From NCBI GenBank assembly GCA_020052515.1, contig JAGVOW010000019.1, positions 1-43,820 of the forward strand: a stretch of 43,820 bases of DNA, in the 5' to 3' direction. The DNA comes from Brevinematales bacterium. Lineage in GTDB: Bacteria > Spirochaetota > Brevinematia > Brevinematales > JAOACQ01. The position numbers and the translations under genes are program-made. This document shows, in pieces, positions 1 to 43,820 of this stretch (position 1 is the stretch's first letter; each line of letters opens with the position of its first letter). The notes below the pieces were generated by a model. The model made no database searches. It had not been told where the DNA came from and saw only the letters and a list, made by a program, of their open reading frames with translations.

Positions 1-1
1 A

Positions 2-148
2 GATTTTAATGTGCTGGCAAAGCGGCAGGAAATTTACGAGGCCGCCCGGTTAAAAAATCCGGAACGCTGGAGTCGCCAGTGCAGAAAATGGGAAAGAGCT
101 GATGTGGTTTATTTGAAAAAAGGTGATCGGAAGAAAAAAGTCGCATGA
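2..148 (+). pseudogene. C-terminal fragment of an IS3-like transposase, cut by window edge
   Basis: An open frame enters from the left edge and stops with TGA at 146-148, leaving 48 residues. The stretch NPERWSRQCRKWERADVVYL resembles, from memory, the tail of IS3-family OrfB transposases, which often read PERWSGKTRNW followed by a hydrophobic strand. The catalytic DDE core would lie outside the window, so it cannot be judged whether the element is intact. It faces the flippase gene tail to tail. It could also be another integrase-core protein, since the family call rests on a short tail. Confidence 0.5.
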
Positions 149-200
149 TAAAATGCGAAAACTATCTTGACAAAAAGCGTAAAAGACTCAAACTCCCTTG

Positions 201-1490
201 TTAAAGCGATGTGGTTGAAGATATTTTAGGTTTTAAAGAATTTGAATGAAGAAAGATAGAATCAATCATCAGGAGCAGAAGGACGATGTAGCCGGAAACC
301 CCGACTACGAGGCTTACTTGAATCAGGTCTTGATGGAAGAAGGCGATACCGATACTCTCTATTATTACTCCTCCCAGAATAGTAAGAGAGTAAAGTGTTT
401 TTTCGGAAAGAAAATAGTAGTTGACCAGGTAGCTCACCGCGGCGTAAGGTAGAAACATAAATCCATAGAGCGGCAGAATGTTTTCCATTCCGCTATACTT
501 CCCGGCGAAAAGGTATTGAGCAATTGGTTTGCTGGCAAAAAGCAGTAAAACAGCGTATGCAAAAAGCAGGCCCAGCAGAAAGAAAAACGCCCGCCGGTTG
601 GCATGGTGTAGATTTTCTTTATCCTTTGCCAGAAAGGGAAGCATCACAAAAGCGACAGCAGTGGCTAAATAAAAAGAAGCTTTGCCTATCAGATTAACGA
701 CAGAATAAATTCCAGCGGAATCCGGCAGAAAGTGTCTTACCAATACAGAATCCAAATAGGTGATAAGCTGAAAAGCCCCTACGGAGATGATCGCGTAAAA
801 AAACGATTTCCAGATTCTTCTTGATTGAAAATACTGATTTTTATTTTTTGTTTGAATGACAGCTTTTTTCACTTCTTTAAAACTTTGATAATTTGTAAAG
901 AGAATGATTAATCCGGCAAGCTGCGAGCAAAGGAGTCCCCAGAGGACTCCCAGATAGCTGGTTGTCAATAGTACTAAGCCGATTCCAGCGATAAATTTCA
1001 CTAAAACCATTGCAAAAGAATTGAGTGAATAAATCCCATATTTTTCTCGGGACTGAATCATACTGTAAAAAGGAGTGTATAAAATACTAAGAATTACTAA
1101 GCCAAAAAGCAGAAAAAAGGGAAGGCTTTGCCCAATGTGCAGAAAAGATTTCAGGAAGGGAAATAAAAAAAACAGAATCAGCAGAAGCAAAAGCGTAAAA
1201 CCGATCAGCGCTTTAAAAAGTCCCGCGAAGTAAACTTTCAGCTCATCCCATTTTTTGTGGTGAATTAATTCCGAGAAATCTTTGCTTAATACCATCTGCA
1301 GCGCGCCTACGGGAAGATTGATAATCATTAGGAGAGAAATGAGCGGATATACCATGCCGTATTGTTCCTGCCCCAGTACACGGCTGGCTGCTATATTGAA
1401 AACAAAGTTGAATAAACCCATTAAAACTGACACAAGGGAAACAATCGAGGAATTGATAAAAACCCTGCTGGATAAAAGTTTTTTAATCAT
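201..1490 (-). CDS. polysaccharide (Wzx/MATE-like) flippase
   Basis: This 429-residue protein is almost entirely hydrophobic, with about 12 predicted membrane segments. It begins with a short basic stretch and then an N-terminal region containing ASRVLGQEQYGMVYPL, typical of the oligosaccharide flippase family (Wzx/RfbX within the MATE/MurJ-like superfamily). Such proteins move lipid-linked glycans across the inner membrane. The start codon overlaps the end of pcrA by 8 bases, so it is probably translated from the gpmI-pcrA transcript. No glycosyltransferase cluster lies next to it, so the substrate is unknown. A drug-exporting MATE protein is a less likely alternative. Confidence 0.75.
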   Translation of the reverse strand: MIKKLLSSRVFINSSIVSLVSVLMGLFNFVFNIAASRVLGQEQYGMVYPLISLLMIINLPVGALQMVLSKDFSELIHHKKWDELKVYFAGLFKALIGFTLLLLLILFFLFPFLKSFLHIGQSLPFFLLFGLVILSILYTPFYSMIQSREKYGIYSLNSFAMVLVKFIAGIGLVLLTTSYLGVLWGLLCSQLAGLIILFTNYQSFKEVKKAVIQTKNKNQYFQSRRIWKSFFYAIISVGAFQLITYLDSVLVRHFLPDSAGIYSVVNLIGKASFYLATAVAFVMLPFLAKDKENLHHANRRAFFFLLGLLFAYAVLLLFASKPIAQYLFAGKYSGMENILPLYGFMFLPYAAVSYLVNYYFLSEKTLYSLTILGGVIIESIGIAFFHQDLIQVSLVVGVSGYIVLLLLMIDSIFLHSNSLKPKISSTTSL

Positions 1491-3714
1491 CCTTTACCGC
1501 CCTGATATTCGCCAGAAAGTTCCCGCTCATGTTCTGCACGCCAAATTCTTCAAAATCCACCTTGATAAATTTATCGGAAACAAAGGTCACTTTCCCACGG
1601 CCAAAACGCTTGTGAATGATTTTATCTCCCTGATTAATTTCGGAGAGGGATTGGACCGCTTGCTCTTTTCCTGTGAACTCAGGGATGTTTTCTTCTTCAT
1701 ATTCTTCAATCTCTTTTTTATCACCTTTGTCCAAAGTTTTTTTTCTATAGCTGGCGGTATTTTTTACAAAGCCAGCAGGTTTGGAGCTCTTTTTAAATAT
1801 ATGCTCTAATAAATCCTCAGGGATATCTTTCAGAAAAGGGGAGGGAAGACAGCTCATTAATTCACCATAATTAAAGCGGTTTTCCGGATAGGATAAAAAA
1901 AGATTTTCCTTTGCCCGGGTGATCGCGACATAAAATAACCGCCGCTCCTCATTCATTTCCCTCTGCGAAAAAGAAGAAGAAGCATGCGGTAATAATCCGT
2001 CTACCACTCCACAAATAAAAACAACCGGGAATTCCAGCCCCTTCGCGTTGTGAATGGTCATCAGAGAAACATAATTCCGGTTCTGGTCTTCGGCCAATCC
2101 GTCTACGCTGGTTTGAAGAGTCACTTCATTAATAAAATCGGCCACAAAAGCTTCCGGGTTTCCCTCTTCGTACTCTTTAATGGAATTGATCAATTCTTCT
2201 ACGTTTGACCAGCGGTCAAGACCATCCTGGTCAAAGTCTAATATATAATTTCTATAATGAATAGCGTCCAACAAAATCTTCACAAAATTAGTGGGTGTAA
2301 TTTTGTCCATACTTTGATTGAGTTCCAGAAGGATCTGGCCTAATTCTTTGATAACCGGCACGGTGTTTTTTTGAATCTGGGGGATTTCATCCGCGGCGAG
2401 TAATGCCTCAATAAAGGAAATATTCCTTTCATTGGCAAGCTGCTTGATTTTGATCTGCGAGGCTTCGCCAATTTTTCTTTTTGGTACGTTGATGATTCTG
2501 TCAAAAGAGGCGCTGTCAAATGGATTGACGATCTGCTTGATATAAGCCAGGATGTCTTTGATTTCTTTTCTTTCGTAGAATTTCTGCCCGCCGAAAATTT
2601 TGTAGGGAATATTCTCAGACAGAAGGCTTTCTTCAAAGATGCGCGATTGAGCGTTGGTACGGTAAAAAACGGCAAAATCCTGGTATTCATATTTTTGACT
2701 GAACCGTTTTATCTGATCGACAATCATTCTGGCTTCGTCTCTATCGGTCGTGACTTCTATGAGCCGGATTTTTTCCCCTTCTTTCTTTTCTGTCCAGAGT
2801 TTTTTCTCCATCCGGCCCGAAATTTTAGAAACCACGCTGTTTGCCGCGGAAAGAATAACGCTGGTAGAGCGGTAGTTCTGCTCTAAAGCAATGACTTTTG
2901 CCTGATAGCGGGACTCGAAGTCGTAAATATTGTCTACATTGGCCCCGCGCCATCCATAGATCGACTGGTCATCATCGCCAACCACACAGATATTCTTGTT
3001 TTTAGAACCAATTAAATTGATTAGTTTGTATTGAGCGGAATTGGTGTCCTGAAATTCATCCACCATCATGTAAGGCCACAAATCCTGATAGAAGTTTAAG
3101 ATGTCTTGATTTTTTGATAATATCCGAATGGGAAGGCCTATCAAATCAGGAAAATCGAGGGCTTTATTTTTGCGTAGATTCCTTTCATATTCCCCAAAAA
3201 CTTTGAACGCAATGTCGTCAAAGGAAGAGCTTCTCATCTTTTCAAAGTCGTCCGGGGAAATCAGATTGTCCTTTAAACTGCTGATTTTTTCCGCTACCCC
3301 AGCGGGATTAAAAGATTCCGTATTGATCTGCAATTCTTTCATAATAGTTCTGATTAGATTTTTGGAGTCTGTGTCGTCGTAAATGACAAACTCTTTTGGG
3401 TAGCCCATCGCTTCAGGATTCTTTTTTAAAATCATCATGCCCATGGAATGAAAAGTCCGTATCCATGCGCCGGACACATCGTATTTTACTAATTGAGAAA
3501 TCCGGTTTTTCATTTCACTGGCCGCTTTATTCGTGAATGTTACAGCGAGAATGTTAGAGAGCCGCAGGTGCTTTTCTTTGAGAATGTAGGCAAAGCGGTG
3601 AGTAATCACGCGGGTTTTACCGGAACCGGCTCCTGCCAGTAATAAAAGGGCGCCGTCGGTGTGCTGTACGGCTTCTCTTTGTTTGTCATTTAAGGGAGCA
3701 AGAATGGGATCCAT
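1483..3714 (-). CDS. pcrA: ATP-dependent DNA helicase PcrA/UvrD
   Basis: This is a superfamily 1A 3'-to-5' DNA helicase used in repair and in removing recombinase or stalled polymerase. The 743-residue length is usual. The Q-motif region is near residue 12 and Walker A (LAGAGSGKT) ends at residue 34. Further motifs are DEFQDTNSAQ (Walker B), GDDDQSIYGWRGA, LEQNYRS, TIHNAKGLEFPVVF and RRLFYVAITRAKE. The last 50 residues, starting GDKIIHKRFGRGKV, match the small tudor-like domain at the C-terminus of PcrA/UvrD that binds RNA polymerase, which favours PcrA/UvrD over Rep. It starts 1 base after the gpmI stop codon, in one operon. Confidence 0.95.
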   Translation of the reverse strand: MDPILAPLNDKQREAVQHTDGALLLLAGAGSGKTRVITHRFAYILKEKHLRLSNILAVTFTNKAASEMKNRISQLVKYDVSGAWIRTFHSMGMMILKKNPEAMGYPKEFVIYDDTDSKNLIRTIMKELQINTESFNPAGVAEKISSLKDNLISPDDFEKMRSSSFDDIAFKVFGEYERNLRKNKALDFPDLIGLPIRILSKNQDILNFYQDLWPYMMVDEFQDTNSAQYKLINLIGSKNKNICVVGDDDQSIYGWRGANVDNIYDFESRYQAKVIALEQNYRSTSVILSAANSVVSKISGRMEKKLWTEKKEGEKIRLIEVTTDRDEARMIVDQIKRFSQKYEYQDFAVFYRTNAQSRIFEESLLSENIPYKIFGGQKFYERKEIKDILAYIKQIVNPFDSASFDRIINVPKRKIGEASQIKIKQLANERNISFIEALLAADEIPQIQKNTVPVIKELGQILLELNQSMDKITPTNFVKILLDAIHYRNYILDFDQDGLDRWSNVEELINSIKEYEEGNPEAFVADFINEVTLQTSVDGLAEDQNRNYVSLMTIHNAKGLEFPVVFICGVVDGLLPHASSSFSQREMNEERRLFYVAITRAKENLFLSYPENRFNYGELMSCLPSPFLKDIPEDLLEHIFKKSSKPAGFVKNTASYRKKTLDKGDKKEIEEYEEENIPEFTGKEQAVQSLSEINQGDKIIHKRFGRGKVTFVSDKFIKVDFEEFGVQNMSGNFLANIRAVKDD

Positions 3715-3715
3715 T

Positions 3716-5353
3716 TTATTTTACCATCTCAATGAGCGAAGGTTCATAATCCTCCGGTTTCTCAAACCCCAGAAGGTTGCAGATCGTAGCGGCGACATTC
3801 GCCAATCCTTTCTTTGGTAAATCGGCCATCCTGTATTCATTGTTGTATTGAGAGTCGACTATAATAAAAGGAACAGGATTGAGAGTGTGCGATGTTTTTA
3901 CTTCTCTCTTGCCGTTCTTTTCCACGAACATTTCGTCGGAATTTCCATGATCAGCGGCGATAATGGTAATGCCTCCCAGGCTGTTTAGTGTTTCTACAAG
4001 CTTTCCGACACAAGTGTCCACAACTTCTACAGCGCTGATAGCCGCTTCCATTATGCCAGTGTGGCCTACCATATCGCCATTAGCGAAGTTTAAACGTCCA
4101 AATTTGTATTTGCCGCTTTTTAAAAGCTCAATAGTTTTTTCTGTGATTTCAAAAGCTTTCATCTTAGGGGCTTTATCAAACTGAATTTTATCAGAAGGAA
4201 TTTCAATATAGGTTTCTAATTTTTCGTCAATATAGCCCGATTTGTTTCCATTCCAGAAGTAGGTGACATGCCCAAATTTCTGCGTTTCGGAAATCGCAAA
4301 AGAAGAAACCTGGCTGGCGCAAAGGTATTCTCCCAATGTTTTATCAATTTGCGGGGGATTGACCAGAAAATTTTTCGGCAGATGTAAGTCTCCGTCATAC
4401 TGCATCATACCGGCATAAAACACCTTCGGTCTTCTCTGGCGGTCAAAGCCTTTGAAATCATCGTTTTCAAAAGCCATGGAAATTTCTATAGCCCTGTCCC
4501 CCCGGAAATTGAAGAAAACAACAGAATCTCCATCTACAATTTTTCCTACCGGTTCGCCTTTTTCTGCAATGACAAAAGAAGGAAGGTATTGATCGGTGAT
4601 CTTTGGATCTTCCGAGTAATAAGTTTGGATTGCCTTTTCAGCAGAGTCAAATTGCCTGCCTATGCCTAAGACATGGGCTTCCCAGCCTCTTTTGACTATA
4701 CTCCAGTCGGCAAAATAGCGGTCCATAGTCGTGACCATTCTGCCGCCGCCCGAAGCGATACGATAATCCCACCCGTATTTTGCATGAATATCCTTTAATA
4801 CCTCCTCCAGTTTAGCGAGGTAGAGAGGCGCTGATTTTTCAGAAACGTCCCTCCCGTCTAATAAAGAGTGAATGCGTGCTTTTTTTACGCCTTCCTCTGC
4901 GGCTTTTCTTAATATCGCGAAGAGCTGATCTATATGAGAATGTACGTTTCCATCTGATAGGAGGCCAATCAGATGCAGAGTGGAATTGCTGGTTTTACAA
5001 GGAGCGATTAATTTTTCCCAGACTTCTGTTTTGAAAATACTGCCGTCAGATAAGGCCTGGTTTACCCTCTTTGCCCCTTGCTCAAAAACTCTTCCGGCTC
5101 CCAGGGCATTGTGGCCCACCTCACTGTTTCCCATGTCTTCATCGGAGGGCAGTCCTACCGCTAATCCATGCGCCAGAAGCTCAGTGTATAGTTTGCTTTT
5201 AAAAAGTTTATCCAGAGTGGGTTTTTTTGCTTCATAAACAGCGTTTCCAGGATATTCCTTCCCAATTCCAATTCCATCCATGATAATGAATAAAAGCGGT
5301 CCTTTTCTCCCTTTGAAATTTTGTAACCTATTTAACTGAAAACTTTTGTCCAT
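3716..5353 (-). CDS. gpmI: 2,3-bisphosphoglycerate-independent phosphoglycerate mutase
   Basis: It interconverts 3- and 2-phosphoglycerate in glycolysis using two metal ions (Mn) and a phosphoserine intermediate. The N-terminal metal site is IIMDGIGIG. The nucleophile is Ser77 in DMGNSEVGHNALGAGR. The phosphatase-like metal ligands DRYFAD, NGDMVGHTG and AADHGNSDEM are all visible. At 545 residues it is somewhat longer than the roughly 510 of Bacillus and E. coli enzymes. The start is supported by GGGAGG seven bases upstream of the ATG. It is the first gene of the gpmI-pcrA-flippase operon. Confidence 0.95.
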   Translation of the reverse strand: MDKSFQLNRLQNFKGRKGPLLFIIMDGIGIGKEYPGNAVYEAKKPTLDKLFKSKLYTELLAHGLAVGLPSDEDMGNSEVGHNALGAGRVFEQGAKRVNQALSDGSIFKTEVWEKLIAPCKTSNSTLHLIGLLSDGNVHSHIDQLFAILRKAAEEGVKKARIHSLLDGRDVSEKSAPLYLAKLEEVLKDIHAKYGWDYRIASGGGRMVTTMDRYFADWSIVKRGWEAHVLGIGRQFDSAEKAIQTYYSEDPKITDQYLPSFVIAEKGEPVGKIVDGDSVVFFNFRGDRAIEISMAFENDDFKGFDRQRRPKVFYAGMMQYDGDLHLPKNFLVNPPQIDKTLGEYLCASQVSSFAISETQKFGHVTYFWNGNKSGYIDEKLETYIEIPSDKIQFDKAPKMKAFEITEKTIELLKSGKYKFGRLNFANGDMVGHTGIMEAAISAVEVVDTCVGKLVETLNSLGGITIIAADHGNSDEMFVEKNGKREVKTSHTLNPVPFIIVDSQYNNEYRMADLPKKGLANVAATICNLLGFEKPEDYEPSLIEMVK

Positions 5354-5650
5354 TTTTTTCCTCCCTTGAAAATAAGTTTATAACGACTCCTGGAAAAAAA
5401 TTGCATAGCAATTTTTCGGCAATTTTATAACCTCTTAATGGTATAATAATCCAATTCCGTGAAGCAGTTTACTGCATAAGAATTGCGATCGGTTTATCAT
5501 ACTTTCTCAAAGTCATTTAATTGCCCAATATTTTAATACAAACCGATAAAAACAGCAAAATTCAGAGTGTTGCATAAGTTGAATTTGTATAGCACTTTGT
5601 CCTTGAATGTGTCGTCTGTAATTTTTTAATTAAAAATAAATAAATATAGC
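5354..5650. other. intergenic region without a gene
   Basis: This stretch between the divergent gpmI and HU genes is very AT-rich. I see no convincing open frame or known RNA. It holds only minor inverted repeats: ATTGC/GCAAT around 5400-5412, GCAGT/ACTGC at 5464-5475, and ATCGGTTT at 5488 opposite AAACCGAT at 5540. It presumably carries the gpmI promoter, which I could not place with confidence. Confidence 0.5.
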
Positions 5651-5679
5651 TTGACATAAATTTTTATATTTATTAAAAT
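5651..5679 (+). promoter_or_regulatory. sigma-70-type promoter of HU gene
   Basis: TTGACA at 5651-5656 and TAAAAT at 5674-5679 are separated by 17 bases. They lie about 50 bases upstream of the HU start codon, which has AAGGAG at 5717-5722. Confidence 0.8.
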
Positions 5680-5729
5680 GTAAGGAGAGCCGATAAATAT
5701 TACAAAATCTTTATATAAGGAGTAGTCAG

Positions 5730-6005
5730 ATGACGAAAACAGATTTTATCGTTAAGTACGCTGGTAAGACTGGCGAAACCAAGAAGCGTGCAGCAGAATT
5801 GATTGATACCTTTCTTGGTACTATCGAGTCCGCTTTAGTAAAAGGCGATCCTGTTGCATTTGTTGGTTGGGGAACTTTCCAGGTTCAGAAAAAGGCCGCT
5901 AAAGAGGGAAGAAATCCTAAGACTGGTCAGAAACTTAAAATTCCCGCTAAGAAAGTGGTTAAGTTCAAAGCTGGAAAAGCGTTAGCTACGAAAGTAAATC
6001 ACTAA
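5730..6005 (+). CDS. HU-family nucleoid DNA-binding protein
   Basis: This 91-residue protein has the HU/IHF fold. An N-terminal helical dimerisation region (MTKTDFIVKYAGKTG) is followed by the FVGWGTFQV strand, the DNA-binding arm with GRNPKTGQKLKIPA, and a lysine-rich C-terminal helix. The intact GRNP-TG arm motif indicates a functional minor-groove binder. The gene has its own promoter and an intrinsic terminator, so it is a single-gene transcript. AAGGAG sits 7 bases before the ATG. HU versus IHF subunit cannot be decided with certainty, but a standalone gene and the arm sequence favour HU. Confidence 0.93.
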   Translation: MTKTDFIVKYAGKTGETKKRAAELIDTFLGTIESALVKGDPVAFVGWGTFQVQKKAAKEGRNPKTGQKLKIPAKKVVKFKAGKALATKVNH

Positions 6006-6020
6006 TCAAAGAGTTCATTA

Positions 6021-6068
6021 ATAAAGGGGCGTTAAAAACGCTCCTTTATTGTATTATCTGTTTTTTTT
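6021..6068 (+). terminator. intrinsic terminator of HU gene
   Basis: ATAAAGGGGCGT (6021-6032) pairs with ACGCTCCTTTAT with one G-U pair. After a short AT-rich spacer comes a run of T at about 6061-6068. It starts 15 bases after the HU stop codon. Confidence 0.75.
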
Positions 6069-6088
6069 AAGTATTATTCAAATAAATT

Positions 6089-6132
6089 ATAAATACATAG
6101 GCGCGGTGAATTCACCGCGCCTATGTATTTAT
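6089..6132. repeat. 44-bp perfect palindrome (GCGCGGT family, copy 1)
   Basis: The 22 bases on each side of the centre (GAATTC at 6108-6113) are exact reverse complements. The G/C-rich core CATAGGCGCGGT and its complement are flanked by AT arms. The same core recurs at 41397-41428. It lies between the HU terminator and ndk and could form a long hairpin in either strand. Confidence 0.9.
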
Positions 6133-6215
6133 GTAACTATTTTATGGAAAAATTTAATAAACTTTTTAGTTTTACCGAAAATTAGAGAGCATCCATATTT
6201 CTAAGGAGTGTAACA

Positions 6216-6668
6216 ATGGCAATACAAAGGACTTTCGCAATGATAAAACCGGACGCTTACCAAAACGGAAAGGTAGGAAAAATTATATCCATTATAGAAG
6301 AGAAAGGTTATAAAATCATTCACCTTCGGCTATTAAAATTTACAGAAAAATCCGCTTCACAGTTCTATGAAATGCATAAAGGGCAGCCTTTTTATGAAAA
6401 GCTGATTCGCTTTACCACTTCCGACAAGGTTGTAGGGATGGTTCTGGAAAAAGAAAACGCAATAGAGGATTTTAGAAAATTAATGGGCAGTACCGATCCG
6501 GTAAAAGCAGAGCCGGATAGCATTAGAAAGCTTTACGGTACAGGCCTTCCACCCAACGCGATCCATGGATCAGATTCTTCGGAAAGCGCAAAGAAAGAAA
6601 TTACTTATATTTTTGGAGAATTTGCTTCTATCCCTTCTGTAGAAAAATCGAGCGCGAAAGAATATTAA
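6216..6668 (+). CDS. ndk: nucleoside diphosphate kinase
   Basis: It transfers the gamma phosphate of ATP to other nucleoside diphosphates through a phosphohistidine. At 150 residues the length is usual. The start RTFAMIKPDA, the RPF-loop equivalent near residue 58, the TDPVKAEPDSIR segment and the active site NAIHGSDS with catalytic His117 are all intact. AAGGAG lies upstream of the ATG. The gene ends 6 bases before the convergent tRNA-Leu gene. The last 15 residues look unusually polar but remain within family variation. Confidence 0.95.
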   Translation: MAIQRTFAMIKPDAYQNGKVGKIISIIEEKGYKIIHLRLLKFTEKSASQFYEMHKGQPFYEKLIRFTTSDKVVGMVLEKENAIEDFRKLMGSTDPVKAEPDSIRKLYGTGLPPNAIHGSDSSESAKKEITYIFGEFASIPSVEKSSAKEY

Positions 6669-6674
6669 AATAGA

Positions 6675-6762
6675 TTGCCGAAGGGGGGACTTGAACCCCC
6701 ACGGGAGGTGAATCCCACTGGATTTTGAGTCCAGCGCGTCTGCCAGTTCCGCCACTTCGGCA
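6675..6762 (-). tRNA. tRNA-Leu (anticodon CAA)
   Basis: The reverse strand folds as an 88-nt class II tRNA. Acceptor TGCCGAA pairs with TTCGGCA, with discriminator A. The anticodon loop is CTCAAAA. There is a long variable arm and a GGTTCAAGTCC T-arm. The 3' CCA is not encoded. It lies just downstream of the trigger factor gene on the same strand. Confidence 0.95.
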
Positions 6763-6768
6763 TAAAGA

Positions 6769-8037
6769 TTATTTGGTTTGGACTAAAGGAACCTTATTCC
6801 TGGTTTTAAAATGCGCCTTTTCCATCAAGAACTGAACCCCCGCCTCAAACTCAGCCATTTCTAAAACAGAATTCCATTCTTCTTTGGAAGAATTTTGCTT
6901 ATATTCTTCTAAGGTCATATTGTGCTCTTTAGCATAAGATTTCGCTATTCTATTAATAACTTCATTATTCGGCTGCAAAGAGTTCTTTTTCGCAATATCC
7001 TTTACAGCAGTATAATAAATTAGCTTTTCGTTGATTCTATCCGGCAGCGCGGTAAACTCTTCCCGGATTTTTTTATCTTCCAGGATATTGTTTAAAGCTA
7101 GCTCTGAAAGAAAAAAATTACTTTCAATAAAATGAAAAATCTCTCTTTGAGAAAGACGGATAAATTCAGATTTTGGCACATTTACTTTTGCTTCCTTTCC
7201 AATATAAGATAAAAGGGCATTCTTCTTGTTGATTTCATTCAATTGCTTTTGCATAGCTTTAAAGCGCTCTTCCGCTTTTTCCTTGTAATCGCTTACAGTT
7301 TTAGATGGGGATACCTGCTGTACTAATTCGTCTGTGAGATCCTGAATCGTAGGGCGTTCAATATTGACAATTTCCACTTCTATTTCATCCGATTCTGTTT
7401 TGTCCATAAAATCCAGCACATAAGAATCCATTTCACTTAAAGCTAACTTTAAAACATCACCTTTTTTGTGACCTATTAAACTTTTTATAACACTGGAATC
7501 AAATAGAGTTTCGCTGTTTTCAACATTTTTCGCATTCAGTAATTTAACGGTTACGGTATCCTTTTCTTCAATTTTTCCGTTTATAGGCGAAAGGGATTTA
7601 AATTCTTCCTTTATAGAATACTCCAACATCTTTGTGTCATAATAATATTCGTCGTATTCTATGGAAGCGTTTTCAATATCAATACTTCCCATAACAACAG
7701 GAGCGCTTTCAAAAACGATAGAAAAAGAAAAAGGAGCGTTTTTTACCAGATTGGAAAACGGCTTGAAACGCGGCTCTGAATAAATAATTACACCTTCGCT
7801 TTCGAGGCGGTCAATTGATTTGTAAATCAAGCCATTCATTACCGTTCTATTCAATTCATCCGCACTATTCTTTTCAATTATTTCAAATGGAACCTTGCCT
7901 GTTCTATAACCGGGGAATTCAACTTTCTTTTGTAAATTCGTCAGAGAGGTTTCATATTCACGGTTTACTTCTTCCGCGACAAAATGAACGAATACTTCTT
8001 TCAAACAATCTTGATGGTCTTTGGTAAAAAGCCGCAT
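6769..8037 (-). CDS. tig: trigger factor (divergent)
   Basis: Trigger factor is the ribosome-bound chaperone that meets nascent chains. The ribosome-docking signature is seen as GYRTGKVP near residue 44. The N-terminal domain is followed by a shortened, divergent FKBP-like segment (about 150-230, DTVTVKLLNAKN to GHKKGDVLKLAL) and a long helical C-terminal domain. At 422 residues the length is near normal. The PPIase pocket residues are hard to recognise, so isomerase activity is doubtful. The start has GGAG 9 bases before the ATG. The gene follows a tRNA cluster, as tig does in several phyla, but clpP and clpX are not next to it. Confidence 0.85.
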   Translation of the reverse strand: MRLFTKDHQDCLKEVFVHFVAEEVNREYETSLTNLQKKVEFPGYRTGKVPFEIIEKNSADELNRTVMNGLIYKSIDRLESEGVIIYSEPRFKPFSNLVKNAPFSFSIVFESAPVVMGSIDIENASIEYDEYYYDTKMLEYSIKEEFKSLSPINGKIEEKDTVTVKLLNAKNVENSETLFDSSVIKSLIGHKKGDVLKLALSEMDSYVLDFMDKTESDEIEVEIVNIERPTIQDLTDELVQQVSPSKTVSDYKEKAEERFKAMQKQLNEINKKNALLSYIGKEAKVNVPKSEFIRLSQREIFHFIESNFFLSELALNNILEDKKIREEFTALPDRINEKLIYYTAVKDIAKKNSLQPNNEVINRIAKSYAKEHNMTLEEYKQNSSKEEWNSVLEMAEFEAGVQFLMEKAHFKTRNKVPLVQTK

Positions 8038-8062
8038 TAGACTACTCCAATATTATTTTATT

Positions 8063-8102
8063 AAAAAAACTGCCACTGAGCAGCGTTCAACTACTCTGTG
8101 GC
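8063..8102 (-). terminator. intrinsic terminator between tRNA-Gly and tig
   Basis: On the reverse strand GCCACAGAG (8102-8094) pairs with CTCAGTGGC (8080-8072) with one mismatch, followed by GTTTTTTT. It would end most tRNA operon transcripts before tig, leaving some read-through or a separate tig promoter. Confidence 0.65.
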
Positions 8103-8117
8103 AAGAAGAATAATAAC

Positions 8118-8190
8118 AGCGGAAAACGGGATTCGAACCCGCGACATCTACCTTGGCAAGGTAGCACTCTACCAACTGAGCTATTTCCGC
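8118..8190 (-). tRNA. tRNA-Gly (anticodon GCC)
   Basis: Acceptor GCGGAAA pairs with TTTCCGC. D-arm AGCTCAGTTGGTAGAGT, anticodon loop TTGCCAA and T-arm GGTTCGAATCC are intact. CCA is not encoded. It is the last tRNA before the terminator. Confidence 0.95.
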
Positions 8191-8245
8191 AAATGGCTAA
8201 CCCATTCTAAAACAAACAAATTTATAAAAACAAAAAAACTACTTT

Positions 8246-8327
8246 TGCGAGTAGAGGGACTTGAACCCACACGCGTTTCCGCACCAGATCCTAAGTCTGG
8301 CGTGTCTGCCAATTCCACCATACTCGC
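8246..8327 (-). tRNA. tRNA-Leu (anticodon TAG)
   Basis: Acceptor GCGAGTA pairs with TACTCGC, with discriminator A. The anticodon stem CCAGA/TCTGG encloses loop CTTAGGA. A class II variable arm (GTGCGGAAACGCGT) is present. Confidence 0.95.
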
Positions 8328-8341
8328 GTACCTTATCTATT

Positions 8342-8414
<73 letters not shown>

Positions 8415-8438
8415 GAAGGAAGTCACCCTTTACTTACT

Positions 8439-8512
8439 CGCGCCCGGCAGGACTCGAACCTGCGGCCTTCGGATTCGAAGTCCACTGCTCTATCCAGCTG
8501 AGCTACGGGCGC
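8439..8512 (-). tRNA. tRNA-Arg (anticodon TCG)
   Basis: Acceptor GCGCCCG pairs with CGGGCGC, with discriminator G. The anticodon loop is CTTCGAA in stem GTGGA/TCCGA, whose outer pair is a mismatch. The T-arm is normal. Confidence 0.93.
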
Positions 8513-8536
8513 AAACCTTTCAGAAAAAACTAAATG

Positions 8537-8610
8537 GGTGGACAATGGGATTTGAACCCACAGCCCCCGGTGCCACAGACCGGTGCTCTAACCGTTGAGC
8601 TATGTCCACC
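8537..8610 (-). tRNA. tRNA-His (anticodon GTG)
   Basis: The encoded extra G at position -1 pairs with C73, the histidine identity pair, making an 8-bp acceptor GGTGGACA/TGTCCACC. The anticodon loop is CTGTGGC. Confidence 0.95.
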
Positions 8611-8616
8611 AGGTCT

Positions 8617-8690
8617 TGCGCCTGACAGGAATCGAACCTGTGGCCCACAGCTTAGAAGGCTGTTGCTCTATCCAGCTGAGCTACAGGCGC
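8617..8690 (-). tRNA. tRNA-Arg (anticodon TCT)
   Basis: Acceptor GCGCCTG pairs with CAGGCGC, with discriminator A. Anticodon stem ACAGC/GCTGT encloses loop CTTCTAA. Confidence 0.95.
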
Positions 8691-8694
8691 TCAT

Positions 8695-8769
8695 TCGGGG
8701 CGAGAAGATTCGAACTTCCGGCCCCCTGCTCCCAAGGCAGGTGCGCTAACCGAACTGCGCTACGCCCCG
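8695..8769 (-). tRNA. tRNA-Pro (anticodon TGG)
   Basis: Acceptor CGGGGCG pairs with CGCCCCG, with discriminator A. Anticodon stem CCTGC/GCAGG encloses loop CTTGGGA. It is the first gene of the tRNA operon. Confidence 0.95.
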
Positions 8770-8805
8770 AAGACAAACAGCCTTTATTGTCTTAATAAGG
8801 TAAAT

Positions 8806-8834
8806 ATTTTAGGGAAAAATTACCAAAATGTCAA
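8806..8834 (-). promoter_or_regulatory. promoter of the tRNA operon
   Basis: On the reverse strand TTGACA (8834-8829) and TAAAAT (8811-8806) are 17 bases apart. They lie about 37 bases upstream of tRNA-Pro, with no other gene between. Confidence 0.8.
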
Positions 8835-8848
8835 ATTTTTAGAAAAAA

Positions 8849-10003
8849 TTAGATAATAAATTGGGTTTCAATTGTATAAATTTCTTCCGGCTTGCTGCCG
8901 GGAAGGCCTCCGTGTTCTTCTGTGAAATAAGCGGCGTTAATAGTCATGAAACCTGTGTTTATCCCAAACCCGGCAGTCAGATAGCCTTTGTAAAGGCCGG
9001 CACGCAATGTTAAAAATTTAAACGCAAAAATTTCTGCTCCCAGTCTGGTTTTTAAGAAAAAATTCTCGGTAAAATCGAAAACATTTGCTAAATCAAAGTA
9101 AAGGGTTAAATCGCTGATAGAATACTGAGGTAAAACATTTTTTATTTTGTAGCTGAAACCAATATCTAAAGAAGGCATATAATAAGTTGCAGATAAGGGC
9201 GGATTTGAAGCGATAGGCTGAAAATTGAGATTGTATTCCTGCCAGCCGAAGGGGGTAGTAAACCAGTCTCTCAAAACGATGCCGAAAGCCCATCTTTCTG
9301 ATTTTAATAAGAGTCCCAGATCAGATCCTATGGCCTGTCCCCACAACAGACCCTTTTTGAAATTCATTAATCCGAGAGTAGAATCAAATAATTCTAAAAC
9401 ACTCATTCTCTGATTTTCATATTTCAAACGGTTAATGTATTTTATGGTAATTCCGCCATAAAGGGAGGAAAACTTTCCCAGGTCAATCAACAGAGGTATT
9501 TTAAAGCCAAACCCAATTAAAATCCCAATATCTAAATAGCTTCCAAAATCAACATAAGGAAGTCCGGAAGTTTGTTGAACAATAGCGGAGGTAGAGAAAT
9601 CATTGTACAATAAAATGCCGATTCCTTCCCACATATAACCCAGGGAAAGCGGGCCGGACAAACCAATATGAACGTCCAGGTTCATCAGTTTTTTCCATTG
9701 AGCGGAGGAAAGCTGAGTAAAGTCATTGTTGTTTTTTGAAAGTGCGGAATAAATATCATAGAAATTGTAAATGCCGAAATTACCGGAAACGCCGGTTTTT
9801 AAGAAGAAAAATCTTGGTTTTTCAGAAAGCGCAAAAGCGGCCGGATTCATAAAAATCATTCCAAATTTGTCATAACTGGTAACTCCGGCTCCGCCTGTAG
9901 CCATAATATCTACCGGGTAAGTGATCTTACGCTCTGAAATACTGAAACTAAGAGAGCAAAATAATAAAAGCCCAGCAATGAAGAATAAAATTTTCCGCAG
10001 CAT
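8849..10003 (-). CDS. outer-membrane beta-barrel protein (PorV/FadL-like)
   Basis: This 384-residue protein starts with a clear Sec signal peptide (MLRKILFFIAGLLLFCSLSF). The mature part is built of alternating amphipathic strands rich in glycine and aromatics. An early MNPAAFAL motif resembles the N-terminal region of PorV/FadL-like barrels, and the last strand ends in an aromatic/hydrophobic residue. It probably sits in the outer membrane; the cargo is unknown. A good AGGAGG precedes the ATG. It lies 43 bases after a TPR lipoprotein gene, with which it probably shares a transcript. The family call is tentative. Confidence 0.6.
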   Translation of the reverse strand: MLRKILFFIAGLLLFCSLSFSISERKITYPVDIMATGGAGVTSYDKFGMIFMNPAAFALSEKPRFFFLKTGVSGNFGIYNFYDIYSALSKNNNDFTQLSSAQWKKLMNLDVHIGLSGPLSLGYMWEGIGILLYNDFSTSAIVQQTSGLPYVDFGSYLDIGILIGFGFKIPLLIDLGKFSSLYGGITIKYINRLKYENQRMSVLELFDSTLGLMNFKKGLLWGQAIGSDLGLLLKSERWAFGIVLRDWFTTPFGWQEYNLNFQPIASNPPLSATYYMPSLDIGFSYKIKNVLPQYSISDLTLYFDLANVFDFTENFFLKTRLGAEIFAFKFLTLRAGLYKGYLTAGFGINTGFMTINAAYFTEEHGGLPGSKPEEIYTIETQFII

Positions 10004-10046
10004 TTTTCCTCCTGATGAGTTAAAACTGTCTCTAGGTTTCAGCGTC

Positions 10047-11024
10047 TCATAAATTACTCGCTCTGCCGTAATAGTTCGTCAAGGCGCCGTAGCTATTTGT
10101 AAAGTCCGGTATAATATTGGTAATATCATTAGGGTTGGTAATTCCCTCCTGATAAAGCTGATTGGTAAAAACGGTGTAATTATTAGTAAACAGATTGGTG
10201 ATCAAATTATAATTGCCCACTCCGAAAGTATTTGTCAGATTCAGGTGTTGAAAGTTGCTGAATATACTGTCTATGCCGCTGCCGAAGCCGCTAATCGGCG
10301 TTATTATCCCTTGCAGCATAGCTTTTGCCTCAGTAGTAACCAGGGCGTTGTTTACATACTCTAAACTAACAAGAGAATTTGTAAAAGCGGTATAATACCC
10401 CTGTTTTTTAGAATTCAAAGTGTTCACAGCTCCCAGCAAAGAGATCATACTATTAGTCATACCGGATATCCTTTCGGTTAAAGTAAAATCATTGCTGATG
10501 ATTAACAGGTCGTTTGTATCCAGTTCTATATTCCTGTCATTGTCAGTATCCGCAAGGATAAAAAGAGAAGAAAAGGTATTAAAGATATAAAAATTCAGAT
10601 TGATATTTACGTCGTTATAGGGTATTACGCCGTCTGCTGATTTTCCTATGATAGTGTAGAGATGTGTAGATAAATAAGAGCTTACATCAAATAAGGTGTT
10701 TATATTCAGGGAAGTATAAGCGGAAGAAAGAAGAACGGTCATCATACTGATGAAAGGTATTCTCATGTAGAGATAAGAAGTAGAAGCCCCTTCAATTGCC
10801 CGGGAATTGTTCGGCTGTTTTTCCATGGCTTTAGAATAAGCTTTAAAAGCGTTGGTATAATCCAGATTAACAAGATACTGGTCACCCAGAGCGACTAATG
10901 TAAGAGTGTCTTCTACGCCGTCAGGATTTGTGGGCGAAAAAATAGAAAACACATTAACCCCGCAGGAAGAAAAAAAAAGCAGAAAACCAAGAAGAAAACA
11001 TTTGTTCAGGGTTTTTAAAAACAT
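10047..11024 (-). CDS. TPR-containing lipoprotein
   Basis: The 325-residue product has a signal peptide ending in a lipobox-like LFFSSC, so it is probably lipidated at Cys21. Residues around 40-75 (ALGDQYLVNLDYTNAFKAYS and on) form one or two tetratricopeptide-like helices. The remainder is rich in Asn, Thr and Ser, and contains TDNDRNIELDTNDL, which could be a calcium-binding loop or a simple acidic segment. GGGGG precedes the ATG. It sits upstream of the barrel gene, so the two may work together at the outer membrane. No named family was recognised. Confidence 0.6.
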   Translation of the reverse strand: MFLKTLNKCFLLGFLLFFSSCGVNVFSIFSPTNPDGVEDTLTLVALGDQYLVNLDYTNAFKAYSKAMEKQPNNSRAIEGASTSYLYMRIPFISMMTVLLSSAYTSLNINTLFDVSSYLSTHLYTIIGKSADGVIPYNDVNINLNFYIFNTFSSLFILADTDNDRNIELDTNDLLIISNDFTLTERISGMTNSMISLLGAVNTLNSKKQGYYTAFTNSLVSLEYVNNALVTTEAKAMLQGIITPISGFGSGIDSIFSNFQHLNLTNTFGVGNYNLITNLFTNNYTVFTNQLYQEGITNPNDITNIIPDFTNSYGALTNYYGRASNL

Positions 11025-11047
11025 TTTACCCCCTTTGTTCCCTATAT

Positions 11048-11078
11048 ATTATACGATATTTTCAAATACTTTGTGCAA
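11048..11078 (-). promoter_or_regulatory. possible promoter of the TPR lipoprotein gene
   Basis: On the reverse strand TTGCAC (11078-11073) and a perfect TATAAT (11053-11048) are 19 bases apart. The spacing is longer than ideal. Confidence 0.4.
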
Positions 11079-11189
11079 TTTTCAAAAAATAGGGGCTAAA
11101 AATGTGCAATACTTTAAAATCTATTTTAAAATAGAACGTTATAAAAATAAAGTTTTTTATGAAAAGATAGGAAAATAATGGAAAGTTAA

Positions 11190-11927
11190 ATGAAACTTAT
11201 TATTATCAGCGATATCCATTCAAACCTGGAAGCACTAAAGGGGTTTTTGAGGTTTTCTGAAGCCACCTTTCAGAAAAATGATTTTGAGATGGTTTGTCTT
11301 GGGGATATTGTTGGTTATGGGCCTTATCCTTCGGAATGTTTGGAGTTTGTGAGAGATAAATGCGAAGCAGTAGTTCGCGGCAACCATGAAAGAATGGTTC
11401 TTAATGTAGGCAATAGAAAAAATGCGAGTTCTTTGGCCAGAAAAGCCATTGAATGGACGGAAGGGCATTTGTTGGAAAGCCAGAAAGAATACCTTTGCTC
11501 TTTGCCGGAAGAAGCCGTTTTAGAAAGCGGTGTTTTATTAACCCATGGATCGCCGCTTGATCCTGATGAATATGTTTTTAAGCGTTCTAACGCCATAAAG
11601 GTAATAGAAGAACTCAGAAGGAGAGATATTTCCTTGTGTTTCTTCGGCCACACGCATTTGCCGGGAATTTTTGATGAAAAGGGAGCCTTTTTTTACCAGA
11701 ACGAATGGGAATTTTTTCTGGAACCGGGGAGTCATTATCTCATTAACCCCGGAAGTATAGGCCAGCCCAGGGATGGGAATAATAAAGGAAGTTTTTGTGA
11801 ATACGATTCTGTGAAGAATAGCGTGGTATTTCATCGTTTTACTTACGATATCCACAAAACAGCCGAAAGTTTGGCTGAAAGAGGTCTTCCTTCGGAGCTT
11901 GGAGAAAGATTGTTTTACGGAATATAG
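11190..11927 (+). CDS. calcineurin-like metallophosphoesterase
   Basis: The 245-residue protein shows the full set of metal-binding motifs: DIHSN (near residue 8), GDIVGYGPYP, GNHE, a later THGSP and GHTHLP. It ends with NPGSIGQPRDG. This order matches the YfcE/MJ0936-like group of small phosphoesterases, which hydrolyse phosphodiesters or phosphoproteins in the cytoplasm. It starts a rightward run leading 21 bases later into fliJ. That placement may only be shared transcription, but a role in signalling at the flagellum cannot be excluded. Confidence 0.85.
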   Translation: MKLIIISDIHSNLEALKGFLRFSEATFQKNDFEMVCLGDIVGYGPYPSECLEFVRDKCEAVVRGNHERMVLNVGNRKNASSLARKAIEWTEGHLLESQKEYLCSLPEEAVLESGVLLTHGSPLDPDEYVFKRSNAIKVIEELRRRDISLCFFGHTHLPGIFDEKGAFFYQNEWEFFLEPGSHYLINPGSIGQPRDGNNKGSFCEYDSVKNSVVFHRFTYDIHKTAESLAERGLPSELGERLFYGI

Positions 11928-11948
11928 TTTAAAGCGCAGAGGTTTTTT

Positions 11949-12413
11949 GTGAAGAAGTTTGAATTTAAACTTCAGAAACTTTTAGAAATCCGGCAGAAGA
12001 AAGAGGACCAGGAAAGAATAGAATTGGGCAAGGCAAGCGGTGCCTATCAGTATGAATTGGGCAAAAAACAAAAGATATTGGATAATATAAAAAAAATTCG
12101 CCGGAACTTAAGCTCTGAGCAAAAAGAACGGAGTCTATTTCAGTTGCAGTCTTATGACCTATTGATTCGCCATTCGGATGATGCCATTACTAAGCTGGAA
12201 GTGGTGATTGAGGAAAAAAGGCTGATAATGCAGGAACATATGGATCGTTATGCAGAGCTTAGAAAAGATAGAAAGGTAGTGGAAACTTTAAAGGGAAAAG
12301 CCAGAAAACGTTACGAAGAAGAAATAGCGAAAGAGGAACAAAAAGATCTGGATGAAATGGGAAAGAATCTCTATCTAAAAAATAAAGAGGTAGAGTTAAA
12401 TTCCGAAAATTAA
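11949..12413 (+). CDS. fliJ: flagellar export chaperone FliJ
   Basis: This 154-residue protein is almost wholly charged helical coiled coil. It begins FEFKLQKLLEIRQKKEDQER, the typical N-terminus of FliJ (FlbA in Borrelia). FliJ works with the FliI/FliH ATPase complex in flagellar type III export. The start is GTG with CAGAGG upstream. It is followed 26 bases later by a lytic transglycosylase gene and then an FlbB-like gene. fliH and fliI, usually just upstream, are absent here and replaced by a phosphoesterase gene. Confidence 0.85.
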   Translation: MKKFEFKLQKLLEIRQKKEDQERIELGKASGAYQYELGKKQKILDNIKKIRRNLSSEQKERSLFQLQSYDLLIRHSDDAITKLEVVIEEKRLIMQEHMDRYAELRKDRKVVETLKGKARKRYEEEIAKEEQKDLDEMGKNLYLKNKEVELNSEN

Positions 12414-12439
12414 AATAGAGGTTGACCTGGAGGGGAATT

Positions 12440-13150
12440 ATGATAGAGGGAATTTCCGGTGTTTTTGGCCGTATTAATGAGATTCATCAGCGGGTAGAAG
12501 AGATCCGTGGATTGGGGAAAAACCCGGTCATTCATTCTTTACAGCCGAATTCTAAAACGGAAGAGAAAGAAAATTCTTCTGGAGAACCTAAGTTTAGCGA
12601 AGTTCTAAAAGAAGTATTAAAAGAAAACGGACAGCTTCCCGGACAGGAGAATCTGACTTCTTCAGAATTGAATAAAGTCAATACTCTTATTGGATCAAAC
12701 AAGGAATCAAAAGAATTATTAGAAGCTTTGTATAAAAAACTTTATTCTAAAGAAAAGTCGAAGGATATTTCGGAAACAATTAAAAGTGCCGCCGAGGCTA
12801 CAGGCCTGGATGCGTCTTTGATAAAAGCGGTGATTGCGCAGGAATCCGAGTTTAATAAAAACGCGACATCTTCTAAAGGAGCGATGGGTTTAATGCAGTT
12901 GATGCCGAAAACCGCGGAAATTCTAGGTGTAGATGATCCTTATGATGTAGAGGAGAATGTGCTGGGCGGTGCCCGCTATTTGAAAATGCTGATGAATAAA
13001 TATAATAATGACTTAAATTTGTCTTTAGCGGCTTACAATGCCGGTCCAAACGCGGTTGATAAATACGGAAGTGTTCCGCCTTATGAAGAAACACAAGATT
13101 ATGTTTCAAAAGTACTAAAATATTACAACGAATTCAAAAATTTTGAATAA
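12440..13150 (+). CDS. lytic transglycosylase (SLT domain), flagellar operon
   Basis: The C-terminal half is a Slt70-type transglycosylase domain. The catalytic Glu135 is in IAQESEF, and GAMGLMQLMPKTA and LAAYNAGP are the usual motifs. It would cut peptidoglycan, plausibly to let the periplasmic rod through. The N-terminal 100 residues are polar, with an amphipathic start (MIEGISGVFGRINEIHQRVE), and there is no Sec signal peptide. This suggests export by the flagellar system, as with FlgJ. I chose ATG at 12440 because GGAGGGG lies just before it; a longer frame from TTG at 12422 has no such site. Confidence 0.87.
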   Translation: MIEGISGVFGRINEIHQRVEEIRGLGKNPVIHSLQPNSKTEEKENSSGEPKFSEVLKEVLKENGQLPGQENLTSSELNKVNTLIGSNKESKELLEALYKKLYSKEKSKDISETIKSAAEATGLDASLIKAVIAQESEFNKNATSSKGAMGLMQLMPKTAEILGVDDPYDVEENVLGGARYLKMLMNKYNNDLNLSLAAYNAGPNAVDKYGSVPPYEETQDYVSKVLKYYNEFKNFE

Positions 13151-13164
13151 AAGGATTTGGATTT

Positions 13165-13746
13165 ATGAATAGAAATAGACGAATTTTTTTACTTCTAGCG
13201 ATTAATCTGGCGCTGGCTATCATCGCGCTTTATATTCTGGATATGATGCAAATTATTGATTATAAACAGATTTTGGGCCGTATTCCTTTTCTACGTCAGA
13301 CTTACGCAGTTAAAATTGAAGACCGGTATTTGCTAGAAAGATCGGAATTAGATAAAAAATGGCAAGTTTTGGATGAAAAAAGCAGAAATTTTCTGCAGGA
13401 CAAGAAAAAACTGGAAGAAGACGCGAGGAATGTTTCTATTGAAAAAGAGAATATAGAAAAAGAAAAAGAAAATGTGAAGAATATGATTGATACTTTCGAG
13501 AAAATGAAAGCCGAGAAAGAAGCCTATGAAAACAGAGTGGACAAGGTGGCTGAGCAGATTGAAAATATGGATCCGAAATTTGCGGTAAGAATCCTGGAAA
13601 AACAGGACGATCTTTTGATTGTTGATATATTGAAAAAAATAGATGCCAGAGCGTTGGATAAAGGCGGCGGATCCACAGTGCCTTATCTGCTTCAACTAAT
13701 GGATCCCGAACAATCAGCGCGTATTCAGAGGAAAATGCTTGAGTAG
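13165..13746 (+). CDS. flbB: FlbB/MotE-like membrane coiled-coil protein
   Basis: The 193-residue protein has one N-terminal membrane segment (about 8-27), then a charged coiled coil (55-130). A C-terminal MgtE-N-like helical repeat follows, with ENMDPKFAVRILEKQ and MDPEQSARIQRKM. This layout matches MotE of other bacteria and FlbB, the spirochaete collar protein at the stator ring. Borrelia has flbB directly after the fliJ homologue, the same direction as here apart from the inserted transglycosylase. The gene stops 2 bases from a convergent nuclease gene. The symbol is by similarity of layout and context. Confidence 0.7.
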   Translation: MNRNRRIFLLLAINLALAIIALYILDMMQIIDYKQILGRIPFLRQTYAVKIEDRYLLERSELDKKWQVLDEKSRNFLQDKKKLEEDARNVSIEKENIEKEKENVKNMIDTFEKMKAEKEAYENRVDKVAEQIENMDPKFAVRILEKQDDLLIVDILKKIDARALDKGGGSTVPYLLQLMDPEQSARIQRKMLE

Positions 13747-13748
13747 GG

Positions 13749-14315
13749 TTATTCGTTTAAAACTTTCCAGATAACGGACTTCCTTGCCTTTGCTTCTTCT
13801 TCCGCCTTTGAGAAAAGGATTTTTTCTGGCTGGGGAACATAGCCTAAAAAATAAGCGCGGGCGTATCCTTCTTTTACCATTTCTAAATTGATGTTCTTCC
13901 CTTCATCATAAACAAGAGCCAGTAGCCGGCCATATTTATCCCTTTCTTTCCCTTCCCATGTTTCCAATGTGATTTTTGATTGATAAGGCAACAAGCTCTT
14001 TAAATAGTTAGCTGCTCTTTTGCCCAGTTCGATCATATCTTTTTTCTTTACATAAATTCCGTTTTTGTGTAATTTTTCTACATCCCGCATCAATTTTGAA
14101 TTACTCTCGCTTTCCATTGCATCGATAAACAGTAGCCGTACTTTTTCTGTTTTGTTATCGAATCGTACTACGATAGTGTCCCCATCTACAGCGCGTACCA
14201 CAATGGCTTCCTTCTGTTTCTTGACATGCGGCAGGTAATGCAAGGCGAGAAGGACATTGGCGCTGAATAATAAAAGAAGCAAAATAGCGGAAGTAAGGAA
14301 ATTTTTAATAGCCAT
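13749..14315 (-). CDS. staphylococcal nuclease-like (SNase) protein
   Basis: A single N-terminal membrane or signal segment (about 5-27) is followed by an SNase fold. Residues seen are VDGDT (metal site), VRLLFIDAMESE (catalytic Arg and nearby Asp/Glu) and RDKYGRLLALVY (second catalytic Arg). The 188-residue protein is therefore a probable calcium-dependent, anchored or secreted thermonuclease. It could degrade external DNA or RNA as nutrient. The 3' end nearly touches the flagellar operon, converging. Confidence 0.85.
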   Translation of the reverse strand: MAIKNFLTSAILLLLLFSANVLLALHYLPHVKKQKEAIVVRAVDGDTIVVRFDNKTEKVRLLFIDAMESESNSKLMRDVEKLHKNGIYVKKKDMIELGKRAANYLKSLLPYQSKITLETWEGKERDKYGRLLALVYDEGKNINLEMVKEGYARAYFLGYVPQPEKILFSKAEEEAKARKSVIWKVLNE

Positions 14316-14359
14316 AATCTTCTCACTTACATATCTTAGTTTTCTTCACTATCGAGAAA

Positions 14360-14398
14360 ATCAGCCCTTGGCCCCTCCCAAGAGCGGAAATGGCTGAT
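14360..14398. repeat. two-step hairpin upstream of ABC ATPase gene
   Basis: ATCAGCC (14360-14366) pairs with GGCTGAT (14392-14398). Inside it CTTGG (14367-14371) pairs with CCAAG (14378-14382). It lies between the divergent nuclease and ABC ATPase genes. It has no T run and is not a recognised riboswitch. It may be a decayed repeat of the hairpin type. Confidence 0.45.
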
Positions 14399-14470
14399 CG
14401 ACTATTATAACTTTTTTATAGGAAAAGTCAAAAAGGATAACTCTTTACTAAAAATAAAGAAGAGGAAATG

Positions 14471-14498
14471 TTGACCTATTTTTTTTTCTTGTTAAAAT
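14471..14498 (+). promoter_or_regulatory. promoter of ABC ATPase gene
   Basis: TTGACC (14471-14476) and TAAAAT (14493-14498) are 16 bases apart. They lie about 60 bases upstream of the ATG, which has AGGAGG before it. Confidence 0.75.
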
Positions 14499-14561
14499 AA
14501 ATAATTACAAAATTAATAAAATGGGGTTTTTAGGTTTTCAAAAAAATATTAGGAGGATACA

Positions 14562-15668
14562 ATGGCTGAAGTGGTCTTTAAGCATGTGACTAAGGTTTAT
14601 GAAGGAGGTTTTGTCGCGGTCCAGGACTTCAACTTGGAAATCAAAGACAAAGAATTTGTCGTCATTGTCGGGCCGTCCGGTTGTGGTAAGTCGACATCCC
14701 TGCGTATGATCGCGGGATTGGAAGATATTACCGATGGTGAAATTTATATTGACAACGTGCTGATCAATAAAAAGCCCCCTAAGGATAGGGATATCGCGAT
14801 GGTGTTCCAGAATTATGCTCTTTATCCTCATATGACAGTCGAAGAAAACATGTCTTTTGGCCTTCGTTTGAGAAATTTTCCTAAAGCGGAAATCAAACAA
14901 AGAGTGAACGAGGCAGCGACGATTCTTAGTTTAACAGACTATCTGAACAAAAAACCGAAAGTGCTTTCCGGAGGTCAGAGGCAAAGAGTAGCAATAGGAA
15001 GAGTCATTACCAGAAAACCAAAAGTATTTTTGTTTGATGAACCTCTTTCCAATCTGGACGCAAAACTGAGAATACAGATGAGAGCTGAGCTGATTAAGAT
15101 TCACGCGAAACTCAAAGTGACATCTATTTATGTCACCCATGACCAGCTGGAAGCTATGACTATGGGTGATAAGATGGTGGTGATGAACAACAAGCTGATT
15201 CAGCAGATTGGCTCGCCTATGGAAGTTTACCGCAATCCTATTAACAAGTTTGTTGCGGGCTTCATTGGCAGTCCTCCGATGAATTTCTTTGAGATTACCA
15301 TTGCTGAAAAGGCTGGATCCATCTGGGCTGATGCGAAAGATTTTCAGTTGAAAATACCGGCGTCCTATATGGAAAAACTCAGGCCTTATATCGGCAAACC
15401 AGTAACTTTTGGAATTCGTCCGGAAGATATTTATGACCGAAGCGTTTATCTTGGTCAGGTGGACAATAATACTGCTATCGCTAATGTGGAAATACTGGAA
15501 ATGCTTGGTTCTGAGGAATTTGTTTACTTTGCTACGCCAAATTTCTCTTTTACCGCGAAGTATGACCCATCTATTGTAATGCACATTGGTGACACAAACA
15601 AAGAAGTGATTTTTGATATGAAGAACGCTCATTTCTTTGACATTGAAACGGAAATGTCCATTGTTTGA
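14562..15668 (+). CDS. sugar ABC transporter ATPase, MsmK/UgpC/MalK type
   Basis: This 368-residue cytoplasmic ATPase has Walker A GPSGCGKST (37-45), Q-loop VFQNYALYPHMTV, signature LSGGQRQRVAIGR, Walker B VFLFDEPLSNLDAKLR and switch His in YVTHDQLEA. A C-terminal TOBE-type regulatory part begins near FIGSPPMNFF. These are hallmarks of the CUT1 carbohydrate importer ATPases. No permease or binding-protein gene is near. The gene has its own promoter and terminator, so it is an orphan. It may serve several sugar permeases, as MsmK does in streptococci. The exact substrate is unknown. Confidence 0.93.
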   Translation: MAEVVFKHVTKVYEGGFVAVQDFNLEIKDKEFVVIVGPSGCGKSTSLRMIAGLEDITDGEIYIDNVLINKKPPKDRDIAMVFQNYALYPHMTVEENMSFGLRLRNFPKAEIKQRVNEAATILSLTDYLNKKPKVLSGGQRQRVAIGRVITRKPKVFLFDEPLSNLDAKLRIQMRAELIKIHAKLKVTSIYVTHDQLEAMTMGDKMVVMNNKLIQQIGSPMEVYRNPINKFVAGFIGSPPMNFFEITIAEKAGSIWADAKDFQLKIPASYMEKLRPYIGKPVTFGIRPEDIYDRSVYLGQVDNNTAIANVEILEMLGSEEFVYFATPNFSFTAKYDPSIVMHIGDTNKEVIFDMKNAHFFDIETEMSIV

Positions 15669-15690
15669 GAAAAGATAAATTGTTATACGC

Positions 15691-15751
15691 CCCTCACCAT
15701 TTTGTAGAGACGTACAGCCGTACGTCTCTACAAAATGGTGAGGGTTTTTTT
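15691..15751 (+). terminator. palindromic repeat (GTAGAGAC family, copy A) acting as terminator
   Basis: Two perfect 25-base arms (15691-15715 and 15720-15744) flank the loop AGCC. Seven T follow at 15745-15751. It lies 22 bases after the ABC ATPase stop codon. The arms share CCCTCACC and GTAGAGAC/GTCTCTAC with two copies inside rnpB, so it is both a member of a repeat family and a likely intrinsic terminator. Confidence 0.85.
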
Positions 15752-15835
15752 ATGGTTTCCTTTCTTTATAGCAGAAATGTTTATGGTGCGGCATTTATTT
15801 TCCGAAAATAGATAAGGGTAGTTTTGGAGTATTCC

Positions 15836-16819
15836 ATGCGGAAAATAAAGCTTTTTCTATCGATTTTCTATTTCCTTCATTTATTTCAAAACATTTTTCC
15901 CATTGAGCATATTGTTCAGAAAGGGGAAACAGTGTGGAGCATTTCGAAAAATTATCATATTAAAACAGATGATATTTTGAAGATCAACGAAATGATAGAA
16001 AATAATTTACTGTCAGGCCAAAAATTGAAAATACCTGACAGCATTATGGATTATCCAGTAAAACGTGGACAGAATCTGACAAAAGTAGCGGAAGAAAATT
16101 CTTCAGAAGTACAAATCATTATTATTTATAACAATCTGGCGACAGAAATGATTCGGGAAGGCCAGGTGTTGAAAATTCCTGTGTTTAAAAATCCCTCAAT
16201 GAATTTAGAAAAATCTAAAGAGAAACCCCTTGTAAAAGACAAAGATATTTTTGTTTACAAGATAAAAAAGGGCGATACTCTGGGTTCTATTTGTAAATAC
16301 TATCAGGTTTCTGTTGAAGTAGTTATGAAATATAATAAAAAGAAGAATTCCCAAATTTTTGCTGGTGAGAAGTTAATGATTCCCCGGAGAGAACAGTCTA
16401 TTCAGGCGTTAGAACAAGATTTTGTGGTTTATGAGAATAGAAACTTTCCAATTGAAAAAAATAATATTCAATCGGTTCATATCAGCGGAAGGGGTGTTGC
16501 TGTTTATTTGTTTACCCCCTGCGTTGTACAAAGTATAAAAAGCGGAGTGGTCGAATATATCGGTGAGTTAAAATCCTATAAAAATGTTGCTATTGTTCGT
16601 TATCAGGGCGAAGAAAGGGCGATTTACGGCTTTCTGAACCGAATAGCGGTAAAGCAAGGAGATAAAATAAAACAGGGCCAGCCTATTGGATACGCGGATA
16701 AAATCTCTTTTTTAGGGCATGTAGAGCTCTATTTTGAATTGAGAAGGGGGAAGAAAAACCTGGATATTCTGGATATTTACCCTTTCTTAAAAAGCCCACA
16801 ATATCTGGCAAAAAAATAA
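15836..16819 (+). CDS. LysM-repeat protein with degenerate M23 domain
   Basis: After a signal peptide (MRKIKLFLSIFYFLHLFQNI) come three LysM repeats: HIVQKGETVWSISKNYHI, YPVKRGQNLTKVAEENS and YKIKKGDTLGSICKYYQV. These bind peptidoglycan. The C-terminal 110 residues align with M23/LytM endopeptidases (GVVEYIGELKSYKNVAIVRY, RIAVKQGDKIKQGQPIG). However, the metal-binding histidines are lost: GRGVAV replaces HxGxD and VELYFELRR replaces HLHFE. It is therefore probably a non-catalytic activator or scaffold like EnvC or NlpD. ATG at 15836 has GGAG 6 bases upstream and is preferred to TTG at 15824. Confidence 0.85.
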   Translation: MRKIKLFLSIFYFLHLFQNIFPIEHIVQKGETVWSISKNYHIKTDDILKINEMIENNLLSGQKLKIPDSIMDYPVKRGQNLTKVAEENSSEVQIIIIYNNLATEMIREGQVLKIPVFKNPSMNLEKSKEKPLVKDKDIFVYKIKKGDTLGSICKYYQVSVEVVMKYNKKKNSQIFAGEKLMIPRREQSIQALEQDFVVYENRNFPIEKNNIQSVHISGRGVAVYLFTPCVVQSIKSGVVEYIGELKSYKNVAIVRYQGEERAIYGFLNRIAVKQGDKIKQGQPIGYADKISFLGHVELYFELRRGKKNLDILDIYPFLKSPQYLAKK

Positions 16820-16825
16820 AAGCAG

Positions 16826-18277
16826 CTAATAAATAACTGACCAATATTGGTTAGAAGCAATAATTTCAGGTTTTTTTAACTCTTTCAAGCGTTGAGTAGG
16901 TAAAATCAATAAATTCGATTCACCGCGAATCAGTAAAAATTTTGAGATGGAATCGATCTTTTTTGGCTGAAGTTCTTTAATTGCGTTTGCAGTAAAATAT
17001 TCGGACGGAGACCATTCGCTTTGAATACGATAAATGTTTTTCAGATTTCCGGGAAAATTTTCACGGTGTATCTGTATTATAACATCCTGAAAGGCTTTTT
17101 TCTGAGCGGCTCCGGGAAAAGGAAAGAAAGTGTATCCACCTATCGCTATTTCAGTAATAATAAAAAAAATTGGAAGTAAAACAGCAATTGTTTTTTTAAA
17201 AAGAAAATGTTGATTTAGCATCATATCATGAAGGTGCCAGCCAATAAGAATAGAAAGGGCCGGAAATGCAGGCATGATATACCACTCCAGTTTTGTTTTG
17301 ACCAGAAAAGCAAATAATAAAGGCACAAAAATCCAGATAATAAAAATATGGTTTTGATAAAAAGGGTTTAATTTTATCAAAATTTTCGGCAATATGACAA
17401 CTCGATTTTTATAGAAAGGCAGAAAAAATAAAAACAAGGACCATGGTAAAAACTTCAAGAAAAGAGGTTCTAAATAATAAAAATTGGAAGAGGCTTGTTT
17501 TTCTATGGAAGAAAAGCTTCTCTGAACCAGATCATATTTTACCATGCTTTGAATAAAGACAAATCCATCCTGGAGATATCGGGCGAAAAGCCAGATGATA
17601 ATTGGGCTTAAGAAAATTATTAGACTAAAAAAGTAATGACGAAATTTCATTTTCTTATAAAAGCCTTCTGCTATAAAAAAGAGAAAAATTACACCCAGAA
17701 ATTCAAAAGAAGCAAAGCTTTTTAATAAAAAGGCAAAAGAAGTAGTAAAAAAACAAAAATAAAGATAATCGATATTTTTTACTGCTTTATCCAAGAGTGT
17801 AACACAAACTATCAATAGTAAAGTGAGAATAGAATCAAAATCCCCGGTTCTACCGCCATGGATATGAATAAAAGAAAAACAGGTGGTTAATATAGCGCCG
17901 CTGATAATAGAGATATTGTTTCCAAATTTTCGCCGGGCGAAAAGCATAGTTAAAATAATAGAAACTAAAGCTGAGAGCGCCGAAAAAAGCCTGAGAGAGA
18001 AAATATTTACGCCAAAGAGCTTAAAACTGATAGCAATAAGCCATATTCCCAAAGGCGGCTTGAGGTTCCAGTAGTCCGGCGTACCTTGATAAGTGTTTAC
18101 TATCCAGTTATTGCTTTTTACCATTTCAAACGCGCTCTGGCCATGCCGGGCTTCATCCCAATCCTGAACGGGGGCTTCCCATAAATTAAAAAATAAATTA
18201 AAAAAAGCGCAGAGGCAAATAAAAGCAAAAAAGATAGGATAGCGGATGTTGTTTTTATCTTTTTTAATCTCTCTCAT
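16826..18277 (-). CDS. membrane glycosyltransferase, ArnT/PMT (GT39/83) type
   Basis: The 483-residue protein has about 10-12 membrane segments. An early periplasmic loop carries DWDEARHGQSAFEMV and later YWNLKPPLGIWLI, the conserved DE and KPPL motifs of ArnT and protein O-mannosyltransferases. These move a sugar from a polyprenyl-phosphate carrier to lipid A, proteins or other acceptors on the outer face of the inner membrane. The acceptor cannot be told from sequence. Its ATG overlaps the stop codon of the upstream glycosyltransferase gene by 4 bases, so the two are coupled. Confidence 0.82.
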   Translation of the reverse strand: MREIKKDKNNIRYPIFFAFICLCAFFNLFFNLWEAPVQDWDEARHGQSAFEMVKSNNWIVNTYQGTPDYWNLKPPLGIWLIAISFKLFGVNIFSLRLFSALSALVSIILTMLFARRKFGNNISIISGAILTTCFSFIHIHGGRTGDFDSILTLLLIVCVTLLDKAVKNIDYLYFCFFTTSFAFLLKSFASFEFLGVIFLFFIAEGFYKKMKFRHYFFSLIIFLSPIIIWLFARYLQDGFVFIQSMVKYDLVQRSFSSIEKQASSNFYYLEPLFLKFLPWSLFLFFLPFYKNRVVILPKILIKLNPFYQNHIFIIWIFVPLLFAFLVKTKLEWYIMPAFPALSILIGWHLHDMMLNQHFLFKKTIAVLLPIFFIITEIAIGGYTFFPFPGAAQKKAFQDVIIQIHRENFPGNLKNIYRIQSEWSPSEYFTANAIKELQPKKIDSISKFLLIRGESNLLILPTQRLKELKKPEIIASNQYWSVIY

Positions 18278-19803
18278 TTGAAAGTACCCATGTCTTGAGG
18301 TGAATTGGTCAATGAAAAGTGCTGGATTTTTTCAATTTTTCCTTCGGCCAGGTTTAGAATAAAAAGAACGCCTTTGTTAACATGGTTCATTTGGATTAAT
18401 ATCTTTGCCTCTTCATGATTTTCCCAGTAGGCAAGATTGCGCTGAGCGTAAACAACATACTGTGGATCAATCGATAAGCCTTCTCCTTTTAGAAAAACGA
18501 CTTCGTCGTTTTGCGCATTTTTTTTAATTGCTAATCCAATATCTTTATAATGGCTGTGAGCTCCATAGGAATTGATAGCATAAAATTGAATGATGGATAA
18601 GATAACGGCAATCCCTAAAGCCAAACGATAAGAATAAAAAATATTCTTTTTATCTGATGCATAAATTCTTGCCGATAACACTCCCACCAGCATAGAAATA
18701 AAAACACTTGACTTTAAAACGGCAAAATCATGGATACTGGTGAAATTAAAAAAAACGAAGTGGTGCGTTAATACAGGGAGGACAGATGCCAGAAAAGCGG
18801 GAATTAACCATTTATTCTTATCTTTCCAGTCAAAAGGCATTTTTTTTGTTTTAATAAAACCATAAATCAACAAAATAAGAAAAGGAAGATACCCTTCAAT
18901 ATAGTTCAATAAAATGTTTGCCCAGGCGAGCGGATTTAAAAAGTGCTGGCCGCCTGAGGCATGGCTGATATCCCCCGTGCGGAATAAGAATTTTTCACGG
19001 GCATAATCAATATAAGCTTGCCACCCACTGATTTGCGAGTATTGCCAGAGAGTCAGTATGATTGCGGCTGCCGTGACCAGAATTACTGTCAAAGCCATAG
19101 CCTTTATGCGTTTCTGTTTCCATCTTAAAAGAGTGTGAACGGCAAGAGAGAAAGAGAAAAATATACCCAGCCATTCTGTGTAAATCGTGAAAAACAGGGC
19201 TGCCCCCAGAAGAAAAATCCATCGGTATTTTCTGTCTGCCAAAAATTTTAAAAAGAAAAAAAGACTGGCTATGAAGAACGGCTGAACAATCGTATCCGAC
19301 ATATAAACATTAGCTTGAAACCATAAAACAGCAGGTGAAAACAAATAGGTGATAGAGGCAGCTAAAGAAGAAAAATCCAGGGCGGTTTCATCTTTATCTT
19401 TCAGGATTAACCGGCAAATAAGAAAAATTAGAAAAGCGCTGACCAGGTGGAAAAAAAGATTAAAAATTTGAAGCCCTAAAATATTTGGATAAATCCCCGC
19501 GGCTTTAAAAAAAAAGTAGGGCAGAATGAAAGCAAAAGGCGGAAAAGAAAGATAATAAAGATTGCCGTTTTTATCCCGAAGAGCAAGGCCATAATTAATA
19601 TTTTTATCTGCCGGCTTGCTGTAAGTCAGGCAAGGGCTAAAAAAAACATTCCATGGCCCTTCTTCATAAAATATCTGTATATGCCGAAGAGAAGTAGATG
19701 TCAGCCATTCGTGATGAACACTCAAAGGCCTGTTTAGAAAGGGCAGCCGTAACAGGACGCTGATTAAAAAAAAGAAGAGCAATATTCCAATATTTCTTTT
19801 CAA
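18274..19803 (-). CDS. membrane glycosyltransferase (GT39-like)
   Basis: About 509 residues with roughly 11 membrane helices. An early loop has LNRPLSVHHEWLTS, in the place where PMT-type enzymes carry their acidic active site, followed by a long loop with DKNGNLYYLSFPPFAFILPY, which resembles the KPPL region. The likely role is sugar transfer from a polyprenyl-phosphate donor, paired with the next gene. Clear DE residues are lacking, so the family call is weaker than for its neighbour. I prefer the TTG start at 19803, with CAGGAAA upstream. A longer frame to 19863 has no visible ribosome site. Confidence 0.65.
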   Translation of the reverse strand: MKRNIGILLFFFLISVLLRLPFLNRPLSVHHEWLTSTSLRHIQIFYEEGPWNVFFSPCLTYSKPADKNINYGLALRDKNGNLYYLSFPPFAFILPYFFFKAAGIYPNILGLQIFNLFFHLVSAFLIFLICRLILKDKDETALDFSSLAASITYLFSPAVLWFQANVYMSDTIVQPFFIASLFFFLKFLADRKYRWIFLLGAALFFTIYTEWLGIFFSFSLAVHTLLRWKQKRIKAMALTVILVTAAAIILTLWQYSQISGWQAYIDYAREKFLFRTGDISHASGGQHFLNPLAWANILLNYIEGYLPFLILLIYGFIKTKKMPFDWKDKNKWLIPAFLASVLPVLTHHFVFFNFTSIHDFAVLKSSVFISMLVGVLSARIYASDKKNIFYSYRLALGIAVILSIIQFYAINSYGAHSHYKDIGLAIKKNAQNDEVVFLKGEGLSIDPQYVVYAQRNLAYWENHEEAKILIQMNHVNKGVLFILNLAEGKIEKIQHFSLTNSPQDMGTFK

Positions 19804-19904
19804 TATAATTTCCTGGTTAAATTTATAAAATAAGATTATAATAGAAAAAATGCGAAAAATCAAATAGAGGTTTATAATAAGAACTCAAAAAAAGGAGAGG
19901 CAAC

Positions 19905-20459
19905 GTGTCTAAACTGTTTTTTATCGGGACTATTCTTTTTCTTTTTTGCTCTTTGGGCTTTGCGGAGACTAATGATAGTGCCGTAAATACAATGGATTAT
20001 ATTGACAGCCAGACAAACGAGAACAAGCCATTTTTTCATAATTATATTGGTATTTATGGCGGTTTAACTACCGGTTATGGAATATCTTACCGTTACTGGA
20101 ATGATTGGGGAATTCAAGTGGTTTTTGCTCCCTATATCAGTTCTTCTCAGGTTGTGGTAGATTTAGGTGTAGTGGGGCTAAAAGATCTCTCTTATTCCAG
20201 ATGGTCGAAATTTTTTTTATACCTGGGAACGAGTGTTACTTACAATTATTATTCTGCTTATTATGGGTATTATGGTTCAGCTTCTCCTTATAGTTATTTT
20301 AATATTAATGTTGGTTGCGGGCCAGGAATGGAACTGATTTTATTGGATAATATTGGGTTGGACCTAATGTTCGGAATTGGCTTGTATAATCAAGTGACAG
20401 ACAAGGTTTCTACAACTATGAGTTTTACGGCTGAGGGCGGGATATTTTATATGTTTTAA
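19905..20459 (+). CDS. small outer-membrane beta-barrel protein
   Basis: This 184-residue protein has a signal peptide (MSKLFFIGTILFLFCSLGFA). It then has about eight glycine- and aromatic-rich amphipathic strands, such as NYIGIYGGLTTGYGISYRYW and YNYYSAYYGYYG. The last strand ends with Phe (GGIFYMF), the usual C-terminal signal for barrel insertion. An OmpA/OmpW-like 8-strand barrel is likely. The start is GTG with an excellent AAAGGAGAGG upstream. It stands alone, 42 bases before RNase P RNA. No function can be assigned. Confidence 0.65.
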   Translation: MSKLFFIGTILFLFCSLGFAETNDSAVNTMDYIDSQTNENKPFFHNYIGIYGGLTTGYGISYRYWNDWGIQVVFAPYISSSQVVVDLGVVGLKDLSYSRWSKFFLYLGTSVTYNYYSAYYGYYGSASPYSYFNINVGCGPGMELILLDNIGLDLMFGIGLYNQVTDKVSTTMSFTAEGGIFYMF

Positions 20460-20463
20460 AACT

Positions 20464-20487
20464 TTGACTTTTTCTTTGTAATATAAT
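20464..20487 (+). promoter_or_regulatory. possible promoter of rnpB
   Basis: TATAAT at 20482-20487 lies about 14 bases before the 5' end of RNase P RNA, as expected for a -10 box. TTGACT at 20464-20469 is only 12 bases upstream of it, so the -35 assignment is uncertain. Confidence 0.35.
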
Positions 20488-20631
20488 AAATTATAGAAAA
20501 AAGAGCAGGCTGGAGAAACGCCCTGCCTTATGGCGGGGAGGAAAGTCCGGGCATCAAAAAGCAGCGGGCCGGTTAATGGCCGGGGTTCTGTCTTCGGACG
20601 GGAAACGGAAAGCGCCACAGAAAACAGACCG

Positions 20632-20675
20632 CCCCCTTTGTAGAGACATACGGCCGTATGTCTCTACAAAGGGGG
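20632..20675. repeat. palindromic repeat inside rnpB (GTAGAGAC family, copy B)
   Basis: A perfect 44-bp palindrome: 22 bases from CCCCCTTTGTAGAGAC to ACGG are followed by their exact reverse complement. It sits between CAGACCG and TAAGGGTGAAA of RNase P RNA. E. coli has a much shorter hairpin there. Confidence 0.9.
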
Positions 20676-20786
20676 TAAGGGTGAAAAGGCGGTGTAAGAG
20701 ACCACCGCGGATTGCGTAAGCAATCCGGCATGGCAAGCCCCCCGCAATGCAAGGTTAAATAGACGCTTATCCTACTGCTTTGTAGG

Positions 20787-20848
20787 CGTCCCTCACCTTT
20801 TTTGTAGAGGCGTAAGGCCGTACGCCTCTACAAAAAAGGTGAGGGACG
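20787..20848. repeat. palindromic repeat inside rnpB (GTAGAGAC family, copy C)
   Basis: Arms of 28 bases (20787-20814 and 20821-20848) are perfect complements around loop AGGCCG. Inner arms read GTAGAGGCGTA/TACGCCTCTAC and outer arms CCCTCACC/GGTGAGGG, as in copy A. The three outermost pairs (CGT/ACG) may belong to the host RNA. Confidence 0.9.
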
Positions 20849-20950
20849 AAAAGCGCGGGTAAATCGCTGGATTTTGTTTGTAAAAACAAAACTAGATGGA
20901 TGTTTCTCTGTCACAGAACCCGGCTTACAGGCCTGCTCTATTATTAAATT

Positions 20951-21019
20951 TACGAGTAATTAGTTGCGAGTGACGAGTTATAAGCAACGTACTATGTAAC
21001 TCGCTACTCATCACTCGTA
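20951..21019. repeat. imperfect inverted repeat with CGAGT units after rnpB
   Basis: TACGAGTAATTAGTTGCGAGT (20951-20971) is complementary to 20999-21019 at 18 of 21 positions. The left arm also carries an extra GACGAGT unit. It lies between RNase P RNA and the next gene and has no T run. Confidence 0.65.
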
Positions 21020-21041
21020 TCTGATTTTAAGGTGGTATGCT

Positions 21042-21371
21042 ATGAGTGTATTACCCGTTGATCTCCAGGTTTTATTTTCAAAGGCTTCTGAGCATTCGGA
21101 AAATATAGCGCGTCAGTCAAATTCCAATCATATTATTAGTGTTGAGGGTTATGAGAAAATTCATAAGCAAAGTAAGGAAACGGATGAGAAAGTGAGCAAT
21201 TTAGATGAATATTCTCAGGATTTTACTAAAATCAACCCTGAAGGGAAAAGAAAAGAGGAACAGGCGCGAAAAAGAAAGAAAAAACTAAAAGAGAATGAAG
21301 AAGACACGGAGGATAATAAAAGAGCGCCCATGGAAGAGGGAAAGGGCGGAATTATAGATATTATTGATTGA
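21042..21371 (+). CDS. small charged hypothetical protein
   Basis: The 109-residue product begins MSVLPVDLQVLFSKASEHSE, a short amphipathic start, and then becomes very polar. A basic-acidic tract lies around residues 68-95 (KGKR...RKRKKKLKENEED), and the end is GGIIDIID. There is no signal peptide or membrane segment. AAGGTGG lies upstream of the ATG. I think similar small proteins occur in other spirochaetes, but that is recollection only. It overlaps the 3' end of the convergent HD-GYP gene by 11 bases. Confidence 0.6.
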   Translation: MSVLPVDLQVLFSKASEHSENIARQSNSNHIISVEGYEKIHKQSKETDEKVSNLDEYSQDFTKINPEGKRKEEQARKRKKKLKENEEDTEDNKRAPMEEGKGGIIDIID

Positions 21372-23715
21372 TAAAGTTTTCTCCTTTCTTAAAGATATAA
21401 TTTTTCTCTTTAAACAAAGTAATGCAGGCTTTCACTGCTTTTTCGTCGTAAAATTTTCCCTTATTTTTAGTGATTTCTTCCAGAGCTTTCTCTATTCCCA
21501 GAGCGGCACGGTAAGGCCGGTGAGATGAAATAGCTTCTACTACATCAGCAACGCAAAGTATTTTAGCTTCTATGCGGATTTGATCGCCGCTGAGGCCGAG
21601 CGGGTAACCGCTCCCGTCTAGTTTTTCGTGGTGCTGGTGGACAATGTCCGCGATGGGCCACGGAAATTCAATGTTCTTCAAGACATTGTATCCTATAGCC
21701 GGGTGCGTTTTAATCAATTGAAATTCAATATCTTGAAGCCTTCCGGGTTTGTTTAAAATTTCCGATGGGATGCAAATTTTCCCTAGATCATGAACCAGGC
21801 CCGCCATTCTGATGCTTTCCACAATTGACTTTGAAAGCCCCATCTCATCCGCGATGCCTCTGGCCAGGTCAGAAACTCGCCGCTGATGGCCGGCTGTGTA
21901 GGGGTCTCTCGTTTCCAGGATAAGAGCCATGGTTTCAATGTAGCCTTCCATTGCCTGGCGTATGCTTGTCAGACTCAAGTTGAGATTGTTTTTTTGTTCC
22001 TGTACTTCTTGAAATAAAATAGAACTCTGTAAGGCAATACTGATTAAATCTCTGAGTATTCGGTATATCCTTCTTTTTTCTTCGGGAACCATTTCAATAA
22101 TCATGAATCCTAAATTTTTCAGGGATTCTACTAAATAAGAAAAACGTTTCTTTTCAGGAAAACAATTTTTTGGCAGCAGTTTTTCTGAAAAAATATACTT
22201 TTCCCAATGACTGGGGTCTATGATTCCGGATTCATTGAAAGAAAGGACTATTTCTGCTTCCTTATCCTTTGTTTCTGAGTACAAGGAAATAAAGCATGTT
22301 TTGATTCCAACTTCCGGAAGCCTTCGGTTCAAAACATCGATCTGATGGGATTTGTCCAGAATATAATAAAGCTGCTGTTGAAGAATATTATTGATAAACC
22401 AATGGACTCCTAAAATTTCGTCCTGAGAGTAAATAGTGTTGTGAATAAATTCCTGGCAGAATAAAACAATCGAATGGTAGAACATATCTTCCGCCGCGGA
22501 AATTTTTTTTGCGTCTGTTATCATGGGAAGAATCGTAGAACGGAAAGCGGAAAACAAAATATGGAAAGAATTCCTTGAGTTTGTCGAGGAAGTTTCAGTG
22601 CTGGCGATTTGATTGACAAGTTTGTAAAACTCTTCTTTTTTATTTTTTTCTATGCCTTTTAAAAAAGCAGTAAAAAGATTCTGCGTTATTTTTTTTGAAG
22701 GGACTTTTATTTTATGATAAGATAATTTTTTTATAAATTGATCTGTTAATAGGGAAATATTATAATCGTTATCTAAATTTTCCAGCAAAGGTAAGGAGCA
22801 ATCTTCTTTTTTGCCCTTATAAGATTTTATTGAGCAATAGTAAGAACAGGAATCCCGGATAATTAATTCGGAAGGAAGGACGATTTTCTGTTCTACTTTT
22901 TTATGTGAAATAAGGTCTAAAAGAGCTTGAGAAGCAATTTTTCCCTGTTCATAAAGCGGCTGAGAAATAGTCGTCAAGGCGGGAATAGAAAAAGCGCTGA
23001 CGTTTAAATTGTCAAAACCAGTCACGATTACATCATAGGGAACGTAAATCCCTCTTTTCCTCAATTCTTCAATGGCGCCAATGGCCATGTGGTCATTTGA
23101 GGCAACAATCGCGTCAAACGAAACCTTTCTTTTATCCAGAAGTGTTTTTATTGCTTTTACTCCTGATTCAGGAAGAAAATCTCCTTTAACAACCAATTCA
23201 TCCTGAAGAGGTATTTGGTGTAAATGAAGCGCTTCCTTGTATACCGAATACCTTTCCTGAGCATCATGGTTTCCTTGAGTGCCTTTAATAAAAGCAATCC
23301 TCTTGCAGTTGTGCGTGGTAATGATATGCTCCATCAAGTCCAGAAAACCTTTTCGGTTTTCGATCAACACGCTGGGAATGTTCTCTATTTCATAACCGAT
23401 GCTCACAACAGGAAGGGGAGAAAAACTTTGACAGAAATATTTGATAGATTCAGAGCTGCAATCTCTCGCGATAGTAGCGGCAAGGATAATCAGCCCGTCT
23501 AAATTGTTTTTATTGACCAATTGATAGATTTTGTTCTGGTAAATCTCATATTGAAAATAGGTTTCAATAGCGCCGCCTTCAAAACACAATAAATTGATGT
23601 CGTTTTCTTCCACAAAGTTAATTACGCCTTTTAATATATTGGACTGATAAGAGCTTTCTATGTTATCAACAAGAAACCCAAATGTTGGCCGGTATTTTGA
23701 TTTTTTAGTTACCAT
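21361..23715 (-). CDS. LacI-type periplasmic-binding-like sensor fused to HD-GYP phosphodiesterase
   Basis: The 784-residue protein begins directly with a LacI/GalR-type effector domain (about 8-290). This includes FGFLVDNIESSYQSNILKGV, FDAIVASNDHMAIGAIEELR, DVIVTGFDNLNVSAFSIPAL and TTISQPLYEQGKIAS. The DNA-binding helix-turn-helix is missing and there is no signal peptide, so it senses a ligand in the cytoplasm. A mostly helical middle (300-580) is unassigned. The C-terminus is a complete HD-GYP domain: HDLGK at 642, HPAIGY, HQHHE, and DGSGYP near 700. HD-GYP enzymes degrade cyclic di-GMP. It is divergent from the chemoreceptor operon. Confidence 0.88.
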   Translation of the reverse strand: MVTKKSKYRPTFGFLVDNIESSYQSNILKGVINFVEENDINLLCFEGGAIETYFQYEIYQNKIYQLVNKNNLDGLIILAATIARDCSSESIKYFCQSFSPLPVVSIGYEIENIPSVLIENRKGFLDLMEHIITTHNCKRIAFIKGTQGNHDAQERYSVYKEALHLHQIPLQDELVVKGDFLPESGVKAIKTLLDKRKVSFDAIVASNDHMAIGAIEELRKRGIYVPYDVIVTGFDNLNVSAFSIPALTTISQPLYEQGKIASQALLDLISHKKVEQKIVLPSELIIRDSCSYYCSIKSYKGKKEDCSLPLLENLDNDYNISLLTDQFIKKLSYHKIKVPSKKITQNLFTAFLKGIEKNKKEEFYKLVNQIASTETSSTNSRNSFHILFSAFRSTILPMITDAKKISAAEDMFYHSIVLFCQEFIHNTIYSQDEILGVHWFINNILQQQLYYILDKSHQIDVLNRRLPEVGIKTCFISLYSETKDKEAEIVLSFNESGIIDPSHWEKYIFSEKLLPKNCFPEKKRFSYLVESLKNLGFMIIEMVPEEKRRIYRILRDLISIALQSSILFQEVQEQKNNLNLSLTSIRQAMEGYIETMALILETRDPYTAGHQRRVSDLARGIADEMGLSKSIVESIRMAGLVHDLGKICIPSEILNKPGRLQDIEFQLIKTHPAIGYNVLKNIEFPWPIADIVHQHHEKLDGSGYPLGLSGDQIRIEAKILCVADVVEAISSHRPYRAALGIEKALEEITKNKGKFYDEKAVKACITLFKEKNYIFKKGENFINQ

Positions 23716-23797
23716 AAATTAACTACCTAAAACTATACTACAGTGGGGCTTTTATAGTTACCATTTTATTATGGGCAGTTTTAAAATAAACCTTTCT

Positions 23798-23817
23798 GTC
23801 ATTTCATTCGAAATGAC
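23798..23817. promoter_or_regulatory. operator-like inverted repeat GTCATTTC-N4-GAAATGAC
   Basis: A perfect 8-bp inverted repeat lies in the divergent region between the HD-GYP and chemoreceptor genes. GAAATGAC occurs again at 23897-23904, 16 bases upstream of the chemoreceptor -35 box. The half-site spacing could suit a dimeric regulator. A larger GGGCAG (23773) and CTGCCC (23840) pair encloses the first site. Confidence 0.45.
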
Positions 23818-23920
23818 TTTTTAAAGCCAGTTTTTAGAGCTGCCCTTATTATAAATGATAAGACTTTTTTATCAAGTAAATTTTAGTTATAGGGACGAAA
23901 TGACAGTTCCCTGTTTTACC

Positions 23921-23948
23921 TTGACAGAAAGAAATTGTATGTTAAAAT
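23921..23948 (+). promoter_or_regulatory. promoter of chemoreceptor-ppx-ppk operon
   Basis: TTGACA (23921-23926) and TAAAAT (23943-23948) are 16 bases apart, about 37 bases before the start codon at 23985. This is a housekeeping-type promoter; I see no flagellar sigma-28 pattern. Confidence 0.8.
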
Positions 23949-23984
23949 AAATCGCATTTGAGTTTCAATTGGCTGGAGTTTTTT

Positions 23985-26195
23985 ATGTGGGAAAATCTGA
24001 AACTATTGACCAAACTTCTGATAGGTATGGGGTTGGTTGCCTTTATTAATTTAGCCTGGATAGGTTTTGCGAATTTCTATAACGCTAAAGACATGCTAAA
24101 AAATTCCTCCTATGCTGAACTGCATAGCAAAAGTTTTTCTGTTCTTTTGCTAGTGGAAAGTTATGTTCACTCGGAATTGAAAAAATACCTTTTGACAAAA
24201 GTAGAAGACTCTAAAAACATGATTCAATTCTATTATAATTCATATCGGAGTGAAAAAATAAGAGAAAGAGAAGCAGAGAATAGAATAAAAGATTTAATTT
24301 TAGATAAAAATTTTGGTAAAGTAGGAGAAACCGGTTATCTGGCGGTGCTCGATGGTAAAGGAAAAACGGTGTTTCATTCAAAATTTTCCTCCGGTACAGA
24401 TCTGAGCGGATTTAGTTTTGTTAAAGAAGCAGTTGAAAAAAAATCAGGTTTTTTTACCTATTTATGGAAAAATCCGGGAGAAGAAACGGAAAGGCGTAAA
24501 GTTGCCGCGGTTTCTTATTTTGGGCCATGGGATATGGTTATATGGGCTACCACTTACTTATCCGAATACAAAAGCATGCTGGATTTTGATCTTTTGAGAG
24601 AAAAAGTTCTTTCCTATAGAATCGGCAAGACAGGTTATCTTTATGTAATGGATGACAAGGGAAATCTAATTGTTCACCCCGAATTGGAAGGAAAGAATAT
24701 TTATGATAGTAAAGACGGACAGGGAAGGTATTTTATTCAGGAAATGTGCAGTAATAAAAATGGTGAAATTAGTTACTTATGGGAAAACCCTGAAAAAGGA
24801 ATGAAAAAAATAAGAAAAAAGATTGTGGTTTATCATTATTTTGAAGAGATGGGGTGGATTGTCGCGGCTACAGCTTATGAGGATGAATTGTATGCTCCTC
24901 TGGGAAAGCTTGCTAATCATATTGTCCTGATATCCCTGTTTGGGCTTCTGGTTTTGTTTGGTTGCGGTTACTTCCTGATAAGGCCTGTTATGAAAGGGCT
25001 TGAGGCAATCCGAAAAAAGCTCACAAACATTGCTTCCGGTTCTGAAAAGGCGGACTTGACGAAAAGGCTCGATCTTAAATACAAGGACGAGATCGGTGAA
25101 ATAGGCTCCATTATCAATAACTTGCTGGAGCGGTTGAATCTCGATATATTACAGGTAAAGAAAGCGGCAGAAAATGTAAAGCTTTCTTCTGATCAATCAA
25201 AAGAAGTAATAGAAAAAAGCGGCTCGAATTTTGATGACGTCAAGGCAAGTATTACAAAAGTCGACGCGCAGATTGAAAGCTATACGAGCGGTATAGAAGA
25301 ACTTTCGGCGACATTGGAGGAAATGTCGAAAAATATTGAAAGCATTATGATTAGTATGAATAGGCAGGCTTCGGCAGTTGAGGAAGGCGCCAGTTCCATT
25401 GAGGAAATGGTGAGAAATATAGAAAATACAGCCAGCATGTCGAAGAAAACATTTGATTTGTCTAAAAATTTGAATAATGTAGCAAATGAAGGCGGGGAAG
25501 CGGTAAAAAAATCAATAAATTCTATTCGTGAGGTTTCTGAGTTTTCGCAGCAAATTTTAAAATTGTTGGGGCTGATTACCAATATTTCTAAACAAACCAA
25601 TTTGCTGGCTATGAACGCCGCAATAGAAGCGGCTCATGCGGGTGAAGCCGGCAAAGGTTTCGCCGTAGTCGCGGATGAAATCCGCAGGCTTTCAGAAGAC
25701 ACCAACAAAAATGCTAGAGACATTGGTGAGGTAGTAGGGACCATCGTAGGGAGAATTGATGAGTCGGTTAAACTTTCTGAAAAAGCTGGAGTAGGCCTTG
25801 ATACCATTACAGCATATTCTAACCAGAATGTGGAAATTATTAATCAGTTGAATCTGGCAATGGCGGAGCAAAACCATGGCGCTAAAGAGGTGTTGAAGGC
25901 TACTCAAGAGCTGGTTAAAATTACGGAAGAAGTGAAGCTTGCAATGACCGATCAGAAGGCGGCTATTGATGAATTTGGACAGGCTTTACGTGATTTAAGG
26001 GATTTATCCCTTGATAACAAAGAAGACATCAAAAATTATCTGGAAAAGTTGTCAGAAGTTTTGCCTTTATTGAACCGGATCAAAGTAAATATTCATGAAA
26101 ACCAGAATCAATCCCTTGTGCTTCAGGAGCTGGTAGGGAAATTTCTTTTAGAAGATAAAGGAAATGAAAAAACAGAATTGAAGCTGGTGGAATAA
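23985..26195 (+). CDS. methyl-accepting chemotaxis protein with tandem Cache-like sensor
   Basis: 736 residues. A first membrane helix (about 10-28) is followed by a periplasmic sensor with two similar PAS-like halves. One carries GETGYLAVLDGKGKTVFHS and the other GKTGYLYVMDDKGNLIVHP. Each is followed by a YLW-NP strand and a GP/GW-x-V-A/I-T ending, so it looks like a duplicated Cache_2 module. Then come a second helix (about 310-335), HAMP, and the signalling tip with GKGFAVVADEIRRLSEDTNK. There is no C-terminal CheR-tethering pentapeptide. ATG at 23985 has GGAG 7 bases upstream; TTG at 23958 is unlikely. ppx follows after 12 bases. Confidence 0.92.
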   Translation: MWENLKLLTKLLIGMGLVAFINLAWIGFANFYNAKDMLKNSSYAELHSKSFSVLLLVESYVHSELKKYLLTKVEDSKNMIQFYYNSYRSEKIREREAENRIKDLILDKNFGKVGETGYLAVLDGKGKTVFHSKFSSGTDLSGFSFVKEAVEKKSGFFTYLWKNPGEETERRKVAAVSYFGPWDMVIWATTYLSEYKSMLDFDLLREKVLSYRIGKTGYLYVMDDKGNLIVHPELEGKNIYDSKDGQGRYFIQEMCSNKNGEISYLWENPEKGMKKIRKKIVVYHYFEEMGWIVAATAYEDELYAPLGKLANHIVLISLFGLLVLFGCGYFLIRPVMKGLEAIRKKLTNIASGSEKADLTKRLDLKYKDEIGEIGSIINNLLERLNLDILQVKKAAENVKLSSDQSKEVIEKSGSNFDDVKASITKVDAQIESYTSGIEELSATLEEMSKNIESIMISMNRQASAVEEGASSIEEMVRNIENTASMSKKTFDLSKNLNNVANEGGEAVKKSINSIREVSEFSQQILKLLGLITNISKQTNLLAMNAAIEAAHAGEAGKGFAVVADEIRRLSEDTNKNARDIGEVVGTIVGRIDESVKLSEKAGVGLDTITAYSNQNVEIINQLNLAMAEQNHGAKEVLKATQELVKITEEVKLAMTDQKAAIDEFGQALRDLRDLSLDNKEDIKNYLEKLSEVLPLLNRIKVNIHENQNQSLVLQELVGKFLLEDKGNEKTELKLVE

Positions 26196-26207
26196 TTAGG
26201 AAAAAGT

Positions 26208-27755
26208 ATGAAAAGAAACAGACTGATCGGGCTTATTGATATTGGTTTTCACTCAGTGAAAATGTATATTGGAGAAGTCGAGCGGAAAAAAAACATTCGG
26301 AAAATTGAATATCTGTGGGTGCCCATAGCGGTTGGAAAAGATATTCTCAAGCAGGGGACTTTAAGCAATCCGGTCATTCAAGAAGTCATTCATATTATTA
26401 AAAATTTTAAAGAAGTGATCGATTCTTATTCTGTCAGCCAGTATAAAGCGATTGTTTCCAGCAGTATAAAAGCCGCCGGCAATGCTGAAGTCTTGATAGA
26501 ACGGGTGTTGAATGTCACGGGCATAAAAATTGAAATTGTAGAGCCGATTGAGGAAACGCAGGCGGTCTACGAGGGGATCAAGCTTTTTTTGAAAGAGCGT
26601 TACGGTTTTCTGGATAAAAACTTCCTTATTTTTTCGCTGGGCGGCGGTTCTACTCAAATTATTCTGCAGTCTAAGGGAAAGATCGTCTTTTCTGAAACCC
26701 ACCACATCGGTACATTGCGAATGATCAAAGATTTGGATTTTTCGCAAAAATCTTTCCAGATCAATCTCAGGCCTTTTTCTCTCAGTTTTGTTCAAACTTT
26801 AAAGCGTTTCCCCGGCATCAGTAAAATCGACGGCTTTGTCGGTATAAATGATGATGCCCTTTCTCTGGTGCAGAAAGTATTTAGTGATTTTCTGGTAAAG
26901 GATTTTTATCGAATTCCCAGGGAAGAATTCAACCGTTTTTTCTATCAAATAGAAGCTATGCAGCTGGACAAAATAAAAGAGAAATTTCAATTAAATGATA
27001 ATCTTTTAAAAACGGCAAAAGCGGCTATTCTGATGCTGGGGATGTTTTACGATTTAACATCGGCTAAAACAATCCTGATCCCGAATGTCAGCAATTCTTT
27101 CTTTATGCTTTATAAAACAGCCTTTACTAAAGTGAATTCACAGGATATTCAGCCAGGTGAGCGGGAAAACATTTTTTCTTCCGCTATAGCGATCGGCAAA
27201 AAATATCAGTTTGATGCGGAACATGCGTTTGAAGTGAAAGAATTGGCCCTTTCCATTTTTGATGGCCTGCAGGAGCATTATCATTTTAATGAAAAGGAAA
27301 GGGTGTATTTAGAAACTGCATGCATTCTTCATGATATTGGGATATTTGTCAGCCCTACGAATCATCATAAACATTCCGCGCAGTTGATCCGGTCTTCGGA
27401 AATTCTTGGCCTTCAGCAGAACGAAATGGAACTGATCGCGCAGATAGCCCGCTACCATAGAAAATCCTCACCCAAGGCATCCCATGATGAATACAGTGAA
27501 CTGCCGATTGAGGAGAAATTGATAGTATCCCGGCTTGCTTCTATTATCCGCATCGCTGATGCGATGGATAGTACCCACAGCCAGATTGTGGAAGGGTTAA
27601 AACTGCGTTTAAGCGAGGAAGAATGCGCGATTGTTATAAAGATAAAAGGGAATCACTATGAATATATGGAATTGTTAAAAGGGGCGGTGAAGAAAAAAGC
27701 GGACTTGTTTGAGAGCTTCTTTGGTTTATCTGTGAATCTGGAGAAATGGGTATGA
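26208..27755 (+). CDS. ppx: Ppx/GppA-type exopolyphosphatase with HD domain
   Basis: The 515-residue protein has an actin-like Ppx/GppA fold. LIDIGFHSVKMYIGEV is the first phosphate loop, EETQAVYEG holds the catalytic-glutamate region, and SLGGGSTQII is the second loop. The C-terminal 200 residues form an HD-type domain (CILHDIG, NHHKHSAQLI, ARYHRKSS, ADAMD). The family removes phosphate from polyphosphate or pppGpp. The first loop is unusual (IGFHSV rather than IGSNS), so substrate preference may differ. The stop codon overlaps the ppk start as ATGA, and ppk makes polyphosphate, which supports a polyphosphate role. Confidence 0.88.
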   Translation: MKRNRLIGLIDIGFHSVKMYIGEVERKKNIRKIEYLWVPIAVGKDILKQGTLSNPVIQEVIHIIKNFKEVIDSYSVSQYKAIVSSSIKAAGNAEVLIERVLNVTGIKIEIVEPIEETQAVYEGIKLFLKERYGFLDKNFLIFSLGGGSTQIILQSKGKIVFSETHHIGTLRMIKDLDFSQKSFQINLRPFSLSFVQTLKRFPGISKIDGFVGINDDALSLVQKVFSDFLVKDFYRIPREEFNRFFYQIEAMQLDKIKEKFQLNDNLLKTAKAAILMLGMFYDLTSAKTILIPNVSNSFFMLYKTAFTKVNSQDIQPGERENIFSSAIAIGKKYQFDAEHAFEVKELALSIFDGLQEHYHFNEKERVYLETACILHDIGIFVSPTNHHKHSAQLIRSSEILGLQQNEMELIAQIARYHRKSSPKASHDEYSELPIEEKLIVSRLASIIRIADAMDSTHSQIVEGLKLRLSEEECAIVIKIKGNHYEYMELLKGAVKKKADLFESFFGLSVNLEKWV

Positions 27756-29869
27756 GCGAATGGATCAATCCGGAAAGTTTTATCAATCGCGAGTTAAGCT
27801 GGCTCAATTTTAACGAAAGAGTGCTTTACGAGGCGAAGGAAAAAAGCAACCCTATCTTAGAAAGAATGAAATACCTTTCGATCGTTACATCCAATCTGGA
27901 AGAATTTTTTATGGTCAGAGTGGCTGTTTTGAAGAGGCAGAATGAAGCGGAATTGGTAGAAAGCTTGAAAGATTTTCAAACGCCTCAGGAGCAGTTGACG
28001 CTGATCCGTGAAAGGGTCAAAAAAATGCATCTGGATCAATATGATTTGTTTACCCATGAGATTTTAGAAGAATTGAAAAAACAGGGAATTTCTTTACTGT
28101 TAAAAATGGAAGAAATCTCTGATTTAAAGGAAGTTTTAAGCCCGGTTTTTGAAACGCAAATAAAACCTCTCTTGACGCCTTTGTCTATAGGGCCTGCGCA
28201 TCCTTTTCCGTCACTGATCAGCGGAAGGCTTTATTTATCAATTGGCTTAACTCCCTTACCAACCGGCAGCGCGCTTGAGAAAAGCAGGCTTTCATTCATC
28301 GAGGTGCCGAAAGCGAATGTTTTCGGGAGGTTTTTTAAATGTGAAAATGCTTATATTCCTTTAGAGAATATTATTAAACTTTTTTTAGACCGGATTTTTA
28401 TGAATTATCAGGCTACTTCCGCTCATGTTATACGGATTACCCGGGATGCGGATATCAGTATTCAGGAGGATGGAGCTTCTGACCTTCTTTTAGAGATTGA
28501 ATCGAGTATCAAAAAAATGCACCGGCGCTCGGTTGTCAAACTCGAATTTGAGTCAGGTATTCCGGAGAAGATTTTGAAAGTCATTATGAGCAAAAACACT
28601 ATTCAGGAAGAAGAATGCTATGAAGTACCGGGTGTTTTGAATTTAAAGGATATTATGTGGTTTTACGAAAAGAGCGAGCGGGATGATTTGAAATTCAGCC
28701 CCATTCATTCCATTGCCCCGATTGAATTTAAGAATAAGGATATCTTTTCGGTGCTGGGCGAAAGCGATAGAATACTTTTTCATCCCTACCATGCCTACGA
28801 TCCGGTAATAGAATTACTGGCAAAGGCGGCTGAGGATCCAAATGTATTAGCCATTAAACAGACGCTCTATAGGACCAGCTCGGATTCAGCCATTATCAAA
28901 GCGCTCATACGGGCAGCGGAAAATGGGAAACATGTGTCGGTGGTGGATGAGCTGAAAGCGCGTTTTGATGAGAAAAGGAATATTGAGTGGGCCAGAAAAC
29001 TCGAAGACGCGGGTGCGCATGTGACCTATGGGGTGGAAGGGCTCAAAACGCATGCGAAAGCCTTAATAATTATTAGAAGAGAGAATAACAGCATTAAACG
29101 CTATATTCACCTTGGTACGGGAAACTACAATGAAGCGACCGCTAAATTGTACGCGGATTTCAGTGTTTTTACCTGTGACGATCTGCTGGGCGAGGATATT
29201 TCTTCGCTCTTTAACCTGCTGACCGGCTATTCGCTGGCTTCCCATTGGAACCACATTACGGTTTCACCGATGGATTTGAGGAAGAAATTCCTGAGATTGA
29301 TAGAAAGAGAGCGCGAAAACGCTTCAAAAGGGTTGAAGGCAAAAATGACCGCGAAGCTGAACTCCCTTTCGGACCTGGAAATTATTGAAGCGCTGTACCG
29401 CGCATCGAACGCGGGCGTGAAGATCAAACTGATTGTCAGGGGGATTTGCTCTCTGGTGCCGGGTTTAAAGGGATTGAGCGAAAATATCAGCGTGATCAGC
29501 GTTGTGGGGCGTTATCTGGAGCATTCGCGGGTTTTCTCTTTCTACAACGCGGGCGAAGAGGAAATTTATCTTTCGAGCGCGGATTGGATGATCCGGAATC
29601 TGGACAGAAGGGTGGAAATTCTTTTTCCCATTCTGGATGAAAAAGGCAAAGAATTTATCAAGCAGATTTTAAAATTGCAGTTTGAGGATAATGTAAACGC
29701 ATGGGAGCTCTTGCCGGACAAGACCTATCGGTTGGTGCTGAAAAAAGCGGAGAGAAAGGACAGCTTTGAAGAAACCTATCAATTCATTAAAAAGCTGGAA
29801 AGCTCAAAAAAAGAATCAAAGGGAAAGACAATTGAAATCAGGCCGATCCGCAGTGTGGAGAATGGCTGA
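27752..29869 (+). CDS. ppk1: polyphosphate kinase 1
   Basis: It polymerises the ATP gamma phosphate into polyphosphate. The N-terminal domain has NRELSWLNFNERVL and the usual SNLEEFFMVRVA. The two phospholipase-D-like C-terminal domains contain the two active histidines, in KTHAKALII and YLEHSRVFSF. The metal-binding R-x-S segment KQTLYRTSSDSAI is present. At 705 residues the length is typical. ATG at 27752 overlaps the ppx stop and has GGAG 8 bases upstream, so it is chosen over ATG at 27746. Being third in a chemoreceptor operon is unusual. Confidence 0.95.
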   Translation: MSEWINPESFINRELSWLNFNERVLYEAKEKSNPILERMKYLSIVTSNLEEFFMVRVAVLKRQNEAELVESLKDFQTPQEQLTLIRERVKKMHLDQYDLFTHEILEELKKQGISLLLKMEEISDLKEVLSPVFETQIKPLLTPLSIGPAHPFPSLISGRLYLSIGLTPLPTGSALEKSRLSFIEVPKANVFGRFFKCENAYIPLENIIKLFLDRIFMNYQATSAHVIRITRDADISIQEDGASDLLLEIESSIKKMHRRSVVKLEFESGIPEKILKVIMSKNTIQEEECYEVPGVLNLKDIMWFYEKSERDDLKFSPIHSIAPIEFKNKDIFSVLGESDRILFHPYHAYDPVIELLAKAAEDPNVLAIKQTLYRTSSDSAIIKALIRAAENGKHVSVVDELKARFDEKRNIEWARKLEDAGAHVTYGVEGLKTHAKALIIIRRENNSIKRYIHLGTGNYNEATAKLYADFSVFTCDDLLGEDISSLFNLLTGYSLASHWNHITVSPMDLRKKFLRLIERERENASKGLKAKMTAKLNSLSDLEIIEALYRASNAGVKIKLIVRGICSLVPGLKGLSENISVISVVGRYLEHSRVFSFYNAGEEEIYLSSADWMIRNLDRRVEILFPILDEKGKEFIKQILKLQFEDNVNAWELLPDKTYRLVLKKAERKDSFEETYQFIKKLESSKKESKGKTIEIRPIRSVENG

Positions 29870-29883
29870 CGCCTCACCCCCGG

Positions 29884-29907
29884 CCCCTCTCCAAGTCTGG
29901 AGAGGGG
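29884..29907. repeat. G/C-rich hairpin after ppk1
   Basis: CCCCTCTCCA (29884-29893) pairs with TGGAGAGGGG (29898-29907) around loop AGTC. CCTCACCCC precedes it. It starts 14 bases after the ppk1 stop codon and could act as a transcription or RNA-stability barrier, although no T run follows. Confidence 0.7.
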
Positions 29908-29962
29908 GAGGAAGGCCAGGTAAAGGGAACCACGAAAGTTACTAAAGTTTTCTGGGACGTTT

Positions 29963-30050
29963 TTCCGCGAAGGCACGCGAAGAAACGCGAATGGGTGCAA
30001 GAAATTTCGCATATACTTATTCTTAGCGTCGCTTGGCGTGGCTTAGCGGA
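29963..30050. repeat. imperfect inverted repeat of CGCGAAG-type units before polA
   Basis: The left arm at 29963-29991 (begins TTCCGCGAAGGCACGCGAAG) matches the complement of the right arm (about 30022-30050, ends GGCGTGGCTTAGCGGA) at about 22 of 29 positions. Both arms are themselves short degenerate repeats of a CGCGAAG-like unit. Related sequence occurs at 41500-41550. Confidence 0.55.
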
Positions 30051-30076
30051 AGATCAACTATCGATGGAGAGAAAAT

Positions 30077-32815
30077 ATGACTGAAAAACGCAAGAAAGTA
30101 TTTCTATTAGACGGGACAGGTTTGATTTACCGGGCTTATTATGCCTTTATTGCCAGGCCGTTAACGACTACAAAGGGCGAGAATGTCTCAGCGCTTTTCG
30201 GCTTTCTCAAAATGTTGATTCAGATTGTCCGGGATTTTTCCCCTGACCAGCTGGTGATTGCTTTCGACCTTTCGAGGGATACTTTTCGAAGGAAGATTTA
30301 CCCGGATTATAAAATCCACAGGGAAGAAACACCCCGCGATCTCAAAGAGCAGATTCCTATTACCATTGAGCTGGTGCGGAAAATGGGGATTTCTGTCCTG
30401 GAAAAAGAGAATTATGAGGCGGATGACATTATTGGTACTCTGGCCCAGAAGTTTAAGGAAAAAAGTGATGTCTACATTGTTTCAGGTGACAAGGATTTGC
30501 TACAGCTTGTGGAGGAGGGTGTTTTTGCTATTCGCCCTCAAAAAGGCATCAGCGAAACGCTGCTCTTAGGCCGCAAGGATGTAAAAGACTCTATTGGGGT
30601 TTTCCCGGAACAGATTCCGGATTACCTGGCCATTGTAGGAGACACTTCGGACAATATTCCCGGGGTGAAGGGCATTGGTGAAAAGGGGGCGCAAAGCCTT
30701 CTGTCAAAGTATGAGAATCTGGAAGAAATTTATAAGCACATTGACGAAATCCAGGGAGCGGCGCAGAAGAGGCTTCTGGAAAACAAGGAAAATGCTTTTT
30801 TAAGCAAGCGGCTGGCTATTTTAGAAAAAGAGTTAACTATCAGTGAGACGATCGGGCCTTTAGAAAGGGAGAAATTTTTAAACCCGGAAGTCCTGGAAAA
30901 GCTCGAATATTATCAGCTTTCCTCGATTGTTTCTGACTTGAAAAAACTGTCTTCCTCTGAGAGCCTCTTTGCGGAAGAGAAAACTGCCGCGTCGCAGGCC
31001 TTTCTCTCCGGCAATTATTCTCTAGTCAGAAAAAGAGAAGAACTTTTTTCTTTGATTCAGAAAATCCAGAGAAAAAAAATATTTTCTCTGGATACCGAGA
31101 CCACTTCGGTTAGCCCCATTGAAGCCGAATTGATCGGGATCTCTGTTTCATTTGAAGAAGAAGAGGGTTTTTTTGTGCCCATTCTCTATGATACACCGCG
31201 GGATTTTGACGCGTTATTTGCCCTGGGGCAATTTAAGATTATTCTCGAAGATGAGTCTATCCGGAAAATCGGGCAGAATATTAAATTTGAGATTGAGGTG
31301 TTTAAAAACTTCGGAATAAATCTGAAAGGGGTTTATTTTGATACGATGATAGCGGCGTACCTTTTAAATCCGACCCGTACGCACAACAACCTCGAAAGCC
31401 TCCTCTCTGAGTATGTGGGCTTTCAGAAGAAACCTTACCGGGAAGTTTTGAAGAATGTACTGAAGAAGGACAAAACGCTTTTAGACATTCCCATTGAGGA
31501 AGTGGTGGAATACGCGGCGGGGGATTCGGACGCGGCCTTGAGGCTGACTCATCATCTGGAGCCATTGATAAAGAGCCATCGATTGCAAAGTGTTTTTTCT
31601 GAGATAGAAATGCCTCTTCTGACGGTGCTAGCCGTGATGGAAAGAAATGGTGTGAAGATTGATACTAAAAGGCTTGAGGAGCTTTCGTTAGAATTGGAAA
31701 AGCTTCTTGGGACAGCGCAGAAGAAAATCTATCATCTGGCGGGAAGGAATTTCAACATCAATTCGCCGGTACAGCTTTCACAGCTTCTTTTTGAAGAATT
31801 GGGCTTAGAGCCGGTAAAGAAGACAGAGGGCGGCAAAAATTCAACCGATGAAGAAGTCCTTTCTATTCTGGCCAATACCCATCCTCTGCCAGCGGAAATA
31901 TTGAATTTCAGGACTTATTCAAAACTCAAGGGCACTTATGTGGACGCGCTGCCGGAGCTGATTTTGGGGAAAACAGGGAGAATTCACACGAGTTTTAATC
32001 AGACCATCACCGCTACAGGGCGGCTTTCTTCCAGCGATCCGAATCTGCAGAATATCCCGGTCCGCGATGAGGTCGGCCAGAAAATCCGGGAGGCTTTTAT
32101 CGCAGAGGATGGCTGCTCTTTGATCAGCGCGGATTATTCCCAGATTGAGCTTCGGATACTGGCTCATTTCTGCGGGGATGAAAATATGAAACAGGCTTTC
32201 AATGAAAACTTAGATATTCATCGGCATACCGCCGCGCAGATTTTTAAGATAAAAGAGAATGAAGTGACGGATGAAATGCGCCGCCGGGCCAAAAGCGTAA
32301 ATTTTGGAATTCTCTATGGCCTTTCTCCTTATGGCCTTTCCCGCCAGATCGGGATTTCCATGACCGAAGCGAAGCTTTTCATTGAAAGCTACTTTCAGAG
32401 CTTTCCTCGCGTGAAGGGTTTTGTGGACCGGGTGCTTCAGGAAGCTAAGGATACCGGCGAAGTCAGGACTTTATCCGGCCGGTACCGGAGATTTCCAGAG
32501 CTGATGGGCAAAGAGATCAAAGATAGCGGCCATTTAAGCGCTTCTCAGCGTATGGCTTTGAATACGAAGATCCAGGGCACGGCTGCCGATATTATTAAAA
32601 TGGCGATGATAAAATTGCAGGATTATCTGGATGAAAACAATCTAAAAACCAGATTGATACTGCAGATTCATGATGAATTGGTTTTGGAATCCCCGGATGA
32701 AGAGGCTGTTTCTATGCAGAAGGCCCTGAAGGACACAATGGAAGGGGCGTTTTTGCTGGATGTGCCTTTAACCGTGGAAGTAGGCAGCGGTAAAAACTGG
32801 TCAGAAGCGCACTGA
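30077..32815 (+). CDS. polA: DNA polymerase I
   Basis: A full 912-residue enzyme with three domains. The 5' nuclease (1-290) has LLDGTGLIYRAYYAF and GDKDLLQLV. The 3'-5' proofreading exonuclease (about 315-490) is apparently active, with SLDTETTSV, IGQNIKFEIEVF and YAAGDSDAALRL. The polymerase (about 530-912) has motif A DYSQIELRILAHF, motif B RRAKSVNFGILYG and motif C QIHDELVLE. It fills gaps in repair and removes RNA primers. ATG follows GGAGAG. The proofreading residues being intact is worth noting, because many spirochaete and Gram-positive homologues have lost them. Confidence 0.96.
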   Translation: MTEKRKKVFLLDGTGLIYRAYYAFIARPLTTTKGENVSALFGFLKMLIQIVRDFSPDQLVIAFDLSRDTFRRKIYPDYKIHREETPRDLKEQIPITIELVRKMGISVLEKENYEADDIIGTLAQKFKEKSDVYIVSGDKDLLQLVEEGVFAIRPQKGISETLLLGRKDVKDSIGVFPEQIPDYLAIVGDTSDNIPGVKGIGEKGAQSLLSKYENLEEIYKHIDEIQGAAQKRLLENKENAFLSKRLAILEKELTISETIGPLEREKFLNPEVLEKLEYYQLSSIVSDLKKLSSSESLFAEEKTAASQAFLSGNYSLVRKREELFSLIQKIQRKKIFSLDTETTSVSPIEAELIGISVSFEEEEGFFVPILYDTPRDFDALFALGQFKIILEDESIRKIGQNIKFEIEVFKNFGINLKGVYFDTMIAAYLLNPTRTHNNLESLLSEYVGFQKKPYREVLKNVLKKDKTLLDIPIEEVVEYAAGDSDAALRLTHHLEPLIKSHRLQSVFSEIEMPLLTVLAVMERNGVKIDTKRLEELSLELEKLLGTAQKKIYHLAGRNFNINSPVQLSQLLFEELGLEPVKKTEGGKNSTDEEVLSILANTHPLPAEILNFRTYSKLKGTYVDALPELILGKTGRIHTSFNQTITATGRLSSSDPNLQNIPVRDEVGQKIREAFIAEDGCSLISADYSQIELRILAHFCGDENMKQAFNENLDIHRHTAAQIFKIKENEVTDEMRRRAKSVNFGILYGLSPYGLSRQIGISMTEAKLFIESYFQSFPRVKGFVDRVLQEAKDTGEVRTLSGRYRRFPELMGKEIKDSGHLSASQRMALNTKIQGTAADIIKMAMIKLQDYLDENNLKTRLILQIHDELVLESPDEEAVSMQKALKDTMEGAFLLDVPLTVEVGSGKNWSEAH

Positions 32816-32830
32816 GAAAGGAGGAGACAC

Positions 32831-34633
32831 TTGAAAAAGATTATTTTTGGAATGATTTTGCTTTTTACTTCTGTTTTTTTTGTTTATGGGGAGAATCAGG
32901 TAAGCCGCATCGGCTCGAAGGTTTTGATTATTCCTTTGGTCAATGAAAGTGATACAAAGCAGTACGCCAATTCGCATCTGATTCAGTCGATTCTTTTTAA
33001 GTCTCTTTATTGTTTTCTGGGGGTTCTTCCATCCATTTCTGTGCCGGATGAGAAGGAACTGAAGACGATCCAGTGGGATTCCAACCGGATTGGCAAAATC
33101 GCGGAGGAAAATAAAGCGGATTTTATTCTTTTTGGCGATTACCACTTGAGCGGGAAGAAAACCAATCCAAACGCGGAGATTCATGTCAGGATATGGTCTT
33201 TCAGCAAGAAAGAAATGATTTTTGCTAAGAATTATGAGACTTCCACAGACATTGAATTGTTTGACACGGTGGATAAAATAATCGGCGAAGGAGCGGAGGG
33301 AATCCTCAATACAAAAGTGGACATCGCTTCCATTTCCTTTGGAAGTTTCAAGATCGGCGTTGAGCCGCATTATATTTATTTGAACAACAGGCTGATCGCG
33401 ATCGCTACCAATGGCCAATTTTCTTTGACTCTCCGGGTGCCCGCTGAAACAAAATACACTGTTGTTGTATCCAGGCTTTTTAATCACTCGATCGAAGAAC
33501 AGCAGAGCATTGCCCCAAAATTGCTGGAAGAAGGGTTTAATTTTATCAAAATCAACCCGATTATTTTATCCTATCTTCAACCGGTATTCAGCAGTGAGTT
33601 GACGTTAAAAGCGGGAGAAAACGCGGGTTTTTCTTATGAATCCGAAGGGCATGTTGAAATTTTTCCAATTCGCAACAGGAGATGGAATAAAAAATACTAC
33701 GCTTTTCTAAATCAAGTCCTGGTCAGTCAGGAAAGCAATGAGCTGACCTTGCCGGGAGGCGTTTTTTATGAGTACAAGCTGCTTGACAATTTTTCCAATA
33801 AAATATTCCAAAAGAATTTCTTTCTAGCTTCCGATATCGGGAAAAAATACCGCGATTCCCACATGGTTTTTCTTCCAAAGCAAAAAAATATTCTGGTTCC
33901 AAAAGAAAAGGGGATTTTGTGTGATGATAGCTCGTATCAGTTTTCGCTTGATTTGCTCTTCGGCCGCAGTTTTACCAGAAGCGGGTCTTTTTCCGGCGGG
34001 GGGATTCAGGGGAAGGCTTTTTTTTATGTCAGCCCGGTTTATGGCTCATGGAACCCAATTGGGTTTGGCATTGAATTCATAAGGCTGGGAGAAGGCTCTT
34101 ACTCTTACCTTACCTTTTTCACCAATTATGATATAAAGCCCGCGTATACCAGCCTGCGCTTGATCGGCCAGCTGTATTTCTTTGACATCGAAACTATGGC
34201 TATCAGGGGTGAGGCGGCTGTCGGTTTTGAAGGCATTGAAAGCATTATGGCGGTAAATTCAAATACCTCTATCACCAATAGAGAGTTCCGGCTTTTCTTC
34301 TCGCCCGGTTTGGGGTGTCTCTTCCAGATAACGTCTGAACTGAAATTGGACGCGTCGCTAAATCTGAACATACTTCAGGATAATTACCATGTGAATGAGC
34401 AATTTCAAGCCGCGAATTTTGACCAGGCCAGTTTCTGGCCGAAGATAGACCTGGCCGTTCTCTATCAGCCTTTTGGGCCTTTTCTGCTGGAATTAGGTGC
34501 AAAGTATTGGATGCTTCCGCGCGGGCGGATTACTGCTTCAGTGATTGATTCGGGCTCGCCGGTAAATATTATGGAACCGGCGCATTTCCTCTACTTTTAT
34601 CTTGGGTTAAAACTGCAGTTTGATACGATGTAG
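32831..34633 (+). CDS. secreted TolB-like/beta-barrel hypothetical protein
   Basis: The 600-residue protein starts at TTG with GGAGGA just upstream. A signal peptide (MKKIIFGMILLFTSVFFVYG) is followed by a TolB/FlgO-like N-terminal region (about 25-165): KVLIIPLVNESDTKQYANSH, KADFILFGDYHLSG, IHVRIWSFSKKEM. A middle domain has strands like FGSFKIGVEPHYIYLNNRLI, which resembles a PEGA fold. The last 230 residues have glycine/aromatic strands typical of an outer-membrane barrel. The gene is 15 bases after polA, probably cotranscribed. The domain assignments are from pattern only. Confidence 0.6.
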   Translation: MKKIIFGMILLFTSVFFVYGENQVSRIGSKVLIIPLVNESDTKQYANSHLIQSILFKSLYCFLGVLPSISVPDEKELKTIQWDSNRIGKIAEENKADFILFGDYHLSGKKTNPNAEIHVRIWSFSKKEMIFAKNYETSTDIELFDTVDKIIGEGAEGILNTKVDIASISFGSFKIGVEPHYIYLNNRLIAIATNGQFSLTLRVPAETKYTVVVSRLFNHSIEEQQSIAPKLLEEGFNFIKINPIILSYLQPVFSSELTLKAGENAGFSYESEGHVEIFPIRNRRWNKKYYAFLNQVLVSQESNELTLPGGVFYEYKLLDNFSNKIFQKNFFLASDIGKKYRDSHMVFLPKQKNILVPKEKGILCDDSSYQFSLDLLFGRSFTRSGSFSGGGIQGKAFFYVSPVYGSWNPIGFGIEFIRLGEGSYSYLTFFTNYDIKPAYTSLRLIGQLYFFDIETMAIRGEAAVGFEGIESIMAVNSNTSITNREFRLFFSPGLGCLFQITSELKLDASLNLNILQDNYHVNEQFQAANFDQASFWPKIDLAVLYQPFGPFLLELGAKYWMLPRGRITASVIDSGSPVNIMEPAHFLYFYLGLKLQFDTM

Positions 34634-34702
34634 TGATAACAACGAAAGAATAGGTCGAAGCAGCGGAGGAACAGCTCGTAGGAACGAAAAACGCCAAAAT
34701 TC

Positions 34703-35365
34703 TTATATAATGGCGACTTGCTGAAAAAATTCCCGGATAAGATTACTGTCTTTTATTCCCCTTTCTTTTTCCACACCGCTCGAAATGTCGATTCCATAGG
34801 GATGGATTTTTGACAGTAACGCGAGGACATTTCTGGAGTTAATACCACCGGCAAGAATTATCTTTTTATTTAAAAATTCTTTCAAATCTTTCTCTTCTAT
34901 ATTTTCCAGTTCTACTTGCCTTCCAGTTCCGCCCAATTCACGAGAATCATATTTATCAATGAGATAAGCGCTTATCAGGCCGCTATCATTTTTAAAGATT
35001 TCTTCCAGAATTCCTGGGTTCAATTTTTCTAAACGGTAAGAGAGTATGACGGGCAGTTTTGATTTTCCTTTTAATTTTTCTATGAAATCGGAGTTGTAAA
35101 GGCAGGGATCAGCCAGTAATTGAATGGTATCTAACCCGGCTTCGAAGACGATAGAAAGTATTTCATCCATATTCTGACGCACAAAAACACCGGTTTTGTT
35201 AACAAAAGGAGGAAGTTTTGAGGTAATTTGCCCGGCCTTTAATGGAGTTATGTCGCGCGGGCTTTTTTCGTAAAACACAAAGCCCAGCGCGTCCGCGCCG
35301 CATTCCACGGCTGTCAGCGCGGACTCGAGTTCCGTTATCCCGCAGATTTTTATTCTCAAACGCAT
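34703..35365 (-). CDS. trpF: phosphoribosylanthranilate isomerase
   Basis: The third step of tryptophan biosynthesis, a TIM-barrel isomerase. Motifs: RIKICGITELESA (catalytic Cys), GADALGFVFYEKSPR, IQLLADP, and IILAGGINSRNV followed by PYGIDISSGVEKERGIKD, which carries the catalytic Asp and the phosphate site. 220 residues is typical. I take ATG at 35365, with AAGGAG 6 bases upstream. A longer frame from 35386 would overlap aroE but lacks a good site. The usual QLHG is replaced by QLLA. No other trp gene is in the window. Confidence 0.9.
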   Translation of the reverse strand: MRLRIKICGITELESALTAVECGADALGFVFYEKSPRDITPLKAGQITSKLPPFVNKTGVFVRQNMDEILSIVFEAGLDTIQLLADPCLYNSDFIEKLKGKSKLPVILSYRLEKLNPGILEEIFKNDSGLISAYLIDKYDSRELGGTGRQVELENIEEKDLKEFLNKKIILAGGINSRNVLALLSKIHPYGIDISSGVEKERGIKDSNLIREFFQQVAII

Positions 35366-35382
35366 TTTTGGCTCCTTAGAAC

Positions 35383-36261
35383 TCACCCCCCAGCCTGTAA
35401 AAGAGAGGGGGCTGGGGGGCTTTTCTTTAGCGCCTTCCGCATTACTTCAACAGGGGCTTTTTCTTCCGTCCAGATTTCAAATTGTTGTATGCCTTGATGC
35501 AGAAGCATTTCTATTCCACTGATGGCAACACACTTTTTGTCCTTCGCTCTTTTTAAAAACAATGTCTCTGCTGGATTGTAAATCAAATCCATCGCAATTC
35601 TGTTTTCAGGCATGCTTTCCAGGTCAAGCGGGGAAGAATTCACATCGGGTTTCATTCCAATCGGCGTAGTATTTACGACAATGTCTATTTTGTCTTTCCA
35701 GATTTTCCAGATAGAGATGTCAGCGGTTTCAATCTGGGATGTATCAAGGCCGGGAAATTTTTGAAGCAGGTTGTTTTTTATTTCTTCCCGGGAAGAAGCG
35801 TTTCTAGCAAGGATAATTAGTTTTTTCGGCCTGGCGTAATAAAACAAAGCAAAACATGCCGCCCTCGCGCTTCCGCCGGAGCCGATTACAGCGATTGTTT
35901 TTTCATCCACAATTGTTTCTAATGAAAGAGAATGGTAGAATCCATAGGCGTCAGTGTTTGCCCCAGCCAGCTTGCCGTTATTATTAACAATTGTATTGAC
36001 CGATCCGATCATTCCAGCGATATCGGAAACTTCATCCAAAAAAGGAATAATAGCTACTTTGTGAGGAATAGTAACACTCGCGCCGCTGATTCCCAGTGCC
36101 TTTATGCCGGCAATGGCATTCCGCAGGTCGCTTACTTCAAAAGCGGTGTACACCGCGTTTATTCCCAGTTTTTGGAACGCGGCGTTATGGATAGCGGGTG
36201 AGAAAGAATGTTTGATAGGATTACCAATAATACAATAAAGCTTTGTGGCTGCGTCTATCAT
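35383..36261 (-). CDS. aroE: shikimate dehydrogenase
   Basis: It reduces 3-dehydroshikimate with NADPH. Visible are KHSFSPAIHNAAF (substrate serines), ASVTIPHKVAI (catalytic Lys), NTDAYGF (catalytic Asp), the Rossmann loop VIGSGGSARAA, and VNTTPIGM. At 292 residues it is slightly long. The last 11 or so residues (PPAPSLLQAGG) are read from a G/C-rich hairpin repeat and replace the expected end. Its ATG overlaps the rpiB stop by 4 bases. trpF starts 17 bases after the stop. Confidence 0.95.
   Translation of the reverse strand: MIDAATKLYCIIGNPIKHSFSPAIHNAAFQKLGINAVYTAFEVSDLRNAIAGIKALGISGASVTIPHKVAIIPFLDEVSDIAGMIGSVNTIVNNNGKLAGANTDAYGFYHSLSLETIVDEKTIAVIGSGGSARAACFALFYYARPKKLIILARNASSREEIKNNLLQKFPGLDTSQIETADISIWKIWKDKIDIVVNTTPIGMKPDVNSSPLDLESMPENRIAMDLIYNPAETLFLKRAKDKKCVAISGIEMLLHQGIQQFEIWTEEKAPVEVMRKALKKSPPAPSLLQAGG
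35386..35419. repeat. hairpin repeat forming the 3' end of aroE
   Basis: CCCCCCAGCC (35386-35395) and GGCTGGGGGG (35410-35419) are perfect complements around a 14-nt loop. CTCA on the left makes CTCACCCCCC, as at 29874. It lies within the final codons of aroE and just before the trpF ribosome site. Confidence 0.8.
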
Positions 36262-36707
36262 CGGGATTCCTCTTTTTCGATTAGAGCAATTTTATCCAGG
36301 CGCGTTTGATGCCGCCCGCCTTCGTATTCGGTGGAAAACCAGATGTCAAGATAACGGGAAATGTCATCCATTGTTCTTCTTCGCCCCGGCAGGACAAGCA
36401 CATTGGCATTGTTGTGCCTTCTGGAATATTCCGCTGTGTATTCATCCATGCAAAGAGCGGCCCGAATGCCTTTAATCTTATTGGCCACGATGGAAGCGCC
36501 GACTCCGGAACCGCAGAGCACAACAGCCCTCCCGGATTCTCCTTTTGAGACAGACCTCGCGGCTAGCTTTATCGTATCGGGATAATCCATGCTTTGGGCA
36601 GAATCGGCGCCAAAATCCAGAATCTCAAATCCTTTCTTTTCGAGATAGGCCTTAATCTGTTCCTTGAGATCAAACGCGGCATGGTCTGATGCTATCGCGA
36701 CTTTCAT
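36258..36707 (-). CDS. rpiB: ribose-5-phosphate isomerase B
   Basis: 149 residues of the RpiB/LacA/LacB family, which interconverts ribose-5-phosphate and ribulose-5-phosphate. Seen are SDHAAFDLKEQI, the YPDTI segment, the catalytic Cys in VVLCGSGVGASIVANK, and EYSRRHNNANVLVLPGR, where the His and Asn act. This is a full-length, ordinary enzyme. It overlaps aroE by 4 bases and lies 16 bases after a lipoprotein gene, all leftward. Confidence 0.94.
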   Translation of the reverse strand: MKVAIASDHAAFDLKEQIKAYLEKKGFEILDFGADSAQSMDYPDTIKLAARSVSKGESGRAVVLCGSGVGASIVANKIKGIRAALCMDEYTAEYSRRHNNANVLVLPGRRRTMDDISRYLDIWFSTEYEGGRHQTRLDKIALIEKEESR

Positions 36708-36723
36708 AACTTTACTTCCTTAA

Positions 36724-37545
36724 TTAAAGCTCTTCAGAGGAAGCTTCGGAACTTGCTGTATTGGAGGAATCGTCTGGGTATTCTATTTCCGGGAAAGAAG
36801 AAGGAATAACCGTATTGGTAAACTCTTCTATCATCCTCTGGGCCGCCGGATCAGCGATCGGGTACTTAGAGAGCATCTCCTGCAGATTCTTTACTTCCAC
36901 GTTCATGGTGTCGGCAAAGACTTTGTCTTTATTGACATTGGTGCTGGAATCGAAAGTCCTTTTAGCGTCGTTATATTTGTAGGTAGAAAGCTGTAATGCA
37001 ATAGTCAAAAGAATGTCAGCCTCATTAGTTGAGATATCCCCAATAGATGCGAAAACATTGTTGTAGAGAGGGGTGCGCAGATTCGCTTTTGCCGGAAGGT
37101 AATATTGTGCGCCTGCTGAGTAGGGCTTAATATAAGCCCAGGTATTGTCTTTCATTTCTAAGATGTAAACCAATACGGGCGGTTCTACAGCCTGTTTTGA
37201 TTTAGCGATATCACTGGGCGTGTCCCGGACGATAGAGGAATTCAAAATAACGCCTCTGGATAAGGGGTTTTTGACTATGCTTTCTTCATCTACCCACCCA
37301 TTGACTGCCAGAAGAGGATGCTTTACCAGTAGCTTCACCTGGATCTGGTTTGCCGAATTTGTGTTTGTCGTAGATTTATTGAGATAAAGAAGTTTGTCGC
37401 CCCAATTCAAATAAGTAACAGTCCCGCCATTTTCCGCTTTGAAAGCAACATTGTGATTTTTAGGATAAAATAAGGCCCCGGAATTCATCCCGCAGGAAAC
37501 AAGAAAAAAGAACGCTGTTAAAACTGCTAATCCTAATTTTGACAT
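36724..37545 (-). CDS. putative lipoprotein with SH3-like region
   Basis: The 273-residue protein has a signal peptide ending LVSC, so Cys18 is probably lipidated. Residues around 30-140 contain short strands (GGTVTYLNWGDKLLYLN, NGWVDEESIV, GVILNSSIVRDTPS) that look like SH3-type repeats as found in cell-wall or surface lipoproteins. The end is acidic and serine-rich. No named family was recognised. Its place before rpiB and aroE is probably operon convenience. Confidence 0.55.
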   Translation of the reverse strand: MSKLGLAVLTAFFFLVSCGMNSGALFYPKNHNVAFKAENGGTVTYLNWGDKLLYLNKSTTNTNSANQIQVKLLVKHPLLAVNGWVDEESIVKNPLSRGVILNSSIVRDTPSDIAKSKQAVEPPVLVYILEMKDNTWAYIKPYSAGAQYYLPAKANLRTPLYNNVFASIGDISTNEADILLTIALQLSTYKYNDAKRTFDSSTNVNKDKVFADTMNVEVKNLQEMLSKYPIADPAAQRMIEEFTNTVIPSSFPEIEYPDDSSNTASSEASSEEL

Positions 37546-37611
37546 ATTTTGCCTCCCGAATTATTGATAAATTATAAATAAAAATGACTTTATTGTAAAG
37601 TAAAAGAGCTT

Positions 37612-38070
37612 TTATTTCAGGGAGTCAATCGCTTTTTTCGCGATAGAGTAGGAAAAACCGTTTCTTGATAAGAAGGAAACTTGCTTTTCTGTGTCTATCT
37701 CATTGAGCCTATTACGAAATTTCTTGTTTAAGAGGCTTCCCGCTCTGGTTATCTCTTCTTCTTCGGTATAACCAGTTTCCATAAGGCTTTCTATGATCTC
37801 TGAAGCGACTCCTTTGCTTCTTAATTCGCTTTTTACCCTTGTTTTGCCCAAATTTTTATGGTTGGAGCGTTCCTCTATCCACATCTTCGCGAAAGCTTCA
37901 TCGTCTAAAAGGCCTTCCTCTATCAAAGAAGAAATAATCTCTTCAACCACAACTGTTGAAAAGCCTTTTTCTTTTAAACTTTCCCTTACTTCTTTTATGC
38001 TTCTCGGGCGGTACCCGATGAACCGCCTGGCGGAAGCGAGCGCTTTTTCGGATTCATTAGAACAATTCAT
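37612..38070 (-). CDS. recX: RecX regulatory protein
   Basis: 152 residues with the three-helix RecX repeats: ASARRFIGYRPRSIKEVRESL, then LIEEGLLDDEAFAKMWIEER, then the KTRVKSELRSKGV segment. RecX limits RecA filament growth. The start overlaps the rnhC end by 14 bases. recA itself is not in the window. Confidence 0.88.
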   Translation of the reverse strand: MNCSNESEKALASARRFIGYRPRSIKEVRESLKEKGFSTVVVEEIISSLIEEGLLDDEAFAKMWIEERSNHKNLGKTRVKSELRSKGVASEIIESLMETGYTEEEEITRAGSLLNKKFRNRLNEIDTEKQVSFLSRNGFSYSIAKKAIDSLK

Positions 38071-38914
38071 TTTTAAAACTCTCTTTGAAATGGCTTTTGG
38101 CGATGGCCTGGAATTCTTCCGGTTTGAGGCTTGTCTTCAGGCGCGAAAAAAGTTCGCCCGACTCTCTGCCGGAACCCTTCGGCAATGAAAGGCGCTTGCT
38201 TTTTTCTATTTCAGGAAACCATTGGATGAAATAAAAGCGCGCGATAATAGAAGCGGCCGCTACCGACAGATTTGCCTCCCCCTTTTCAATAATGAGCATC
38301 TCTTTAGGAGAAGCTTTTCTGATTTCCTTGTTCTGACTCTCAGATTGGGAAAATTTGTCCAGGATAATTTTGTCATAGGAATCTAAATCAAACCGGGCAA
38401 TGAGATTTTTATATTCGCTTACCATCAGTAAATTCAAATTGGTGAGGCGGGCATAAAGTGGATTGTAATCTTCGGGTAGAATGATTCTTACTTTGAAAAG
38501 GATTTTATCTTTGAGTCCATTAAAAATTTTTTGTATTTGAGAGTCACTCAGTTTTTTTGAGTCCACTACGCCCAAATCCTTAATTTGCTGAAAGTTTTCA
38601 GGCGTTACAATAGCGCCAGCCAGAACCAGCGGCCCAAAGTAGTCGCCCTTCCCGGACTCATCCAGGCCCAGAATCGACACAGAAGGATTCGCGGTGTTTT
38701 CTTCTGCTCCTGGAAACCAGGCGAGTGATTCTTTGACTGAGCTTTCACTGCCCTGAAAAAGCAACGTGCCTTTTTCATAGAAAATGATAGAGAGGCCGTT
38801 TTTACTCGCCCTCCAGAAGGCATGCTGGTGAGAAGAGAAGGTAAAGCCTTTGCTCGAAAGGAGTTGTTTTACAGAGTCTTTCTGGCCTTGTTTTAAAATA
38901 AGCTTGTAGTTCAT
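38057..38914 (-). CDS. rnhC: ribonuclease HIII
   Basis: It cleaves RNA in RNA-DNA hybrids. The N-terminal 80 residues form a TBP-like substrate-binding domain. The catalytic domain starts with GLDESGKGDYFGPLVLAG, where the Asp-Glu pair and GKGDYFG distinguish HIII from HII. Later conserved parts are VDSKKLSD, ILDKFSQSE and AAASIIARFYFIQW. I chose ATG at 38914, with AAAGGAC upstream. A TTG at 38947 would only extend into the upstream gene. Length is about 285. Confidence 0.93.
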   Translation of the reverse strand: MNYKLILKQGQKDSVKQLLSSKGFTFSSHQHAFWRASKNGLSIIFYEKGTLLFQGSESSVKESLAWFPGAEENTANPSVSILGLDESGKGDYFGPLVLAGAIVTPENFQQIKDLGVVDSKKLSDSQIQKIFNGLKDKILFKVRIILPEDYNPLYARLTNLNLLMVSEYKNLIARFDLDSYDKIILDKFSQSESQNKEIRKASPKEMLIIEKGEANLSVAAASIIARFYFIQWFPEIEKSKRLSLPKGSGRESGELFSRLKTSLKPEEFQAIAKSHFKESFKNELF

Positions 38915-38927
38915 AATAAAGTCCTTT

Positions 38928-41378
38928 TTATTTCCCGTTCTGTACAATCTGTTTCTGAATATCCTCGTACTGGTTGCCGAGATAGACTTTTCCTTGATAA
39001 ATAGCCGCTATCTTCGCGAGCTGTGGAATCCCCATGGCCGTGGATTCCAGGAATATTGGCTCTAAATAGAGAATTTTATCCCCGATGGGGAAGAATTTCA
39101 CATTTCCGCGGAATGTTTTAGCGCCCTTCTGCCCCCACAGGGTAAAAAGGCTGGACATGGTTTCATCCTGATTGATTTTTGCTTCTACCTGCATTGGCCC
39201 AAGGGCTGTAGATGGATTTTCCGGATAATGGAGCGCAAGCTTCAGGCCCTCATCGTAATAGCCGGAAACCCAGCCGGCCAGGTTTTCCCTCCCTCTGGGG
39301 GAAAAAGGCTCTGTGACACAGAATTGGGGCTTTGCCGAATTACTCTCAAGGACTGAAAAAGACTGCAGGACATAGTAAGGCTCAAAATTGGTGGTTTTTT
39401 CGCCGTAGATTTGCTTTGGGATTTCCCAGACATCCTCACTGTTGTAGAAACTGTCAGCGTTTTCGACATGGTACTTGCACAGCACTTCGGATTGTATTTT
39501 TAAGAGCACATAGGGGTAGCGGAAATGTTCTTTTAAATCGGATGGGATTTTTTTGCGGAAAAGTTTTGGGAAAAGAATCTCATAAGAACGTGCAATCGGG
39601 TCTTCTGGATCAATGAGATAATACTCGACATCTCCCGAATAAGCGTCGACGGACACTTTGACAGAGTTTCGTATGAAGTTCCATTTGCCGTATGGAGTGT
39701 CATACTTTTCCGCTAAAGGGAAACGCTCCGAAGCGGTGTAAGCGTCTATCAGCCAGAAAATTTTTCCATTGAGAATAACGGGGTAGGGATCGGTATCGTA
39801 AATGAAATAGGGAAAAATACTTCTTACTCTTTCCAGAATCTGCCGCCGGTAAATAATGCGGGAATCTTTTGTGAGATAGCGGCTGAATAAGATATTTTTC
39901 TCTTTCATGAGCAGAGTGAATAATAGTTTCTGGAAGAAGCCGTTCAATTTAATCCCTTTTTCAAGACGGTAGCTGGTGGTGATCCGGTTGGTAGCGGAGG
40001 TGTATTCAAATTCCTCAGCGGAAGTGCGCACAATAATGTAATTACTAGTCAGCTCGCCAAAGTAAATCTGCGGTTGGGTAATAGAAAAATTGGAGTAAGC
40101 GCTTTTTTCTTCAAGGTCATAGAGCCAGAACAGAGGGCCTCCTTCCCTGTCCGCCTGGTGTGATGGGGACAATACCGCTCCATACCCATGCGTGTAGCGC
40201 AGGTGAAGATTGTCCCAATTGAGCGAATCGGACGGCAAAGAGAGGACATTCAATTCCCGCGCTGACAATACCACCTGATTGAGCGCCTTGCCATTGGTAA
40301 CGCGGTAAACATCCACATCCGCGTCCACAAAGTCAAAATAGGTCTTGATGCTTTGAATCTGGTTGATCACCTTAAGGTAGGGGTCGGTATCCCAGAGCCG
40401 CAGGGAATTAAACCCCGATTCTAAAGCGTTTTCCAGATTGTCATAGTTTTGATAATAGGCGGGTGTGAATCCCAGGCCGAAGGCGTTTCGTGTGGACTCG
40501 ATGCGGTACTTTGAAAACTTCTTCTGCACCATCAGCTCATTGGGCTTTACATAAAAATTGTTGAGCAGAGGAGGATAAGCAAATTGTAGAATGAAATAGA
40601 AAAAAACCAAAAAGGAAGCATAAAGAAAAACTTTTCCGATAGGCAGCCCTTCGAATGAATGAAATAAAAGAACGGTAAAAAAGAGCAATAACAGTGCTAT
40701 CCAGATGAGTGAGCCCACGAAATTGCCGTAAAAGGCGGAGAAATCCACTCCCAGACGGGCATGTGGCTGCCGGACAAACATTTCCATGGCGTTACTCAAA
40801 AAAAAGAGGAAAAAATGGATGAATGAAAGTATAAGGAAAACAATCTGCGAAAAGGCCAGCTTCAGTTTGCCGTTCTGAAACATTTTTTTGTCTTTATGAA
40901 ACAGTACAGCGTCTAATATCAATAAAAGCAAAAAGAACAGCGCGAGCATGCCGAAAAGATTTTGAAGGAGCGGCAGGGCGGACTGGTAAAAGTAGGCGTC
41001 AATGTGAAAGACCGGGTCTTTGTAGCCGGAAAATATCCCAAAAGGGTAAAGCAGCAAAAGCTTCCAGTTCAAAAGCCCATTTATTCCGAAAGCAATCGAG
41101 ATGAGCCAGGCCAACAGAAACAAGAGCCAATTCTTATGGGCCTGACGGATGAGAACGAACCAGAAGTAGAAAAGAAGCAATGAGAAAGCAAAAGGCAGAA
41201 GAAAAGCGGCGCATTTCAGCAGGATCAGCCGGTATAAAATGCTTGAAAACCCTATATTTCTCAGCCACATCCAGTCGGTCAATGTTTTAACAAAAAAGTT
41301 GTTGAAAACGAGTCCCAGGACAAAAAGCGCCAGAAGAGAGAACAATAGAATAAAAATAAACTTTAGAAATTTCTTCAT
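38928..41378 (-). CDS. UPF0182 membrane protein
   Basis: 816 residues. The first 280 carry about seven membrane helices (such as FIFILLFSLLALFVLGLVFN). The remaining 530 form a large exterior domain with motifs typical of UPF0182, including YTHGYGAVLSP, PQIYFGE, RLEKGIKLNGFFQKLLF, PYFIYDTDPYPVI and WLIDAYTASERFPLAEKYDT. The family is widespread (Actinobacteria, cyanobacteria, some spirochaetes) with no known activity. RNase HIII follows after 13 bases. Confidence 0.9.
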   Translation of the reverse strand: MKKFLKFIFILLFSLLALFVLGLVFNNFFVKTLTDWMWLRNIGFSSILYRLILLKCAAFLLPFAFSLLLFYFWFVLIRQAHKNWLLFLLAWLISIAFGINGLLNWKLLLLYPFGIFSGYKDPVFHIDAYFYQSALPLLQNLFGMLALFFLLLLILDAVLFHKDKKMFQNGKLKLAFSQIVFLILSFIHFFLFFLSNAMEMFVRQPHARLGVDFSAFYGNFVGSLIWIALLLLFFTVLLFHSFEGLPIGKVFLYASFLVFFYFILQFAYPPLLNNFYVKPNELMVQKKFSKYRIESTRNAFGLGFTPAYYQNYDNLENALESGFNSLRLWDTDPYLKVINQIQSIKTYFDFVDADVDVYRVTNGKALNQVVLSARELNVLSLPSDSLNWDNLHLRYTHGYGAVLSPSHQADREGGPLFWLYDLEEKSAYSNFSITQPQIYFGELTSNYIIVRTSAEEFEYTSATNRITTSYRLEKGIKLNGFFQKLLFTLLMKEKNILFSRYLTKDSRIIYRRQILERVRSIFPYFIYDTDPYPVILNGKIFWLIDAYTASERFPLAEKYDTPYGKWNFIRNSVKVSVDAYSGDVEYYLIDPEDPIARSYEILFPKLFRKKIPSDLKEHFRYPYVLLKIQSEVLCKYHVENADSFYNSEDVWEIPKQIYGEKTTNFEPYYVLQSFSVLESNSAKPQFCVTEPFSPRGRENLAGWVSGYYDEGLKLALHYPENPSTALGPMQVEAKINQDETMSSLFTLWGQKGAKTFRGNVKFFPIGDKILYLEPIFLESTAMGIPQLAKIAAIYQGKVYLGNQYEDIQKQIVQNGK

Positions 41379-41396
41379 GTTTTATCCTTCCTCTGG

Positions 41397-41428
41397 GCAT
41401 AGGCGCGGTTAATTAACCGCGCCTATGC
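41397..41428. repeat. 32-bp perfect palindrome (GCGCGGT family, copy 2)
   Basis: GCATAGGCGCGGTTAA is followed by its exact reverse complement. The core is the same as copy 1 at 6089-6132, but the central pair is T-A instead of G-C, changed on both arms. It lies just upstream of the UPF0182 start, between it and dacB. Confidence 0.9.
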
Positions 41429-41578
41429 TTTACACTATTATTATATAATCTTCCCGCATAAAAAAGCAAAAAAAGAAGGGCATGGCTTACCTCACATTTC
41501 CCCTGGCGAGAGATGCGAAGATACTTAGGCAGAAAGCCGCGAAGATCTATAGGGCAAAATAATTAAGAGAGACAGTCT

Positions 41579-43018
41579 TTAATATTTCTTCAAAGTCTCC
41601 ACAATAATTCTCAGCACCGGGTTGGTTAGTGTTCCTGAGTAAGCCATCTCCCCTCTTTTAGCGCGGTTGGCCAGAATAGCGAAGGAATAGGCTTCGTTTT
41701 TATCTTCCAGGATAATGTAGCCGACTAAAGAATTGACTCCTGGTCCGGGAAGTGTGCCGCTTTTGACCCATATTTTTATGTTGTCGGGCGGGACCGGATT
41801 GGAGGCATGGGGATGATGCCCCTGCCAGGCCAGTGTGGGAATAAACGCTTCCCTGATTTTTGGGTCTTTGTAGAAATAGTTCAGCATCTGGGCAAATTGA
41901 TTCGCGCTTATGCGATTGTCCATCGAAAGGCCGCTTCCATCACCCATTTTGAAACTGTCCGGAGCTAAACCGATTTGTTCCTCGCAGAAGTTACACATGA
42001 CCTCAATGCCTTTTTCTCTGGTTCCCGGCACAGAGTGAAAATAAGCCCCCAGGTCTTTTGTCAACATTTCCGCGATGACATTGTTGCTTTCTTGATTCAT
42101 AATGGCCACAGCTTCTCTTAAGGTCTTAGTCTTGATTTTCAACAGGGTTTTTGCTTTCTCTGGAGCGGTTCCTTCTTGAAGCCGTCCATTAAAGGAAATA
42201 CCCTTTTTCAGAAGCGTTTCTTTAAACAATGTCGCGGCATAAAGCCCGGGTCGGCTGACGCCCAGCCGCAAGTATTGATAGCGTTTGTCCCATTCTGTCA
42301 CTGTGCCGAAAACGGAAAAGCTATCCCCCCAGTCTTTTTTAGTAAAAAGCATAGGAGGCATTCCCGGTTTCTCGGAACGGGAAACCTGAATTTTGTATTT
42401 CAATTGCGCGTATCCTGTTTCAGGAATCATCTTAAGGGTCGCTGGCGGGCCGTCTTTCAGATTTAAAATAATCCAGTTGTAGTTAATGGTCAGAGCGCAG
42501 GGAGGGGCGTAAAGGTGCCTCGCGTTATTGCCGAAGCGGTTTTCTTCCTGGTCTAAAAAGGACAAATCAAAAACAATGTTTCCGCTGATAGAACGAATGC
42601 CTTGTTTTATGAGTTCATCCGCGGTTGTTTCCCAATCCGACAGCGTCAGGCTGGGGTCTCCTTTTCCCACTAAATAAATGTCTCCTTTCAAAGTGCCGTT
42701 TTCCACATCTCCATTAATTAAAATCGGAGTTTCAAAACGGTAATCCGGGCCGAATTTGATCAGTGCGACCGCTGAAGGGATCACTTTGAAAGCGGACGCC
42801 GGTATATAAAGCCTTTCGGCATCATGGTTGTAGACAGTTTTCTTTCCATCCACACTCTGGATGACAATCCCCATATTTACACCCTGATAAAGGCTGCGCT
42901 TTAACTCCCGGTCAATGGAAGCCGTGAGAAGTTTTTGCAGATTGTTCTCGTTTGTCAGGGAGTAGCATAAAACCGACATAAACATAAATAAAGTAATGAT
43001 TAACAAACATTGTTTCAT
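41579..43018 (-). CDS. dacB: D-alanyl-D-alanine carboxypeptidase/endopeptidase (PBP4 type)
   Basis: A penicillin-binding protein that trims or cuts peptidoglycan cross-links in the periplasm. The 479-residue chain has a signal peptide (MKQCLLIITLFMFMSVLC). The three active-site motifs are SAFK (Ser75, Lys78), SNN in NQESNNVIAEML, and KSG in WVKSGTLPGPG. The inserted domains II and III characteristic of DacB lie between SAFK and SNN, with NNARHLYAPP and LSDWETTADELIKQGIRSIS. It stands 200 bases upstream of the UPF0182 gene, separated by a palindrome, so the two may be separate units. Confidence 0.92.
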   Translation of the reverse strand: MKQCLLIITLFMFMSVLCYSLTNENNLQKLLTASIDRELKRSLYQGVNMGIVIQSVDGKKTVYNHDAERLYIPASAFKVIPSAVALIKFGPDYRFETPILINGDVENGTLKGDIYLVGKGDPSLTLSDWETTADELIKQGIRSISGNIVFDLSFLDQEENRFGNNARHLYAPPCALTINYNWIILNLKDGPPATLKMIPETGYAQLKYKIQVSRSEKPGMPPMLFTKKDWGDSFSVFGTVTEWDKRYQYLRLGVSRPGLYAATLFKETLLKKGISFNGRLQEGTAPEKAKTLLKIKTKTLREAVAIMNQESNNVIAEMLTKDLGAYFHSVPGTREKGIEVMCNFCEEQIGLAPDSFKMGDGSGLSMDNRISANQFAQMLNYFYKDPKIREAFIPTLAWQGHHPHASNPVPPDNIKIWVKSGTLPGPGVNSLVGYIILEDKNEAYSFAILANRAKRGEMAYSGTLTNPVLRIIVETLKKY

Positions 43019-43042
43019 ATTTACCGCCTTTTTTATATGCCA

Positions 43043-43540
43043 TTAATTGTTCTTTCGAATCAAGAAAGAAAGCAGATTGATTTCATTTTCCATATACCCT
43101 AATACCATCAATTCTTCTTTTGTCTTTCCCTGGCCGATCAGTTCGCGGATTTTTTCGCTTCTGGATAATTCAACCTGAACAGGTTTTGTTTTACGGGGAA
43201 CTTCACGCTGGATAGGAGGCTTTTCTTTTTTGACTTCTGTTTTTTTCTTTTCCACAATCTTTTCAATGACAATGGGGTGGGAAGCGCGGGAAATTTTATC
43301 ATCCATCTGGATCATCTTTTGATTGGCCTTCTGGAGAAGCTGTTCCAGCTCGGCAATTTTATCTTCGAGAATCTCAATGTTTCTGGCGGCCGCGCTGTTG
43401 AACTCGGTGATCAGGCCTTCCAATTCTTTTTTTGAGTCTTGAATAATAATATTCTCTTTAATGTTTTTTATCTTGTTGTTGGTGATAAAAAAAAGATAAA
43501 GAGCAATCCCGAAAATGACCAATGAAAAAAAGATACTCAT
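43043..43540 (-). CDS. membrane-anchored coiled-coil protein
   Basis: The 165-residue protein has one membrane segment (about 2-20), a long coiled coil (25-85) and a Lys/Pro/Glu-rich linker. The last 35 residues (SEKIRELIGQGKTKEELMVL and on) look like a small helix-turn-helix of the kind seen in DUF6115/DUF2802-type proteins near flagellar genes. That family assignment is tentative. It ends 24 bases before the dacB start, same direction. Confidence 0.6.
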   Translation of the reverse strand: MSIFFSLVIFGIALYLFFITNNKIKNIKENIIIQDSKKELEGLITEFNSAAARNIEILEDKIAELEQLLQKANQKMIQMDDKISRASHPIVIEKIVEKKKTEVKKEKPPIQREVPRKTKPVQVELSRSEKIRELIGQGKTKEELMVLGYMENEINLLSFLIRKNN

Positions 43541-43714
43541 AGTTCACCTGTTTTGCTGTTAAAAATTCTGAATTATTTTATTAGCGAACATCAAATGAGT
43601 CAATTATTTTGATTTCTTTTTGTTTTTTAAAACAAAGTAAAAAAATAATAAAAAATGTCTTTGGAAGTGCCATGAAATAAGGGTAAAATGGCAAAAAATG
43701 TACCCAAAGTAATA

Positions 43715-43744
43715 TTGACAGATTGTCTCTGTTTCTCTTAAAAT
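43715..43744 (+). promoter_or_regulatory. promoter for a gene beyond the right edge
   Basis: TTGACA (43715-43720) and TAAAAT (43739-43744) are 18 bases apart. The rest of 43541-43820 is AT-rich with no gene. AAGGGGAG near 43806 could be a ribosome site of a gene starting outside the window. Confidence 0.6.
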
Positions 43745-43820
43745 GATATCCCTAAAAATTTATTTTTACAAAATTTCAATTTTTGGAGTTTTAAACTGTA
43801 ATATAAGGGGAGAAAAAAAA

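Follow-up and report, generated by a model that had tools for sequence, protein, structure and literature searches.

Two members of a dispersed palindromic repeat lie within the RNase P RNA gene of a Brevinematales bacterium

We analyzed a 43,820-nt stretch of DNA from a Brevinematales bacterium (GenBank assembly GCA_020052515.1, the source genome; contig JAGVOW010000019.1, positions 1 to 43,820), hereafter the window. Its forward strand carries a full-length, 442-nt RNase P RNA gene, rnpB, at 20502-20943. The gene matches the Rfam model RF00010 from end to end (model positions 1-367, E = 6.5e-90), and its score of 278.1 bits, against a gathering score of 100, identifies it as a bacterial class A RNase P RNA and is within the range of scores of its relatives. 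An earlier, sequence-only reading of this DNA, which had recommended such a search with the Rfam RNase P models, recognized rnpB and placed the end of the RNA at 20939, while the RF00010 match gives an end near 20943. The P6/P17 contact is retained in this RNA: the 5' strand of P6 (AAAGC, 20558-20562) is complementary to the loop (GCTTT, 20777-20781) of a hairpin, CCTACTGCTTTGTAGG, that we assign to P17 from its position and the predicted fold (20771-20786). The same complementarity is found in G001, the only genome of the same family that was searched (assembly 86% complete).

The RF00010-matched interval contains two palindromes, in agreement with the sequence-only reading, and a related one lies 5 kb upstream of rnpB, all three being given here on the forward strand. 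Palindrome B (20632-20675) is a perfect 44-nt palindrome with 22-bp arms (100% identity, zero mismatches), which the Rfam alignment and the predicted fold both place at the tip of the P12 helix, whose arms are CCCCCTTT and AAAGGGGG. Palindrome C (20787-20848) is 62 nt long, with 31-bp arms (97% identity) whose one mismatched pair is central; it begins directly 3' of the P17 hairpin, is predicted to add a hairpin at the base of P17, is an unmodelled insert in the RF00010 alignment and is absent from G001. Palindrome A (15691-15744) is 54 nt long with a 4-nt centre and terminator-like, with TTTTTTT following it; the genes on its two sides encode a sugar-transport ATPase and a LysM/M23 peptidase. 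Each contains a 28-nt core (15704-15731 in A, 20640-20667 in B and 20804-20831 in C) in which GTAG pairs with CTAC at the opposite end, and the cores are identical at 25/28 (A-B), 24/28 (A-C) and 23/28 (B-C) positions. Perfect arms in the window reach a maximum of 28 bp (loop up to 7 nt), compared to only 8-10 bp in eight first-order Markov shuffles, and therefore these palindromes are not products of chance.

In the predicted fold, B and C each form independently, the former lengthening P12 and the latter adding a branch on P16. Removing C in silico and joining its flanks restored P16 (five pairs) and P17 (six pairs), and a P12 hairpin remained when the flanks of B were joined. Both sites are peripheral and, with the P6/P17 contact kept and the model matched over its full length, these results bear out the earlier claim that B and C occupy peripheral helices and leave the core of the RNA intact. 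In our reading, the active core is untouched and the cell therefore tolerates both palindromes. The hairpins could instead be kept for a function, either as terminator-like or processing signals or as a protein-binding helix in RNase P. The P12 tip of RNase P RNA does carry protein-binding expansions in archaea and eukaryotes (PMC12974513), and A is intergenic, as are several copies of the second palindrome family described below, some of them followed by T-runs. However, no T-run follows B or C and neither hairpin is conserved in relatives, so we regard retention for function as very improbable.

To describe the distribution of the 28-nt core, GTAGAGRCGYACGGCCGTRCGYCTCTAC, we searched the source genome by pattern. 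A genome-wide search for the palindrome found the core at 8 places, compared to 0 for a reversed control pattern, and a half-site search added two further copies, shortened or decayed. Contigs C65 and C67 each terminate within a core palindrome and may represent two sides of one copy, and contig C95 (L004, 43,724 nt) looks like a mirrored sequence folded back at a core copy, an assembly artefact. Taking these cases into account, the core occupies, by pattern search, about nine loci, probably an undercount. The three copies previously noted are therefore real but are only the window's share of the family, and the finding of other copies removes one result, their absence, that would have pointed to ordinary helix growth. 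In all source-genome copies except the artefact in C95, TTT precedes the core and AAA follows it, and inspection of the flanks by eye revealed no target-site duplication of the constant kind expected for a MITE of a DDE transposon. Two of the approximately nine loci lie in a single 442-nt gene, rnpB; the chance that at least two of nine random copies would do so is near 1e-6 for the whole genome, or 1e-4 on the assumption that a tenth of the genome is accessible, in both cases for a gene picked post hoc. Separately, another repeat, TTGGAGAGGGGGACGG, has about a dozen matches in the source genome (e.g. C7:18, C15:336, C29:102), some of them near contig starts.

The mirrored contig C95 and the ends of C65 and C67 show that palindromes of this kind can coincide with assembly faults, and B and C might be such artefacts. 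We consider this the least probable of the explanations weighed here, given that rnpB reads through both palindromes, has the correct unique sequence flanking each of them and matches its model in full, that B and C differ from one another, and that the central mismatch in C is unexpected from a fold-back.

In A and C, the outer arms, CCCTCACC...GGTGAGGG, are those of a second dispersed palindrome, found at eight places in the source genome. Five further perfect loci carry these arms around another interior, about 21 nt long, and the elements that have no core show TTTG(T/C).../...CAAA where the core would sit; a pattern search for a CCCTCACC hairpin with a loop of less than 25 nt gave no match. 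Since the arms recur elsewhere with a different interior, A and C are composites, in each of which a CCCTCACC hairpin encloses a GTAG core. The likeness of the inner arms of A, B and C that had been noted earlier is thus upheld, while the derivation of the outer arms of A and C from a second repeat family had been missed. With a covariance model built from the CCCTCACC loci, we recovered one extra copy in the source genome (C4:1145-1200), along with four matches in G011, at two places, and fourteen in G021 (counting both strands of each palindrome in the latter two genomes). The two G011 copies have 63 identical bases in common and are 1.5 kb apart in different surroundings. In the source genome, one CCCTCACC copy (C35:25003-25053) lies within a terminal loop of a cobalamin riboswitch (RF00174, 66 bits; L077 1391-1612), a loop that the RF00174 model treats as a free insert, upstream of a gene that we take to encode a TonB-type receptor; another is immediately 3' of a tRNA cluster. 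The riboswitch copy provides a further palindrome in an RNA gene, a class of site that the sequence-only reading had proposed to count.

These dispersed copies also bear on whether B and C arose by ordinary lengthening of P12 and the P17 region through local slippage, their likeness being due to chance or to gene conversion within rnpB. P12 length does vary widely across the phylum, and rnpB genes of at least 400 nt are not unique to the source genome. This explanation is nevertheless already contradicted by the presence of the 28-nt core at unrelated loci, where the reversed control gave zero, and by the arms of the second dispersed element in C, and we see very little chance that it is correct.

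Comparison of rnpB with that of relatives, which had also been suggested, placed the palindromes in evolutionary context. In G001, P12 is an ordinary helix (CTCCTTACCA-loop-TGGTGAGGAG), TAAT stands in place of C, and a pattern search of this 86%-complete assembly did not find the GTAG core. In the order-level relatives G002, G003, G005 and G008, P12 is short and unrelated in sequence, and the B and C hairpins are likewise missing, contrary to what would be expected if long helices at these positions were general among relatives. The empty rnpB sites are known at the family level, from G001, and not from an occupied and empty pair of close strains; the genes flanking rnpB in the source genome are not beside rnpB in G001, so synteny adds no empty-site evidence. 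As the repeat is present elsewhere in the source genome and absent in relatives, we infer that B and C were gained rather than lost from the other lineages. A scan of 84,980 species genomes, a set that may leave out near relatives of the source genome, for the GTAG palindrome joined to the P12 3' flank returned one match, in a TA06 genome, which is not RNase P RNA. In G001 (L014), the sequence of the P12 loop, TTTGTATAGAG, may derive by decay from the left half of a GTAG core; if so, the P12 insertion would predate the split of the two genera.

Long palindromes in P9 or P12 were also observed in rnpB genes of two other families of the phylum, in a comparison made mostly among the longest genes, from which no frequency can be derived. 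In the rnpB of G021, P9 and P12 each hold a CCCTCACC-type palindrome that has relatives at other sites of that genome, and in G142 (L095; RNA score 306 bits) P12 is a 62-nt perfect palindrome, ACCACCTCACCCCCC...GGGGGGTGAGGTGGT. P12 seems to be a site where repeats land again and again or one where they are easily tolerated. Of the two alternatives raised by the sequence-only reading, tolerance or a preference for structured RNA, landing at hairpin tips followed by tolerance fits these observations, and an active preference for RNA genes is not proved by them. G036 has a 627-nt rnpB (L113 / L032) in which a long tandem array, with units of about 24 nt, enlarges P12.

Across the phylum the GTAG core is patchy, occurring with up to one mismatch in 8/60 genomes, one of which, G030, has 62 copies. 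In 30 G030 copies that we measured, the palindrome extends a mean of 4.8 bp outside the 28-nt core, compared to 0.32 bp in controls in which the same flanks were paired out of register, and the extension is at least 4 bp in 60% of copies versus 0.2% of controls. As 18 of the 30 share a larger outer repeat, these copies are not independent; the remaining 12, two of which copy one further outer element, have a mean outer arm of 4.6 bp. Five measured copies in the source genome extend 8-17 bp outside the core, and G048 (L178, L179) contains cores within cores. Across genomes, the core is found in the middle of longer inverted repeats much more frequently than expected by chance. Two copies of one outer repeat in G030 (L147 and L171) differ by changes that match between the two arms flanking the core, as though symmetry were under correction. 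Either the core lands at the centres of inverted repeats or symmetry grows after it has landed; because the P12 helix is older than the insert, P12 favours landing at an existing hairpin.

To identify a candidate mover of the core, we searched for Y1 transposases. The source genome has five matches, two of them above the cut-off of NCBIfam NF047646 (REP-associated tyrosine transposase, RAYT) and a third just below it; the match on C54 qualifies as a RAYT (81.9 bits against a cut-off of 80) and has a palindrome on both sides. Four of the Y1 genes (L056, L054, L053 and L057, on C54, C26, C33 and C47) adjoin non-GTAG palindromes of three different kinds, the same palindrome being present on both sides of the gene in C54 and C26. 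The window itself contains perfect palindromes, CATAGGCGCGGT...ACCGCGCCTATG, at 6089-6132 and 41397-41428, which are related to the one flanking the C54 RAYT. None of the five Y1 genes is flanked by the GTAG palindrome, all being beside different palindromes or none, and no Y1 gene was found in G030 (genome 85% complete) despite its 62 core copies. A RAYT acting in trans could plausibly move the GTAG core.

The main rival to movement by a RAYT in trans is that the core spreads without a transposase, through replication template switching between hairpin tips that share TTTGTA/TACAAA, followed by quasi-palindrome correction that makes the arms symmetrical. The TTT and AAA around the core, the matching ends at the same place in coreless CCCTCACC elements, the paired changes in the two G030 copies and the failure to find a cognate transposase are all consistent with such a process. 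On the other hand, the patchy distribution across distant families and the 62 copies in one genome resemble active transposition, and P12 is an ancient helix, so that the arms of B preceded its core. On balance, we consider template switching unlikely, though worth serious attention.

From these data, we propose that small, non-autonomous, REP-like palindromes inserted into rnpB at hairpin tips to give B and C and are tolerated there, a reading to which we assign a probability of about three in four. The dispersed copies and the absence of the hairpins from relatives support the repeat-insertion interpretation put forward in the sequence-only reading, and neither of the outcomes that it named as speaking against insertion was observed. 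According to this proposal, the GTAG core would tend to land in the centre of a pre-existing inverted repeat, that is, at a hairpin tip: B would have inserted into the tip of P12, while in A and C the core would have entered a hairpin of the second family, the composite C coming to lie at the foot of P17. We infer that movement would occur as a single-stranded hairpin, acted on in trans by a Y1/HUH (RAYT-type) transposase. In the transcript, each insert would form a self-folding rigid rod that stacks on P12 or makes a three-way junction on P16. The catalytic core would still fold, selection would tolerate the inserts, and a benefit to the host need not be assumed. It is also possible, though we put it forward tentatively, that a widespread palindromic element homing to single-stranded DNA hairpin tips repeatedly builds helices into catalytic and regulatory RNAs, as in RNase P RNA in several lineages of this phylum and the cobalamin riboswitch.

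Several known systems resemble this one in part. Rickettsial palindromic elements (RPEs) are palindromic repeats tolerated in functional genes and are known for in-frame insertion into protein genes. B and C are likewise palindromes tolerated within a functional gene, but that gene is rnpB, and by eye the RPE sequence is unrelated to the source-genome core. In cyanobacterial rnpB, short tandem repeats (STRR) reportedly lengthen P12 and are dispensable in vitro. STRR and the present elements are both dispersed repeats inside rnpB, whereas B and C are palindromes with no tandem units and so are not STRR, to which the P12 array of G036 is a closer match. The occurrence of STRR in rnpB of heterocystous cyanobacteria is attributed to Vioque 1997, as cited in PMC2858038. 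RPEs are also cited by Di Nocera et al. 2013 (PMC3733652), who describe GTAG-tagged REPs as small, intergenic, dispersed palindromes with a terminal GTAG, some families of which are nested in longer palindromes, and whose movement by RAYTs is hypothesized. The source-genome core is also small, dispersed (about nine loci here and 62 copies in G030) and palindromic with a terminal GTAG. In those REPs, however, the GTAG tag at one end of the stem-loop stays unpaired, while that of A, B and C is paired with CTAC at the other end; no RAYT gene flanked by the core was found in the source genome, nor any Y1 gene in G030; and structured-RNA hosts are unmentioned in PMC3733652, while the core described here lies in rnpB. 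Because its GTAG is paired and no RAYT adjoins it, we do not file the core as a GTAG REP, although it behaves like one.

GTAG REPs and their nesting in palindromes, STRR in rnpB and expansion of RNase P RNA at the P12 tip are thus already known, while a search, with partial coverage of the literature, for the core sequence and for dispersed palindromes in rnpB found no report. The interpretation of B and C as insertions is well supported. Structured RNAs gain helices that leave the older structure intact, and where these helices come from can seldom be seen. Expansion segments of RNase P RNA arise as new helices at the P12 tip or as branches that leave the base structure undisturbed and, in the available part of the source describing them (PMC12974513), are not traced to mobile repeats. 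In the rnpB studied here, the source sequence of the new helices is identified, recurs at other loci of the genome and is amenable to a deletion test. This case indicates how an essential RNA can acquire helices from selfish repeats. If hairpin tips are what palindromes aim for, RNA genes would offer natural targets as well as tolerant hosts, and the origin of expansion segments would be open to experiment; such homing, if true, would provide a concrete molecular route to the growth of RNA expansion segments.
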